Positions 1 to 64,000 of a stretch of DNA of 64,000 nucleotides are shown in pieces (positions within the stretch are counted from its first letter, which is position 1; each line of letters begins with the position of its first letter). Source of the DNA: Leptospiraceae bacterium (lineage in GTDB: Bacteria; Spirochaetota; Leptospiria; Leptospirales; Leptospiraceae); NCBI GenBank assembly GCA_015075105.1, contig JABTUZ010000002.1, positions 654,001-718,000 of the forward strand. The letters are read 5' to 3'. The position numbers and the translations under genes are program-made. A model generated the notes under the pieces. That model was given only the letters and a program-made list of their open reading frames with translations. It searched no databases and was not told the origin of the DNA.

Positions 1-850
1 TAAAGAAATCACCAATCTTTAGTTCATCCGTTAGAGAATTTTCTGAATTTGTTAGGGTGTATGTAATTCTGTTTAAACAAGATGCAGCTTTTGAACGAGG
101 ATAATTTATTACATAAGGTTTTTGTTCTCTGATACTTTTTTCAACTTCTTCGTCTTGGAAAATAAAACCTAAATGTTCAACTCTTACCTCTAAAAATTGA
201 CCGCTAATATCAATTACGCGATCAGCTACTTTTTTTCCTTCTATGGCACTTTTTACTCGATTTACAATAATCTTTAGATTTTTTTCTTTGCTTTGAGTTA
301 CAATAGATTTGATAAGCCCGTAAGAGTCTGTAATTGAAGTAGGTTCAGGGGTAGTGACAATAATCACTTCATCGGCGGGCATGATTAGTCCGATTACATT
401 CGAGCTGATGCCTGCACCGGTGTCTATTATCATATAATCGTAGTGTCCTAAATCTGAAAAGCCTTTGATCAGGTTGTTTCTTTGGGTCTCGTTTAAGTTT
501 GCAAGTTGAGCGTAGCCACTGGCTCCGGCAATTATATCGACACCTTCTGTAGTCTGAATAATTATGTCTTTTAAAGATTTATGTCCCTTAACTACATGGT
601 ATAAGTTGTATTTAGGAATAATTCCCAAGAGCACATTTATATTTGCCAAACCAAGATCCCCATCAAAAATTAAAACTTTTTGGCCGGTTTTAGCAATAGA
701 TATTCCCAGATTTACGGACAGGGTAGTTTTACCCACTCCACCTTTACCGGATGCCACAGCAAGAATTTTAGTTCTTCTTCTCTGTGGGTTGATTACCTTT
801 AAAGGTGAAACCTGATTAGCCAATTTTCGTAAATTTGTAGCTTGATCCAT
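1..850 (-). CDS. flhG: FlhG/FleN (MinD-like ATPase), 3' end beyond the window
   Basis: ParA/MinD-type ATPase that works with FlhF to set flagellar number and position. Translating the minus strand from the ATG at 850 gives a short basic N-terminus, then a deviant Walker A ([17 protein letters not shown]), a GDLGLAN stretch and a DTGAGIS motif, the signatures of FlhG rather than of chromosomal ParA. About 283 codons are visible and the frame is open to base 1, so the C-terminus lies to the left. It starts 31 bp after the flhF stop and is the last visible gene of the flagellar operon. Among MinD-like proteins, position next to flhF decides the FlhG assignment. Confidence 0.93.
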
Positions 851-881
851 TCTTTAACCTACTATTTTAGCTAAAAGTGGA

Positions 882-2174
882 TCAACCGGCAACCGCAAAG
901 ACCTCACCTTTAAGCTCTCTGATTTTCTCAGGATAAACAACAATTTCAGCAAGCAACTTTCGGTCGGCAGACGTAATATCAAAAGGAACATCCTGACCAG
1001 TACTGAAAAATGTAAATCTCTTATTTAGTGTATCGGCTAATTCTACAAAGCTACATAAAAAATCTGCCTCGTCTGTTTTGGTTACTAAAATTCTGTTGTA
1101 ATTTAAACTTTCGTAAGCTGAAAATACAGACTTTGCATTGCTGTAGGAAGACGTTGCAGAAATCACCAATATATTTTCAACTGAATCTCTCTCAGAAAAT
1201 ACACCTGAAAATTCCTTCATTTTAGAAAAAAATTCAGGATTTCTGTGGCTGTGACCTGCCGTATCTATCAGAATTAATTCTGATCCGTCTCGCAAAAGTG
1301 CTTCTTTCATTTTTTCGGGGTCTTTTGCTGCATAAAACGGCAACTCCATTGTATCCGCATACCTTTTTAATTGCTCGATTGCAGCAATTCTGTAATTGTC
1401 TAAGGTGTATAAGGAAACTGCTTTTCGCATATTTAGGTAATACCTTGCTGCAAGTTTTGCAATCGTGGTAGTTTTCCCGCTACCTGTTGGTCCTACAAAA
1501 AAGATTATCTTTCTTCTGTTTCTGGGAGTTCCCGCAAATAAATCCGAATCTACTGAAATCCTCTCTCTTAGCACTTCAACGCATTTTTCATTTACAAGAG
1601 AGCTTTTCGACTTTTCGATCAAAGACAAATTTTCTTCGAGTCTGTCCATTAATTCGGAAGCATAAAAAGAACTCATACCTTCTGTGATAAGTCTTTCTCT
1701 TAATCTTATCAAATTGGTCGAGAGAGATTCTTTTATAGTAAATTTTGAATCATTTCTTTTTTCGATTTCCTCGTGCAAAGAAAGTCCTAAATTTTTTCTT
1801 TCTGGTTTGATCAATTCTTCTTTTTCTTTTTCAACCAAGATAGAAGTAATCTTTTCTTCTTTTGGGATATCGTCTAACTTATCAGATAGAGTTTTTAACT
1901 CACTTAATGGTTTTGCTTTTTTTGCTTCATCTGTTTTTTGTCGAAGAAGTTCTTTTAAGTCCTGAACTTTCTTTTCTACCTTGTCCTTTGAAGATAGCTT
2001 TTCAGGAATTCCAATCTCGATTTCATATAGTTTCTTTGCAAGAAAGCCAGAACCAAGTACTCCGCCTTCGGTCACTACTCTTTGATCGTAAACATGGGCT
2101 TCCGGCCCATACTTCATCTTCATTTGCATGAAACAATCTTGTATGCTTTTTCCTCTAATTTTTACAAAATCCAT
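882..2174 (-). CDS. flhF: FlhF, SRP-type GTPase for flagellar placement
   Basis: Signal-recognition-type GTPase that directs where the first flagellar proteins assemble at the membrane. The 430-residue protein has the usual FlhF plan: a short conserved N-terminus, a charged low-complexity B region (about 60-150), a helical N domain, and a G domain with GPTGSGKTT (228-236), DTAG (304-307) and TKTD (365-368). It lies 32 bp after flhA and 31 bp before flhG, the usual flhA-flhF-flhG order. In spirochaetes with periplasmic flagella FlhF is expected at the cell ends; that is inference from other species. Confidence 0.96.
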   Translation of the reverse strand: MDFVKIRGKSIQDCFMQMKMKYGPEAHVYDQRVVTEGGVLGSGFLAKKLYEIEIGIPEKLSSKDKVEKKVQDLKELLRQKTDEAKKAKPLSELKTLSDKLDDIPKEEKITSILVEKEKEELIKPERKNLGLSLHEEIEKRNDSKFTIKESLSTNLIRLRERLITEGMSSFYASELMDRLEENLSLIEKSKSSLVNEKCVEVLRERISVDSDLFAGTPRNRRKIIFFVGPTGSGKTTTIAKLAARYYLNMRKAVSLYTLDNYRIAAIEQLKRYADTMELPFYAAKDPEKMKEALLRDGSELILIDTAGHSHRNPEFFSKMKEFSGVFSERDSVENILVISATSSYSNAKSVFSAYESLNYNRILVTKTDEADFLCSFVELADTLNKRFTFFSTGQDVPFDITSADRKLLAEIVVYPEKIRELKGEVFAVAG

Positions 2175-2206
2175 ATTTTTTTATCCACCTTTATTTATAT
2201 ATTTCT

Positions 2207-4333
2207 TTACATTAATTCTTCAACTGGTACGGCAACTTGTTTCGCCGGCTCTGTAGTCAGTGTAATCACTGCATCTATAACCGATTTAGTTATAGTATGA
2301 ATTTCTTCTGCCGCAAGAACTGCAAAATTTCTTGGAGGAAATTCTTTTGCAAGCATATAAGAAAACGGCAAGCGTAAATCTCTTGATACGACTATTATTG
2401 GAAACCTCCCTTCTTTTTGAGATAGGTGGTATCGATCGGTAATTGCATTGATTAACTTAAAATGGTAGTCAGGCGGTAAAGAGATTAAAACGCCTTCAAT
2501 GGGATCACTAACCAAACTTTTGGTGAGGCGATCTGTTATTTTTGCATCCAAAGCAATTACGTGTAACTTTCCGTCAGAGCTCAAATATTCTTTTACAATC
2601 TGATTCGATATCGCCTGACGTGCATTTTCCGATAAGAAATTCGGATCGTTTCTTCCGGTAGTATTGTTTGCAATCGACTCCAATATTGGCGTTAGATTTC
2701 TAATACCAAGTCCTTCTTTTAAAAAGTTTTGCAAGACTTGTTGAATGATTCCAAGGCTGATTTTTTTATCTTCTAACTCACTGACAAGAGTCGGATGGGT
2801 CTCTTTTTGGTGGTCTAATAATTTTTTTACTTCTTCTCTTCCAAGTATGGATGCTGCGTGATTTCTGATAAGCTCAGTCAAATGAGTTACGATCACTGTA
2901 GCGGGGTCAACTACGCTGTATCCTCTGCTTTCTGCATCTAATTTATCCGATGGGTCAATCCAGAGTGCTTTGAATCCATAAGTAGGCTCGATAAACTCCT
3001 CTCCGGCAATAGGGTCTTGCACCTTTTTCGCATTGTCTAAAGCCATTAGTTTATCGGATCTGACTTTGCTCTCTCCGACTATTACACCATGAATTTTAAT
3101 AGCATAGAAATCGTGATCCAATTCCATATTGTCCATGATCCGAACAGGTGGAATTACAAGACCAATATCTATTGCAAACTTTCTTCTAACATTTTGAATT
3201 CTGTCTAATAACACTCCTCCATAGTTTGCATCAACTAATGGAACAAGATTCAATCCAAGCTCCACTTCGATAGGGTCTGTTCTAAGCTCTTTGTAATAAT
3301 CGATCTTTTTCTCTCCCTTGCTTTCAATTTCTTTCTTTTCAATCGTTGCAAGAGTTTCTTTTGTATTTCGATCTATTGTATAACCGAGATAAGCCAGAAG
3401 TGCTGAAAATGCAATTAGTGAGAAAAAAGGCAGCCCGGGTATGAGTGCAGCCAAACCGAGACTTGATGCAACCACATACAAAACTTTTGGATTGTTGAAA
3501 AGCTGTGCCTGAAAATCTTTTGCTAGGTCAGTATCTGAACCGGCTCTAGTGACTATCATACCGGTTGCAGTAGTAGAGAGAAGTCCCGGAATTTGAGATA
3601 CTAAACCATCTCCGATAGTTAATCTTCCATAAGTTTCAATCGCAAAAAGAAAACTTTCACCTCGAATTGATGTTCCAATAATAATTCCACCGATTAAGTT
3701 GATTGCAGTTATGATGAGTCCTGCGCGAACATCTCCTTGTACGAATTTACTCGCACCATCCATAGACCCGTAAAAATCAACTTCTCTTTGAATTTTCTTT
3801 CTTCTTTTTCTTGCCTCCTCTTCTGTAATATTCCCACTCGACAATTCTGTATCAATTGCCATTTGTTTACCGGGGAGAGCGTCTAACGTAAACCTTGCAG
3901 CTACTTCTGCAATTCTTGTCGCACCTTTTGTAATAACAAGAATCTGAACAATCGTTAAAATTAAGAAAATGATAAAACCAACTAAATATTTTCCGAGTCC
4001 TGTCCCACCTCCAACAACAAAAGTTCCAAACGCTTCAATAATATGACTATTGATACCCGGCCCTTGAGATAAAATTTGCCTTGTCGTTGATACGTTAAGC
4101 GCTAATCTATAAAGGGTGGTAATAAGCAGCAAATTTGGAAATATAGAGAAGTCGGAAGACTCTCTAACTGAAAGAGAAGTAATCAAAATAATAAGACCGA
4201 TAGCTAGACTTATTGCAATTAATAGATCAAGTAAAAATCCGGGTAAAGGAACAATGAGCATGCTTACAATTGCCAAGACACCGACGCCCATTATTATATC
4301 TGACTCTTTGTACCATTTTTTTTCTTCGTTCAT
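2207..4333 (-). CDS. flhA: FlhA, flagellar type III export gate protein
   Basis: Large inner-membrane subunit of the flagellar export gate, FHIPEP family. The 708 residues are of normal family length, with about eight hydrophobic helices in the first 340 and a soluble C-terminal domain (about 360-708) that docks chaperone-substrate complexes. The conserved cytoplasmic loop is recognisable around 200-265 ([17 protein letters not shown], then [11 protein letters not shown]). Its ATG overlaps the flhB stop as ATGA, so translation is probably coupled. No truncation or unusual insert is seen. Confidence 0.97.
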
Positions 4334-5460
4334 GCACGTAGCCTTTTATACTTATCTAATTTTGTAATAATAACCGAAACTGCATGAAAGAATTTTTCAG
4401 GGATAGGTTGATTCAATTCAACTTCCTCATACAGCATACGAGCCTGAACTCTATTTTCCACTATTGGGACGTTATTCTCTCTTGCAATTCTTCTGATGAT
4501 TAGTGCAATTTCATCCATTCCCTTGGCAATTACCACAGGAGCTAATTGAACTCCCGGTTCATATACCAAAGCAACAGCATAGTGGGTGGGATTGGTAATT
4601 ACAACGTCAGCAGTTTTGACTTTTTGCAGCATCCCGCTTTGAATCATATCCCTCATTCTTTGGCGACGTTTTTGTAGAATTGCTTTATCACCCTCTTCTT
4701 GCTTCATCTCTCTTTTTGCTTCAGCGGGAGTCATTTTTAGAGATTCTTCAAACTCAAATTTTTGGTAAAAAAAGTCCACTATACTGATTACAAAAAGAAT
4801 AATTCCACAAACTAAAAATATCTTCAGTGATGTGTAAGCAATCATTCCAGTCGATTGGATCACTCCCATATCTCCGGTCATTAAAACAGGTAAAAAATCA
4901 AAAGAGATGATGATATAACTTACCCAACCGATTAGAATTATTTTTAGAATAGATTTACCTAAATTAAAAAGAGTTTGACGAGTGGGCAGTACTTTCTTGA
5001 AGTTAGGCGACACCCTTGCTAAATCAAATCTGAGTGCTCTCGGTGAAAATAAAAACCCTACTTGGACGACATTTCCTATGATTGCTGTTATGAATGTTAT
5101 CCCAAGAATTGGTAATAGCAAATAAGAAATCTCTTCAGCGACAGACCTCGACAAAGCTATGAGAGCTTCTGCACCAAATTCATTATTTTTTGCAATTCCA
5201 TGAAAGTATTTTTTAACCATAAAAGAAAATCGAAAAAAGAGATACTTGCTCAAGAAAAAAATTAAAACCACTCCTGCAATCATCACAAGTGCTGAAGGAA
5301 TTTCGTTTGATTTAGGAACATTTCCTTTTTCTCTTTCCTCACGCCTTGTTCTTTCACTTGCTTCTTCTGTACGACCTTCATCTTCTGCAGCAAATAATTG
5401 GAGTCTGATCCAATACTTTAAATCTGGATCATTTTCTGAAATGACTTGATCTAAGCTCAT
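4330..5460 (-). CDS. flhB: FlhB, export gate and substrate-specificity switch
   Basis: Inner-membrane export component that self-cleaves to switch from rod/hook to filament substrates. The 376-residue protein has four membrane helices (about 55-75, 112-138, 172-195, 210-232) and the cleavage motif NPTH at 290-293, so the autoproteolytic Asn-Pro bond is present. An N-terminal stretch of about 20 residues precedes the usual TEEAS/EREKG segment and is slightly longer than in enterics. The start overlaps the fliR stop and the stop overlaps the flhA start, both as ATGA. Confidence 0.97.
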
Positions 5461-6242
5461 TTATCAGGCCACTCGCTCAATAGATTGTTGATTCTGTCAA
5501 AGGTAATCTCAAAACCATGAACCATTTGTTTTTCGATAAATGGCATAATAGCGATTAAAACAAATATACCGACGACTAATTTTACAGGAAAACTTAGATA
5601 CATGATATTCATCTGGCTTGCAGCCTTTCCCATGAGTGCTTCTGCAATAGTAATCAAAAATAAAATCCCAAGAACAGGTAAGGCAATTTTAAATGCTACA
5701 AGAAACATAGCTCCAAAGGTATATTCAAAAGTTTTCAATATCCCGGAGTTGACCTCACTGGTAAATCGAATCATCTGAATTTTTTCAAAAGAAAATGCAA
5801 GGCTTTCAAATAAGATTCTATGTCCACCCGTAATCAAAAAAATAACTATCGCCATTAGATTTTTTAATGTACTGATTACAGGATTGGAAGTTTGACTTAC
5901 AGGGTCTAAAACCTCAGTATAGCCAAATCCTATCTGTACGCTAAAAAATTCTCCTGCCATCTGAAAAGAGGCAAAGATAATATTTACCAGAAACCCGATA
6001 AGTATTCCAATGAAAATTTCTGAAGCCACCAACAACGCATAAGTTCCCATACTTCCCGGGACAGGAGGCATGTATCCGGATGCAAATGGGAAAAGAATTA
6101 TACTAAATAGGAAAGAAAACATCATCCTGACTGCAAACGGGATTGAGTCGGCAGAAAAAATCGGAGCAACTGTGAGTAAGCCTAAAATTCTTGTCAGAAT
6201 TAAAAGAAATACTTGAAAGTTATTTACAAAAGGCTCGATCAT
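5457..6242 (-). CDS. fliR: FliR, flagellar export gate membrane protein
   Basis: Integral membrane subunit of the FliPQR export channel. The 261 residues are almost wholly hydrophobic with about six helices. They contain the family segment around 90-120 (FQMAGEFFSVQIGFGY, then DPVSQTSNP), which fits FliR/SpaR/YscT. It lies between fliQ and flhB with 4-bp ATGA overlaps on both sides, the canonical order. Length is normal. Confidence 0.95.
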   Translation of the reverse strand: MIEPFVNNFQVFLLILTRILGLLTVAPIFSADSIPFAVRMMFSFLFSIILFPFASGYMPPVPGSMGTYALLVASEIFIGILIGFLVNIIFASFQMAGEFFSVQIGFGYTEVLDPVSQTSNPVISTLKNLMAIVIFLITGGHRILFESLAFSFEKIQMIRFTSEVNSGILKTFEYTFGAMFLVAFKIALPVLGILFLITIAEALMGKAASQMNIMYLSFPVKLVVGIFVLIAIMPFIEKQMVHGFEITFDRINNLLSEWPDK

Positions 6243-6502
6243 ATTTTTTCAATTACCAAAAATAAATTTCTCGTATAGTCAGTTAATGTCTTAATCATCC
6301 AAGGTGAAAATATAACTATGACTACAAAGATAGCAATTAGTTTTGGAACGAAGGCTATTGTTTGCTCTTGAATGGATGTAGTGGTCTGAAGTATTCCTAC
6401 AATAAATCCTACAATCAGTGCTGAAAGTAAAATAGGCATAGAAACTTTTAAAGTAACTGTAAGAGCTTCACGTATTAAAGTCACTACATCAACTTCTGTC
6501 AT
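6239..6502 (-). CDS. fliQ: FliQ, flagellar export gate membrane protein
   Basis: Small membrane subunit of the FliPQR export channel. The 87 residues form two hydrophobic helices (about 15-42 and 50-75) separated by a loop with [10 protein letters not shown], the typical FliQ signature. An AGGAG ribosome site six bases before the ATG is clear, and the start overlaps the fliP stop by 4 bp. Family length is 85-90, so it is intact. Confidence 0.95.
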
Positions 6503-7308
6503 TTGTAACTCCTGACTAATTCATAAACCAATAGATTCCAACCATCTACCAATACGAATAAAATCAACTTTAGAGGAAGGCTCACCATTACAGGAGGAAG
6601 CATCATAAGACCCATAGAGACAAGCGCACTTGCCACAACCAGATCAATTATTATAAAAGGGATAAAGAGATAAATTCCTATGATGAAGGCTTTTTTTAAC
6701 TCCGATAGCATAAACGCCGGAATCAATACATAAGAGGGAACATCTTCAAAAGATTTTACATTTTTCACTTTCCCCAATTTTAAAAATAGTGCAACGTCTT
6801 TTGTTCCGGATTGACCGATTTGTTTCATCATAAATTCTCGAAGAGGTACCATAGACCTTTCAAAAAAAGTATTTGTATCTATTTTTCCGTCGAGGTAGGG
6901 ATTGAACGCTTTCTCGTTTACAACTCCAAGAGTGGGAGCCATTATAAAAAAAGTCATAAACAGCGCAAGCCCCATCATCACTTGATTGGGTGGAAGGTTT
7001 TGTATGGAAAGTGCCCTTCTTACAAAATCTAAAACTATTACAATTTTGGTAAATGATGTAACACTCATGACTATTGCCGGTGCAAGTGAAAGTATTGTCA
7101 GTAAAAACAAGATCATCAACGAAAGGCTGGTTTCTCTTGGGGTTTTGGCTTCGTTTACATTAAAATTCAAATTTGGAATTGGGAATCTTGTACCACTTGC
7201 TTGTGCAAATATTTCACTTGAGAAAAGACTGATACCAATTAGAAATAAAATTGATGCGAAAATAGTTTTTTTATGTCGCATTATTTGAGAAAATTTTTTA
7301 AAATACAT
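6499..7308 (-). CDS. fliP: FliP, flagellar export gate membrane protein
   Basis: Core membrane subunit of the flagellar export channel. It has a cleavable-looking signal sequence (about residues 12-36, ending near IFAQ) and then the FliP body. The hallmarks are [15 protein letters not shown] and the C-terminal segment [19 protein letters not shown]. The open frame begins at a TTG at 7314, in TTGA overlap with the fliO stop. I prefer the ATG at 7308 because GGGGA lies about nine bases before it; an ATG at 7281 just before the signal sequence is also possible. Downstream it overlaps fliQ by 4 bp. Confidence 0.95.
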
Positions 7309-7310
7309 TT

Positions 7311-8042
7311 TCAAATATCCCCAAATAGTCCTGACTGATCATTTTTTTTTAGGTTTAATCTTTCTGATTTCAAGCTTTCTAATTTTTCTAATTGCCTTTT
7401 TCGGATTTCCTGTATGACCTCTTCTTCGTTTTCAGAAAATTTGGAATCTGCTTTTCCAAATCCGGGAAATTTTAAATCGACACCTTTTAGAGTGTGTAAA
7501 AAAGTAACAAGAAAATTTTCTTCTGTTGATTCAATGGAGCTTTTTGAATGATAGATTCTTTCTTTGATTTCAGGAGATTCTATTTCTTTTATAAGGTTCA
7601 CTGAATTGTCTGAAACTCCGATAATAAGTAAGATCCCGGAAACATCTACAATCTGCAATTGCTTACCTTGAGATACAGGAAGACTTGATAGCACTTTCAT
7701 CACTCCGTGAACAGGGTAGCGAGCATTTTTTGTTTTCGATAGAATTTTCAGTATATAGTACAATGCACCAATTAAAATCCCAAATACAATAAGAACTTTC
7801 ACCAAGTTCCAAAGAATTCCTGACTCTTCTTCTTTCGGACGAAATCTTTCTTCAACAGGATTTACTTCTTGGGTGGGTTCTTTTTTGGGTTTAGATTCTT
7901 TATCCTTTTCGTTTAAGGATTGTAGTCCAAGTTCCTTTCTCAAGGATTCATCCATAGAATCTTTTTCTGATTGGCCAAAAATTCCACTTGTAGTAAAAAC
8001 AAATAGAATAAGAATTAATGAAGAAAAAAACCGACTCTCCAT
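7311..8042 (-). CDS. fliO: FliO-like flagellar biosynthesis protein
   Basis: Bitopic membrane protein that helps assemble FliP. The 243 residues have a signal-like N-terminus ending near GIFGQ, a charged Lys/Glu-rich periplasmic linker (about 28-75), and one membrane helix (about 79-100, [20 protein letters not shown]). A small FliO domain follows ([19 protein letters not shown]). A longer charged tail extends past the usual domain. Sequence conservation in FliO is low, so position between fliN and fliP is strong support. Its AGGAG site lies in the 13-bp gap after fliN. Confidence 0.88.
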
Positions 8043-8055
8043 AAATCAGGCACTC

Positions 8056-9132
8056 CTATTTCCCTTCACCTTTGATTCTATCTGTTGGGCTGACAATATC
8101 AGTTACGCGAACACCAAAATTTTCATCAATAACTACCACCTCACCTTTTGCAATGAGTTTCCCATTCACAAGTAGATCTACAGGCTCACCGGCAAGTTTG
8201 TCTAATTCAATAATAGAGCCTTCACCTAATCCAAGAATATCTTTAATATACATTTTTGTACGCCCAAGCTCAACAGTTAAAGCCATCTGAACGTCCATCA
8301 ATAGATTCAGGTTTGTAGCTCCACTTGGAGAGCCTGCAGTTGATAAGGAAGGAAATCCTACAGACTTGATCCCCAATTGAGAAAGAGATTGTCCTGCACC
8401 GGGATTCATGTTGATATTCATCCCGCCTGTTCCTGAGTCTTGCTGTTTATTCACACCTCCTCTTTTGGAAATGGTAAGCATATCGTTTGCAGTAGATAGG
8501 GACAATAGATAATGCACTTTGAAGGAAGGTATTCCATCAATAGATACGTTTAAGGAAGTTCTAATTAAAGTTGCACCATCAGGGAGAATTAGGTCTGAAG
8601 GAGTTTTTACTACAGAAATATTTGCAGGAGTTCCATTCACCGAAGCATTCAACTTCAATCCTGTCTGAGCGGTTACTGTGCCTATAATCGGTGAAAGGCT
8701 ATCTTTTAGAGTTTGAATTTGGGCTTCGTCCATTTCCCCTGTGGACATACCACCCATCATTACATTGATAATTTTAGATGCGTTGTCGATAGACATGATA
8801 AACGCAACTCTTCCCGAAAAAGATCCACTCAAATCTGAATACATGCAAATTGAGTTTGAGCCTAACTCGGCTTTTAGCTCTGCCGGCGTTTTTGTTTCAG
8901 AATTTGGGCTTGAGATTCTAACATTTTTGGAAAGAATCGTTCCCAAAGTATTTCCGGCCATAGAAAATGCAGAGCCAATCAATTCTGCAATTATATCTCT
9001 ATCTACAGGAGATAGTGCATCCGATCCACCTCCACCCGTTGCTACGGCAGAGCCGGAAGTATCAAAGCTTGTTTCGTCTGCACCTTGCAAAAGTGCATCT
9101 ATTTCATCTTGAGAAAGTGAACCTTCTCCCAT
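8056..9132 (-). CDS. fliN: FliN/FliY-type flagellar motor switch protein
   Basis: C-ring switch protein. At 358 residues it is far longer than enteric FliN (about 137) and matches the FliY plan. The N-terminal peptide LSQDEIDALLQG (6-17) is of the FliM/FliY kind that binds phosphorylated CheY. A CheC-like middle domain spans about 45-235, and a Gly/Asn/Met-rich linker follows at about 236-275. The C-terminal SpoA/FliN domain (about 280-350) has ELGRTKMYIKDIL and GEVVVIDENFGVRV. Whether the CheC-like part is an active phosphatase cannot be judged here. It is the first gene of the minus-strand operon that runs to flhG; no clear promoter could be fixed in its 89-bp leader. Confidence 0.93.
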   Translation of the reverse strand: MGEGSLSQDEIDALLQGADETSFDTSGSAVATGGGGSDALSPVDRDIIAELIGSAFSMAGNTLGTILSKNVRISSPNSETKTPAELKAELGSNSICMYSDLSGSFSGRVAFIMSIDNASKIINVMMGGMSTGEMDEAQIQTLKDSLSPIIGTVTAQTGLKLNASVNGTPANISVVKTPSDLILPDGATLIRTSLNVSIDGIPSFKVHYLLSLSTANDMLTISKRGGVNKQQDSGTGGMNINMNPGAGQSLSQLGIKSVGFPSLSTAGSPSGATNLNLLMDVQMALTVELGRTKMYIKDILGLGEGSIIELDKLAGEPVDLLVNGKLIAKGEVVVIDENFGVRVTDIVSPTDRIKGEGK

Positions 9133-9221
9133 ATTTTTCTTTAGTCCCCACTGTAAAGCCTAAGAGACATAATTTATAGTTTTTTGTCACTTATATTTTT
9201 TTTTCTTTAAAAAAATTCTTT

Positions 9222-10208
9222 CTATTTGCATCCTGAAATTTTACTTATTTCTGTAGTCATTTTATTAATTGGGATAGGGTCTTTTTTATTTGGAGAAATA
9301 TGAAAAGATTTTCCTCCTTCCGCCCATTCCACTCCATATCCTAATGCAGATACTTCCGTTCCGTAATTAGTCCCGACAAAACACAATGGGAATTCTTTTG
9401 CTGTGGAAACCGTAGTCTTCTCTAAGGAAATCACTCTAACCTGATTTTTTTCCTTAATATAAATAAATTTTGAATTTTCTGACCAAGTAATTATATCCGA
9501 TAAATGAAAGCCTGTCCAAAGTCCAATTTCTTTAAACAGGTTATTTTCTTTTAAAAGCGAAACTACCCGTATATTAACACTTTCAGGAGATTGGTTTTGT
9601 TCTTTTGATGTTCCAATAGCCAACTTTTCACCATCCGGAGAAGGTATAGCAAAAACTATCACACTACTTCCTTTATTTTCTGTTAAAGGAATCGGATTTT
9701 TGTCTCCTATTTGCAAAATATATAGGCTTCCATTTTCTGTACCGTACTCATTGTTTGACGAGCCTTTAAAGAAAACGATCCTACCTGTCTTTTCGTGGTA
9801 ATACACTGAGGTAGGTAAAATCCATGAATCTATGATTTCCGATTCCCAGACTTGTTTTATAGAATTTTTTTCTTCTATCTTGAATATTCTTAGTTTGGAT
9901 TTATAATTTTTTTTGCGAGTTGTTCCATTCAAAGGATTCCAAGGGTCTTTTTCTTTGTACAAAAGTTCAAGAGTCACATAGCTTTTTCCAGTTTCAGACC
10001 AAGAAGGCTCCACTAACATAGTTGAATTTCTCCAAAAAAGAAGAGAGCAAGATGAAAAGCACATACTATATACCATAAAAAATAGCACTAATAGAAAAAA
10101 TCTTTTTTTTTGTGCAACTCTTTGAAAAAGAGGGTAAACATATTTTAAAAGGGTATTAGACTGTTTTGTTGGCAGAGCCATGGAATTCAAAATTAATTTT
10201 CTATTCAT
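9222..10208 (-). CDS. TolB-like beta-propeller lipoprotein, function unknown
   Basis: Probable membrane-anchored propeller protein; I do not recognise a specific function. The N-terminus has a hydrophobic helix ending in a lipobox-like FSSC about 50 residues in, and the rest is beta-rich. A PD40-type repeat is visible (PSPDGEKLAIG) and weaker ones such as TWSENSKFIYI. An ATG exists at 10226, but the ATG at 10208 is preceded by GAGGA at good spacing and gives a more normal secretion signal, so I use it. It follows the giant lipoprotein gene by about 20 bp and is surely co-transcribed with it. Both proteins carry propeller repeats, which suggests a shared envelope role (inference). Confidence 0.75.
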   Translation of the reverse strand: MNRKLILNSMALPTKQSNTLLKYVYPLFQRVAQKKRFFLLVLFFMVYSMCFSSCSLLFWRNSTMLVEPSWSETGKSYVTLELLYKEKDPWNPLNGTTRKKNYKSKLRIFKIEEKNSIKQVWESEIIDSWILPTSVYYHEKTGRIVFFKGSSNNEYGTENGSLYILQIGDKNPIPLTENKGSSVIVFAIPSPDGEKLAIGTSKEQNQSPESVNIRVVSLLKENNLFKEIGLWTGFHLSDIITWSENSKFIYIKEKNQVRVISLEKTTVSTAKEFPLCFVGTNYGTEVSALGYGVEWAEGGKSFHISPNKKDPIPINKMTTEISKISGCK

Positions 10209-10229
10209 ACAATTATTTCCTCGCATAAT

Positions 10230-13200
10230 TTATTCAACAAGTAAAGTACTGGTGTACAATCTATAACCATTCCAGTGAATCTCATCAGGATAATTTTTTT
10301 TCACCTCTGAAATTGCGTCTATAAATCTTTCTTTGAGAGATTTTTTTATTCGAGATCGTAAAAATAGATTTTTCAAAAAATAAACATTGCTCAAATCTTT
10401 TTGAGAGCCGATAGAAAACACCCCAGGCCCGTAATGGATTTTATTTATAAATTGAAGAGTAGCATTTATATCATCCGAGTAAAAGGACGTTTCGTGTAGA
10501 TACGAAGAAGACAAAAACCAATTTCCTGTGCGTTTGCCAAATCGCTCAATATCAAGAAGAGGAGAGCCTCCGTAATAAATTTCTTTATTGTCTTTTAGTA
10601 AAATTTCTTCTTGAGATAGAATTACTTTTGAGTCGAATTTTTTTCCTGTTACAGTTTCTGCTTCTAGATTTTCCAATCTTTTCAATTTCAAAAACCAATC
10701 TTTAGAAAAGTTGGTGTTTTTCTTTTTCTCCAATGAAAAGTTGGGTGAAATATCTTCTGAAATATTGTGTGCAGTTCGATTCAATAATTCTCCGGGGTCA
10801 GTAACCAAATAGAAATTGTCGTCTTCTCTATATTCCAATGGGGCTTTAAAATGGTAGGAGCTTAAATACAAATACGTTAGGCGATTTTTGTCTAATTTAA
10901 TTGACTTCCTGTATCTTTCTTCTATTGCTTCTTTCTGTAAAATTGCGTTCCCATTTTCTTGAAGATTACGATAATAGTCTGTTAGGCTGTCATAAACAGG
11001 ACGATTGTCTTTGAACGCTAACTCTCCGTTGGACTTCCCGTTATAGAATTTTATAGAAAAAGTTTGCAATCCAAAATCAAAAACACTGAGTAGGGTTTGA
11101 TTCTTGGGCAGTGCTTTGAAAAGCTCGTAAGACACAGTTTTGAATCTTGGGAGTTTCCCAAAATTTGAATTTTGGCCTATTATTCTTTCGTTCCACCCTC
11201 GAATTTTATCTTTGGCAAGTCCGAGATCAAAAAATACTTCTGAGTTGTTTGCTTTGAAAGACAGGTGTTGCAAGTAAGTTACCAATTGGATTAGCTCTCT
11301 TTTAGAAAAAGTTTCTATTGTGTTCTTTGATTTTTTTTCTATGACCGAATTCAAATATTCTACTAATTTTTTTACCTCAGTTTTTTGAGCCGTTTCGTAA
11401 AAAGAATATTTTTCGGGTAATTTTAATTTCAAAAAAGCAGTTTCTTCATCTAAAAATTTTAAATCTTTGTTTAAGAGGGAATACCTGAATTTTAGATATA
11501 AAAATCGTAAGAACTTTTCTTGAGTTGAGTTGTGGATAGAAGTTTCTTTTTGAACTTTTTCAATATATTTTTTTGCTCCAGAATTATCGCCTTTTTCAAG
11601 AAGACATTCAGCCCAAACAATCATCATAAGTTGAGCCTTGCTTAAGTTTCCTAATTCATTTTCTGTTTGTAGAATTTTATCGAACAATGAATTTATCTCT
11701 CCACTCAATTGCCCTGGAATTGATTCAGTTAAAATATAAAACAATAAACTTCTATCTATAGAGTTGATATAGTAAAGAGTCGATTTTCCATTTTCTAATT
11801 CTTCCGGTGATAGAAACAAAGGAATAAAATCTCTTCCAACACTTAGTTTTTTAAAAGTTTTAAGAATGTCTCTTTTGTAATCTCTCACTACGCTTTCAGA
11901 GAAAGTGTTCTCATCATTGTACAATTGTTGAACTTTCGTGTCGAACTTGTCCCATTCTTTTTTTACAGCATAATAATAAGCACTTCCGTCATCTTTTAAA
12001 TTCATGGTTACCGGATTTTTTCCGTAAAGAAAGACCTTTTCGATTTTTGAAATATTTGAATCTTCTAATTCTGAATTTATTCCAATAGAGTTAGAGAGAT
12101 TAGTCTCTCTATCCGGGTTATCGATAAGATTTTTCTGAAGAATTTTTCGTAATTCTGAGTATAAAAAAGGATTATTGTCTTTAGAATTGTTTTGCAGATA
12201 ATCGGATAAGTTCTTATCGAAATCGATCAATTTTCCTGAGTAGATATTCCTGAAAAATCCAATGTTCTTTATATACTTAGAATTTGTAGAGTTGGTATTC
12301 TCTGAAACCTTGTCTTGAAATTCTTGATCAAACTTTTTACAGTCAAACTTTACTAAACCTAAAAAACAAGACTTCACTCTCGAATACAAGACTAAGTTTA
12401 ACTTTTCTGCATCCTCTTTGTATTTTTCAATTAGTTTATCAAAATGTTTGAATGAGGATTCTTCTCTATAAATTTTTACTTTAGTAGAAGACACAAGTAT
12501 TTCAGAATCTAAAATTTCCTTCTCGTATTTTTTATCGAGAGAATACAAAGCAGATTCATATTGAATTAGAGCTTCGCTTAACTTTCCTTTTTTTTCTAAT
12601 TCTATTCCTGTTTTTAAGAATCTATCATAATCATTTTTATTTATAGATTCTTCTTTGTTGAAAATTTTACTGCCTACCAAAGAAATCAGACTAAGCTCAT
12701 TAATAAAATTTTCATTTTGTAAAATTTTCTTTCTAATTGCCGTGTTGTCGTTCCCTTCACTAACATAGAAAATATCTCCGACTCCGGAAGAGCGAAAGAC
12801 TTCAGACGAAAATGCAAGTTTTTCAAAATTTCTTTTTGCAAATTTAAAATTATTAACCAAGACTTTTGAAATACGAGTATTCTTTTCAAATATTTCTTTT
12901 AAATTAATGTAACCGGGTATAGATTCCCCAAAATAATTTCTTGTATAAGAAAAATCCAAAGATCCATCGAGAGTATCCGGGACATAACTATCGCTTCCTA
13001 GCGAGCTTTTTTTGAAAATCATATAGGATTCCGATTTGTTTAAAGCGGGCTGAATTTCTTTGTCACCGAGTATTGCAAAAGCTCTCTTTGTTTGCCCGCT
13101 TCTCATTTTCTTAGCGTTGTTATCGAGCTGGCTTGACAAGAAAGCATAACGGACTTTCAATACTTCTCCTAAGAGTTTCTCGCCGATTTTCATTTGTGAA

Positions 13201-16200
13201 AAATTTAATACAAAAGTGTTAGAATCTGGAATAATAATTGTTGTAGTGCTTTTCTGAATATCATTTTGAATTTTTGTTAAAAAATCTTCGATAGTTTTTT
13301 TTAGGTTTCCATCTTTTTTTTCTAAATTGGTGAAAGAGTTTTCTTCTTTTGATATTTTGTTTATAAGTAAATTATTTCCTATGTCTATAAATCGTAAAAT
13401 CAATTCTCTCCCTGAGGGTTTTGGAATAGGGTTGAAGGTCATCGCAGGATCAAAGAAATGCGCTTTTTCTGGAAAACTTGTTTGAATTTGTTTTAGTTTT
13501 GTAAAAATCTTTTCGCGAACTTTTGCTTTTCTATTTGTGTATGTTTCTACGGATTTCTTATCTGTCCAGTTGGTTTGAATTTTTTGTTCCAAGAAGCTAC
13601 TTTCTTCAAAAAGCCCTTGCAACTCCGAATACATTTTAGATAGATCGGCAGACTCAAAATTCAAATTTGAAAGAAGTACGCTTTTAAAAAAATTCAATTT
13701 TATAATTCTGTCTTTTGACTCAAACATCTCAGAGTATTTTTTCTGAGCTAAATATATTTTATTTTTTAGTATATGAATATCTTCAAAAATTTTATTGTTC
13801 AAAGTTAGAACTAATTCAGGGTTATTCCCGATTATGGATTCTGCTTCTAAAACTTTTCGTAAAGCGTCGTCAAACGATTGCTTAGTCGTATTTTCGTTAT
13901 AAATAAATTCAGATTCTAAAATTTTCAGGTAGATCATTTCTTCTAAGAAATTTCCGTTGGAGGCAAGCTCTCCTGCAAACTGTAGATTTGTCCGAAAATT
14001 TTCTTTATCCCCGAGTTTTCTGTAAAGTTTGATTAGATTGATTAAGATTCTGGTTCTTTCTTTTTTAGAAAATGGATCTCCCGAAAGTCCAATCATACTC
14101 ATTTCAATTTGAGAAGGGTTTTTCAAATACGGGAAACTTAATCCGAAATAATAGTTTGCTTTTAAAGACTCGCCTTGACTTTGTAAAAATTCTCCCTTGT
14201 AAAAATACAATACACCTAAGAGAGGCTCATAGTTATTCCATTCTTTGTAAAAATTATCTTCGCAGAATTCCTCTTTTTCTAATTCAGATTTTACCAATCC
14301 GTCTGTATCTATTCTTTCGCTACATTCGTTAAAATACTCTTTTCTTTCGTTTAAATATATTTCAATAAATTCATTTAGTAAACTCATTTTTGAATCTATG
14401 TCTGATTCTCGGGTAATAGTTTCAAGAAGGCTGACGCTTGAGTCTCTCAAGAATCTTCTTGCTTCTTCTGTGTTTCCTTCTTTTTTCCGCAACCTGAAAG
14501 ATTCTAAAAACTTTTTATAAGAAGTGAAATAGTCTCCCTTTAAATAGTTGCTCGTAGCAAGCATCGGCTCCGTAAAATTGAGAATTCTTTTGCCTGCAAC
14601 ACTTTTTATTAGATCATTTGCTTGAATGAATTTTTTTCTTTTTTCAAATAATTTTGAAGCCTTGGAAAATTCGTTTCTTTCCAAAGAGTTTTCGATCATA
14701 ATTCCCTTTGCGAGTAAATTGTGGTACTCAGGAGGAAAAGCTCCCGGAAACCTACCATCTCCAATAACTCGTACGCTATCCGGCATGAGGATATTCCAAA
14801 CTGAAAAAGAAGTTAGCTTTTTGAATGTTCCCTTTTTATTTTGAATCGTAGCCTTCTCTGCTAATTTTGCATAACGATCCGAGTTTTTGAATTCTTTCCT
14901 TTTTTGATAGCATATCGCTATAGCATTGTACAAGCTGGAATTTTCTAAGTAATGGATTTCCCTGTTCATAGCGAGGGCTTTTTTGTAATAGCCTATTGCC
15001 TGACTGTATTCGAGAGACTCCATTGCCGCAAGACCGGTTAAGGCAAAAAGTAAACTAAGTTTTCTTTTTGCTTCATTTAATGGATTTGTCAATTCGTTTG
15101 ATTCTTGAGTTAAAGTTTTGGCTTTGGAGTATGCGATATAATACTCATTTTTATAATAAGTTGATGTTGCTTCTTTCAACTCAACTAAAGCATTTTCAAA
15201 ATCAGAAAGATAAATCAATGTTCTACCAAAATTAAAATGAAACAATGCTTTTTGTTTATAATTTTCAAATTGAGTTTTAGAAACTATAAATTTTTCCATT
15301 TTTTTAGTAATGTCGTAGTGTTCTTTTGCTCTTGGATAATTACTTAATAAAAAATAATTATTCGCAAGATTCAAATTCAAATCTGAAAGAACTTTCTTAT
15401 TAGGTGAGTTTCCAAGAAAATTTAAAATTTGTCTATACAGCTCTATATTTTCTTCAAAGTGTTTGCCCGGAAAAAATTTCTCGTATTGAGCTTGGAATAA
15501 TTCTTCTTCGGTGGATTCTTCATCTGAATTTTTTGAAGACCTTACAATATCTATATATTGGTACAACCAACCTAATAATTGGTAGGCATCGGTAAACATT
15601 GGGTCTGCAAAAATAATCCATTTTAATTCGTACTCTGCTTTTTTAAAATCTTCTAAGATAGAAGCTTTTCGAGCTTTAGTCATAGCTCCTGCGGAATAAT
15701 ACGCATTTTCGTAAATCACTCCTTTATTAATCAGATAATAAGCATAACCATAGAGAGATGCTAAATACAAATGAGGTCTTGCTCTGGGTAAGCCTTGCTT
15801 AAAGTGCAATTCAATTAGTTTTGTAGCTTCGTCGCCTAACACTTCGATTCCCTGTAAATCTCGAAAGTCTCCGAGTACTTTTAAATTTTTCACTCCTTTT
15901 ACATCCGTAACTTTTGACAAGGCACCTGTTACGTTTCCTACAACATTGACCCCACCTTCCCCAAGTAGATTGATCTTACTCAAAATGCTTTTTCGTTTAT
16001 CGTCTGCTAATTTTTCTCCGTAACGGAAAATTGATTCAACCATTCTTCTTTGATAGTAGATCGCATAATCGCGGTAGAGTGTGTCTAAAAATAAATTTTT
16101 TGATTTCAACAAAAACATATTTTCTGTGTTGTAGAAATAGTGAAGTGCAGCTTCTCTTAGGTTCCCAATTTTTTCGTGCTCGATGGCTTTATTTTCGTAA

Positions 16201-18239
16201 TAACGAAAAGATTTTTCGATTTCTGCTTCTTTTAATTCTACCCCCAGAGCCGGGTCGTAATTTTCTAAATACAATCTCAACTCATCAAAAGAGCCACTAA
16301 CACTACCGAGGCTTTCAAAATTTTTTGATTTTAAGAGATGACTTTTTAAAAACAGAGGTCTTGCAACCGGAACTTTATTCAAATAGCTATCAACTAAAGT
16401 ATTGCTTTCAGAAAATTTTTTGGCTTCGTTCAAAGCCAATGCTTTAATATAAAGCATCAAAGCATCCATCATGGCAGAAACTGTTGGAAGTTTATTTTCT
16501 GTAATAATCTTTTCTGTTATTTGGATTTTTTCATCCGGTGTGCGATTTTGAGAGATTTTATTTTCGATATCTTTTTCAAGAATACTGATGTCTTCTTTTT
16601 TAGATATAGGGTCATTCATAATCTCGATATATTCTTTAGGTAAAATTGTAGAAGTACTTTGAAACTCTAAGGCTCCGATTTTTTGCTTAATCTCTTTTGA
16701 TAAAAAATATTCCGGGTAGCTTGCCAACAACTCACGATAGGTCTGAATGGCAGAAGTTGTGTCTTGAGTTTTAAGCTCTACGTCTCCTATATGATTTAAA
16801 ATTGCCCCGGATACATTCCTATTGATTGAAGGAGTATTTCTAACTTGCTGAAAATATTTTTTTAATAAAGGCAGTTGATTTTTATTTTCTTCTTCCGACT
16901 TATAGCTGATGTACAAAGCGTGAGAAAGGGCATGGTTCGGGTCTAATTTCGTTTTCTCCATTTTTTTTAGAATCTCATCGGCAAATTTAGAATTCCCTGA
17001 TTTCTTACTCTCTTGAACTTTGATCAGTTCTATTTTGGAATTGTAAATTGGAAATAATTTATCTTCTCCAAAAAATAATTCGACTGAATCCAAAGCTAAA
17101 AGGAAACTTTCATAGGAATGTTTTTTTCTATATCGAAGAGAGTATTCCATTTGCGAATCAATTGTATCTTGCTTTGGGACAGAACCGGATGCAGGAATAA
17201 AATAAATATTGATTGAATTGTGCAAAGATTCAGAAAATAAAATACTTCCACCGTTAAAATTGGAGTATTTTGTATCAAATACGGAGGTCTTTCCTGAAGA
17301 AAATAACTTTTCGATTTTATTTTCTAAATTGACCCGAACGATATAACTATTATCTCTTTCGTCTAACTTCCCATTTTTGTTGGTATCTTTTCTGATTGAA
17401 GTATAAAATAAATACTTTCCGTCGATTGACAAAGAAGGAGAGAAGTCCATATAAGAGTCGTTTGTGAGACGCTCTTCTTTTCCAGTGCTAAGATCATAGA
17501 AATATATCTCTCCATTAGGATCGTCTTTGAAGGATAAAAATACGATTTTTTTTCCGTCGAATGACCAAAAAGGTGAAGCTCCTCCTTCTTTAGTTAAAGG
17601 CTTCATTTCATTTTTTTTCTTTAAATCAGCTAACACTAAATTTTGTTTTCCGGGTGAAAATCTTTCGCTGGAGAATACCAAGAAACGAGAGTCGGGAGAA
17701 AAAGCAGGATCGGTATCAACTAACCTCTCTTTTCCTGAAGATTTTATGTAATCAGGATTTGTGATCACTTGGTAATCAGAAACTTCTGGTTGATTTCCTT
17801 TAGCAATTTCACTCACCCACTTGGAAGGATTAATTTTTAGAATAGCAATATCTCCCTCCGAATCAAATTCTTCAGTAACATAAGCGAGAGTTTTTCCGTC
17901 CGGACTAATCGCAGGTTTATATTCGTGAGATGGGTGTCTTGTAACAAGACTCACTACAGAGCTTTTTAAATCTCTAAACCAAATATCATTGTTCCCTTCT
18001 TGATCTGTGGTAAAGAAAAGAAAATTCCCATCAAATGTAGTAGAGTTGTAGAGATTGTGTCCTCTGTGAACAGTTAAAGGAAAAGGTTTTTCGTTTGAAG
18101 GAGTAAAATAATTTTTAGATATAGAAGAATATTCAAAATTCAATGGTTTGATTTTTACGGATTTTTGAAATAAGGCACATTGGAAAAAGGAAAAAGAAAA
18201 AAATACAATTACAAGTTTTCCTAAATGTTGAAAATTCAT
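10230..18239 (-). CDS. Giant lipoprotein: PD40 propeller, long TPR/helical region, CHAT-like C-terminus
   Basis: A 2669-residue predicted lipoprotein of unknown function. The signal peptide ends in lipobox FFQC with Cys21. Residues about 65-310 hold at least five PD40 (TolB-type) blades, such as ISPDGKTLAYV at 111-121 and WSFDGKKIVFLSF at 225-237. A calcium-loop-like DTNKNGKLDERD lies at 285-296. From about 430 to 2250 the sequence is helical with scattered TPR-like units, for example YSQAIGYYKKALAM and GKLSEALIQYESALYSL. The last 330 residues resemble a CHAT protease fold (YLYLSSYHFKAPLEY, then GPGVFSIGSQKDL and the helix after it), but I see neither the His-Gly nor the catalytic Cys, so it looks inactive. 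GGGGAG lies six bases before the ATG. The frame is uninterrupted for 8 kb. Confidence 0.8.
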   Translation of the reverse strand: MNFQHLGKLVIVFFSFSFFQCALFQKSVKIKPLNFEYSSISKNYFTPSNEKPFPLTVHRGHNLYNSTTFDGNFLFFTTDQEGNNDIWFRDLKSSVVSLVTRHPSHEYKPAISPDGKTLAYVTEEFDSEGDIAILKINPSKWVSEIAKGNQPEVSDYQVITNPDYIKSSGKERLVDTDPAFSPDSRFLVFSSERFSPGKQNLVLADLKKKNEMKPLTKEGGASPFWSFDGKKIVFLSFKDDPNGEIYFYDLSTGKEERLTNDSYMDFSPSLSIDGKYLFYTSIRKDTNKNGKLDERDNSYIVRVNLENKIEKLFSSGKTSVFDTKYSNFNGGSILFSESLHNSINIYFIPASGSVPKQDTIDSQMEYSLRYRKKHSYESFLLALDSVELFFGEDKLFPIYNSKIELIKVQESKKSGNSKFADEILKKMEKTKLDPNHALSHALYISYKSEEENKNQLPLLKKYFQQVRNTPSINRNVSGAILNHIGDVELKTQDTTSAIQTYRELLASYPEYFLSKEIKQKIGALEFQSTSTILPKEYIEIMNDPISKKEDISILEKDIENKISQNRTPDEKIQITEKIITENKLPTVSAMMDALMLYIKALALNEAKKFSESNTLVDSYLNKVPVARPLFLKSHLLKSKNFESLGSVSGSFDELRLYLENYDPALGVELKEAEIEKSFRYYENKAIEHEKIGNLREAALHYFYNTENMFLLKSKNLFLDTLYRDYAIYYQRRMVESIFRYGEKLADDKRKSILSKINLLGEGGVNVVGNVTGALSKVTDVKGVKNLKVLGDFRDLQGIEVLGDEATKLIELHFKQGLPRARPHLYLASLYGYAYYLINKGVIYENAYYSAGAMTKARKASILEDFKKAEYELKWIIFADPMFTDAYQLLGWLYQYIDIVRSSKNSDEESTEEELFQAQYEKFFPGKHFEENIELYRQILNFLGNSPNKKVLSDLNLNLANNYFLLSNYPRAKEHYDITKKMEKFIVSKTQFENYKQKALFHFNFGRTLIYLSDFENALVELKEATSTYYKNEYYIAYSKAKTLTQESNELTNPLNEAKRKLSLLFALTGLAAMESLEYSQAIGYYKKALAMNREIHYLENSSLYNAIAICYQKRKEFKNSDRYAKLAEKATIQNKKGTFKKLTSFSVWNILMPDSVRVIGDGRFPGAFPPEYHNLLAKGIMIENSLERNEFSKASKLFEKRKKFIQANDLIKSVAGKRILNFTEPMLATSNYLKGDYFTSYKKFLESFRLRKKEGNTEEARRFLRDSSVSLLETITRESDIDSKMSLLNEFIEIYLNERKEYFNECSERIDTDGLVKSELEKEEFCEDNFYKEWNNYEPLLGVLYFYKGEFLQSQGESLKANYYFGLSFPYLKNPSQIEMSMIGLSGDPFSKKERTRILINLIKLYRKLGDKENFRTNLQFAGELASNGNFLEEMIYLKILESEFIYNENTTKQSFDDALRKVLEAESIIGNNPELVLTLNNKIFEDIHILKNKIYLAQKKYSEMFESKDRIIKLNFFKSVLLSNLNFESADLSKMYSELQGLFEESSFLEQKIQTNWTDKKSVETYTNRKAKVREKIFTKLKQIQTSFPEKAHFFDPAMTFNPIPKPSGRELILRFIDIGNNLLINKISKEENSFTNLEKKDGNLKKTIEDFLTKIQNDIQKSTTTIIIPDSNTFVLNFSQMKIGEKLLGEVLKVRYAFLSSQLDNNAKKMRSGQTKRAFAILGDKEIQPALNKSESYMIFKKSSLGSDSYVPDTLDGSLDFSYTRNYFGESIPGYINLKEIFEKNTRISKVLVNNFKFAKRNFEKLAFSSEVFRSSGVGDIFYVSEGNDNTAIRKKILQNENFINELSLISLVGSKIFNKEESINKNDYDRFLKTGIELEKKGKLSEALIQYESALYSLDKKYEKEILDSEILVSSTKVKIYREESSFKHFDKLIEKYKEDAEKLNLVLYSRVKSCFLGLVKFDCKKFDQEFQDKVSENTNSTNSKYIKNIGFFRNIYSGKLIDFDKNLSDYLQNNSKDNNPFLYSELRKILQKNLIDNPDRETNLSNSIGINSELEDSNISKIEKVFLYGKNPVTMNLKDDGSAYYYAVKKEWDKFDTKVQQLYNDENTFSESVVRDYKRDILKTFKKLSVGRDFIPLFLSPEELENGKSTLYYINSIDRSLLFYILTESIPGQLSGEINSLFDKILQTENELGNLSKAQLMMIVWAECLLEKGDNSGAKKYIEKVQKETSIHNSTQEKFLRFLYLKFRYSLLNKDLKFLDEETAFLKLKLPEKYSFYETAQKTEVKKLVEYLNSVIEKKSKNTIETFSKRELIQLVTYLQHLSFKANNSEVFFDLGLAKDKIRGWNERIIGQNSNFGKLPRFKTVSYELFKALPKNQTLLSVFDFGLQTFSIKFYNGKSNGELAFKDNRPVYDSLTDYYRNLQENGNAILQKEAIEERYRKSIKLDKNRLTYLYLSSYHFKAPLEYREDDNFYLVTDPGELLNRTAHNISEDISPNFSLEKKKNTNFSKDWFLKLKRLENLEAETVTGKKFDSKVILSQEEILLKDNKEIYYGGSPLLDIERFGKRTGNWFLSSSYLHETSFYSDDINATLQFINKIHYGPGVFSIGSQKDLSNVYFLKNLFLRSRIKKSLKERFIDAISEVKKNYPDEIHWNGYRLYTSTLLVE

Positions 18240-18295
18240 TATTACTCCCCTTCTCGGATAATGCTGTAAAAGTTCACAAGAGAATCAAGGGAAAT

Positions 18296-20566
18296 TTATG
18301 ACTTATAAATCAAATTCTTTCGAAGTAGGTTTGCTAAATCTGATTTATTAAAAGGTTTTTTAATGCTGTCTGTAAACCCATAAATTTTCGGATTTGCAAT
18401 AACCGGATCACCAGAATATCCGCTTGAAACAAAAACAGGAATATCCGGATCATATTTTCTAATTTCACCAATTGTTTCTAATCCACCCATTGCACCAGGG
18501 ATTGTTAAATCAAAAATCATCCCTACAAATTTTTTACCTGAATTCAAGGAATCTTTAAAACAGGATATTGTCTCACTGCCATTTTTTGCACATACAACGG
18601 AATACCCAAAAGACTTCAGCATTTCGCTAATTATTTCTAATAATATTTCTTCATCGTCCATTATTAAAAAATTTCCTTCACTACTATAGTGGGAATTTTC
18701 AGAAGGAGTTTCAAAATTAAAATTGTCTTTCAATGCAGGGAGGGCAAAATGAAAAATGGAGCCAACGCCTATTTCTGTTTCAACATCAATACATCCTCCA
18801 TGTTTGTTTATGATAGAATAAGACGAAGCAAGACCAAGACCGTGCCCCTTGGGTTTTGTAGTAAAAAAAGGATCAAATATTTTAGAAAGAATGTCTTTTG
18901 GAATTCCTGTACCTGTATCTTTTATAGAAATTTTTACATAGCATCCTTCTTGAAGAAATGAATGTTCATTTTCTTTTATGGTGCAATTGTTTGCTGTAAT
19001 ATCAATTGTTCCACCTGTAGGCATTGCTTGAAGAGCATTGATGATTAAATTATCAATCACCTGTCCTATTTGATTTTTATCAAATTCACAAAGAAATAGA
19101 TCATCCGGAATTTGAAAATTGCACTTAACATTAGAGCCACTCAATGCAAAAATTACAGTTTCTTTAATAAAAGGTTTTAATTTACCAACCTTCTTAATCG
19201 GAGCTCCACCCATTGCAAATGTCAACAGTTGTTGAGTTAAGCCGCGAGCACGATCTATTGTACTTTTTGCTTTTGTTAGATATTCTGAAACTTTTTCGTC
19301 AGTGGATAAATTGAGTCCGAGATCTATATAACCAAAAATACCGCCAAGAAGATTATTGAAGTCGTGAGCAATTCCCCCTGCGAGTACACCCAATGATTCA
19401 AGTTTTGTTGTGCGTTGAATCGAATCCAAAAGTTTTTGTTTTTCAGTCATATCACGGAATACAAGCACAACTCCATAGGTATTATTATTGTTATCTATAA
19501 TAGGTGCACCACTATCGGCGATAATTCTCTCACTACCGTCTTTAGATAACAAAAGAGTGTGATTTTCTAATTCAACTACCTTCCCTGTTTGCAACGCTCT
19601 TTTTACTGGATTTTCTCGAGGCATTCTGGTAAACTCATTGATAATTTTGAATACTTCTTCAACAGGTTTCCCTTGTGCTTCGCTTTGAGTCCAACCTGTA
19701 AGTGTTTCAGCAATCGGATTCATTACTACAATATTTCCAGATAAGTCTGTAGTAATTACTCCATCACCAATACTTTTCAAAGTAACTTGCAGTCTTTCTT
19801 TTTCAGAAGAGATTTTATTTTCGGCGAGTATTCTTTTGTATTCTTCTTCTCTTCGTTTTGTTTCTGCTTTTTTTATTAATAGTGATGACCAAACAATTCC
19901 GATTATACCGAGTAACCAAATAGCACTATGACTGAAACTCGTATTGATTTCTGCATTTTTAATTTGTTGGTAATAACCAGTTAATGGAAGATTGATTCCA
20001 GTCGCCCCTCTCATATCTCCGATTTTATACCCTAAAATTCCATGGCATTTTTCACACCCAGGCTCCATATACATTGCTCTCAAATATCGTAGATGGGGCT
20101 GTCCATTGATATTTGCAATTTCCCATACTTCTTTTTTTTCTTCTGCGGTAAAAGATATGAGTTGGTTTTTTTCCCAAGAATCGGGAGCATTCCCAGGATT
20201 TAAAAATTTAAGACCGGTAATTCTTCCTCGAATTCCATAGTCGGCGGCGTATCTATCCATAATCTGTCTAAGCATTGATGCCGGATTTAAAAGAGTCAAC
20301 TTTTTGCCATCAAGTGTAACAACATCTCTGTCCGGTACATGGCTTAACCATTCAACTGATCCTTGGGTTTTTGTAATTGGGACATAGACTCCACCATGCT
20401 CTGTAGCCCATCTCCTAAAAGTACGATCTTTATTAATATTCGCTTTTGCTTCTGAATAGGCTCTTTCCATTCCGTCTATTTTAATATATTGTAGATTCCA
20501 GAAAAGAGATAGTCCGACCATTAAAGTCCAGATGAAGCCCACAATCAAGATAATTCTATTAATCAA
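18296..20566 (-). CDS. Hybrid sensor histidine kinase with DUF3365 haem-binding sensor domain
   Basis: Membrane sensor kinase of 756 residues. An N-terminal helix (4-25) precedes a periplasmic DUF3365 (Tll0287-like) domain at about 35-205 with CEKCH at 171-175, a c-type haem site. A second helix follows at 214-232. Then come a PAS domain (about 258-375), the DHp helix with HDFNN (His401), a HATPase with DTGTGIP and GHGLGLASSY, and a receiver domain (about 630-753) with a DLTIPGAMGG phosphoacceptor region and a KKPF lysine motif. The frame opens with TTG at 20566; GGAGGT lies about 14 bases upstream, inside the flanking repeat element, so the start is not certain. A cytochrome c peroxidase lies upstream. 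Redox or small-ligand sensing is inferred from the haem motif. Confidence 0.9.
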   Translation of the reverse strand: MINRIILIVGFIWTLMVGLSLFWNLQYIKIDGMERAYSEAKANINKDRTFRRWATEHGGVYVPITKTQGSVEWLSHVPDRDVVTLDGKKLTLLNPASMLRQIMDRYAADYGIRGRITGLKFLNPGNAPDSWEKNQLISFTAEEKKEVWEIANINGQPHLRYLRAMYMEPGCEKCHGILGYKIGDMRGATGINLPLTGYYQQIKNAEINTSFSHSAIWLLGIIGIVWSSLLIKKAETKRREEEYKRILAENKISSEKERLQVTLKSIGDGVITTDLSGNIVVMNPIAETLTGWTQSEAQGKPVEEVFKIINEFTRMPRENPVKRALQTGKVVELENHTLLLSKDGSERIIADSGAPIIDNNNNTYGVVLVFRDMTEKQKLLDSIQRTTKLESLGVLAGGIAHDFNNLLGGIFGYIDLGLNLSTDEKVSEYLTKAKSTIDRARGLTQQLLTFAMGGAPIKKVGKLKPFIKETVIFALSGSNVKCNFQIPDDLFLCEFDKNQIGQVIDNLIINALQAMPTGGTIDITANNCTIKENEHSFLQEGCYVKISIKDTGTGIPKDILSKIFDPFFTTKPKGHGLGLASSYSIINKHGGCIDVETEIGVGSIFHFALPALKDNFNFETPSENSHYSSEGNFLIMDDEEILLEIISEMLKSFGYSVVCAKNGSETISCFKDSLNSGKKFVGMIFDLTIPGAMGGLETIGEIRKYDPDIPVFVSSGYSGDPVIANPKIYGFTDSIKKPFNKSDLANLLRKNLIYKS

Positions 20567-20569
20567 TCT

Positions 20570-20692
20570 ATAAATGGCACACCTCCAAAAAGTCTTTCTT
20601 GAAAAAGCAATTATTTAATAAACCAATAAAAGTGCCATTTTCTAGCGTTGTCCAGCTCTTGTCCACAAGGACTGGACAGTAGCGTCATAAAT
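20570..20692. repeat. ATAAAT-bounded repeat element, copy 1 (123 bp)
   Basis: It begins ATAAATGGC and ends GCGTCATAAAT. The left arm, CCAATAAAAGTGCCATTTTC and TAGCGTTGT match copy 3 at 30180-30303 closely. The segment between TAGCGTTGT and CAGTAGCGTC differs in sequence but still folds (TTGTCCAG pairs with CTGGACAG, and GTCC/GGAC inside). The two ends are imperfect inverted repeats of each other (ATAAATGGCRYACC against ATTTATGACGCTACTG). It abuts the start of the hybrid kinase gene. Confidence 0.75.
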
Positions 20693-20820
20693 GACGCACC
20701 TACCCAAATGTCTTTCTTGTATATACGATCAAATACTCGGATAAATCGCCACTTACTATCGACCTCGGTCGGCATTTGCAAATCAATAGCCGGGCAGAAG
20801 CATCATAAATAGAATTATTT
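20687..20820. repeat. ATAAAT-bounded repeat element, diverged copy 2 (134 bp)
   Basis: This copy adjoins copy 1 and shares its terminal ATAAAT. The left end (ATAAATGACGCACCTACC, then TGTCTTTCTTG) and right end (GCAGAAGCATCATAAATAG) align with copies 1 and 3. The middle is more diverged but keeps a GCCA..TT.CTA.CG core and a new hairpin (CGACC TCGG TCG region). The remaining bases to 21019 are AT-rich and hold nothing else that I can identify. Confidence 0.55.
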
Positions 20821-21019
20821 ATGAGTTTTGAGTGAAAATTTATAAGTACTAAAATCTCTCACAAGCAAGACGAAATTTAGCTAAGTGTATTAGATTTTTT
20901 TATTAATGCAAGAAGAAAAAAAGCATTTAGAAATTTATGATATTTTAATTTATATGATAAATTTTTGAAAAATCTATTAGGTCGGCCCTTTGTATGAAAA
21001 AAGAGCCGACTCTATGTAT

Positions 21020-22018
21020 TTATAAAGGAAGAACCGGGTAAGTTACAGTAATAGGCCTTACATCCGTTAGACTTTTCATAAATTCTACTAAATCTTTTTT
21101 CTCTTGTACGGTTAGCGCAAGAGGTTTCATTTGTGGGTCTAAGTTTGTTTTATCGTCACCACCACGGTCGTAGTGTTCGATTACTTCTTCAAGAGTTTTG
21201 TACATGCCGTTGTGCATATAGGGAGCCGACAGAGCCACATTTCTTAATGTAGGAGTTTTAAATGCACCTAAATTCATCTGAACCTTAGTGACTGCAAATC
21301 TGCCCGGATCCGGTTTGTCTTTTTTAATACCCAGATTATGAAAATTATTATTCGTAAAGTTAAACCCGGAATGGCAAATAACGCATCTTGCTTTTCCTTC
21401 AAACAAAGCAAATCCATTTTTTGCAGAGTCACTAATCGCATTTTTATTTCCGGCTCTCCATCTGTCAAAAGGAGAATCTCTGGCAACAATAGTTCTCTCG
21501 TAACTTGCAATAGCTTTTGTAATCGTTGCAAGAGTAATCCCTTCTCCGGGATAGGCTTTGTCAAATAAGATTTTATATCCTCCGATTGCAGATAATTCTT
21601 TTACAAGTTCATCTACATTTTGATTCATCTCACCCGGTGCTTGAATGGGTCCGGCTGCCTGCTCTTCCAAGGTAGCTGCACGCCCATCCCAAAATTGTGT
21701 TTTTTGAAATGCAGTATTGTAAATGGTTGGAGAGTTTTTGTCTAAAAATTTCATTCCGTGCCCGAGTGCAGTAGGAAGACCATCAGAAAAGCCAAGACCG
21801 GGATTGTGGCAAGTAGCACAACTAATCCAATTGGATCCGGAAAGTCTCGGATCAAAATACAAACTCTTACCAAGCTCAATTCTTTCAGGAGTGAGTTTGT
21901 TATTTTCAGGTGTAGGAATAAGGGCTGGAACCTTATAAGGATCGTCTTTTTTCTGGCAAAAGAGCATCGTCAATAAAAGTGTCGCTATTAGGATGATCGT
22001 TTGTATTCTTTTATTCAT
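21020..22018 (-). CDS. Di-haem cytochrome c peroxidase (CcpA/MauG family) lipoprotein
   Basis: Periplasmic peroxidase that reduces hydrogen peroxide with electrons from c-type cytochromes. The 332-residue protein has a lipobox LFC with Cys21, so it is probably lipid-anchored. Two haem sites are seen, CATCH at 67-71 and CVICH at 212-216, together with family landmarks SPTIYNTAF (96-104), WDGRAATLEEQA and APYMHNGMYKTLEEVI. Length fits the family. It stands alone between two sensor kinase genes. MauG-type enzymes share this fold, so the substrate is not proven. Confidence 0.92.
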   Translation of the reverse strand: MNKRIQTIILIATLLLTMLFCQKKDDPYKVPALIPTPENNKLTPERIELGKSLYFDPRLSGSNWISCATCHNPGLGFSDGLPTALGHGMKFLDKNSPTIYNTAFQKTQFWDGRAATLEEQAAGPIQAPGEMNQNVDELVKELSAIGGYKILFDKAYPGEGITLATITKAIASYERTIVARDSPFDRWRAGNKNAISDSAKNGFALFEGKARCVICHSGFNFTNNNFHNLGIKKDKPDPGRFAVTKVQMNLGAFKTPTLRNVALSAPYMHNGMYKTLEEVIEHYDRGGDDKTNLDPQMKPLALTVQEKKDLVEFMKSLTDVRPITVTYPVLPL

Positions 22019-22094
22019 TTTTTTCTCCGATAAGTGTTAGTCTGTTTTTATGAAGATATTAGCAAGTGAAATTTTATTTTTTTACTGTAGAGAG

Positions 22095-24440
22095 TTATAT
22101 TATTTTACTTTCATTTTCCAGGGGTATTGTGAAATAAAAATTACTGCCTTTACCAAAGGTACTTTCTACCTGAATTTGTCCTCCTTGTTTTTCTATAAAT
22201 TCTTTACAAATAAGCAGCCCAAGTCCAGTGCCGGTTTCGTTTTCTGTTCCTGTTTTTTGGTATAGAGATTCTAATTGAAATAATTTTTCTAAATTTTTTT
22301 GCTCGATCCCAATCCCGGAATCTATAATTTCTATTTTTAGAAATTTGTCAAAAATCGAGCTTCTTACAGTTATCATGCTATTCGGGTGAGAAAACTTCAT
22401 AGCATTTGTTAATAAATTTCTTAATACGGTACTTAATAAAGACGTATCTGTGTATATCGTGTCGTCTTCGCATAGTTCTGTTTCAATTTGTATTTTCTTT
22501 CTGATTAAGTTGGCAGATAGAAGTGGTAGTGTAGAATTCAATACTGCTCGAAAAGAAATATTTTTCGGCTTGTATTCAATTTGCTTACTTTGTGATCTTG
22601 CCCAAAGTAATAAATTTTCCAATAACGCAAGAGCTGATTTTGTAGCACCTTGAATCATTGTCAGATATTCAGTTTGCCCTTCTTTACTAACTCCATCTTT
22701 TACTTCTAACAAAAATAATTCTACAAGTCCCAAAATTCCGTTAATAGGATTTTTTAAATCGTGACCGATGATACTGAAAAATCTGTCTTTGGTTGCATTG
22801 GCTATTCTCAACTTTTCTTCTATTTCTTTCAATTCGGTAATATCCGTCCGGATCGATATATACTCGTAGATTTTTCCTTCTATATTTCTAAACGGAACGA
22901 TGGTGGACTCAACCCAGTAAAAGCTGCCGTCTTTTCTTTTATTTTTGATTTCTGCTTTCCAAACTCTTCCTTTCATCAAAGATTTGTACATATCTTTGAA
23001 AAATTCTTGTGAGTGGTATCCCGAATTTAGAATACGATGATTCTGACCAATCAACTCTTCTTTAGAATAGTAGCTAATTTCGCAAAATTTGTCGTTAGCG
23101 TATAAAATTTCACCTTGCACATTTGTGATAGCAACGATCGCATGCTCGTCTAACGCATGTTTCTGGTTGGACAATTGGCTAAGCGCATTTTTTGCTTCCA
23201 TTTCACTTTTTTGGAATTTATCTGTCATTTTTTCTGCGAGTGAAATCGCATTTTCTTTTGTGTGGATTAAAGATGCCCAAACAATTGTTACAAGAAAACT
23301 AATTAGAATTCCTGTAAGGAAAACAATGAGGGGCATGTCCGAGTTACTTCCTTTTTTGAACTCCGGTAGAGGCACTACTTTGATAGACCAAGTTCTGCCC
23401 GAATGGTTTATGTTGAATTCCTTTGTATAAGAATATTTCTTGTAAAACTTTTCAGTGATTTTATCTTCATTGTGGTTTTGAAATATATTTCCTGAATCAT
23501 ATAAGATGGTAGATTTCTTATTTTTGTCTTCTTCAAACACTACAAAATCTGCAAGATTCCCTAAGCTCTCTGAAATTCCTTTTAATAATTCGTTTATTTG
23601 AATTGGTGCATAAGCCCAACCAATTAAAGAATTCCACCTCTCTTTTTTTTCTGTTCCGTAAATATTTTTTTTGAAAATAGGGGATAGCATTAGAAACCCG
23701 GGAAGCCCTTTCAAATCTTGGATGAGATTAACTTTTTTTGTAAGTATAGTTTGATTTTTTTCGATAGACTCAATTGCAGCTTCTCGTCTATTTATTTCCG
23801 ATCCAATATCCAATCCTCTCGCAAGAATATTTTTATTGTATGGCTCAATGTATTCTATTATAAACAATTCAGGGTAGTTGCCTTGTGTTTTTAGCTCAAA
23901 GTTTGATGCTCCGTCTGATTTTGTATTGATTAAAAACTGCGGCAGTTTTGAGCGAGGTACATAACGTATAAATCCATAGCCTAAGACTCCCGGATACTCT
24001 TCCAATGGAAGCTCACTGACATAACGTTTCCATTCACTTCGGCTGACATGGTCGGATGCATAAAAGAAACCTGCCATTCCTTTTAGAGTTCTGGAATGGA
24101 TGTTTAATCTGCTATTAATAGTTTGACGGACTTGATCGGCTACATTATCAAAGCGTATTTGATTGGAGCGAGTTACTTGAGCATGGGCTATATAAGAAAT
24201 TAACGCTGAAAAAATTATTCCTGAAACAAAGATTACAAAAAATAAATACCACTTAAATAAAAAGCTAATTAGCCGTAGGAAGATTTTCTTTTTTGTTAAG
24301 AAGTATAATGAGCTCAAGGGGCAATAGTCATCGAAAAATATTGTATTTAATGATACACCAGAGTGCTCGAAAACCGTCTTTCCAACCGATTTTTTTGCCT
24401 TCTGCATAAGTCCTTCCGTAATAAGAAATCCCGACTTCAT
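22095..24440 (-). CDS. CHASE-PAS sensor histidine kinase
   Basis: Membrane sensor kinase of up to 781 residues. It has a helix at about 64-86, a CHASE extracellular sensor domain (about 95-350, with [14 protein letters not shown] and [12 protein letters not shown]), and a second helix at 370-391. A PAS domain follows at about 430-540 ([21 protein letters not shown]), then DHp with GHDLKNP (His560) and a HATPase with DSGIGI and [12 protein letters not shown]. No receiver domain is attached. The longest frame starts at 24440 and would overlap the glycosyltransferase gene by 113 bp. A start at 24407 or a non-ATG start after 24328 is likelier, but none has a good ribosome site. Confidence 0.88.
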
Positions 24441-25020
24441 AAATTCGAATTTCAGGAATCTTAGCTACTTTTGCTGTAATTTCCGGCTCAAATCCAAACC
24501 TGTTTTCTTCTATAGAAATATTTTTGATTACATTAGAGCGAAATGCTTTGTAGCAAGTTTCCATATCTGTAAGATTAATATTTGTAAACATATTCGATAA
24601 AGTGGTAAGAAATAAATTTCCTAAACTATGCCAGTAGTAAACTACTCTATGTGGTCTTCCACCCATAAATCTGGATCCAAACACTACATCGGCTTTCCCC
24701 TGCAAAATAGGCTCAATGACTCCGGGGATTTCCATAGGATCGTATTCCAAGTCTGCATCTTGCACAATTAAAATATCTCCTGTTGCTGCCTGAAATCCGG
24801 TTCTAAGCGCTGCACCCTTACCTTGATTCAATTCGTGATATACGATTTTGTTTGCTAATTTTGCGGCTTTCGTTTTTAAAATCTCTCTTGTACCATCTTT
24901 TGAGAAATCATCCACAACGATAACTTCTTTGTTTTTATAGGGGACTTTTTTTACTGCTTCCAGTACGTTCAAGATCGTGTTTTTTTCGTTGTAACACGGA
25001 ATAATTATTGACAATTTCAT
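24328..25020 (-). CDS. Family 2 glycosyltransferase (polyprenyl-phosphate sugar transferase type)
   Basis: GT-A glycosyltransferase of the dolichyl-phosphate mannose synthase-like group. From the ATG at 25020 it reads [20 protein letters not shown], the classic GT2 start. VDDFSKDGT and QDADLEYDP (metal-binding DAD) follow, and then FGSRFMGG. The frame could extend to 25146, but those 42 residues have no family match and would cross the upstream divergent gene, so I reject the longer start. Its lack of C-terminal membrane helices indicates a peripheral enzyme. The sugar donor and acceptor are unknown. Confidence 0.88.
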
Positions 25021-25127
25021 AGTTAGACAGATATTTTTTACTCCGAAAAATTTTACTACTTTTTTTTCTGTTACTCTACAATTTTCAATAGAATTGACGA
25101 AATGAACCCAAGTAAAATTCTCGTGGT

Positions 25128-26045
25128 GTGAAAGAAGAAAGACCATTCCTGCATATATTTTTATTTGTACTAACCTTCCTTTCTCTTACTTATAGAGAAG
25201 CTCTCCCCTATATTCTGTTTACTGGTGACGGCAAGGTAGCTTTTGAAATTCTATCTAAAGAGTGGTCTTACTCTGTGGCTCTGATACTTATTTTATTTTC
25301 TCATGAAATGGGGCATTATATTCCTGCAAGGTACTATGGAATTCGGGCAACACTGCCTTATTTTATCCCATTTCCATTTGGACCAATAGGTACAATGGGT
25401 GCTGTGATTCGCATAAAAGATGCTATACCAGACAAAGAAAAACTTTTTGATATAGGAGTCGGTGGTCCGGTGATGAGTTTGATTTTATCTATTCCTTGTT
25501 GGGTTGTTGGTTTGTATTTATCAGAACTTGTACCTATTGATAATTTTCAGAATAAATCGGAATTGATTTTTTTTGGGGATAGCATTTTTACCTATTTTAG
25601 TGGACAGTGGATACTCGGTCCATACAACACTCAGCAATTCGACGTAATGATTCATCCACTTGCAAAGGCAGGGTGGGTGGGACTACTTGTAACTGCGATC
25701 AATCTTCTTCCATTTGGGCAGCTTGATGGTGGCCACGTAATTTATTCTGTATTCGGTGAAAAATATAGAAGATGGATATATTACCTTTTCTTAGCGTTTA
25801 TGCTTCTAAGTCTTTGGAACTTTTCTTGGCTTGTGTGGACACTTTTAATTTATTTTATAATAAAAGTGGAGCACCCTTATATTCCAGATTCCCATTTTCC
25901 TTTAACTCCGTTTAGAAAAAAACTTGGGATATTTATGCTTCTCTCTCTAGTATTTATTTTTGTGCCTTCTCCGATTTTTCTTGGTAGTGAAATGGAAAAA
26001 TCTTCAATTTTAGAAAATATTTGGAAGTCTATTTTCGGATCGTAA
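25128..26045 (+). CDS. Site-2 protease family (M50) membrane metalloprotease
   Basis: Intramembrane zinc protease. The 305-residue protein has about six hydrophobic segments. It has HEMGH at 59-63 (zinc ligands and catalytic Glu), a [10 protein letters not shown] loop, [11 protein letters not shown], and [13 protein letters not shown] with the third ligand Asp200. No PDZ domain is present, so it resembles the short soluble-loop S2P group rather than RseP. The start is GTG at 25128 with no clear ribosome site. The substrate is unknown; the next gene on the same strand, a secreted propeller protein, is 63 bp away. Confidence 0.88.
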
Positions 26046-26108
26046 CACAAAAATGTATTTGATTTTACATTCAATAGTTGTATTTACTGTAGGATAAGAA
26101 TAAGAAAA

Positions 26109-27533
26109 ATGAAGAATTTAATATTAGCAATACTTTTGACTTTTTTTATAATTTTTCCAAATCCTATTTTTTCAGAAGACGTTGAAGAATACGCACTATC
26201 CGATAGTCCTTATGGATTGACTTTTGACGGATCCAATTTTTGGTATATTGATTCAAAAAGAAGGGCCTTGTATAAAATTGATGAATTTGGCAAGCAAGAA
26301 GTATTTAATTTAGGAGTTCCAAAACTCACTGGAATTACCTTTGATTCGAGAGAAGGTAGAATATTTGTAGCTTCCAGCAGATTAATTCTAAAAGTAGAGC
26401 CCAATACAGGTGGGGTGACAGATCGGATTCACATTCCGATTGATAAGATTGGTGGAGTAGCAAGTGTCGCAGGAGTTTTGTATATTCTAAATTCCGAAAA
26501 TGGAAAAGTAGTTATATACGATAAGGCGACAGAGCAAATCATTGGTGGATTCTTTTCTGATCGATCCGAGCCAAAAGATATTTGTTACGGGAAAGAAAGC
26601 CTTTGGATAAGCGATTCTACAGACGGAAATATTTATAGATACAATATTGAAACAGGGAAGATTACAGGCTCCGTAAAATCTCCGGGTAAAGATATTCGAG
26701 GACTTGTATTTATCGGATCGAAACTTTGGATTGTTGACAAAGAAGAAAAAAAAGCAAAACGAATCAATTATATTGAAACAGACAGATTTATAGCGTCTTT
26801 GGAAAAAGAATTTCATATAGAAGTAGAATTAAACTTTTCACTGAACGAGCCTTCTATTGCAGGTGGAGAACTGGCGATCCTATTTCCTCCTACTACAGAG
26901 CACCAAAGAGTAAGAAATGTAAAATCAAGCGATGAAAGATTTCAGGTAAATACAACCGAATTTGAAACAAGGTCTTTAATAAAAAGTTTGATCATTGGAG
27001 ATACAACAGGGAAACAATCTTTAAAATACAGCTTTTCTGTAAGAACTCAAAATATTCGGTATTATATTACAGATGAATATCTTGCGAAAAAAGAAAGCAT
27101 CACTTCCGACCTTCACTCTTTTCAAAAATTCCCTGAAGCTGCAAAAGGGAAGAACACTACTTTTTTTCTAAACAAACTTTTTGATGGTAGGTTATACAGT
27201 TCTAACCTTTCTTCTCTCTCTTCTAATCTACTTACCAATGGCTTCCCCGTAAAACCAGCGATGACTATCAAGTTTGACTCACAGGGAAATAGTAAAATAT
27301 ATGAGTCTTTAAATTCCTATATATTGAATTTTGGGTGGATTCCTATCAATGAAGTCAAACTTTCCAGTGGAGAAACCAGTCGATCTTTTGTAAAATCTGA
27401 AACTACGGTTGATTTAGTGCATAGTATAAATTTTGAAATTCTAAAATCTCCTTTATTTTTTAGGAAAAGCAAAAGCTCGCCTTGGATTAATTTGGACTCT
27501 GAAATCAAAATTTCTACAAAAAATCAAGAATAA
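26109..27533 (+). CDS. Secreted beta-propeller protein, function unknown
   Basis: Exported protein of 474 residues with a signal peptide (1-22, ending PIFSE). Residues about 25-235 form NHL/SMP-30-like propeller blades with recurring D-x-x-x-W-x-x-D patterns (FDGSNFWYIDS, YGKESLWISDS, FIGSKLWIVDK). The C-terminal half is beta-rich, with a segment around 235-330 that reminds me weakly of the N-terminal domain of transglutaminase-like proteins, but no catalytic triad follows. It ends 10 bp before the first of two small cysteine-rich secreted proteins, so the three may form one unit. I do not recognise a specific function. Confidence 0.7.
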   Translation: MKNLILAILLTFFIIFPNPIFSEDVEEYALSDSPYGLTFDGSNFWYIDSKRRALYKIDEFGKQEVFNLGVPKLTGITFDSREGRIFVASSRLILKVEPNTGGVTDRIHIPIDKIGGVASVAGVLYILNSENGKVVIYDKATEQIIGGFFSDRSEPKDICYGKESLWISDSTDGNIYRYNIETGKITGSVKSPGKDIRGLVFIGSKLWIVDKEEKKAKRINYIETDRFIASLEKEFHIEVELNFSLNEPSIAGGELAILFPPTTEHQRVRNVKSSDERFQVNTTEFETRSLIKSLIIGDTTGKQSLKYSFSVRTQNIRYYITDEYLAKKESITSDLHSFQKFPEAAKGKNTTFFLNKLFDGRLYSSNLSSLSSNLLTNGFPVKPAMTIKFDSQGNSKIYESLNSYILNFGWIPINEVKLSSGETSRSFVKSETTVDLVHSINFEILKSPLFFRKSKSSPWINLDSEIKISTKNQE

Positions 27534-27543
27534 TGGAGTGCTT

Positions 27544-27909
27544 ATGAAACTCATTCAGTGGAGTTATTTATGTATCATTCAATTTTTAGGATTTAGCATT
27601 TTTGCTCAATCTTCTGTGTATTTTTGCCCAAAAACGACATACTATGCTTATTGTTATAAAGGAGCTGATGCAGACGAGTGCGCAAAATCTAAATGCCAGA
27701 GTGCAGGCGGGGAAGATTGCAAGCCGATTGTAAGCTGTAAAAACATAGGTCACGGAGCAATTGCAACCGGACACGATTCAGAAGGAGTTTCTATAATTGG
27801 AACTTCTTGCAGCTACGACAGTCCTGAAAAAGCAAAAACAGAAGCAATCAAACAGTGTGTCAAATATGGAGGGGTTGACTGTAAAATTATCCATACATGG
27901 GATGGATAA
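27544..27909 (+). CDS. Secreted cysteine-rich DUF4189-like protein, copy A
   Basis: Small exported protein (121 residues from the ATG at 27544). That ATG is favoured over a GTG at 27538 because GGAG lies five bases before it. A signal peptide ending SIFAQ is followed by a cysteine-rich body made of one and a half DUF4189-like units. The pattern is A..A...C...GG..C (CAKSKCQSAGGEDC, then EAIKQCVKYGGVDC) with GAIA and GTSC between. The paired cysteines suggest disulphides. It is a clear paralogue of the next gene. DUF4189 has no firm function that I know of. Confidence 0.72.
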   Translation: MKLIQWSYLCIIQFLGFSIFAQSSVYFCPKTTYYAYCYKGADADECAKSKCQSAGGEDCKPIVSCKNIGHGAIATGHDSEGVSIIGTSCSYDSPEKAKTEAIKQCVKYGGVDCKIIHTWDG

Positions 27910-27982
27910 TTTTACAAAATTTCTTGACTTTTATTTTTTATATGAGAATTTCAGTTAATTTCTTATTCAAAGGAAAAATACT

Positions 27983-28345
27983 ATGAAATCAATTTTATTT
28001 GGAATCCTATTTTCGAGTTTTATTGCAGTTGGAGTGTATGCCCAATCTGCCGTTTACTTTTGCCCGGATACTACAAGCTACGGTTATTGCTATGGTGCCC
28101 CTGAGGTCGATCAATGTGCTTTGGATAAATGCCAAGAGTATGGCGGGACGAACTGCCAGCAAATTGTGGACTGCAAAAAAAAGGGTTATGGTGCCATTGC
28201 TCTCGGAGAAAACTCTGAAGGAGCTGCTGTGATTGGAACCTCTTGCGGATTTGGTAATCTTGCTGGAGCAAAAAATGAAGCTGTAAAACAATGCACAAAA
28301 TACGGTGGGATCAACTGCCAAGTAAAAAATACATGGAACGGTTAA
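27983..28345 (+). CDS. Secreted cysteine-rich DUF4189-like protein, copy B
   Basis: Paralogue of the preceding gene (120 residues) with the same layout: a signal peptide ending GVYAQ, then SAVYFCPDTT, CALDKCQEYGGTNC, GAIALGENSEGAAVIGTSC and EAVKQCTKYGGINC. All cysteine positions match copy A, while about half of the other residues differ, so the duplication is not recent. AAGGA lies eight bases before the ATG. A strong hairpin terminator follows. The role is unknown, probably envelope or extracellular. Confidence 0.74.
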   Translation: MKSILFGILFSSFIAVGVYAQSAVYFCPDTTSYGYCYGAPEVDQCALDKCQEYGGTNCQQIVDCKKKGYGAIALGENSEGAAVIGTSCGFGNLAGAKNEAVKQCTKYGGINCQVKNTWNG

Positions 28346-28382
28346 TTAAATAGATAAAGATTTGCTTTTGATTATATTTTTA

Positions 28383-28430
28383 ACTCATTTTAAATCTTTT
28401 GAAAATAAGAGATTTGAAATGAGTTTTAAG
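28383..28430 (+). terminator. Hairpin terminator after the DUF4189-like pair
   Basis: A 15-bp stem with one mismatch (28383-28397 pairs with 28410-28424, ACTCATTTTAAATCT) around a 12-base loop, followed by a TTTT run. It lies 38 bp after the stop of copy B. Confidence 0.65.
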
Positions 28431-28464
28431 TATCTTTAATGTTGATACCGAAACAATCTCCATT

Positions 28465-28812
28465 ATGCTTGTAAACAAAGAAAGACTTAATTTACTCAAA
28501 GACGATAGTAGTGAAGTCGAACTGAATTGGCTGAAAGGTCTTATTGACCAAGTAGTTGAAGACTTGGAATCCAGAATGAAAACTATGAGTACTATTAATT
28601 CAAATAACACAAAAGAAATAATTTCTGAACTTCACAAAATTAGCGGAGTAGCAGCCAATTTTGGATTAGAAGATTTACACCAAAAAGTTTCAGGATTGGA
28701 AAAATTGGCTAAGAATGAAAAAGTAAGCGAAGCGATAGATAATTTTCCAAGCACTCGATCCATCTGGGAAGAAACTAAAAAAGAATTGCTAATCTTTCAG
28801 AATGAGCTTTAA
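28465..28812 (+). CDS. Stand-alone HPt (histidine phosphotransfer) protein
   Basis: Small cytoplasmic phosphorelay protein of 115 residues. The segment ELHKISGVAANFGLEDL (55-71) matches the HPt motif, with His57 as the likely phosphoacceptor, and KVSGLEKLAK follows as the second helix pair. It has no attached kinase or receiver domain. It is convergent with fliE, only 4 bp apart. Hybrid kinases with receiver domains occur in this window (18.3-20.6 kb and possibly the right edge) and could be partners, but nothing in the sequence links them. Start choice is only moderately sure because no ribosome site is evident. Confidence 0.7.
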   Translation: MLVNKERLNLLKDDSSEVELNWLKGLIDQVVEDLESRMKTMSTINSNNTKEIISELHKISGVAANFGLEDLHQKVSGLEKLAKNEKVSEAIDNFPSTRSIWEETKKELLIFQNEL

Positions 28813-28816
28813 AAAT

Positions 28817-29185
28817 TTATCTTAAACTTGTAAGCTCTCTATAGGCTCTCACAAACCCATCTGCAAGAGTTTTAGTGAAAGTCAGAGAAATTCTCGCTTT
28901 TTCTGCTGCGATCATTACATCGTGGGCATCAACTGAGTTTGGATCAAACACAAGTTTTTGGGTCATTTCATCTGCTTGCACTTGTGCGTCGTTTACATTT
29001 TCAAAAGATTTTTTTAATACACTCGCAAAACTTTCAGCTACATCATCAGGGCTTTGAACCGATGCCTTATCTCCGTAGTGGCGAGTATCGGTTACATTTA
29101 CTGAAACTTTATCTCCAACTGGAGTGATTGAAAAAGGTTTCCCTGAATTATATAAATTTGTATTAGAGTTGAATGATATATTCAT
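28817..29185 (-). CDS. fliE: FliE, flagellar MS-ring/rod junction protein
   Basis: Joins the MS ring to the proximal rod and is exported by the type III apparatus. The 122-residue protein has a variable N-terminus and the conserved C-terminal helices: SFASVLKKSFENVNDAQVQA, DPNSVDAHDVMIAAEKARIS, and LADGFVRAYRELTSL at the end. It is the last gene of flgB-flgC-fliE, 2 bp after the flgC stop. Confidence 0.95.
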   Translation of the reverse strand: MNISFNSNTNLYNSGKPFSITPVGDKVSVNVTDTRHYGDKASVQSPDDVAESFASVLKKSFENVNDAQVQADEMTQKLVFDPNSVDAHDVMIAAEKARISLTFTKTLADGFVRAYRELTSLR

Positions 29186-29187
29186 AA

Positions 29188-29649
29188 TTATGCCCTACCT
29201 ATTTCCATTGCTTTATTAAACATAGCTTTACTTCCATTAATCATTTGAACGTTTGCTTCATACGAGCGTGAAGCGGAAATCATATCTGTCATTTCTGTAA
29301 CAATATTTATATTAGGCATTTCTACATAGCCTTTTTTTTCACCAATTTTAATCGCATCGGGGTGAGTTGGATCGTAAACCAATCTAAGAGGACTCATATC
29401 CTTTTCAATCTTCATTACTTTTACTCCCTTTCCATCTCCCGGAGCAATTCCAAACGGATACACAGGGCTTTTCCACCTTGTCCTTAAATTAATCGGAGTC
29501 ATTATCACCCGATCTCTTCTAAAAGGGCCGTCTCCATTTGTATTTCTTGTAGTTGTCGCGTTTGCAATATTATTGGAAATAACGTCCATCCTGAGACGTT
29601 GTGCGGAAAGGCCTGTTGCCGATACATTAATTGATGTAAATAAACCCAT
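29188..29649 (-). CDS. flgC: FlgC, flagellar proximal rod protein
   Basis: Rod subunit exported through the flagellar gate. The 153 residues include the family N-terminus (INVSATGLSAQRLRMDVISN followed by NIANATTT), the DPTHPDA segment, and the C-terminal helix MISASRSYEANVQMINGSKAM. An AGGAG site precedes the ATG. It lies 9 bp after flgB and 2 bp before fliE. Confidence 0.96.
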   Translation of the reverse strand: MGLFTSINVSATGLSAQRLRMDVISNNIANATTTRNTNGDGPFRRDRVIMTPINLRTRWKSPVYPFGIAPGDGKGVKVMKIEKDMSPLRLVYDPTHPDAIKIGEKKGYVEMPNINIVTEMTDMISASRSYEANVQMINGSKAMFNKAMEIGRA

Positions 29650-29658
29650 TTTTTACTC

Positions 29659-30090
29659 CTAAGCCATTCTCATAACTATATTCAATTGCTTGAAATTCTG
29701 ATTCAATCTTTCTGTGAGAATTGTATAAGCCATTTGGTTGTGAGAGGCTTCTGTCATTTCTTTTTCTATATCTACGTTGTTCCCATCTGCTCTCATTGTA
29801 GTGAGGTAGTCTATATTTACTTTTGGCTTAACTTCATTGTGGTCGAGAGGTTTGAAAAGCTGTATATGTCTTTCGTCAGAGATTTGAGTCGGGAGCGCCT
29901 TTTCTGCCATAATTTTCTCGGATTCAATCGCTCGCTTTAAATTGGCTTCAAACAAGACTTCACTTCTTTTAAAATGAGGAACGTCCACGTTTGCAATGTT
30001 ATCCGATATAACTTTTCTTTTTAAAATTGCGTTACTCATACCTCTATGCAAAAGGCTTTGAGTCTTCATAAAATATGTATCTGTAAACAT
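29659..30090 (-). CDS. flgB: FlgB, flagellar proximal rod protein
   Basis: Rod subunit, first gene of flgB-flgC-fliE. From the ATG at 30090 it has 143 residues with LHRGMSNAILKRKVISDN followed by IANVDVPHFKRSEV near the N-terminus and the conserved tail MTEASHNQMAYTILTERLN. A GTG at 30102 would extend the frame by four codons, but it is itself part of the GGAG ribosome site six bases before the ATG, so the ATG is the start. A 40-bp perfect inverted repeat and a repeat element lie in its upstream region. Confidence 0.95.
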   Translation of the reverse strand: MFTDTYFMKTQSLLHRGMSNAILKRKVISDNIANVDVPHFKRSEVLFEANLKRAIESEKIMAEKALPTQISDERHIQLFKPLDHNEVKPKVNIDYLTTMRADGNNVDIEKEMTEASHNQMAYTILTERLNQNFKQLNIVMRMA

Positions 30091-30147
30091 AAAATTCTCC
30101 ACTATACTCTTCGGTAGCTTTCACTTTACCCAAAAGCAAAATATGTC

Positions 30148-30187
30148 CCATTTATAATATTTTTTTAAAAAAAAATATTATAAATGG
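30148..30187. repeat. 40-bp perfect inverted repeat upstream of flgB
   Basis: Arms 30148-30166 and 30169-30187 are exact reverse complements (CCATTTATAATATTTTTTT) around a 2-base centre. The right arm overlaps the left end of repeat element copy 3, so the left arm looks like an inverted copy of the same end. It lies 58-97 bp before the flgB start codon. No U-tract follows on either side of the stem, so it does not look like a terminator. Confidence 0.8.
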
Positions 30188-30303
30188 CGTACCTGCAAAA
30201 AGTCGTTTTTTGAAAAAGCAATTGTTCAAAAAAGCCAATAAAAGTGCCATTTTCTAGCGTTGTAAAAAGCCCTGAAATGGGTTTTTGCAGTAGCGTCATA
30301 AAT
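30180..30303. repeat. ATAAAT-bounded repeat element, copy 3 (124 bp)
   Basis: Same boundaries as copy 1 (ATAAATGGCGTACC to GTAGCGTCATAAAT). Internal TTTTTTGAA and TTCAAAAAA arms form a hairpin in the left half. In the right half TGTAAAAAGCCC pairs with GGGTTTTTGCA at the place where copy 1 has the unrelated TTGTCCAG/CTGGACAG pair. Confidence 0.75.
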
Positions 30304-30336
30304 AGAGTGTTTAGAAAAATATATTTACAATCTGGT

Positions 30337-30813
30337 CTATTTTATTTTTTTCTTGGTTGATTTGTATTTTCCTGCGGGAGAATGACTCGATATTGCAAGC
30401 CTATTCCATGAATTAATCACAACGATTAAAAAAATCAAATTTGCATAAGAAGTTTCATCGAAATACTTACGAGCTTCTTTTTCCACTTCAAGAGATACGT
30501 GATGCTCTGAGACCTTGGTGATTTCCTCAGTTAAAGCTAAGGCAGCTCTTTCTGCTTCGGTATAAATTGTTGCTTCTCTCCAAGCATTTAACATGTATAA
30601 ACGCTCTTCTGTTTCTCCCATAGCCCTTGCATCTTTGTAATGCATATCTAAACAGTAAGCACATCCATTAATCTGGGAGGATCTCATCTTTACTAATTCG
30701 TATAAAAATGGCTCTAAACTCCCTGCTTGACAGGCCTCTTCTAAAGCAACCATTGCCTTCATTCCATTTGGAAAGGCTGAATATATATCTACAAATTGTC
30801 TATCTTCGCTCAT
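30337..30813 (-). CDS. AhpD-like carboxymuconolactone decarboxylase family protein
   Basis: Alkylhydroperoxidase-D-like fold protein of about 158 residues. The active-site-type motif is CAYCLDMH, preceded by KMRSSQING and followed by ALTEEITKV, the usual layout of the small CMD/AhpD proteins. These often act as peroxide or peroxynitrite reductases, but the substrate cannot be read from sequence. The ATG at 30813 is chosen because AAGGA lies about nine bases before it; the open frame continues to a TTG at 30831. It is monocistronic. Confidence 0.9.
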   Translation of the reverse strand: MSEDRQFVDIYSAFPNGMKAMVALEEACQAGSLEPFLYELVKMRSSQINGCAYCLDMHYKDARAMGETEERLYMLNAWREATIYTEAERAALALTEEITKVSEHHVSLEVEKEARKYFDETSYANLIFLIVVINSWNRLAISSHSPAGKYKSTKKKIK

Positions 30814-30831
30814 GATTTTTTCCTTAAACAA

Positions 30832-31161
30832 ATATTTTGCACCAAATGCTTAAATCCTCTCAAATTAAAAACTAAGTAACAAAACCATATACTCTATTTA
30901 GACCAAGTTTTTCTTGTAATGTTCATTAATTAAACTATAAGTAAAAATACCTATTAATATTTACATAAAGTCTGCCAAATATGTTTCAGTCTTAGATAAA
31001 ATTCTTGAGTAAAGGAATTGATAATTAATCTTGAAAAGAATAGTTTAATTATTGAACATAATATTTAAAGTTACGAAAGACTAAGAAAAAAAGAAACTAT
31101 AAAAAACACCAAACCTCTTTTTCAAGTATTCGGATTAGTTAAAATAGAGAGAAAAAATAAT
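30832..31161. other. Intergenic region between divergent genes, no identified feature
   Basis: About 330 AT-rich bases separate the AhpD-like gene and the restriction-modification gene. I see no convincing small gene, RNA or repeat here. It must contain both divergent promoters, but no clear -35/-10 pair could be fixed. Confidence 0.5.
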
Positions 31162-33954
31162 ATGCCTTTAAGCTGGAATGAAATCAAAGAGCGAGCAATA
31201 ACTTTTTCCAAAGACTGGGAGAATACTGTAAGTGAAGATGCGGAAGCAAAGCCATTTTTAGAAGCATTCTTCAATGTGTTTGGCATTAGCCGAAAAAAAA
31301 TTGCAACCTTTGAACATAAAGTAAGGAAGCTAAACGAGCATGACGGATACATTGATCTTTTCTGGAAAGGCACAATGTTGGTTGAAATGAAAAGTCGTGG
31401 AAAAGATTTGGAAAAGGCATTTATCCAAGCAAAAGAATATATACAAAAACTAAAGCAGGAAGAAATTCCTAAATATATCCTAGTTTCTGATTTTGCTCAA
31501 TTTAATTTATATGATTTAGAAAAAGAGATTAATATCGAATTTACTTTAAAAGATTTAGTAAATAACGTTCAGCATTTTGGATTTATTGCGGGCTATGAAC
31601 AAAAAACCTACGAAGAGCAAGATCCTGTAAATATCAAAGCCGCAGAGTTAATGGGTAAACTCCACGATAGGTTAAAAGAAATCGGATACGAAGGACATCC
31701 GCTCGAAGTTTACTTAGTGAGAGTATTATTCTGCTTATTCGCAGAAGACACAACTATTTTTGAAAAACAATTATTTCAGGATTATATAGAGCAAAGAACA
31801 AATGAAGATGGAAGTGATTTAGCAGCTAAGATCCAAGAACTATTCCAAGTGTTAAATACGCCTAAAGAAAAGCGTTTTAAAAACTTAGATGAGCAGTTAA
31901 ATAAATTTCCATTCGTGAACGGCAAATTATTCGAGGAAACTTTACCCATTGCCAGCTTCGATTCTAAAATGCGTTATGCGTTATTGGAATGTTGCCACTT
32001 GGACTGGAGTTTGATTTCTCCCGCTATTTTTGGCTCGATGTTCCAAGCGGTAATGAACAAAGAAGAGCGTAGAAATTTAGGAGCGCATTACACTAGCGAG
32101 AAAAATATTTTAAAATTAATTGAGCCACTCTTCCTAGATGAACTCTACGAGGAGTTTGAATCAGTTAAGGGCAATCGAAATAGGCTCATAGACTTTCATA
32201 AAAAGCTAGGCAATTTAAAATTTTTAGACCCTGCCTGTGGATGTGGAAACTTCTTAGTAATCACATACAGAGAATTGCGAATTTTGGAAATCAAAGTATT
32301 AAAAGTCCTCAGCAAAAAAGAGATGTTTACGAACATCAAAAATGTAGCACTCATAGATGTTGACCAAATGTATGGAATTGAAATCGAAGATTTTCCCGCG
32401 AGAGTGGCTGAGGTAGCAATGTGGCTAATAGACCACCAGATGAATCAAAAACTAAGCAAAGAATTTGGAATGTATTTTTTGAGACTTCCTTTGCAGAAAG
32501 CAGCAAATATAGTTCATGCCAACGCTCTTAGAACAGATTGGGGTATTCTTTTAAGACCTAGGATTATAGAAACGTACTTTTACGACATGGGCAAAAAGGA
32601 AGTAGCCGGTAAGGTGCAAACGGTTAAGGACGATTATTCGTATATTCTTGGAAATCCACCGTTTGTGGGAAAGTATTTACAAAACCAAGAACAAAAGGAT
32701 GATTTAGATTTAGTGTTTAAAGAAGTAAAAGGAGCGGGTGTTTTAGACTATGTAGCCGCTTGGTATTTAAAAGTAGCAGAATACATTCAGAATTCTAAAA
32801 TCAAAGCAGCATTTGTTTCTACGAATTCTATCACTCAAGGAGAACAAGTAGGAGTTTTGTGGAATGAATTATTTTTTAAATATAAAATAAAAATTCATTT
32901 TGCGCATAGAACATTTAAATGGAGCAATGAGGCTAAGGGTAACGCGGCTGTGCATGTTGTTATTGTTGGGTTTGCTAATTTTGATACGAATAAAAAAAAT
33001 CTTTTTGAATACGAGGATACCAAAGGAGAAGCACATAAAATTCCTGCAAAGAATATTAATCCATATTTAGTCGAAGGAAAAGATTTCGTTATTTTAAAGC
33101 GAAGAACTCCTATCTCGAATGTTCCAGAAATATCTTTTGGAAGTATGCCAAATGATGGAGGAAATTTCCTATTTACCGATGAAGAAAAAAAAGAGTTCCT
33201 AAAACTAGAACCGAATGCAAAAAAATTTATGAGACCCTTAATAAGCGGTTATGAATTTTTAAATGGGGAAAACAGGTGGTGTCTATGGTTAAAAGATGCT
33301 GAACCGCAAGAACTTAAAGAACTAAAAGAAGTTAGGAAGCGAATTGAAGCTGTTCAAAATCTGAGACAAAAAAGCAATCGGGAAGCAACAAAAAAGTTAG
33401 CCGCATTTCCTCAACTGTTCGGAGAAATTAGGCAACCTGATTCCTCCTATATTGCTATACCAAGAGTATCCTCTGAGAAAAGAAAATTTATACCTATTGG
33501 TTTCTTCTCTAAAGATTATATCTTAAGTGATACCTGCTTGTATGTTGCATCACAAAATCTACTTACATTCGGAATTTTACAATCCACAATGCACATGTGT
33601 TGGGTGAGATCAGTATGCGGTAGATTAAAAAGTGATTATAGATATTCAAATGAAATTGTTTACAATAACTACCCATGGCCTCTTAATCCAACAGAAAAAC
33701 AAACTAAAGCTATTGAAATGTATGCACAAAAGGTTTTAGATGCGAGAAAGGAATTTCCTGATTCAAGTCTTGCTACTTTGTATGATCCTCTCTCCATGCC
33801 ACCAAAACTAACGAAAGCACACCAAGAATTGGACAAAGCAGTAGATGCGGCTTATCGTTCTCAGCCGTTTACAAGTGAAGCAAAACGCATGGAGTTTTTG
33901 TTTGAGTTGTACGAGAAGTATACTGTAGGTTTATTTGCGAAAGAAAAGGTTTGA
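31162..33954 (+). CDS. MmeI-type (Type IIL) single-chain restriction-modification enzyme
   Basis: One polypeptide of 930 residues that joins an endonuclease, an adenine methyltransferase and a target-recognition region. The nuclease signature is Asp65-X9-Glu75-X-Lys77 (D...VEMKSRG), the same spacing as in MmeI. A helical linker (about 150-300) precedes the methyltransferase, with FxGxG-like motif I DPACGCGNF at 356-364 and catalytic motif IV NPPF at 498-501. The C-terminal third (about 600-900) should carry the specificity domain. Length matches the family (about 920), and no separate specificity or helicase gene is nearby, so the system appears complete and solitary. The recognition sequence cannot be predicted here. 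Confidence 0.9.
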   Translation: MPLSWNEIKERAITFSKDWENTVSEDAEAKPFLEAFFNVFGISRKKIATFEHKVRKLNEHDGYIDLFWKGTMLVEMKSRGKDLEKAFIQAKEYIQKLKQEEIPKYILVSDFAQFNLYDLEKEINIEFTLKDLVNNVQHFGFIAGYEQKTYEEQDPVNIKAAELMGKLHDRLKEIGYEGHPLEVYLVRVLFCLFAEDTTIFEKQLFQDYIEQRTNEDGSDLAAKIQELFQVLNTPKEKRFKNLDEQLNKFPFVNGKLFEETLPIASFDSKMRYALLECCHLDWSLISPAIFGSMFQAVMNKEERRNLGAHYTSEKNILKLIEPLFLDELYEEFESVKGNRNRLIDFHKKLGNLKFLDPACGCGNFLVITYRELRILEIKVLKVLSKKEMFTNIKNVALIDVDQMYGIEIEDFPARVAEVAMWLIDHQMNQKLSKEFGMYFLRLPLQKAANIVHANALRTDWGILLRPRIIETYFYDMGKKEVAGKVQTVKDDYSYILGNPPFVGKYLQNQEQKDDLDLVFKEVKGAGVLDYVAAWYLKVAEYIQNSKIKAAFVSTNSITQGEQVGVLWNELFFKYKIKIHFAHRTFKWSNEAKGNAAVHVVIVGFANFDTNKKNLFEYEDTKGEAHKIPAKNINPYLVEGKDFVILKRRTPISNVPEISFGSMPNDGGNFLFTDEEKKEFLKLEPNAKKFMRPLISGYEFLNGENRWCLWLKDAEPQELKELKEVRKRIEAVQNLRQKSNREATKKLAAFPQLFGEIRQPDSSYIAIPRVSSEKRKFIPIGFFSKDYILSDTCLYVASQNLLTFGILQSTMHMCWVRSVCGRLKSDYRYSNEIVYNNYPWPLNPTEKQTKAIEMYAQKVLDARKEFPDSSLATLYDPLSMPPKLTKAHQELDKAVDAAYRSQPFTSEAKRMEFLFELYEKYTVGLFAKEKV

Positions 33955-34017
33955 ATATTTATGAATTGGCAAAATATTTTTCAACTTCTGTTTCAATTTT
34001 TGTATATTCAAAAATTT

Positions 34018-34803
34018 TTATATAGAATTTGATTTAATTTCTTTAGTTTCAGTTAATAAGTAAGAAGTACCTATGAGTCCATTCGGAAAAAGATTTATAC
34101 TTGAAAAATTCGTATCGTCAAAATCCCAGTAAGTTATTTCCATTCCATCTACTTCATAAACAGGGTTGTTTCTGAAAAATTTGACTGGCTGTAATCCCTG
34201 AAACAAATTCCAAGTTCGTTTTTCACCAAACAGTTTTCTCAGCACGAGTCTTTTGATTCCAAGATATCTTAACTTTGAGATAAAACTATCAATCTCTGTT
34301 ATGTTATGCTCTGTGATAACCGCAGAAATTTTTATTTCGATTTTACTCTTGGCTAAAATTTTACTTAGGTCGGGAATATTTTCAGTCCCCATCATGGCTT
34401 TGTATGTTTTTTTTTCAAATGTCGGGAATGATATACAAGCTTTGTTGTATGAGTTGAATTCCAAAATTTTTTTTAGGGCTAAGGCTCCATTCGTATGAAG
34501 TGAAATATTGGATAGAGGAATTTTTATTCTAATTTCATCAATGAGTTTCGTTTCAAATTTATAAAGTTGGGGATCGGAAATTGTACCGGTAAAGATGATA
34601 TTTGTTGTTTGGGTTTTTTGTAATTCGATAAGAAATTTTTCCTGATTGAGTAAAGGATACAATTCAAGATTGTCTATATTTACTATTTTCGGGAGAGATT
34701 TGCCGATACAAAATGGACAATACCGATTGCATTTTCCGGAAAAGAGAATATTTGCAAAATCGTAAGGTGTCTTTTTTATTGATAGGATTCCATTGGAGGG
34801 CAT
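34018..34803 (-). CDS. Radical SAM protein, function unknown
   Basis: Radical S-adenosylmethionine protein of about 261 residues with the cluster motif CNRYCPFC (Cys25, Cys29, Cys32) near the N-terminus. A barrel-like body includes [14 protein letters not shown] and [18 protein letters not shown]. No second iron-sulphur site or SPASM domain is evident. I use the ATG at 34803; the frame is open to a TTG at 34809. It overlaps the end of gcvP by 28 bp in another frame, so it is transcribed with the glycine cleavage genes. Whether it serves lipoate or glycine metabolism is unknown. Confidence 0.82.
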
Positions 34804-37640
34804 GAGCAAACAAGATTCCTATCGCCATAGACATTATCCACCCTTCCTACTGAAGGCCAAAATTTATTATTACGCAAATAAGGTAGTGGAAAAATTGCAA
34901 GCTCTCTGGAATATTGGTGATTCCATTTCTCTGAAATCACAGACTCTGCCGTGTGAGGGGAATTTTTTAGAGGGTTGTCGGTTTCGTCTAACGTACCGTT
35001 TTCTATTTGTCGGATTTCTTCACGAATAGAAATTAATGCATCACAAAACCTGTCTAATTCTTCTTTTGATTCGCTTTCTGTTGGCTCTATCATTAGAGTC
35101 CCTGGAACCGGAAAGGACATAGTAGGGGCGTGAAATCCATAGTCCATTAGTCTTTTGGCTACATCTTCTACTTCAATTTTTGCACTACTTTTAAACATTC
35201 TGAAATCCATAATACATTCGTGAGCGATAAAACCATTCTTTCCTTTATAAAGCAGTGGATAGAATTCGGAGAGTCTTTTCGCAACATAATTGGCGTTTAG
35301 AATGGCTAATTTTGTAGAAAGTGTAAGTCCTTCTTTGCCAGTCATGCGAATATACATCCAAGAAATTGGAAGAATCCCGGCGCTACCCCAAGGAGCTGCG
35401 GATACCGAACCATCTTTCGAGTTTGAATTATTTTCTGTCACAGAATGCCCGGGAAGAAATGGTTTTAAATGTTTTGCAACGCCTATCGGTCCGACTCCAG
35501 GGCCTCCTCCACCGTGAGGAATTGCAAAAGTTTTGTGTAGATTTAGATGACAAACATCTGCACCAATATCAGCAGGTCTGCACAAGCCGACTTGAGCATT
35601 CATATTTGCCCCATCCATATATACCTGACCACCATGACTATGAACAATTTCACAAATTTCTTTTATAGATTCTTCAAATACTCCATGAGTAGAAGGGTAG
35701 GTAACCATAAATACTGCCAGATCTTTTGAATATTCAGAAGACTTTGCTTTAAGATCGTTAATATTAATATTTCCTTGTGCGTCACACGACACCGGTACTA
35801 CTTTAAATCCGGCTAATGCAGCACTTGCAGGATTTGTTCCATGGGCTGACACAGGAATGAGGCAAACATTTCTATTGAGTTCGTTTTTTGATTTATGAAA
35901 TTTTCTTATTGCTAAAAGCCCGGCATACTCTCCTTGCGAGCCTGCGTTTGGTTGCAAGGAAATTGCAGGGAATCCGGTGATTTCAGATAAATACGATTCG
36001 AGTTGTTGAAATAATTTTTGATAGCCCTCGCTCTGATTTTTTGGGACGAAAGGATGAATGTTTGCAAATTCAGCCCATGTAATAGGTAACATTTCAGATG
36101 CTGCATTTAATTTCATCGTGCAAGAGCCAAGAGGAATCATAGAGGTTGTAAGAGATATATCTTTAAGTTCGAGTGTCTTGATATAACGCATTAGTTTTGT
36201 TTCTGTGTGGTAAGAGTTAAAAACAGGGTGTGTCAAAAATTCAGAGGTTCTTTTCAAATTTTCTGGAAAATTGGTTTTGCTAAATTCTTCTGCTTGGGAT
36301 TTCTCCAAAAAAATAGACAGAATATCCTGAAATCTATTTTCGTTTAGAGTTTCGTCTAAAGAGATCGCAATTTTATTTTCATCAATGAGTCTGAAATTTA
36401 TTTTTTTACTCTCTGCTATTTTCAGAATGTCTGAGGATTTTTTATGCTTTAAGTTTATTGTCAAGGTATCAAAATAAAATTCATTCTCTACTGAATAGCC
36501 GGAATTTTTCAAAGAGGTCGCTAGTCGATCTGTAAACTCGTGAATTCTCTTTGCAATATTTTTTAGACCTAAGGCTCCGTGGTAAACGGCATACATGGAA
36601 GAAATCACTGCAAGCAAAACTTGAGCAGTGCATATATTACTTGTAGCTTTATCTCTTCTGATATGTTGCTCCCTTGTTTGTAAGGATAGCCTTAAAGCTG
36701 GCTTTCCTGAAGAGTCCTTGGAAACACCGATGAGCCTTCCCGGCATTTGCCTTTTGAATTCATCTTTAGTTGCAAAATATCCAGCGTGTGGTCCACCAAA
36801 TCCAAGGGGCACTCCAAATCTTTGAGTAGTCCCTACTGCGATATCTGCCCCAAATTCACCAGGTGGCTTTAAAAGAGTAAGGCTTAAAAGATCGGCTGAA
36901 ACTGTAACAAGAATTCCATTCTTATGTGCGTTATCCGTCACAGTGCTGTAATCGTGAATCTCTCCGCTTGAGCAGGGGTATTGTAATAGCATTCCAAAAT
37001 ATTCATTTGAAAAGGAAAATTTCTTCCAATCCCCTACAACTACTTCTATTCCGATAGGCTCTGCTCTTGTCTTGATTACATCTATAGTTTGTGGATAACA
37101 ATTGTATGATACAAAAAATTTATTTGAATTCGATTCTGGTTTTAGCGAATAACTCATAAACATAGCTTCCGCAGCAGAAGTGGCTTCATCCAAAAGAGAT
37201 GCATTTGCTATTTCCATCCCGGTTAAATCCATTACCATTGTTTGAAAATTAAGAAGAGCCTCCATTCTTCCTTGTGAAATTTCTGCCTGATATGGAGTGT
37301 ATGCCGTGTACCAGCTTGGATTTTCTATTATATTTCTTCTTATGACAGAGGGAGTAATTGTATCATAATAGCCTTGACCAATGTAAGAACGAAAAATTTT
37401 ATTGTTCGATATAATACTATGCAATTCGCCTAACGCATCGTATTCACTTAGAGGCTCTGGTAGAGAACTGAGTTCTTTGCATCGGATATTCGAAGGGATA
37501 GTTTTATCAATCAGTTCATCCAAGTTGGATAAATTTAGAAGCTTCAACATTTCAGAAACTTCATTTGGATTTGAGCCTATGTGCCGATTGGTAAAAGAAT
37601 CATAATTGAAAAATTGTTCGTTCTGATTTGTCTTAGCCAT
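34776..37640 (-). CDS. gcvP: Glycine dehydrogenase (decarboxylating), P protein
   Basis: PLP enzyme that decarboxylates glycine and passes the aminomethyl group to lipoyl-GcvH. The 954-residue single chain has both halves (N-terminal fold about 20-450, C-terminal about 470-950), unlike species with split gcvPA/gcvPB. The PLP lysine is in [17 protein letters not shown] (Lys703). The N-terminal DSFTNRHIG and the C-terminal [13 protein letters not shown] are conserved landmarks. It starts 13 bp after gcvH and its last 28 bp overlap the radical SAM gene. Confidence 0.97.
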
Positions 37641-37653
37641 ATTTTTTTCCTGA

Positions 37654-38046
37654 CTACTCTAAATCTTTGATGTATTCTCTGTATTCTGATGAGCTTAAAA
37701 GCCCGGAAAGCTCTTCGGATTGAAAATTCACAATCTTTATCATCCAAGCAGAATACGCATCTTTGTTGATTGCGGAAGGATCGCTTGTCAAAGTAGAATT
37801 GATTTCTGAGACCTCTCCACTGATGGGAGAATATAAATCATCGGCAGCTTTTACTGATTCAATCGTTCCAAAGCTGTCTTTAGCTTTGAGTTTTTTTCCT
37901 ACTTTTGGCAAATCAATAAATACAATATCGCCTAACGCAGATTGAGCATAGTCAGAAATTCCGAGTATAGCAATTTCTCCTTCAACTTTTACCCATTCGT
38001 GCTTTTTAGTGTATTTTAGTCCTTCACTTACTTTTGCGTCTGACAT
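37654..38046 (-). CDS. gcvH: Glycine cleavage system H protein
   Basis: Lipoyl carrier of the glycine cleavage system. The 130-residue protein has [13 protein letters not shown] near the start and the lipoylation site [15 protein letters not shown], with Lys66. Length and fold pattern are normal. It lies 12 bp after gcvT and 13 bp before gcvP. Confidence 0.97.
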
Positions 38047-38058
38047 TTTACTAACCTC

Positions 38059-39219
38059 TTAATTTTTTTTAATACTTCCGGTGATAAAATTTCCTGTATG
38101 TACAACTGCTTTTTTGAATTCTGAACGAATTTCTATTAAAATTTCAGTCCCATCTTCCCAAAAACCTTTTTTCAAAATTGCCATTCCTATACTTTTTTTT
38201 AAGGTAGGGGAATATGTTCCCGAAGTTACTTTTCCGATTGGATTTTTGGCTAAATCAAAAACAGAATAATTTTCTCGTAACACCCCGGGATCCAATAACT
38301 GGATACCCAGTATTTTTTCTGGAGGGTTCTCTTTTTTTTGTAAGATAATTTTATCATAGCAAAGAAATTCTTTGTCTTTTTTCTTTACTATCCAGCCAAT
38401 TCCAGATTCAACCGGAGTTCTGTAACTCGTAAGCTCATGACCGTAGAGAGGATATTTTGCTTCAATTCTTAGAGTGTCTCTTGCTCCAAGACCAACCGGA
38501 ACTAAACCGAAGGGTTTCCCAAAACTAAGAAGTTCATCCCAAATTTTCAACCCCAAAGAAATGGAAGAATAGATTTCAAATCCATCTTCTCCCGTGTAAC
38601 CTGTTCTTGAAACGATCAGCTCCTCTCCTTGAAATGGTATCAGCGCAAATGAATAGTATTTTATAAAATCCAGATTCTTATCTATATATTTTGAAAAGAT
38701 TTCATCTGCTTTTGGTCCTTGGATTGCAATTTGGTGCCAATTCAAACTTTCGTTTCTGATATTGACTGAATGCGGAAAACTGATTAAGTGCGAAAATACA
38801 TCTTCGTAATTAGAGGCGTTGGAACAAATCATGTATTTTTCATCACTGAATTTATAAACAGTGACATCATCCACAATTCCACCTTCTTTATTTAAAATTG
38901 CATTGTACTGAACCTGAAAATTTTTTAGAGAATTAATTGAATTGCAGGTAAGTTTTTCCAAAAAGCCAAGAATCTTATCCGGCTTTCCTTCTACAAAAAT
39001 TTCTCCCATGTGAGATACATCAAACAACCCTGCAGATTTTCTTGTATTTTCGTGCTCGGCAATAATTCCGGTATATTGAATTGGCATTTCCCATCCACCA
39101 AAACTAACCATCTTTGCACCAAGACTTTTATGCTTTTCGTTTAAAGGAGTTTTTTTAAGATTTTCCACAATTTTTTTCCATTCAGCCAAGCTATATTTAA
39201 CCAGTTTTACAAAAGGCAT
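38059..39219 (-). CDS. gcvT: Aminomethyltransferase, T protein of glycine cleavage
   Basis: Tetrahydrofolate-dependent aminomethyltransferase, first gene of gcvT-gcvH-gcvP. Landmarks are [30 protein letters not shown], and [14 protein letters not shown] with the folate-site region. The frame has 386 residues from the ATG at 39219. The first 17 have no counterpart in the family as I know it, and the AGGA is directly against that ATG with no spacer. A GTG at 39168 would begin just before the conserved KKTPL and is a real alternative. The ATG lies in a sequence resembling the end of the repeat element. Confidence 0.94.
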
Positions 39220-39251
39220 TCCTGCAAAAAGTAATTTATTGAAAAATTCTA
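39214..39251. repeat. Partial relic of the ATAAAT-bounded repeat element
   Basis: GGCATTCCTGCAAAAAGT followed by TTTATTGAAAAA aligns with the left end of copy 3 (GGCGTACCTGCAAAAAGT, TTTTTTGAAAAA). The right part of the element is not recognisable. It covers the first codons of the longest gcvT frame. Confidence 0.4.
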
Positions 39252-39289
39252 ATAGTAAAATTCATTAAAATAACTTATACTTTGGCAGT

Positions 39290-39302
39290 GCTATCGAATA
39301 GC
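39290..39302. promoter_or_regulatory. Palindrome GCTATCGAATAGC in the gcvT-dinB divergent region
   Basis: A 5-bp stem with a 3-base centre lies between the divergent gcvT and dinB genes. It could be an operator for either; no known consensus is matched. Confidence 0.25.
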
Positions 39303-39386
39303 AAAGAAAGATTTTCTTTTTATTTTTTTGGAAAATATCAGAAAAGAAATAGTTGAAAAATATACCTAAACAAATACTACGTTAGT

Positions 39387-40466
39387 GTGAACAGGGAAAA
39401 TTCAATTGTTAGAAAAATTATTCATATTGATATGGACGCATTTTTTGCATCTGTTGAAGAAAGAGATTTTCCTGAGTACAGAGGAAAGCCTGTAGTCGTA
39501 GGTGGTGATCCCAAAAGTAGGGGAGTTGTTTCTACGGCAAATTATGAAGCCAGAAAGTATGGAGTTCATTCCGCTATGCCAACTTCAAGAGCCTATAAAC
39601 TTTGTCCTCATGCGATTTTTGTTTATCCGAGGTTTAGTGCGTACATAGAAGTTTCAAATCAAATCAAAAAAATATTTGAAGAGTACACGGATAAGGTAGA
39701 GCCTCTCTCATTGGATGAAGCCTATTTGGATGTGACTGAAAATAAAAAAAATATTGCTTATGCTACAATTCTTGCTAAGGAAATCAAAAACCAAATAGTG
39801 AAACAAACAAAACTTACTGCATCAGCCGGGGTTAGTTATAATAAATTTTTAGCCAAAATTGCTTCCGGTCTAAATAAACCCGATGGACTAACGATAGTAA
39901 CTCCTGAAACTGCAAATGAGTTTATCGAAAAACTATCTATTGGAAGTTTTTTTGGTATCGGTAAAGTAACAGAACAAAAAATGAAGTCACTTGGAATTCA
40001 TGCAGGAAGTGATTTGAAAAAAATTTCAGAAGCAGAATTGATAAAAATTTTTGGAAAATCAGGCGCTTTCTATTATAGAATGGCAAGAGGTCAAGACGAT
40101 AGACCAGTTGAAAATTTTCATGTAGCTAAATCGGTTGGTGCAGAAAATACTTTTTCAATAGACCTTCTGAATATTGATACGATTAAAGATGAGGTTCAAG
40201 ATATTGCAAACGTATTAGTTCATCGACTTCAAAAATCAGAAGTAAAAGGAAGAACACTGACACTAAAAGTCAAATACGAGGATTTTGTAACTGTTACTAG
40301 AAGTAAAACAGGGTGCTCTTACACTGATGATTTGCAATATATTTTAAAAGAGGCTATGGTTCTATTGAAACAAACAGAAGCTGGAATACGAAAAATTCGT
40401 TTAATTGGTTTATCAATTTCTAATTTAGATTGTAATGATCGCCAACTATGTTTACCAATGCAGTAA
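39387..40466 (+). CDS. dinB: DNA polymerase IV (Y family)
   Basis: Error-prone translesion polymerase. The 359-residue protein has IHIDMDAFFASVE (first metal Asp and steric-gate region), the SLDEAYLDVT motif with the Asp-Glu pair, SAGVSYNKFLAKIASG, and a little-finger domain. The C-terminus (QLCLPMQ) resembles a beta-clamp binding peptide (QxxLPx). The start is GTG at 39387, giving MNRENSIVRKIIHIDMDAFF; a few codons later no better start exists. I found no clear spirochaetal LexA box upstream. Confidence 0.95.
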   Translation: MNRENSIVRKIIHIDMDAFFASVEERDFPEYRGKPVVVGGDPKSRGVVSTANYEARKYGVHSAMPTSRAYKLCPHAIFVYPRFSAYIEVSNQIKKIFEEYTDKVEPLSLDEAYLDVTENKKNIAYATILAKEIKNQIVKQTKLTASAGVSYNKFLAKIASGLNKPDGLTIVTPETANEFIEKLSIGSFFGIGKVTEQKMKSLGIHAGSDLKKISEAELIKIFGKSGAFYYRMARGQDDRPVENFHVAKSVGAENTFSIDLLNIDTIKDEVQDIANVLVHRLQKSEVKGRTLTLKVKYEDFVTVTRSKTGCSYTDDLQYILKEAMVLLKQTEAGIRKIRLIGLSISNLDCNDRQLCLPMQ

Positions 40467-40491
40467 AACTATACCAATTCACTTCAAGAAT

Positions 40492-41211
40492 TTATTTTTT
40501 AATAAAATTTTCTTCAAAAATCAATTTTGCTAAATCTCGAATAAATGAATTTCTTTCATCCATGATTTTTTTCAATACATCTCTGAATCTTTCGTCTTTT
40601 GTTTCTCCCATAGCCAAAATAACCGCTCCTTTTTGGTCATTGCTTAAAGAAGAGCTATTGACCAATTTGATAAAGAGGTGAATCAGATTTTCAGAGTATG
40701 GCCTATATTGAATTATTTTTCCGTTTCGATCTGGAATAGAGTTCATATTTTTTAGCTCTTCTATAAAATCATAAAAGACTTCTTCTCCAGTAGAAGAAAC
40801 AATCAAGGAAGAAAGAAGCAACTCACCTTCAGGTGATCGGTAGCGACCGATAGCTCGAATAATTTCTGTTTTGATAGAAGTATTTTTTGCATGGATATAA
40901 GCAGTTTTTAAAACAGCAAGACCCTTCGGATCTAAAGAATCACTTGCTTCCAATATTGCATTTTTTACTTCTTTGCTATCTAACCCCATTACTCTTTTAG
41001 TCAGGAGTTCCATGTTTGGGTTTGGGGTTTTACTGTTGCTATTTATGAGTTGATTTCTTTCTCGAAGTAATTGAATATTTCCCGGATCAATTTCTTGACT
41101 TGCGAGTAAGGAAAAACTAAAAAGAAAGATATAAGTATATAGGGTACTATTGAAAAAATCTATTTGAATATTTTTAAGGAACTTATAAATAATAGGTGAA
41201 ATGATTTTCAT
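40492..41211 (-). CDS. HEAT-repeat-like exported protein, function unknown
   Basis: A 239-residue protein with an N-terminal hydrophobic segment (about 20-38, ending LLASQE) that looks like an uncleaved anchor or late signal peptide. Helical repeats of HEAT type follow, with recurring units such as KTEIIRAIGRYRSPEGELLL and DQKGAVILAMGETKDERF. It lies tail to tail with dinB, 25 bp apart. Similar small HEAT proteins are common in Leptospira-like genomes and mostly uncharacterised. No enzyme motif is seen. Confidence 0.65.
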   Translation of the reverse strand: MKIISPIIYKFLKNIQIDFFNSTLYTYIFLFSFSLLASQEIDPGNIQLLRERNQLINSNSKTPNPNMELLTKRVMGLDSKEVKNAILEASDSLDPKGLAVLKTAYIHAKNTSIKTEIIRAIGRYRSPEGELLLSSLIVSSTGEEVFYDFIEELKNMNSIPDRNGKIIQYRPYSENLIHLFIKLVNSSSLSNDQKGAVILAMGETKDERFRDVLKKIMDERNSFIRDLAKLIFEENFIKK

Positions 41212-41350
41212 GCTATTAAGGTCGGAAATCTATACCAAAATCATTACCGGACACTTATAAAAAAATAGTCGTTTTAGTTTTTTTCTTTTTTGCTTGAAAA
41301 TAGATTTAATTAAGCTAAAGTTTTACAACAGAATATAATGTGAAAAAAAT

Positions 41351-41650
41351 TTATTCTCCTAATTCTCTTAAATAGTCAAAGGTGTATATACCGGAATCGT
41401 GGTAGTCGCTCCAAGAAAAGCTCAGTGCATAACGCCCCATTTTCCTCCATGATAGGAGAGTGATTTTTTTTATATGAGAAGTAGCATCACCAATATTCCC
41501 CCCATGACCACCCCTACACTTTGCGCAGGGACATTTCTTTCGTAATTCTAAAAGATTGTAGTTCGAGGCAACTCCGTCTTTCCAAGAAATTTTTAAATTT
41601 TCGGCATCGTGTGAAATCTCTAAAGGCATGGTTGATAGCGGGTTTTTCAT
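41351..41650 (-). CDS. DUF971 (GBBH-like N-terminal domain) protein
   Basis: A 99-residue protein consisting of a DUF971 domain, related to the zinc-binding N-terminal domain of gamma-butyrobetaine hydroxylase. It has [29 protein letters not shown] and the end [17 protein letters not shown]. The CPCAKC cysteines plus the nearby His-Gly region suggest a metal site. Its ATG overlaps the stop of the upstream transporter-decarboxylase gene (ATGA). DUF971 genes often sit near iron-sulphur carrier genes elsewhere, but none is present here. Confidence 0.82.
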
Positions 41651-43875
41651 TTTGGTAAACTCATCTTTTTTTCTTTAAAATATCCAATTGTGCTTCCGTA
41701 AGTCTGCTTTTCATTTCTTTTTAGATCAGCCATTTTAAAAGTATTTTTTTCAAATATCAATATCACGGTAGAGCCCATTTCAAATCTACCAAGCTCGGCT
41801 CCTTTTTGGATCAGAATATCTACATTCTTGTATTCGACTTCTTTTGAAAATCTAAGCCAAGAATTTGTAACAATTTTATTATCGTAAGTTACACGTATTT
41901 TTCCCACATTGGATGCTCCAACTTTTACTACTGCAATCTTACCGTATTCTGTTTGGAGGAAAGTAATCAGTCTTTCGTTTTTTGGAAATAAACCTCGTAT
42001 TCCAAGAACTGCAAGATCGTTTACAGGAAACAATTTACCCGGCTCGTAATAATACCCTAAAATTTTTCCATAGAATGGAGAATGGATTCTGTGGTAATCT
42101 TGAGGAGAAAGGTAAAATGTTATAAACTTGCCGTTAGAAAATGAGTCCAAATATTTATCTGAGCCTAAAAGCTCCTTCAAACTGTATTCAAGACCTTTCG
42201 CTTGAATTAGTGTACTCTCTTGAATATCTCCATAGCTTGTAATTCGAGCGTCTACCGGAGACACTACCGCATTTTCTGCAGAGTCCACAATTCTAGCGCC
42301 TGCTTTTAATGCTCTGGTAAAAAATTGATTTAGAGAATTGTACTCTCCAAGATTCAATTCGGCTTCACTTACATTGATTTTGTAAATTTTGGCAAATGCT
42401 TTTAAAATCGGAATCATCATAAATCTTGGGAGTCTTATATAAGTCAAGGCTCCAAAAAATTTAGATAAAAAATTCTTTGGCAGCATGGATAATAATAAAA
42501 TATAAAAGTCCTTAAATATTTCATATCGAGTTCCACTCTCTGAAATAAATTTGCTCAATTCGTAAGAAGCCGATTTGGTAAGTAGTAATAAGGAAACAAG
42601 AACCGGGATTGCGGAAGAAATTACCATAAGTAAGCCAAAGTTGAACGAGTAATAGAAAATTTCATTTCCCTTTTGGAGAAAGGTATAGCTGACAAACAAG
42701 ATCAACCCTACAAAAAAAATTCTAAAAAAATTGGCAAATTTTTCTCCCGATATATAAGTTGAGCTTTGCTCTCCCGTATAGAACCAACCACAAATCGCAA
42801 CCAATCCAAAGATCAACAAAGATGAGTTGAATAGAAAGCCAGCCAATTCATCAGAACGAACAAGTATGGAGGAAAGTAAATTCATCTGGGAATCAAAAGA
42901 AAGTGCGTTAGACGACACTAATAGATAAAATACTAAAGTAGATACAATCATCCCTTCAAAAAAAGACGATAACATGCTGACAAGGCCTTGTTTGACAGGA
43001 GAATCAGTCCTAACAACTCCGGAGATTCCGGCACTTTTTCCGACACCTACTTCGGTGATCATGCAATACGCACCGAATGACTCGCTTATCATTTTTATTG
43101 TAATAAACCCACCACCTAAGATAATACTACTCGATTGAAAAGCTTCATGGAAAACTATGGATAAGAATGACGAAAACGGAATGAAGTCGCTTTTAAAAAG
43201 AATAAAATAGCTAAAAAAGAAAAGTACTAGACCGATTGGGGTTAAAAATCCGGCCATTTTCCCGACCCTGCGAATTCCTCCAAGGGACACGTAGATGAGA
43301 ATTGCAGAAACAAGAATAGGAATAAACATTCCCTTTGTTCCAAATGCATTATTTGAAATGTGAGTCATTGTCAAAGTGGGAACTACACCTCCCATAAATA
43401 AAACAGCCAGAATACTACCTAGAGAAAATAAAACCGCGAGCCATTTTGCTTTTAGTGCTTTTTCTATAAAATACATAGGGCCGCTTAAATATCTTCCACT
43501 GGGTAATTTCGTTCTGAACTTGATCGCCATAGTGGATGATACAAATCGAATCGGCATAATTAAAATAGAGCCAATCCATATCCAAAATAAAGCTCCAATC
43601 CCACCGATGGTCAAGGCCACGGCAGATCCAATAATGGCTCCCAATAGAAGTGAAGAAGCAGTGCCGGCAAAAAATGCCTGAGAATGAACAAGTTGCCCTT
43701 TTGAACCTTTGTTGTCTAAAATTCCTGAAAAAATTTTAAATGCTAAGAAAAAAAATCGAAATTGAGGAAATTTTAAACGAATTGTCAAATAGATTCCACA
43801 GAAAATTACGAGAAGGAAATAAGGATTGATTATATCGTTGCCTAAAAGAAAAAAGTTTTTACTATTTGCCATCAT
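41647..43875 (-). CDS. psd: AGCS sodium:amino acid symporter fused to phosphatidylserine decarboxylase
   Basis: A continuous 742-residue frame with two full domains. Residues about 15-440 are an alanine/glycine:cation symporter (AGCS) with about ten membrane helices and the family segment [17 protein letters not shown] followed by PVKQGLV. Residues about 465-715 are a phosphatidylserine decarboxylase: SPVDARI (Asp542), [11 protein letters not shown] (His597), and the self-cleavage motif [13 protein letters not shown], where Gly701/Ser702 would make the pyruvoyl group. No stop or frameshift lies between them. PSD makes phosphatidylethanolamine at the inner membrane; here the usual N-terminal anchor is replaced by a transporter. 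An independent internal start at Met464 cannot be excluded. Coupled to the DUF971 gene. Confidence 0.85.
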
Positions 43876-43966
43876 TTCTCACTGATTTTCTCAAAAATTT
43901 CCCTAAATTAAAAAAAATTTAATGGATGAGAATTTATCTCTTCAATAAAATTTGACTTGGTTAGCC

Positions 43967-44794
43967 ATGTCAAACCCTATACAGAAGTTATTTTCTATAT
44001 TTCTTTGCTCATTTTTTCTATTTTTTTCTTCTCTGTATTCGGATGAGCCGGACAAAATAGAAAAAAACGATTTTGAATTTGGTTTTCGTCTTGGAACCGG
44101 AAGAAAAGGCAGGGAAAGATTTGACGAAAATCTGAAAAATTTCAGAACTTACGACGCTCCAAACATATACACTAATTTAAGCATATCCGGATTCCAAAAC
44201 TTGGCAAACGGGGAAATTTTTTTTAGAAGAAGGTGGTCGCCGAATGTAAAATTTGGTTTTGCTTACGGTTATAACCAATATGAAAATTTCCGAATGACTG
44301 AAATCGCATCGGACGGGTATGTAACCGTGTTGAATTTTCACATATCTACGAATTATTTTGTCGCAACGTATCATACGGAGTGGGTTTTTAAACATGTATT
44401 TATTGAGGGGGGGCTTGGGATAGGTGTCAATCAAACCAATTGGAAGACTACGGGTTATGCTTTTTCAAATAGCGAGTTTCAAAACCAAAAAGGGTATTTA
44501 TCCGGATCAGGAATGCAGTATAAAATGGAAGGCTCTCTAAATAAAAAAATTACAGATACACTTATTTTTCAGCTTGGAATTGCTCTTAATTTTTCTTCAG
44601 TACCTTCTTTTTCGGGTAGCTTAAACGGTAAATCCAATTCTTTTTTCATAAATAAAGAAGGAAAAGTGAACTCGATCAACCAGTCTGACTATTCTGATAA
44701 TTATCTATGGTACAATGCCGCGACCAGAAGATTGGATTTTTTTGTGGGGAGTGCAGTGTTATATTTTTCTTGTATGGGTAGATTTTCTATTTGA
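43967..44794 (+). CDS. Predicted outer-membrane beta-barrel-like protein
   Basis: Exported protein of about 275 residues with a signal peptide (ending SSLYSDEP) and alternating aromatic-hydrophobic strands separated by short polar turns, for example NVKFGFAYGYNQYENF, HVFIEGGLGIGVNQTNW and LIFQLGIALNFSS. That is the pattern of a small membrane barrel. The frame could begin at a TTG at 43952, but the ATG at 43967 starts the signal peptide properly. No specific family is recognised. A promoter for the next gene overlaps its stop codon. Confidence 0.65.
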   Translation: MSNPIQKLFSIFLCSFFLFFSSLYSDEPDKIEKNDFEFGFRLGTGRKGRERFDENLKNFRTYDAPNIYTNLSISGFQNLANGEIFFRRRWSPNVKFGFAYGYNQYENFRMTEIASDGYVTVLNFHISTNYFVATYHTEWVFKHVFIEGGLGIGVNQTNWKTTGYAFSNSEFQNQKGYLSGSGMQYKMEGSLNKKITDTLIFQLGIALNFSSVPSFSGSLNGKSNSFFINKEGKVNSINQSDYSDNYLWYNAATRRLDFFVGSAVLYFSCMGRFSI

Positions 44795-44818
44795 CATATC
44801 ATTATAGATTTCCATAAT
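44791..44818 (+). promoter_or_regulatory. Sigma70-type promoter for the 85-codon gene
   Basis: TTGACA (44791-44796), 16 bases, then CATAAT (44813-44818). The predicted transcript would begin about seven bases before the ATG at 44832, so the mRNA would be nearly leaderless, which fits the lack of a ribosome site there. Confidence 0.55.
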
Positions 44819-44831
44819 ATTGCAAGTTATT

Positions 44832-45077
44832 ATGGCTACTGAAAAAGTTATTACAATTTCAATCAAAGAATTACCCCACCTAAAGATTATCTTATCTGCT
44901 TGGTACAATTTTTTAAAAGAAAGCTACGATAAAAAGAAATTTTCAAGTGCTGAATTTACCGACTTTCTGAAAACCCCAGTAATGTATGACCTCGATAAGG
45001 ATCAAATCGAGCTTATGTTTTGTGGGAATGAAGAAATCTTAGAAGAATTCAGAGAAATGATTTTTAATAAAGTTTAA
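44832..45077 (+). CDS. Small hypothetical protein
   Basis: An 81-residue soluble protein beginning MATEKVITISIKELPHL with a charged helical C-terminus (EEILEEFREMIFNKV). No recognised domain, signal or cysteines. I use the ATG at 44832; a TTG at 44820 would lie at the predicted transcription start and is unlikely. It is preceded by a good promoter and followed by a gap to convergent transcription. Codon use resembles its neighbours. The function is unknown. Confidence 0.6.
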   Translation: MATEKVITISIKELPHLKIILSAWYNFLKESYDKKKFSSAEFTDFLKTPVMYDLDKDQIELMFCGNEEILEEFREMIFNKV

Positions 45078-45124
45078 TTTTTATAATCGAGTTGTTGTAT
45101 TTGAACAATAGTGGATTAGAGAGA

Positions 45125-45153
45125 AATAAAAACCTGCGAGTAAACCCCGCAGG
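45125..45153 (-). terminator. Terminator of secreted hydrolase copy A
   Basis: On the minus strand CCTGCG and CGCAGG (45148-45153 and 45133-45138) form a 6-bp stem with a 9-base loop, followed by TTTTTATT. It lies 15 bp after the stop. Confidence 0.7.
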
Positions 45154-45167
45154 CTTGAAAGTTTAAA

Positions 45168-45980
45168 CTATCTGTAACCTTCTGATTTTAACTCGCCATG
45201 ATCTTTGTATAATCCTGACGCTGCAACCGAAGGTGCTCTTGTATGTCCTGAATATTGTGCGTAAGTTACATTTTTGTTAAACGGCCAAATTCCCTCAGAT
45301 TGAGTCAAAGAACTCTGGCATTTATCAACTCCACCAACTTTACTGTATGCACAAGATGAGTGGTAAGCAACCGCATAGTCGTCTTCACCTGGAAGAATTG
45401 CAGATGCACCAAACATTCCTTTGTAACCTGGAACTTGGTAAATTGTAACTCCACCTGTGTTGTTATGGTTGTATGCAGCTCTTGCAGTAGAAACTACAAG
45501 GGACTTATCCATTGCATTTCCTGCCCAGCTCAATATGAAAGTATTGAGAGTGTTTGCAAGCTCAGACCCACCGGATGCAGCAGCAAGTGCTGTAACTTTC
45601 ACAATATTGAAACCCTTACTGGATGCAGTTCCGCCAAGGTTTGCAAGCCAATACTCAGTTGCGTAGCAACCAGCACTGTGGCAAACAATCTTACAAGAAT
45701 TTGCACCTTTACACTGGTTGGTTAGAACAGTAGTAAGGTTTGTTTGTGCTCTTGCAGTTCCATAAGTTCTTGGATCTGTTTTTCCGTCGTAACCGACAAA
45801 ATACTTAGTTCCAGAAACAGTGTTTGCAGAAGAACCCCAATAGTTGTTTACATCGGTTGTTCCTGTTCCGTTGTGATTAGAACCTGATTTTCCGTGAACA
45901 AAAATTGTTCTGTTTTGTGCCATTAAAGACCCGGAAACGATCAGGAACGAAATAGAAACGAGTAAAGTTATTTTACGCAT
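45168..45980 (-). CDS. Secreted alpha/beta-hydrolase-like protein, tandem copy A
   Basis: Exported protein of 270 residues with a signal peptide ending GSLMAQ. The mature part looks like a lipase/esterase. TIFVHGKSGSNHNG is an oxyanion-type strand-turn, KIVCHSAGCYATEYW is the nucleophile elbow (Ser in C-H-S-A-G-C, a variant of GxSxG), and GEDDYAVAYH and a late His in NHGEL or DHGEL are possible Asp and His. Several cysteines flank the elbow and may form disulphides. The ATG at 45980 is chosen over 45995 because AGGAG precedes it and the paralogue starts at the same place. It has its own promoter and terminator. The substrate is unknown. Confidence 0.72.
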   Translation of the reverse strand: MRKITLLVSISFLIVSGSLMAQNRTIFVHGKSGSNHNGTGTTDVNNYWGSSANTVSGTKYFVGYDGKTDPRTYGTARAQTNLTTVLTNQCKGANSCKIVCHSAGCYATEYWLANLGGTASSKGFNIVKVTALAAASGGSELANTLNTFILSWAGNAMDKSLVVSTARAAYNHNNTGGVTIYQVPGYKGMFGASAILPGEDDYAVAYHSSCAYSKVGGVDKCQSSLTQSEGIWPFNKNVTYAQYSGHTRAPSVAASGLYKDHGELKSEGYR

Positions 45981-46046
45981 TTTTTTTCTCCTCATATATG
46001 AAGTCCATTTCTGAACTAATACTAATTATAGACTATTTAAAATATT

Positions 46047-46074
46047 TGTATAGCTTTTTTTTAAAATTTGTCAA
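46047..46074 (-). promoter_or_regulatory. Sigma70-type promoter of hydrolase copy A
   Basis: On the minus strand TTGACA (46069-46074), a 16-base spacer, then TATACA (46047-46052), about 65 bases before the ATG at 45980. The match is strong. Confidence 0.65.
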
Positions 46075-46168
46075 AAATTTTATAATCCTGAATCAAAAAT
46101 ATGGTAAAAGAATTTAAAAAAGGAAAGAGGTAGTTTTTTATTGAAGAGACATAATTCAAGATTTATAT

Positions 46169-46200
46169 AAAAAAAATCTGCGAGTTTTTACGCTCGCAGA
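46169..46200 (-). terminator. Terminator of secreted hydrolase copy B
   Basis: On the minus strand TCTGCGAG and CTCGCAGA form a perfect 8-bp stem with an 8-base loop, followed by eight Ts. It lies about 20 bp after the stop of copy B and before the promoter of copy A, so the two copies are separate transcription units. Confidence 0.8.
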
Positions 46201-46219
46201 CTCTTAGAAAATCTTATAT

Positions 46220-47029
46220 CTATCTGTAACCTTCTGATTTTAATTCACCATGATTCAAGTACAGTCCTGAAGATCCAACTGAAGGAGCTCTAGTATGTCC
46301 TGAGTATTGTGTGTAAGTTACATTTTTGTTAAATGGCCAAATTCCTTCAGATTGAGTCAAAGAACTCTGGCATTTATCAACTCCACCAACTGTGCTGTAT
46401 GCACAAGATGAGTGGTAAGCAACCGCATAGTCGTCTTCACCTGGTAGAATTGCAGATGCACCAGCCATTCCCTTGTAACCAGGAACTTGGTAAATTGTAA
46501 CTCCGCCTGTGTTGTTATGGTTGTATGCAGCTCTTGCAGTAGAAACTACAAGGGACTTATCCATTGCATTTCCTGCCCAGCTCAATACAAATGAGTTGAG
46601 TGTGTTTGCAAGCTCAGACCCACCGGATGCAGCAGCAAGTGCTGTAACTTTTACTATATTGAAACCTTTGCTTGCAGCAGTTCCACCAAGATTTGCAAGC
46701 CAATACTCAGTTGCGTAGCAACCAGCACTGTGGCAAACAATCTTACAAGAATTTGCACCTTTACACTGGTTGGTTAGAACAGTAGTAAGGTTTGTTTGTG
46801 CTCTTGCAGTTCCATAAGTTCTTGGATCAGTAGTTCCGTCGTAACCGACAAAATACTTAGTTCCGGAAACAGTGTTAGCAGATGCACCCCAGTAGTTGTT
46901 TACATCAGTTGTACCTGTTCCATTATGATTGGAACCTGATTTTCCGTGAACAAAAATTGTTCTGTTTTGAGCCATTAAAGACCCGGAAACAAACAATAAA
47001 ATCGAAATGAGTAAATAGAATTTACGCAT
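46220..47029 (-). CDS. Secreted alpha/beta-hydrolase-like protein, tandem copy B
   Basis: Paralogue of copy A, 269 residues, differing at only about a dozen positions in roughly 250 mature residues; the signal peptides differ more. It keeps the same nucleophile elbow (CHSAGC), acidic GEDDYAVAYH and late HGEL. It is transcribed separately from its own promoter and ends at a perfect terminator hairpin. Differences are scattered substitutions such as Ser/Ala, Lys/Thr and Phe/Ala, with no frameshift, so both copies look functional. Confidence 0.74.
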   Translation of the reverse strand: MRKFYLLISILLFVSGSLMAQNRTIFVHGKSGSNHNGTGTTDVNNYWGASANTVSGTKYFVGYDGTTDPRTYGTARAQTNLTTVLTNQCKGANSCKIVCHSAGCYATEYWLANLGGTAASKGFNIVKVTALAAASGGSELANTLNSFVLSWAGNAMDKSLVVSTARAAYNHNNTGGVTIYQVPGYKGMAGASAILPGEDDYAVAYHSSCAYSTVGGVDKCQSSLTQSEGIWPFNKNVTYTQYSGHTRAPSVGSSGLYLNHGELKSEGYR

Positions 47030-47073
47030 TTTTGCCTCCTCTTAGATAAGCCTACTCTTAGACTTTCAGACAT

Positions 47074-47101
47074 ACTTTAGACTAATTTACTAAATTGTAA
47101 A
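47074..47101 (-). promoter_or_regulatory. Sigma70-like promoter of hydrolase copy B
   Basis: On the minus strand TTTACA (47096-47101), 16 bases, then TAAAGT (47074-47079), about 45 bases before the ATG at 47029. GAGG precedes the ATG at the normal place. Confidence 0.45.
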
Positions 47102-47160
47102 GAAATTTTTTATTTTTTGGCAAAAATTTTTCAAATTTGTGAAGATGTGGCAAGACTATG

Positions 47161-48966
47161 CTATTGCGAAAATTCTAAATCCAATCCTTCAAATTCCAGA
47201 ATTTTGAGAGCATTTCCGGATTTTACGACTCCGCCCTTGATTTTATAGTCAAAATTCATTTTTCCGTCTTCGATAATCTCACTAAAATGGTGGAGGTGTA
47301 AACCGCTAAAATTATTTGCCAATTCGGTATCGTGGGTGGTTACAAAACTTATGGATCGGTACTCTTGCAATTTTTTTAAAATACCCGTAGTGGCAATAAA
47401 TCTTTCTCTGGAGTTTGTTCCTTTTAATAATTCATCTAATAAAACTAAACTTTTTTTATTTTTGTTGAGGCTTTTCAAAATTGATGAAATTTTTTTCACC
47501 TCTGCATAAAAAAATGAAATTCCATCAATTAGAGAGTCTTCGTTTCTTATGCTTGTAAGTATGGAAATCGGAGGCAGACAAAAATTTTCGGCAGGGACTG
47601 AGCTTCCGCATAACGCAAGAACGCTGTTTATGCCAATGGTTCTAAGATAGGTAGTCTTGCCGGACATATTGGATCCAGTTATTAAATCAATCTCACCAAA
47701 ATGAATTTCAGCTAAATCGTTTTGTACTCTTTTACTTTTTGGAATTAGAGGGTGAGACATTTTCTTTGCAGATATCGATTCATACGAATCTGAAATTTGA
47801 GGAAAGTTATTTTCCGGATTGTGAAAATGGAAGTGGCTAAAAGGAAGAATCGAATCAAGATAAATAATTGTATCCGACCAAATTTTCAGGGATTCAGAAT
47901 ATTTTTTTTGCCAATTATCCAACTGGTCTATTAACCAAAAATCCCACAAAAATAAAATATTCAGTAAGAAATGCGTAGAAGGAGAATGAACAATCGACAC
48001 CTTATTCATAATTTTAAAAAGACTGTGGAAGGATTTTTTAATTTCTTTTTCATCAAAAGAATATTTTTCTAATATGTTTAAGGATATATTTTTTCGAATT
48101 AGAAAAGTAAGAACTTTTTCAATTGTTTTGATTTTTTCTGAAACGTTGTAATATGGCTTGAAATGGTTTAATAGTTTTGAACGAAAAAAAACGAATAATG
48201 AAAATTGAAAAAAGAACAAACTCGATGTAAAAATCGAAATATTAAAAACAAAATTGACAAAAGCCGATGAAATGAAGAGAATACACAATATCTTATAGCT
48301 GATTTGAAGAAATTTTCTATTTTCAAAAAAGAAATTTCTACTTTTATTCAGATCGGTTAATTTTACTTTTGTGTGGTTTTCTTTTTTTTCAATATCTCTC
48401 CAAAGTCTGAGGTATTTCAAGGTGAGAGTTTTCTCTAGGGTGAGTTTTCGTATTCTATTTTGTCTTTCTAAGATTTCAGATTCGCTTCTGTCCTTAATGC
48501 AAAGTAAAGACTCCAATAATTTTTTTTCTCCTTCGACTGTTTGTGTGGTATCTAAATACAGAAAAAGTCCACTATCACCAAAAATATCTAAATCCTTTTG
48601 ATAAATGTTATTCGGGAAATTTTTCCAGTCAGTGTTGTTGTTTAAATTTTTAAAATCGAGTCTTGCTCTGCACAGCTCTTTTTTGATAACTTCCAAATAC
48701 GATGCTAAACGATTTCTATATTTTTTAATTTTTTGAAATAGGAAAACATAATAAAAAAAAATTCCTGTAAGAGGTAATAGTCCAACTTGATATAGGAAAT
48801 TTTCAGTTCTGGAAAAATATAAAATCGAAAAATATACAACACAAGATATGAATATTCCTAATCGAATTCTGGAAATTTTTCTTAAAAATAGATTAAGGTT
48901 GAGTTCTTTATTTTGAAGTTTTTCTTTTCTTCTTTCGAGAACAGTCTCCGGGTGGAAGATTTTCAT
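47161..48966 (-). CDS. MutS-family ATPase with four membrane helices
   Basis: A 601-residue protein with a MutS core and ATPase but no mismatch-binding domain. Hydrophobic pairs at about 33-52/60-78 and 224-243/245-262 suggest membrane anchoring. The core segment DIFGDSGLFLYLDTTQTVEGEKKLLESLL (128-156 region) is the MutS lever entry. The ATPase has Walker A TGSNMSGKTTYLRTIG (about 425-440), LVLLDELLKGTNSRER (Walker B and D-loop), and SFVTTHDTELAN. Such membrane MutS relatives are known in Bacteroidetes-like genomes without a proven role, so this is probably not a mismatch repair protein. Its start overlaps the preceding small gene by one base (TAATG). Confidence 0.85.
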   Translation of the reverse strand: MKIFHPETVLERRKEKLQNKELNLNLFLRKISRIRLGIFISCVVYFSILYFSRTENFLYQVGLLPLTGIFFYYVFLFQKIKKYRNRLASYLEVIKKELCRARLDFKNLNNNTDWKNFPNNIYQKDLDIFGDSGLFLYLDTTQTVEGEKKLLESLLCIKDRSESEILERQNRIRKLTLEKTLTLKYLRLWRDIEKKENHTKVKLTDLNKSRNFFFENRKFLQISYKILCILFISSAFVNFVFNISIFTSSLFFFQFSLFVFFRSKLLNHFKPYYNVSEKIKTIEKVLTFLIRKNISLNILEKYSFDEKEIKKSFHSLFKIMNKVSIVHSPSTHFLLNILFLWDFWLIDQLDNWQKKYSESLKIWSDTIIYLDSILPFSHFHFHNPENNFPQISDSYESISAKKMSHPLIPKSKRVQNDLAEIHFGEIDLITGSNMSGKTTYLRTIGINSVLALCGSSVPAENFCLPPISILTSIRNEDSLIDGISFFYAEVKKISSILKSLNKNKKSLVLLDELLKGTNSRERFIATTGILKKLQEYRSISFVTTHDTELANNFSGLHLHHFSEIIEDGKMNFDYKIKGGVVKSGNALKILEFEGLDLEFSQ

Positions 48967-49193
48967 TAACAGGTTACATTTTCGTAGTTTTCTGTTTCTC
49001 TTTTATAAATCTCAAGATCCAATAATTTTATAAGGCTGATGTAATCTTCCATTACCCAACTATCTACGAGTTTTCCTTTATCACGACCTTTGATCTTATC
49101 TAAATAGATGTAACCAAAAAGATCCGTGCCATAATCATAAGCTACAAATCTTCCCTGACGTTTTCCGGTGTTGTTTATCAGACGAATTTTCAT
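48966..49193 (-). CDS. Small hypothetical protein coupled to the MutS-like gene
   Basis: About 75 residues from the ATG at 49193 ([16 protein letters not shown]). The frame is open to 49235, but the extra residues lack a ribosome site. It is rich in charged and aromatic residues ([21 protein letters not shown]) with no recognised domain. The stop and the MutS-like start share one base, so the two are translationally coupled and may act together. The function is unknown. Confidence 0.6.
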
Positions 49194-49270
49194 ACGATTT
49201 TTATCACAGTATTTTTTAATAAAAAAAAAGTACAAGATTTTTTTTTGCTAAAGGATTTTTTTATTATAAC

Positions 49271-49282
49271 GATAGTACTATC
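49271..49282. promoter_or_regulatory. Perfect palindrome GATAGTACTATC
   Basis: A 12-bp perfect palindrome in the 159-bp region between divergent small genes, 71 bp before the ATG at 49353. It may be an operator; no known consensus is matched. Confidence 0.3.
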
Positions 49283-49352
49283 AGGGAAAGAAGAAATTCT
49301 TCAAGGATGAAGGATTTTCCCGAAAAATATAGAAAGTTGCACGGAGGCAGAA

Positions 49353-49562
49353 ATGTATTATGAGGAAATGAATCTTGAGTTGAAAAGCTCATTTTTAAAA
49401 ATACCGATAAATTCAGCAAATTTAGTAAACGAGTCCCAATTACCTTTTTTTGGTCTATATGCCAGAAACTTGTTGGACGACAAGCAAATGCAAAAACTTG
49501 AAAAAATAAGAGATAAACATCTATCGAAAAAATCACAAAAAGAGCAATTCTCTAAAGACTAA
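49353..49562 (+). CDS. Small hypothetical protein with strong ribosome site
   Basis: A 69-residue protein, MYYEEMNLELKSSFLKIPIN at the start and a Lys/Gln-rich helical end. GGAGG lies six bases before the ATG, one of the best ribosome sites in the window, so I accept it as a gene despite lacking any domain. It is soluble, with no cysteines. It ends 3 bp before the convergent lipoprotein gene. The function is unknown. Confidence 0.6.
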   Translation: MYYEEMNLELKSSFLKIPINSANLVNESQLPFFGLYARNLLDDKQMQKLEKIRDKHLSKKSQKEQFSKD

Positions 49563-49565
49563 AAG

Positions 49566-49808
49566 TTAATCTTTCTTTATTGGGTAGCATCTGGAATTTT
49601 TTTGTTTGGAGCTTTCTAAGAGCTTGTGATAGTCGAGAACTCCCTCATCAGTCACAAGCTCTCTTCGGATATAGTGAGTTCCATCTTCATAAAGATTGCT
49701 GACGGGATCGCATTCATCCAATTCTTCGTTAAGATACTTCTTGTTGCAATAGAAAAAAGATAGTGCAATTAACCCAAGAAGGCTACTTTTTATCGTTAGG
49801 TTTCTCAT
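49566..49808 (-). CDS. Small lipoprotein, function unknown
   Basis: About 80 residues from the ATG at 49808: MRNLTIKSSLLGLIALSFFYC, a signal peptide with lipobox FFYC. A short acidic mature part with two more cysteines follows (ECDPVSNLYEDGTHYIRREL). The frame continues upstream to 49901, but those residues are not signal-like and overlap the previous gene. With this start it still overlaps the end of that gene by 26 bp. It lies in the same transcript as the 305-residue periplasmic protein. Confidence 0.65.
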   Translation of the reverse strand: MRNLTIKSSLLGLIALSFFYCNKKYLNEELDECDPVSNLYEDGTHYIRRELVTDEGVLDYHKLLESSKQKNSRCYPIKKD

Positions 49809-50700
49809 CTTTAGTTTCAGTTTTATTATCGGTGGAGGTCTGAGAAGGTTTTTCATTTGTCGGATTTTTCCCCGATTGATCTTTTGCTTTTGTTTCTCCA
49901 TAACGAAGAGATATCATTTTTTTAACTTCTTCTCTGTCTTTTTCACGAGCTTTTTCTCTATTGACAGAAATAGATTCCAATGAATCGTCATAGTCTTTAA
50001 TATATTCGGCAGGAATGTAATCGTCATCAATTAAAAGATTTTTTTCTAATCTTTCTTTTGCAGTGAGGTACCGATTTTTATCTTTATTGATAGTGTAGTA
50101 TATCATCAAGAATTGAAAAATAGAATTACGATAAACAGAAATACTGTCGCAAGGGTTATAGTTGAGAAGGTCTTCAGCAATTCCTCCGGTTTGGAGGGCA
50201 TTGTTCATGTGGGTTTCTAAAACAGAACTTAAATTTGCAGAGCTTCCTGCTTCAGGATTGATTTTTCTCTCAATAGCTAATTTAGAAGCATCTTTGGCAA
50301 GTTTGGAATATGTAGATTTGTATTTTTCTGAAGTAGATTTGCACTCTTCTTTAATTTCTTTTGCATTCTGTTCAAACTTTTTTCTTGCAGCAAGAAATTG
50401 TCGTTCCTGAAACGAAGAAGAGGCATCGACATACCCTACCATTAATTTATTAAACTTATCTGTAGTACCATGATTCATCATAGATATTTTGAGTTTACTG
50501 AGATTTCTATAGTTGGATTGCTTAAATCCTTCGCTGACATCATAAGGATTAATTGTCACGTCTCCAGATTCATGCTTCATCGGCTTGGAGTCAGCACTGT
50601 TTACCTTGGTTTCCTCTTTTTTTTCATTGGAAGAGTCCGGTTTGTCCTGTGCAAATATCATAAAAGGTAAAATCAATATTAGGATTGCAAAATTTCTCAT
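49783..50700 (-). CDS. Exported hypothetical protein with charged tail
   Basis: A 305-residue protein with a signal peptide ending MIFAQ. A Lys/Glu/Ser-rich stretch follows, then a helical middle (about 60-240) and a Lys/Asp/Thr-rich disordered C-terminus. The middle has TPR-like spacing (QFLMIYYTINKDKNRYLTAK), but no clear repeat could be fixed. The tail overlaps the following lipoprotein gene. It is probably periplasmic. No family is recognised. Confidence 0.65.
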   Translation of the reverse strand: MRNFAILILILPFMIFAQDKPDSSNEKKEETKVNSADSKPMKHESGDVTINPYDVSEGFKQSNYRNLSKLKISMMNHGTTDKFNKLMVGYVDASSSFQERQFLAARKKFEQNAKEIKEECKSTSEKYKSTYSKLAKDASKLAIERKINPEAGSSANLSSVLETHMNNALQTGGIAEDLLNYNPCDSISVYRNSIFQFLMIYYTINKDKNRYLTAKERLEKNLLIDDDYIPAEYIKDYDDSLESISVNREKAREKDREEVKKMISLRYGETKAKDQSGKNPTNEKPSQTSTDNKTETKDEKPNDKK

Positions 50701-50748
50701 AGTATTTGTACTAAATTCGATTTATTTATTTGAGTAAAGGAATTTTTT

Positions 50749-51303
50749 TTGTTAATACTAAAATCCGGATCACCCAGAAGAATTTCAATTTTTCGGGATA
50801 TTGGTTTACGTTTTCAAGTTTCGCCTTCCTCAATAGATGAATCTGTTTTGCCTGAAGAAGATTGTATGGAATATCTGAAAAGAATTACAATCGCAAAATT
50901 AGAATCAATAAATGCGACATATTCCCAAACTCTTGTCTCTTCAGATACAATTGTAGTTTGGGAAAATAAGATTTTCCCTAAGCCATTAAATTTTCAAACT
51001 GCTAAAAATACCCTAATGGAACTAAATGGGAAAACTCATCAAGTATATTCCGGGCTGGGTATTTTTAAACAAGGAAATCTTTATTTTGATTTGGACAAAA
51101 CATTTGTAGAATTGAAGAAATGGTCGATTGAAGAAATTGAAAACTATATTAAAGTCACTAATCCTTTAGATAAAGCCGGCTCTTACGGGATTCAAGATAA
51201 GTGCAGTCCTGTTTTAAGCTTTCAAGGCTCTTTTTCTAATGTTTTAGGCTTTCCGTTTAGAACTTTTTTAAAATACCACTCTCTTTGGTCAGAATTTCTT
51301 TAA
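50749..51303 (+). CDS. maf: Maf-like nucleoside triphosphate pyrophosphatase
   Basis: House-cleaning enzyme that hydrolyses non-standard or excess nucleoside triphosphates. The 184-residue protein has the Maf signature SGSPRRISIFRDIGL, the SSDTIVVWENKIFPKPLN loop with catalytic Asp/Lys region, and KAGSYGIQDK near the end. The usual SASPRR is SGSPRR here. The start is TTG at 50749 with AAAGGA about seven bases upstream; no ATG lies in a suitable place. Which nucleotide it prefers (YhdE or YceF type) is not clear. Confidence 0.92.
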   Translation: MLILKSGSPRRISIFRDIGLRFQVSPSSIDESVLPEEDCMEYLKRITIAKLESINATYSQTLVSSDTIVVWENKIFPKPLNFQTAKNTLMELNGKTHQVYSGLGIFKQGNLYFDLDKTFVELKKWSIEEIENYIKVTNPLDKAGSYGIQDKCSPVLSFQGSFSNVLGFPFRTFLKYHSLWSEFL

Positions 51304-51362
51304 CCCCTACTTCGTAGTAGTTGTCTTAAAGACATAATCCCCAGATATCGAATCTTTTAGAT

Positions 51363-51510
51363 TGGAGTTCCCACATTATTGCGGAAAAAGTGTAGAATTT
51401 GTATTAATAGCGAAACCTACCGAAATAGATGGAGTTCCCACATTATTGCGGAAAAAGTGTAGAATTTGTATTAATAGCGAAATCTGCCAAAATAGGTGGA
51501 GTCCCACATA
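51363..51510. repeat. 67-bp-period tandem repeat, two full units and a partial
   Basis: Units at 51363-51429 and 51430-51496 differ at only a few bases. A third begins at 51497 (TGGAGTCCCACA) and breaks off. Each begins TGGAGTTCCCACATTATTGC. The array lies between maf and gltX, which are convergent. The same unit length and start recur at 62617-62981. Confidence 0.85.
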
Positions 51511-51532
51511 AAAAAGCACTACTTTGGGCATA

Positions 51533-53083
51533 TTATAGCTGAATGGATAGCTCTTTACAGATAGATTCAATTCTTTGTAAAATTTTGTCTACGCCCAAAA
51601 GAGAGAAAAGAACAGGTAACTCTAACCCTTGAAGTTTACCGGTTGTGCACCCACGAATCGGCATAAACAAAAGTTTTCCTTTCTCTCCTGAAATTTTTCC
51701 GGTTTCTGCCATTAGCTCTTTATAGTCTTCGACAGTAGTAGGTTTGTTTTTTTTAAGAAGTAGATAAAACTCTTTTATAACTTTTACTCCATTCCCTTCT
51801 AAAATCATTTTTTTAGTTTCTTCGTCTTTGGTTGATATTGAATTATTAAAAAATTCAGAAATATAGGGAGGAGCATCAGACAACCTGTCAAGATAGACTC
51901 GAATAGATTCCAATATTGATTTTAATGTTTCGTTATTTGCATTTTTGATTTCGTTTGGAATTGTATTGTCGCTCTGAATATACGGCAATACCATTTCTGA
52001 TATAAATTTAATTTTTGAATCTCTGATAAATTTGTTGGATAGCCAATTCAGTTTTGATTTTGGATTTAAATACTCAGCAAGCTCAGAGGTAGCAAGCGAA
52101 TTAAAATCTTTCTGATCTTTGTCGTCTGATTTTTTAAAAACATCAAACATAGAAGGGGATTTGGAGCACCTATTTACATCAAAGATTTTTTCTAATTTTT
52201 CCCTTTCAATATATTCCTGTCCATCCTCAGAAGTCCAGCCGAGTAAAGACATATAATTTACAAAGCAGTCTGGAAGATAGCCCAAATCTCTAAAAGCTAA
52301 AATGGAAGTAGCACCTGCTCTTTTAGAAAGTTTTTTTCCGTCTGAGCCTACGATTTCAGAAACATGAGCATACTCAGGAATATCCATTCCAAGTGCTTCA
52401 TGGATTAAGACTTGTCTTGGAGTATTTGACAGATGACCAACACCTCGAATAACATGTGAAATTTTCATCAAGTAGTCATCAATCACCACTGCATAATTGT
52501 ACGAAGGAAAATCGTCAGACTTTACAATGATAAAGTCTCCTATTAATTTTGTGTCAAATTTTACTTTTCCTTGAATAAGATCGCCTACTATTAAAGTTTT
52601 TGCAATAGTACGAAATCGAATCGAATAAGGAACTTCGTTATCAAGTTTTGTTTGAATTTCTGACTCAGTCATTCCAGAGCAAAGTCCATCATAAATATTT
52701 GGGACTCCCATTGCCTCGGAATGTTTCTTTTTTGCTTCTAATTCTTCTGTAGTACAAAAACATCTATAGGCTTTATTTTCAGTTAGTAACTTTTCAGTAT
52801 ATTTTTTATAGATAGAAATTCTTTCTGATTGTTTATAAGGTCCGTAAGGCCCGCCTACTTCCGGTCCTTCATCCCATTTTAGTCCAAGCCATTTCATAGA
52901 TTCTACAATTGAGTCAAAAGAAGTTTGTGTGGATCGGTCTTGATCTGTGTCTTCGATCCTTAAAATAAATTTTCCACCATTAGACTTTGCGTACAAATAA
53001 TTAAAAAGAGCTGTTCTCGCCCCTCCCACATGCAAAAATCCACTTGGTGAAGGAGCAAACCTTGTTCTAACTTCTTTACTCAT
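51533..53083 (-). CDS. gltX: Glutamyl-tRNA synthetase
   Basis: Class I aminoacyl-tRNA synthetase. The 516-residue protein has the HIGH-type motif [19 protein letters not shown] near residue 12, [13 protein letters not shown], the KMSKS-type motif [11 protein letters not shown], and an anticodon-binding C-terminal domain. AGAGGA lies a few bases before the ATG. Length is normal for bacterial GltX. Whether it also charges tRNA-Gln cannot be told from this window. Confidence 0.97.
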
Positions 53084-53137
53084 AAATCCTCTAAACTTTT
53101 TTTAATTTGTGGCATTACAATACGAATTTTTCATAAG

Positions 53138-54061
53138 CTATTCTAAATAATTTTTAATTAGAAAAAACGGATAATAATTTTTAAATGATTCTCTTTGAAT
53201 TGTATATTCATCGGAATGACGAAATACATCATGTTTAGAATCTATTTTTTTCAGAATTTCTTCTTTACTTAACGGAGAATAAAAATAATATATGTGTCCA
53301 TCTAAAAAAAGAGTACATCCGGAAATATAATTGTCGTCGTTCGGTAATGGCTTGTACTTAAAGTCAGAGTAAGAAGAAATTTTTGAATATTCAATTATAT
53401 TTTTATTGGGAGAGAATTCCGTATAAGCATAATCAGTAGAAGTTCCACCTTGAGAATTTTTCCAAACCATTAGATCTCCATTTTTTCTAGTGATAAATTC
53501 TAATCCTTTCCACAAAGTTCCGTCTTTTAATTTCAGGTAAAACATTGTTTCTTTGTAATGAATAGGGGTTTCTTTTTTTTGAGAAAAATTTTGGATTACA
53601 AGTTGTAAGTCATCTCCTTCGTATTCGCGAATATTGTATGTATCGTAATCTACTTGTATTCCTGACGGGTTTCTTTTTTCTTCCCCTTTCCCAGATCGAA
53701 TGATTTCCGTAACTTTATATTTTCTGGGAGCATTTTTTGGAAAACTGGATTCAACTGATTTTAGAAACTTATCTGAATATGAAAAAATAGAAACTTCAAT
53801 TTCTTTAACTTGAATTTTATTATTTTCAAAGGAGAAAAGTAAAAATTTTACGAACCCGGATTCATTCTCCCATTCTTGGCGATAGGGGCTGTCCTTTTTA
53901 AATTTTGTATCAAAGTACCCGGAAAAATTTTTAAATCCTGACTTAGTAAAATAAACTTGGTTTCCATCGGGGAAAAGGTTTTTAACAGAAGATGTATCTT
54001 TTTCTGTTTCGGATATACAGGAAAAAGAAAATAGAGCGATAATGAGAATATATATTTTCAT
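53138..54061 (-). CDS. Lipoprotein, function unknown
   Basis: A 307-residue protein with a signal peptide and lipobox SFSC (Cys15). The mature part is rich in beta strands and charged or aromatic residues, with no recognised domain. Its ATG overlaps the stop of the AsmA-like gene (ATGA), so the two are translationally coupled. gltX follows 54 bp later. A role in the cell envelope is inferred only from the lipid anchor and the neighbour. Confidence 0.68.
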   Translation of the reverse strand: MKIYILIIALFSFSCISETEKDTSSVKNLFPDGNQVYFTKSGFKNFSGYFDTKFKKDSPYRQEWENESGFVKFLLFSFENNKIQVKEIEVSIFSYSDKFLKSVESSFPKNAPRKYKVTEIIRSGKGEEKRNPSGIQVDYDTYNIREYEGDDLQLVIQNFSQKKETPIHYKETMFYLKLKDGTLWKGLEFITRKNGDLMVWKNSQGGTSTDYAYTEFSPNKNIIEYSKISSYSDFKYKPLPNDDNYISGCTLFLDGHIYYFYSPLSKEEILKKIDSKHDVFRHSDEYTIQRESFKNYYPFFLIKNYLE

Positions 54062-55047
54062 ATATTTTTATCTTTTCTCAATCGAAACATTTCAAAGATC
54101 CCACGAGTTACTTTTGTAATAGCAAAGTTTATCACTCCACGAACAAGAACTCCTTTTAATATTTGACTAATCAATTTACGGAATGCCATGTCATAAGGCA
54201 GTGCGTATTCATTCCATGCAACATTAAATTGAAAAGGAAAATTTCCTTGTTCATTGATTGGTGAGTTGGCATCGGTTAGCTCTTTTGGAATTCTTGCAAG
54301 CTCACCGGACACTAACATGGAATCTCTACTTTCATGGAAAAATTCTGCTTTTAAATCTACCTTTTTTTCTAGCAATTTTATGGGAATTATTTTTAAGCCG
54401 GACAATTCTCCCCAAGTGATTCCCGAAAGAGAAATTCTTCCAGTTTTTTTTAAAAATAATTCTGTTCTCAATTCTCCCGATGCAATTTTACAATACCCGC
54501 TTTTGGATTGAAACAGCAAATCAATCGGTGTACCTGCATCCATATTCAAACCATTTATCTGTATATCAGAAAGATTTAATTTGTAATGAGGGGTCATTGT
54601 CTGGTCTTCTATGAAAATTTCTGAATTTTCTAAGATAGAATTTTGAATCTTAACGTACCCTCTTTTTGGAAGGTATCGAATTTTTTTATAAGAAGACACT
54701 CTGTTCAGGTATCTCATTTTAAATCCGGACATAATAACAGAATTCAAGTGTAATCGACCAATGAATAGATAAAGAGGGTTTATCCAACCAGATAATTTTT
54801 TTCCTTCGATATGAACAAGGTCAGACATATTGTAACCGGTAAACTCTAAGCGTATGTCTTTTGCAGAAAAATAAAAAAACGGCAATACAAATCCGGTGGA
54901 CTTCCATTGAAAGTGGATATATCGAAAAAAAAGCATATTTAAAATTTTCTGGAGAATAGGACCCGAAAGCAAAATTTGAACTACGATAAAAATGATCAGA
55001 CTTATAATTATAGGAGTAGTCACGGTAATATGTTTGTCCAAGTACAA
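54058..55047 (-). CDS. AsmA-like membrane-anchored protein
   Basis: A 329-residue protein with one N-terminal membrane helix (about 10-30) and a periplasmic beta-rich body. Segments such as FSAKDIRLEFTGYNMSDLVHI and LNLSDIQINGLNMDAGT resemble the repeating groove-forming strands of AsmA-like proteins. The resemblance is by pattern only. The frame starts with TTG at 55047; the start is uncertain because TTG also occurs two codons later. AsmA-family proteins help move lipids to the outer membrane, which would fit the coupled lipoprotein (inference). Confidence 0.58.
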   Translation of the reverse strand: MYLDKHITVTTPIIISLIIFIVVQILLSGPILQKILNMLFFRYIHFQWKSTGFVLPFFYFSAKDIRLEFTGYNMSDLVHIEGKKLSGWINPLYLFIGRLHLNSVIMSGFKMRYLNRVSSYKKIRYLPKRGYVKIQNSILENSEIFIEDQTMTPHYKLNLSDIQINGLNMDAGTPIDLLFQSKSGYCKIASGELRTELFLKKTGRISLSGITWGELSGLKIIPIKLLEKKVDLKAEFFHESRDSMLVSGELARIPKELTDANSPINEQGNFPFQFNVAWNEYALPYDMAFRKLISQILKGVLVRGVINFAITKVTRGIFEMFRLRKDKNI

Positions 55048-55298
55048 TCTCTATTTTTGGAAACTATATTGCAGGATATATTTCTTTTCCGGCAAGACTA
55101 CCTGAATTTTATTTTATTTTGGAAAAAATTTCAGATAAATTGCAATGAAAGCGGGCAGAGAGGGTATAAACTCTGTCGGTATTTCCCTTGGTTTTTATGG
55201 GATACTATTCCAATAGAAAATTTTCTTATAGTATAGAATGATTTCTTTTTTCCGAATAGAAAAAAATTACAAAGATATTTTTAGTGTATTTATACTCT

Positions 55299-57308
55299 AT
55301 GAAACAAAAGTTTTTAGTGACTACCGCCCTTCCTTATGCCAATGGTCCAATCCATTTAGGACATTTATTAGAAGGTATTCAAGCCGATATATGGGTCAGG
55401 TTTCAAAAATCTATTCTGAACGAGTGCTATTTTTTTTGTGCAGACGATACTCATGGAACTCCTGTGATGATTGCAGCAAAAAAAGAAGGAATCTCTCCAG
55501 AAGAATTAGTCAATCGAATTCAAAGCGAACACTACAGGGACTTAACCGGGTTTCTTATTGAGTACAATAATTACTACTCTACCAATTCTCTTGAAAATAA
55601 GTTTTATTCTGAGGATATTTACAATAAACTAAAAGCAAAGGGGCATATCGCAAAAAAGGATATAGAGCAAAGCTATTGCAAAAAAGACCAAATGTTTTTG
55701 CCCGATAGGTTTATTCGAGGAACTTGTCCGAAGTGCAAATCAATTGATCAGTACGGAGACGGATGCGAGGTTTGTGGGTCAAACTATTCACCTAAAGATT
55801 TACTCGATTCAAAATGTGCGATATGCGGAACTCCACCGATATTAAAACATTCAACTCATTTATTTTTTAAACTTCCAGAGTTGCAAGATAAACTTTTTGA
55901 ATGGATTAATAATCCTGACCATGTTCACGAAGGAGTGAAAAATAAACTTTTAGAGTGGTTTCACCAAGGACTTCAAGAGTGGGATATTTCCCGCGATGGA
56001 CCTTATTTTGGATTTGAAATTCCCGGAGAGAAAGACAAATATTTTTATGTTTGGATGGATGCGCCTATCGGTTATATGGCATCGTCCGGAAATTTTTTTG
56101 CAAAGGATATGAAAAAGTTTGATGAATTCTGGAAAACCGGTGAAGGGAAAATTATTCATTTTGTAGGAAAGGATATTTTGTATTTTCACGCACTTTTTTG
56201 GCCTGCTATGCTAATGGGTGCAGATTACAAAACACCGAGCACAGTAAACGTTCACGGTTTTTTAACCGTAAATGGAGAGAAGATGTCTAAGTCGAGAGGT
56301 ACTTTTATCAAAGCGAGTACCTACCTAAAATATCTTAGCCCGGAACACCTTCGATTTTATCTTGCCGGAAAGCTTTCTAATGGTTTGGAAGATTTGGACT
56401 TGAGTTTTGATGACTTTGTATTAAAAGTCAATTCAGACCTTGTAGGAAATTTTATCAATATACTTTCTAGAGTAGGGACTACAATACTCGATAAATTAGA
56501 TAGAAGGGTTGGGAAAATTTCTGAAGAAGGTTATTCTTTATTGAAAGAAATCCAATCCAAAGAAAGCGAAATTCGAAGTGCCTATTCAGATAAAAATTAT
56601 TCAAAGGTTATGAAAGAAATCGCAAAAGCGGGAGATATTGTAAATAAATATATTAACGACAAAACTCCTTGGAATCTTATTAAAACGGATATCGAGAAAA
56701 CGAGAGAGGTGGTAACTAACGCATTAAATTGTGCGAAGGTAATTGCAATCTTTTTGTATCCTGTTTTACCTCATATATCAAAAAAGGTTTTTTCTTTTCT
56801 AAATGAAAATGCAGAAATTTCTTTTTCAGAGATTCATAGCGTAGTCGAAAACAGAATTATTTCAAAATACGAAATTTTAACCAATAGGGTGGACGAAAAA
56901 GCGATACAAGCCATGATAGAAGAAAGTAAACAAACTACTCAAACTACATCAACTAAAACAGAAAAACCAGAAACCGGTATAGGTCTAATAGGAATTAACG
57001 ATTTATCAAAAGTAGAATTAAGAGTCGGACAAATCAAAGAAGCAAATCACGTTGAAGGTGCAGACAAACTAATCAATGTAAAGGTTGATCTTGGAGAAAA
57101 GGGGATAAAAAATATTTTTGCCGGAATCAAATCTTCTTATAAACCGGAAGATCTGATCGGATTAAAAGTCGTTGTTGTTGCAAACCTTGAGCCAAGAAAA
57201 ATGAAATTTGGAGTTTCTGAAGCGATGCTATTGGCTTCTGGAAAAGATGAATCCTTGTCCCTTTTTGTTCCGCATCGAGAAGCCAATCCGGGGGATTTGT
57301 TGAAATAG
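55299..57308 (+). CDS. metG: Methionyl-tRNA synthetase with C-terminal tRNA-binding domain
   Basis: Class I synthetase of 669 residues. It has PYANGPIHLGHLLEGIQAD (HIGH motif), a four-cysteine zinc knuckle set (CPKCKS, CEVCGS, CAICG), KMSKSRGTF, the anticodon domain, and a fused EMAP/Trbp111-type domain (about 565-669, starting near NDLSKVELRVGQI). The frame extends to a GTG at 55284; the ATG at 55299 gives MKQKFLVTTALPYAN, the usual start. It is convergent with rsgA. Confidence 0.97.
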   Translation: MKQKFLVTTALPYANGPIHLGHLLEGIQADIWVRFQKSILNECYFFCADDTHGTPVMIAAKKEGISPEELVNRIQSEHYRDLTGFLIEYNNYYSTNSLENKFYSEDIYNKLKAKGHIAKKDIEQSYCKKDQMFLPDRFIRGTCPKCKSIDQYGDGCEVCGSNYSPKDLLDSKCAICGTPPILKHSTHLFFKLPELQDKLFEWINNPDHVHEGVKNKLLEWFHQGLQEWDISRDGPYFGFEIPGEKDKYFYVWMDAPIGYMASSGNFFAKDMKKFDEFWKTGEGKIIHFVGKDILYFHALFWPAMLMGADYKTPSTVNVHGFLTVNGEKMSKSRGTFIKASTYLKYLSPEHLRFYLAGKLSNGLEDLDLSFDDFVLKVNSDLVGNFINILSRVGTTILDKLDRRVGKISEEGYSLLKEIQSKESEIRSAYSDKNYSKVMKEIAKAGDIVNKYINDKTPWNLIKTDIEKTREVVTNALNCAKVIAIFLYPVLPHISKKVFSFLNENAEISFSEIHSVVENRIISKYEILTNRVDEKAIQAMIEESKQTTQTTSTKTEKPETGIGLIGINDLSKVELRVGQIKEANHVEGADKLINVKVDLGEKGIKNIFAGIKSSYKPEDLIGLKVVVVANLEPRKMKFGVSEAMLLASGKDESLSLFVPHREANPGDLLK

Positions 57309-57310
57309 GC

Positions 57311-57338
57311 TATAGCGTCTAACGTATAGTTTTATTGT
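57311..57338 (+). terminator. Possible terminator between metG and rsgA
   Basis: CTATAGCGT and ACGTATAG form an 8-bp stem with one bulge, followed by TTTTATTG. It lies just after the metG stop and may serve the + strand. Confidence 0.4.
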
Positions 57339-57343
57339 TTGTG

Positions 57344-58315
57344 TTATCTTTTACGTAATCGTTCTTTCTTTTTTCCTTTGTTAAAGCTGTCTTGTTTGTA
57401 TTGGGATGAACTTTCGATAGAAAGGCTTTCTAAGATAGATTCCAAACTTTTTTTTCTATTTTCGGAGAAACTATCACTTTCAAAAAATTTCATTATTTTA
57501 CATTCACCTTTTAAAGTGCAACAGTTTATTTCTTCGCAAGAATCCATAAAATTCTTTGCCCCGGGGAAATTTTGAATTACATCTTTTTCGTCTAAATGCA
57601 ATAGTCCCCATTCTTTTACACCCGGCGAATCAATAAGAAATGTATTGAACGACAAAGGAACTAAATTAGAATTTGTAGTAGTGTGTCGTCCCTTTCCAGT
57701 GCTCGAACTGATCTCCGCAGTGATTTGAAAATTGTTGTCTAAAAATTTATTTAAGATCGTGGATTTCCCTACACCTGAATTACCCACTAAGAATGTAACT
57801 TTCCCTTCCAATACTTTTCGGAAATTTTCCAAAGAAGAAATATTAAACACTGATACAGCCATTGTGTCTATACCAGAATTTTTATAAATAGAAAGAATTT
57901 TTTTATAATCGTTTTCAGAAACTAAGTCAGACTTAGTGAATACTATTGTTGCAGGAATGCCGGCCTTCCCTGAGGCGATCAAGGCTCTGTCTATAAATCC
58001 TTCTTTTGTCTCCGGGTCTTTTAGGGATGCAAAAATAGCTACTTGATCTACGTTGGAGCACAGAACATGAGAGTCGTTTAAACCACTCTTTCGTATTAGA
58101 AAGTTTTTTCTTTCTTCTAATTTATCTATGACCCATTCATCCCCGGATGATGGTATTGCTAAAATTTTGTCCCCAACCACAAAAGGGTGTCTTTCTTTGG
58201 AATTTTCAAGACGAAATTTTCCTCTAAGAACAGCTCTTTTTTTGCCGAGTGTTGGAGAATAAATTTCATAATAAGCTCCATAAATTTTAGAAATCAAAAA
58301 TTTTTCTTTGACCAT
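57344..58315 (-). CDS. rsgA: Ribosome small-subunit biogenesis GTPase RsgA
   Basis: Circularly permuted GTPase that matures the 30S subunit. The 323-residue protein has an OB-fold N-terminus, TKSD (127-130), GNSGVGKST (178-186) and DSPGVKEWGL (229-238), then a zinc-knuckle region with Cys260, Cys265, Cys266 and Cys272. The family usually has Cys-x4-Cys-x-His-x5-Cys; here no His lies at the expected place, and the adjacent Cys266 may replace it. It is divergent from the sensor kinase gene, with 29 bp between start codons. Confidence 0.94.
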   Translation of the reverse strand: MVKEKFLISKIYGAYYEIYSPTLGKKRAVLRGKFRLENSKERHPFVVGDKILAIPSSGDEWVIDKLEERKNFLIRKSGLNDSHVLCSNVDQVAIFASLKDPETKEGFIDRALIASGKAGIPATIVFTKSDLVSENDYKKILSIYKNSGIDTMAVSVFNISSLENFRKVLEGKVTFLVGNSGVGKSTILNKFLDNNFQITAEISSSTGKGRHTTTNSNLVPLSFNTFLIDSPGVKEWGLLHLDEKDVIQNFPGAKNFMDSCEEINCCTLKGECKIMKFFESDSFSENRKKSLESILESLSIESSSQYKQDSFNKGKKKERLRKR

Positions 58316-58344
58316 TTTTTCTATTTGTCGTAACTTATCCCAGA

Positions 58345-60135
58345 ATGAAATCTTTTTTTAAATTTCCTTTGATCAGAAAGTCAACCCTATTTATTTTATT
58401 CGGTTTATCTGTGTTAGAATTTTTACTTTTGTATTTTATTCAACTGATTTTTCAACTTTCTTCCGGTTATTTAGAATCGGCTATTGAGGCACTAATTATA
58501 TTTTCTTTTTCTACAATTGGAATATTTTTTATTGTGGCAAAAAGTCGAGGAGGAAAAATCAGAGCCAAAAGAATTTTGGACTCCAAAGAAGAAAACCTTG
58601 AATACGTAAAATATCTTTCTGCTCTCGATAGTTTAAAAAATGAACTATTGAGTATCAATATTCCTGCAAAGATTTGTTATACGATCAGCGAATTTATTAT
58701 CCACACATACAAGGTTACTAAATCCAGAATTTTTTTATGGGAAGAAGATAAAGGTGCGTTCATACCTTATCCTTCTGATCAGGATACAGACTACAAATTC
58801 TATGTCTATGACCCTTTTATTTTATGGATTACCGATCACGATGGAATTTATTCTAAGAATAATTTTTCCTCAATCGAATCTAAAGAAAATCAAAGTGCTT
58901 TGGATTTTTTTGATAGAGTAGGTGCCAAAGTAATTGTTCCTTTAACTTTAAACAACAGCCTTATCGGAATGTTGATCCTTGGTGATAAAACTGATAGCAG
59001 CGATCTTTCTCAAAAAGATTGGGAAAGGTTATATGAGATTAAGTCTGTTTCGGTTATGGCTTTATCCAATGCGATATTTTATGAGAGATTGACTGCACTT
59101 ACGGAAAACTTGGAGACAAAAGTAAAAGAGAGAACCAGAGAATTAGAGGAGGCGCAATCTCAACTAATCATGTCTGAAAAAATGGCTTCTCTCGGTGTGA
59201 TGGTTGCAGGGATAGCACACGAGATTAATACTCCATCCGGTGTGATCAATGGGAGTGCAGACAATTTAGATGCAAATATGTCGTACATAGTGTCTCATTT
59301 GAGCGATTTGGATTTAATTGCAACAAACAGAAAACTTAGACGGAAATTTGAACTCGTACTTTTAAAACTCTTACGTGAAGAAAAAAATATTCCTATCGAC
59401 TCAAAAGAAAAATTTAAGATGAAAAAATCTTTAAAAGAAAAATATAGAGGCATGGGATTGGAAGACAATCTTGCGAGCGATCTTGCGACTTTTTTAATCG
59501 ACAGAAATTTTAACGATAAAGAAGATTATATGGCGAGGGTAGTAAAGGAAGGTGGTAAAGAAATCTTTGAGCTATTAAAAAATATGTCAGGGGTTTATAG
59601 GAATTTAAAAAATATAAAGTTTGCTATTAAGAATATTGTTAGAATTGTAAAAGCCCTCAAATACTATTCTCATTTAGACCAAGCCAGTTTTGCCGATGCA
59701 GATTTGACTGAAGGGATTGAGAATACATTAATTATTTTGAATAGTCAAATGAAACACGGAGTTGATATAGAAAGACAATACTCTGATATTCCAAGAGTCC
59801 CATGCAACCTCGATGAATTGAATCAGGTATGGACAAATCTTATCACAAATGCAGTTCAAGCGATGAAGGGAAAGGGCAAGTTGATCCTTAGGTGCTTTTC
59901 AGAAAATGGGTTTGCTTGTGTTGAAATCGAAGACAGTGGGCCCGGTATCCCTTTGGATATTCGAGAAAAAATCTGGGATCCTTTTTTTACTACAAAAGAC
60001 CAAGGAGAAGGCTCCGGTTTAGGGCTCGGAATCGTAAAAGGAATTATTGATAAGCACAAAGGAAAAATTTCAGTATCTTCAATTCCCGGCAGAACTACCT
60101 TTAAAATTTTGATTCCCATGAAATCAGCAAGCTAA
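58345..60135 (+). CDS. GAF-containing sensor histidine kinase with long DHp insertion
   Basis: Membrane kinase of 596 residues. Two helices (about 13-35 and 44-64) precede a GAF-like domain (about 90-245), a coiled coil (250-280), DHp with AGIAHEINTP (His292), and a HATPase with DSGPGIPLDI and GSGLGLGIVKGI. Between the two DHp helices lie roughly 150 residues instead of the usual short turn, rich in charged helices (KFKMKKSLKEKYRGM). There is no receiver domain. The partner regulator is not visible. The ATG at 58345 is close to the divergent rsgA start. Confidence 0.87.
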   Translation: MKSFFKFPLIRKSTLFILFGLSVLEFLLLYFIQLIFQLSSGYLESAIEALIIFSFSTIGIFFIVAKSRGGKIRAKRILDSKEENLEYVKYLSALDSLKNELLSINIPAKICYTISEFIIHTYKVTKSRIFLWEEDKGAFIPYPSDQDTDYKFYVYDPFILWITDHDGIYSKNNFSSIESKENQSALDFFDRVGAKVIVPLTLNNSLIGMLILGDKTDSSDLSQKDWERLYEIKSVSVMALSNAIFYERLTALTENLETKVKERTRELEEAQSQLIMSEKMASLGVMVAGIAHEINTPSGVINGSADNLDANMSYIVSHLSDLDLIATNRKLRRKFELVLLKLLREEKNIPIDSKEKFKMKKSLKEKYRGMGLEDNLASDLATFLIDRNFNDKEDYMARVVKEGGKEIFELLKNMSGVYRNLKNIKFAIKNIVRIVKALKYYSHLDQASFADADLTEGIENTLIILNSQMKHGVDIERQYSDIPRVPCNLDELNQVWTNLITNAVQAMKGKGKLILRCFSENGFACVEIEDSGPGIPLDIREKIWDPFFTTKDQGEGSGLGLGIVKGIIDKHKGKISVSSIPGRTTFKILIPMKSAS

Positions 60136-60188
60136 CTTTTTTGCAACTTTTTCGATAATTTTTTATCCTATTAGCAAGAGGAAGTATT

Positions 60189-60875
60189 ATGGCGTATATT
60201 ATTGGAAGAACAATGGGATTTTTTCTATTATGGTTCATTGTTAAACCTCTCAGACAAATTTATGGTAATAAAAAATGTATTTATATAAATACACAAATTT
60301 TGCATGATTTAAAGAACCAATCTTTTATAGTAGTTTCTAATCATATCAAACCGAGAAGAGGAAAACTTGTAAGAGCTTTATCGATGCCGTATGACGCATA
60401 TATATTAAGAAAAATGTTTTTGAAGTTTGGAATCAAAGTGACTGCTTTGACAAGCTACGACTCGCTTGGAATCGCTAAAACAAAAAAGGCAAAATGGATT
60501 CAAAATAAAATCAAAGCACCAATTACAAAAGGAATTATTCGCTCCATAGACTTAATTCCCGTAAATAGAAAAGAAAATGACAAGGAAACTATCCAAGACA
60601 TGAAAACTAAAATCAAACAAAACTATTGGATAGGAATTTTCCCTGAAGGTACTTGGTTTAGAGGGTTTAGAAAATCCAGAAAGCTCCACTCTGGAATGGC
60701 AGTATTGAGTAAAAGATATAACTTGCCTATTTTGCCTGTTTATATTGATGCGTACAATTTGAATAAAAAACCTGAAATAAGAATCGGTAAACCAATTCTA
60801 TCGAGCGAGTCCAATTATTCCATTGTTGAGTCAGTAAGAACTCAATTGAATTTATTAAAATTACAACAAATTTAA
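60189..60875 (+). CDS. PlsC-like lysophospholipid acyltransferase family protein
   Basis: Membrane-associated acyltransferase of 228 residues. The SFIVVSNH segment and FPEGTWFRGFRKSR (motif III, FPEGT) with a following PILPVYIDAYNL fit the PlsC/LPLAT fold. Motif I is unusual: instead of H-X4-D there are 16 residues between the His and the next Asp (MPYDAYIL). The domain order is otherwise normal. It could acylate lysophosphatidate or another lipid; the substrate is unknown. It lies between the kinase gene and gmd on the same strand, 53 bp after the first. Confidence 0.82.
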   Translation: MAYIIGRTMGFFLLWFIVKPLRQIYGNKKCIYINTQILHDLKNQSFIVVSNHIKPRRGKLVRALSMPYDAYILRKMFLKFGIKVTALTSYDSLGIAKTKKAKWIQNKIKAPITKGIIRSIDLIPVNRKENDKETIQDMKTKIKQNYWIGIFPEGTWFRGFRKSRKLHSGMAVLSKRYNLPILPVYIDAYNLNKKPEIRIGKPILSSESNYSIVESVRTQLNLLKLQQI

Positions 60876-60955
60876 AAAAATTGATCTTCCTGTTATGATT
60901 TTCTACTTGTAATATTTACTATGTTTAATTTCTTCTTTGAAAGAGATTTATTTTT

Positions 60956-61978
60956 ATGAAAAAAGCATTAATATCAGGAATCACCGGTCAGGATGGTTCT
61001 TATTTAACAGAATTACTTCTTGAAAAAGGGTATGAAGTACACGGAATTGTAAGAAGAGCGAGTCTTTTTAACCGTGCCAGAATCGACCACTTAAGTGGAA
61101 ATCCAAAACTAAAATTGCATTATGGAGACCTAACTGATTCGAGTAATCTCAGTAGGTTAATGGATAAAGTGAAACCAGATGAGATTTATAATTTAGCTGC
61201 TCAATCTCACGTTGGTGTATCTTTTGAAGTGCCTGAATATACAGCAGAGGTGGACGCTGTAGGTACAATTCGATTTTTAGATACAATTAAAGAAACAGGA
61301 ATCAATTCTAAATTTTACCAGGCCTCTACATCAGAGCTTTATGGTAAGGTTCAAGAAGTTCCTCAAACAGAAAAAACTCCTTTTTATCCACGATCACCTT
61401 ATGCAGTAGCAAAACTTTATGCTTACTGGATTGTGGTAAATTACAGAGAAGCATTTGGAATGCATGCATCTAATGGAATTTTATTTAATCACGAATCACC
61501 AAGAAGAGGCGAAACTTTTGTAACAAGGAAAATTACAAGAGCTGTAGCTGCAATCAAAGCCGGCAAACAAGATGTTCTCCTTTTAGGAAATTTAGACGCG
61601 AAAAGAGATTGGGGGTATGCTCCTGACTATGTAAATATGATGTGGCTGATGTTACAGCAACCGGAGCCAGATGATTATGTAATCGCAACAAATGAAATGC
61701 ATTCAGTTCGAGAGTTTGTAGAATTGTCATTCTCCCATGTTAAAGTAAAAATAGAATGGCAAGGAAGTGGTTCAAAAGAAGTTGGAATTGATAAAGCTAC
61801 AGGCAAAACTATTGTTGGAATTGATCCGAGGCATTATAGACCCACAGAAGTAGAACAGCTTCTCGGTAATCCTTTAAAAGCAAAGCAAAAGTTAGGCTGG
61901 GAGCCAAAGGTGAAATTCCCTGAACTCGTTGAAATTATGACCCGTGCAGATTGCAAGGTTTACGGTATTGAGTTTTGA
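60956..61978 (+). CDS. gmd: GDP-mannose 4,6-dehydratase
   Basis: NADP-dependent short-chain dehydratase that makes GDP-4-keto-6-deoxymannose for fucose, rhamnose or perosamine-type sugars. The 340-residue protein has [20 protein letters not shown] at the start, [28 protein letters not shown] with the Tyr/Lys pair, [11 protein letters not shown] and [16 protein letters not shown]. No partner sugar genes are in the window, so it may serve surface polysaccharide made elsewhere. It is convergent with the DUF1564 gene, 19 bp apart. Confidence 0.96.
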
Positions 61979-61997
61979 GGCGATAAGTTTTTTCTTC

Positions 61998-62462
61998 TTA
62001 TTCGTCGGGTTTGTGTCTTATCAGCCTATTGTAGCGGGTCGTTTTTCTCTTGGAAAGATAAGATCCACCCGCAATCGTGGTTACCAGGGTGGGAACTCCA
62101 CTCTCGAAGAACCGACTGGGGAGAATTATGTCCCATTCGGCAAGATCAAGCACCAAAAGAAGAGTAAAAAGAGCGGTCTTTGTGGTACCGAGCCAATCTG
62201 CAAGAATGCCAAGCTCAATCCAGTCCTCGTTATTCGGGGTAAAATTCTTCTTCTGCAAATTTTGTCCGACTTCTTGATACGCTTTCTTTACTCTATCCAT
62301 TTTCTCAAAAGTCCCCCAAAGAATCACATTTCTGTATCTGTTCAGCAATGCGTGCAAATATTTTCGTCTCGAAAAACCCGTTGTTCTTCTATTGAACTCG
62401 TCCATATATTTTGCTGGAACAAGCAAACTCGATTGGGTTTCTACATATTTTTGTGGATTCAT
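61998..62462 (-). CDS. DUF1564-family protein
   Basis: A 154-residue protein matching the DUF1564 pattern as I know it from Leptospira: a polar N-terminus with LLVPAKYMDEFNRRT, KYLHALLNRYRNVILWGTFE, NFTPNNEDWIELGILADWLG, LLLVLDLAEWD, and SGVPT in the last third. The family is expanded in Leptospira and has no proven function; the N-terminal half looks like it could bind DNA, but that is a guess. A repeat array follows on its upstream side. The TGGAGTTCCCA core of those repeats also occurs within its coding strand at the SGVPT codons. Confidence 0.8.
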   Translation of the reverse strand: MNPQKYVETQSSLLVPAKYMDEFNRRTTGFSRRKYLHALLNRYRNVILWGTFEKMDRVKKAYQEVGQNLQKKNFTPNNEDWIELGILADWLGTTKTALFTLLLVLDLAEWDIILPSRFFESGVPTLVTTIAGGSYLSKRKTTRYNRLIRHKPDE

Positions 62463-62616
62463 AAATTTCTCCTTAAAGTAAATTTTTCTGCTCTTCTTTA
62501 TAAGGTAAAAAAAGTTTGCTGTAGAAAAAAAATTTTATCGTTTTTTAGAAATTTTTTCTTCAGTTTTACATAAAAAATTCCAAATCTGCACTAAATGCGT
62601 AATCCACCGAAAACTA

Positions 62617-62981
62617 TGGAGTTCCCACATTTTTGCGTGAAAGGTGAACAATTGGTATAAAACATGCACTTTGCTTAAAAGAGTGGAGATCCCACATTTT
62701 CACACGAAAAGTGCAAAATCTGCACTAAACGCGAAATTTCAAAAACTCTACTAAAGCTCAAAACCTCATCCTAAAAGATAAACGTATTTGCAAAGATTCT
62801 ACCTCCACTATTTCCGACCTCAGACTTCCGTTATCAGTCCTCCGAATTGGAGTTTCCACATTTGTGCAGAAAAGGTGAACAATTGGTATAAAACATGCAC
62901 TATACTGAAAAGAGTGGAGATCCCACATTTTAGCACGAAAAGTGTAAAGTCTGTACTAAATGCGAAAGCAAAAAAACTATC
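62617..62981. repeat. 67-bp-period repeat array, two pairs of units
   Basis: Units start at 62617 and 62684, and again at 62848 and 62915, so both pairs have the 67-bp period. The first unit of each pair (GTGAACAATTGGTATAAAAC, then ATGCACT) and the second unit (TGGAGATCCCACATTTT, then ACGAAAAGTG) match each other, so a two-unit block has been duplicated. Part of another unit tail lies at 62579-62605. The 517-bp region from the DUF1564 gene to the TPR gene contains no coding sequence that I trust. Confidence 0.85.
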
Positions 62982-63651
62982 AGACACAATTGACTAATAT
63001 TTGAAAGGCTCTGTTATATTTTAATGAATGAAAATCAGAGTTATACTTTGCAGAATATATATACAAATTATCTAACTCAACAGATTCTTGTAAATATTCT
63101 AAAGATTTTTTTGAATTTCCGAGAAGTGAATGTATGCAAGCCAACCTGTAGCTGTTTTCTGCTTTATCCTCACAAGTAATTCTTTCATATTCTAAAATCT
63201 TCAAAGCTTCTTCAAGAAAAATTTTCCCTGTAGGCGAATCTCCAAGAAGACAATGCAGTTGCCCTTTTAAGTGCAAGAGGTACGGGTCTTTTTCTTCTCC
63301 AAATTGAAATGCCTTTTCTAAAAAATTCAAGGCTTCAAAATATTGCTTTTTATCTTTTTTTAAACCAGCAAGTTTTTCATAAACCTCGCTACACTTCGGA
63401 TCCAGCTCTAAACATTTCAGCCATGCTTTCTCGGCTTCATTTTTATCCTTTAAAATATAGTATGCGTTTCCCTTATTAATCCAAAGGCTGATTTCCTCTG
63501 GCTTTTGAGAAATCAAAAGTTCTAAAAGTTTTAAAGCTCTTTTAGGATCAAATTGCTCAAAGATTAAGGTTTGTACTTTTTCTAAATCTTCATAAAATTT
63601 TATATCTTCTATGGAGTTAATGTTTTCTTCAAATTCTTCAGATTGAGTCAT
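62980..63651 (-). CDS. TPR-repeat protein
   Basis: A soluble protein of about 223 residues made mainly of tetratricopeptide repeats, for example ISLWINKGNAYYILKDKNEAE, CSEVYEKLAGLKKDKKQYFEA and NSYRLACIHSLLGNSKKSLE. The start is the ATG at 63651 (MTQSEEFEEN), one base after the stop of the upstream receiver-domain gene (TGAAATG), so coupling is likely. The longer frame to 63729 would run through that gene and is rejected. It is probably a scaffold partner of the signalling protein upstream (inference). Confidence 0.8.
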   Translation of the reverse strand: MTQSEEFEENINSIEDIKFYEDLEKVQTLIFEQFDPKRALKLLELLISQKPEEISLWINKGNAYYILKDKNEAEKAWLKCLELDPKCSEVYEKLAGLKKDKKQYFEALNFLEKAFQFGEEKDPYLLHLKGQLHCLLGDSPTGKIFLEEALKILEYERITCEDKAENSYRLACIHSLLGNSKKSLEYLQESVELDNLYIYSAKYNSDFHSLKYNRAFQILVNCV

Positions 63652-63652
63652 T

Positions 63653-64000
63653 TCATCGAACGTACTTTGAAAGTATATCAGACAATTCTCTTTTAGTAAA
63701 TGGCTTAGAAATACTTGCAGTAAATCCATATCCCCAAGGGTTAGTCATTACCATATCTTCTGTATAACCACTAATTATAAAAACAGGAATAATTTGATCT
63801 AATTTTCGTATTACAGGGATAACCTCTTTTCCACCCATTCCACCTGGGATCGTAATATCTAATATCATTCCTTTTATTTTTCTATCCCTGTTTAGGTCAT
63901 TTTGGAAGTAATCTATTATTTCTTGTCCATCTTTCTTACAAATTACAGTATAACCCAAGGAGCCGATCATATACGTCATGATTTCGCCTAACGTATCTTC
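63653..64000 (-). CDS. Receiver domain, C-terminal part of a regulator or hybrid kinase, open at the right edge
   Basis: The last 115 codons of a gene that continues past base 64000 on the minus strand. It shows a response-regulator receiver fold: a GEIMTYMIGSLGYTV helix, GMILDITIPGGMGG with the phosphoacceptor Asp, PVFIISGYTED and SISKPFTKREL with the conserved Lys. Sequence and order closely resemble the receiver at the end of the DUF3365 hybrid kinase at 18.3 kb, so this may also be a hybrid kinase. An ATG at 63979 is internal to the domain and is not the start. Confidence 0.85.
   Translation of the reverse strand, partial: EDTLGEIMTYMIGSLGYTVICKKDGQEIIDYFQNDLNRDRKIKGMILDITIPGGMGGKEVIPVIRKLDQIIPVFIISGYTEDMVMTNPWGYGFTASISKPFTKRELSDILSKYVR

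Follow-up and report, generated by a model that had tools for sequence, protein, structure and literature searches.

The window, a 64,000-nucleotide stretch of DNA from a Leptospiraceae bacterium, encodes a giant exported lipoprotein that we are inclined to read as a scaffold or docking partner, outside the cytoplasm, for an intermembrane lipid bridge of the YdbH/YdbL type. We directly established its domain make-up, the loss of its catalytic dyad, its operon, and its co-occurrence and co-duplication with partner genes, and it is on these observations that the reading is built.

A giant lipoprotein family spans the Spirochaetota

The gene occupies positions 10230..18239 on the minus strand (as do all features given below), running from an ATG start to a stop at 10230-10232 and coding for 2669 residues, in agreement with the open reading frame of the initial annotation. 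Its relatives, found throughout the class Leptospiria, are 2419-3069 aa long and consist of open frames without internal stops; the length of the giant is therefore not due to chance. We collected 44 giant loci by an alignment-based search; scanning genome contigs with the giant as a single sequence gave zero matches. A profile of its central region matched 40 of the 48 genomes of the class, and a profile of its core, a family-specific conserved region at residues 800-1290 (14370-15842), found giants in 84 of the 393 genomes of the phylum. The family is phylum-wide and not confined to the Leptospiraceae. Rfam gave no matches within the window, and the matches of a promoter and terminator scan stayed roughly at chance level. 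We found no paper on a giant pseudo-CHAT/AsmA/YdbL system in the library searched, which leaves out most subscription journals.

The protein opens with a signal peptide and lipobox (residues 1-21, FFQ-C21; 18177..18239). Cys21 is present in 97% of 37 aligned giants of the class and is invariant in a separate 27-row alignment, and the claim that the protein is a bacterial lipoprotein holds. In giants of several families outside the class, the lipid-bearing cysteine is followed by Asp at +2 (CDD, CDE). Asp at this position is an inner-membrane retention signal in E. coli, a rule that may not hold in spirochaetes. The relatives at locus L109 and at L123, the latter from candidate division LCP-89, have an apparently plain signal peptide. 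The membrane in which the giant is anchored is something that we infer.

Short giants of 1429-1794 aa were also seen, in which a C-terminal CHAT domain was not detected. Four of these (1429-1787 aa) lie at L105 (10025-14314), L119 (7246-11604), L193 (5100-10454) and L195 (8188-13551), and at L105 and L119 the next gene comes directly after the short giant. Since these forms do without a detected C-terminal CHAT, they suggest that the core of the protein is the propeller plus the first helical region.

The propeller carries a nearly invariant calcium-type loop

The propeller and residues 800-1250 are the most conserved regions of the giant in the 37-sequence alignment. The former, a PD40/TolB-like beta-propeller, spans residues ~50-360 (17160..18092) and was recognised by Pfam PF07676 in five stretches (E 5.3e-24), as had been proposed from the letters of the DNA. 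Within it, residues 285-296 (17352..17387) form an EF-hand-like calcium-binding loop, DTNKNGKLDERD, which has the spacing of an EF-hand loop and is nearly invariant: D285 and D296 are conserved in 100% of the 37 sequences, N287 in 97% and D293 in 92%. Outside the class, most relatives share the motif, as does LCP-89.

In NCBIfam the propeller comes closest to TolB, and this raises the reading of the giant as a TolB-like envelope factor that uses its propeller for outer-membrane constriction or for peptidoglycan linkage, the AsmA-like neighbour described below being only co-transcribed. We regard this as quite improbable: the match reaches 88.5 bits, far under the 343 bits of the TolB equivalog cut-off (TIGR02800), and mere co-transcription would not lead one to expect the one-to-one co-duplication of the giant with an unlinked AsmA-like gene.

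Helical repeats lead into a CHAT fold that has lost its dyad

Behind the propeller lies a long helical, TPR-like stretch of degenerate repeats (residues ~400-1600; 13440..17042), and a second helical-repeat stretch covers residues ~1881-2370 (11130..12599). Pfam TPR matches in the giant are scattered and all sub-threshold, and an AlphaFold model folds residues 2150-2370 into helical repeats, for the most part at a pLDDT above 85. The helical repeats that had been described for this part of the chain are thereby borne out, with the exception of residues ~1605-1880 (12600..13427), which look alpha/beta and CHAT-like rather than TPR-like, albeit weakly. Compared with CHAT profiles by hhalign, this segment scored 33% and 12%, the alignment keeping register both where CHAT starts and at the 'IIPDS' strand, and we tentatively describe it as a candidate second, more decayed CHAT-like domain. 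A clearer internal CHAT stands at the matching place in L174 and L176; the proteins at these loci (L174, 4925-11638; L176, 7-7056) each carry an internal and a C-terminal CHAT-like domain, the latter without the dyad.

The C-terminus (residues ~2371-2669; 10233..11129) had been described as resembling CHAT without a visible dyad, a description that our results support. Using 16 homologues, AlphaFold (AF2) modelled residues 2150-2669 with confidence (pLDDT 84.6, pTM 0.87). Among the PDB matches of this model, Foldseek ranked Craspase TPR-CHAT chains first (E from 4.6e-8 upwards), followed by separase and ciliary C1 and then by DdvA; at E <= 0.001 there are 26 matches, each of them to a chain of TPR-CHAT, separase or ciliary C1. 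The structure prediction proposed as a check on the C-terminus has thus returned a CHAT/separase-type fold, placed behind TPR-like helices, and not an unrelated one. By sequence, Pfam CHAT (PF12770) gave zero matches in the window giant at E <= 10 and left its class relatives unmatched as well. Ten CHAT-profile relatives were scanned and eight scored above the Pfam cut-off; C-termini from other spirochaete classes passed it with 24.8 (L109), 28.3 (L122), 33.7 (L163), 28.2 (L166), 33.8 (L169), 58.0 (L174) and 32.4 bits (L176), and the LCP-89 relative scored 225.6 bits. When the profile of the class C-terminus was aligned by hhalign to a CHAT profile of the Pfam-CHAT-positive relatives, the two matched at 97.3% (E 2.5e-11, 265 columns). 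Because the C-terminus profile, searched against PDB sequences, matched almost only designed TPRs, the fold assignment rests on structure and on these intermediate sequences.

In the dyad columns, the window giant has Glu2545 at the His position and Ser2578 at the Cys position. The catalytic His (HG) and Cys are both absent in 21 of 21 spirochaete sequences compared, whereas the LCP-89 relative keeps both; the C-terminus is therefore a CHAT-derived pseudo-protease and not a CHAT protease. The suggestion that the domain sits outside the cytoplasm and has lost catalysis fits, as judged from sequence, every spirochaete member examined. In LCP-89 itself, the locus L123 (9312-18313) reads as a DUF1318-like gene, then a 2811-aa exported PD40-TPR-CHAT protein with the His-Cys dyad, then a FecR-like gene, and this protein is possibly of the active ancestor type, outside the phylum.

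Two further readings start from the CHAT fold. The giant could be an overlooked exported CHAT protease that uses non-canonical residues, an idea that the fold and the His and Cys of the LCP-89 relative speak for; we hold it to be very improbable, as both dyad columns are unconserved across the 21 spirochaete sequences and neither an invariant Cys nor an invariant His turned up within the domain. It could likewise be a defence or cell-death protein, a common setting of CHAT, with a CHAT/TPR architecture as in Craspase. Of all the readings we give this one the least credence: the giant is exported and its dyad lost, it forms a stable family in 40 of the 48 class genomes with co-duplicating partners of lipid-transport type, and in the loci that we read through no defence neighbours were recognised.

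The giant shares an operon with AsmA-like and DUF1318 genes

The giant has two conserved partners, one an AsmA/DUF748-family protein of ~1000 aa, the other a DUF1318 lipoprotein of ~200 aa that resembles YdbL. The three genes form an operon, with the giant in third place, in the majority of the order's genomes and also in other spirochaete classes; gap lengths across families run from -19 to +15 bases, overlapping genes included. In the AsmA-like protein, Pfam recognised DUF748 in 17 of 21 sequences (best 5e-11) and AsmA in 11 of 21 (best 2e-11); its model (pLDDT 81.7) shows N-terminal helices followed by an extended all-beta structure, whose PDB neighbours by Foldseek, weak and with low TM-scores, are ApoB, the bridge-like lipid transfer protein LPD-3, LptD and the N-terminus of Vps13. 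A direct match to YdbH was sought by aligning the AsmA-like alignment with E. coli YdbH alone and was not found by hhalign; we kept the AsmA-family assignment on the grounds of Pfam and the model. A solved-sequence search for the AsmA-like family found none.

DUF1318 was recognised by Pfam in 23 of 27 second-gene proteins (best 4e-13), and hhalign matched the protein to E. coli YdbL at 95.9% (E 6.5e-9). In E. coli, ydbH (AsmA family), ynbE (lipoprotein) and ydbL (DUF1318) form one operon-like row. The spirochaete operon has the AsmA-family protein and the DUF1318/YdbL protein and has no YnbE-like small lipoprotein: no separate small lipoprotein is conserved in the operon in the loci read, and the idea that the DUF1318 N-terminus is a fused YnbE was rejected, as the DUF1318 alignment showed no similarity to YnbE.

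Of note, the giant is followed at L109 (13114-14232), L166 (3429-4574) and similar loci, which belong to several families outside the class, by a gene for a secreted FecR-like protein of 351-381 aa, recognised by inspection.

In the window, the gene directly downstream of the giant is a 334-aa ORF (9222..10226), which the initial annotation took for a second propeller lipoprotein forming a pair with it. Its position and a lipobox-like start stood up; no Pfam or NCBIfam match supports a propeller. Homologues of the 334-aa protein are present in 22 of 48 genomes (its own included), and because none adjoins a giant in the 21 other genomes, the pair is not conserved. We accordingly rejected it as a unit, and comparison of neighbourhoods places the ORF outside the conserved system. 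Both genes stand at the upstream end of, and on the same strand as, a run at 882-9132 that reads, by inspection and length, as a flagellar export cluster with FliN-, FliO-, FliP-, FliR-, FlhB-, FlhA- and FlhF-like members.

Giant and partner genes co-occur and co-duplicate

We measured co-occurrence in 345 genomes of the phylum outside the class, counting strong matches to the giant's central region. The giant was found in 35 genomes and the AsmA-like gene in 36, with 35 in common. Put otherwise, the AsmA-like gene is present in 35/35 genomes with a strong giant match versus 1/310 without (table 35/0/1/309; Fisher p = 3e-47, a value that overstates the evidence because the test ignores shared ancestry). 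DUF1318 adjoins the giant in 30 of these 35 genomes, and the remaining five are split over contigs. The single exception, genome G202, encodes a longer protein of at least 4394 aa (L182, 1-13182), adjoining the AsmA-like and DUF1318 genes and sharing with the family only the propeller end, where the propeller is the same. Within the class, two genomes that are more than 90% complete (G033 and G034) have none of the three genes.

In the window's family, some genomes have two copies of each gene. The giant tree and the AsmA-like tree of this family resolve the same two paralogue clades, unlinked second giants included, with only moderate support at some forks and long branches for two AsmA-like rows. 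In the window genome the genes are unlinked: the giant (G000:C2:664233-672239) lies ~120 kb from the AsmA-like gene (541672-544698) and the DUF1318 gene (544694-545296). In genome G002 (locus L074), the clade of the window gene is still linked to its partners; the window gene has therefore left the ancestral operon while keeping its one-to-one partner. These matching trees, being free of any linkage effect, are the strongest evidence that the giant and the AsmA-like protein share a function.

Rearrangements of the locus were noted elsewhere. Genomes of family f14 have the AsmA-like and DUF1318 genes without a giant beside them; one of these encodes, unlinked from the pair, a lipoprotein of 2319 aa that matches PD40 and TPR weakly (L172, 3560-10519), which may be a divergent equivalent of the giant. 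At L152 (9050-14332) and L153 (9789-15083), where the giant has moved away, DUF1318 is followed by a 1760-aa protein with kinase, AAA, GAF and SpoIIE-phosphatase domains, and a STAS-like gene stands upstream of the AsmA-like gene.

The co-occurrence also bears on whether the giant is an envelope sensor or regulator, whose calcium-type propeller and TPR/pseudo-CHAT parts would sense the state of the envelope (misfolded protein, calcium or lipid imbalance) and, via DUF1318, determine how active or how stable the AsmA-like bridge is. The overlapping order of the DUF1318 and giant genes, the conserved EF-hand-like loop, the FecR-like gene after the giant outside the class and in LCP-89, and one weak PDB match to the transmembrane anti-sigma factor DdvA (E about 1e-3) would fit such a role. 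We nevertheless consider it unlikely, as no regulatory partner is conserved phylum-wide and the giant equals the AsmA-like protein in its breadth of occurrence, a pattern better suited to an obligatory part than to a regulator that is optional.

A candidate lipid bridge and its known counterparts

Returning to the scaffold reading, the giant would be one subunit of a conserved three-part envelope system of the Spirochaetota, alongside an AsmA/DUF748-family protein, presumably anchored in the inner membrane and extended by its long beta-structure, and a putatively lipid-anchored DUF1318 (YdbL-like) protein. The giant itself would contribute an exported, lipid-anchored chain whose propeller bears a calcium-type loop and which continues into a TPR-like superhelix and a dead CHAT. 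Phospholipid transport to the outer membrane has been proposed for YdbH, TamB and YhdP (PMC8593681); YdbH has the outer-membrane lipoprotein YnbE as its working partner (PMC12977461, PMC11784454). By analogy, we infer that the AsmA-like protein carries lipid across the periplasm in physical contact with the giant, which as a membrane-anchored scaffold would dock, position or regulate the far end of the bridge. The propeller may then serve as a calcium-stabilised interaction platform, and the TPR and pseudo-CHAT parts may bind peptide or protein, the CHAT pocket being a binding site instead of a protease. Counting against this reading are the Asp at +2 and the apparently plain signal peptides of some relatives, the missing similarity to YnbE, the negative comparison with YdbH, the weak Foldseek matches of the AsmA-like model and the family f14 genomes in which the pair has no giant beside it. 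The initial annotation had already thought of a scaffold, and the exported, dyad-less protein agrees with this; what it missed are the conserved AsmA/DUF748-like and DUF1318/YdbL-like partners, which point to intermembrane lipid transport as the likely pathway.

The route of lipids and glycolipids to the spirochaete outer membrane has been described as unknown (PMC11784454). Because its gene travels phylum-wide with two lipid-carrier-related genes, the giant may be a missing part of outer-membrane building. More broadly, and as a tentative proposal to which we give somewhat less than even credence, outer-membrane building in the Spirochaetota could depend on a lipid bridge in which a giant separase-like pseudo-protease serves as the lipoprotein partner, the CHAT fold, familiar from cytoplasmic proteases, having been recruited to the periplasm, stripped of catalysis and made an obligatory scaffold for AsmA-type lipid transport. 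These results name a phylum-wide, testable candidate lipid-transport system together with its largest, unannotated part, and they place a CHAT/separase-type fold outside the cytoplasm without its catalytic dyad. As a living relative keeps the active site, the change from protease to scaffold is open to study.

Several known systems resemble parts of this one. Csx29/Craspase TPR-CHAT and separase likewise join helical repeats to a caspase-like CHAT, yet they are cytoplasmic proteases with a His-Cys dyad (for the dyad, PMC9729208), whereas the giant is exported, lipid-anchored, fused to a propeller and dyad-less. TolB shares a PD40 propeller within an exported protein; the giant differs from it by its score and by a conserved operon without a Tol-Pal gene. 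The outer-membrane partners of AsmA-family proteins include TamA and the lipoproteins TamL and YnbE (PMC12977461, PMC12045153, PMC11784454). TamB-TamL of Bacteroidota also pairs an AsmA-family protein with a lipid-anchored partner (PMC12045153), although TamL is a TamA-like beta-barrel lipoprotein and no barrel was seen in the giant. Finally, E. coli ydbH-ynbE-ydbL, too, combines an AsmA-family protein, a DUF1318 protein (the homology to YdbL noted above) and a lipoprotein in one operon; the spirochaete DUF1318 protein is longer than YdbL and has a lipobox-like start, and in place of the 61-aa YnbE there stands a ~2600-aa propeller/TPR/pseudo-CHAT lipoprotein.
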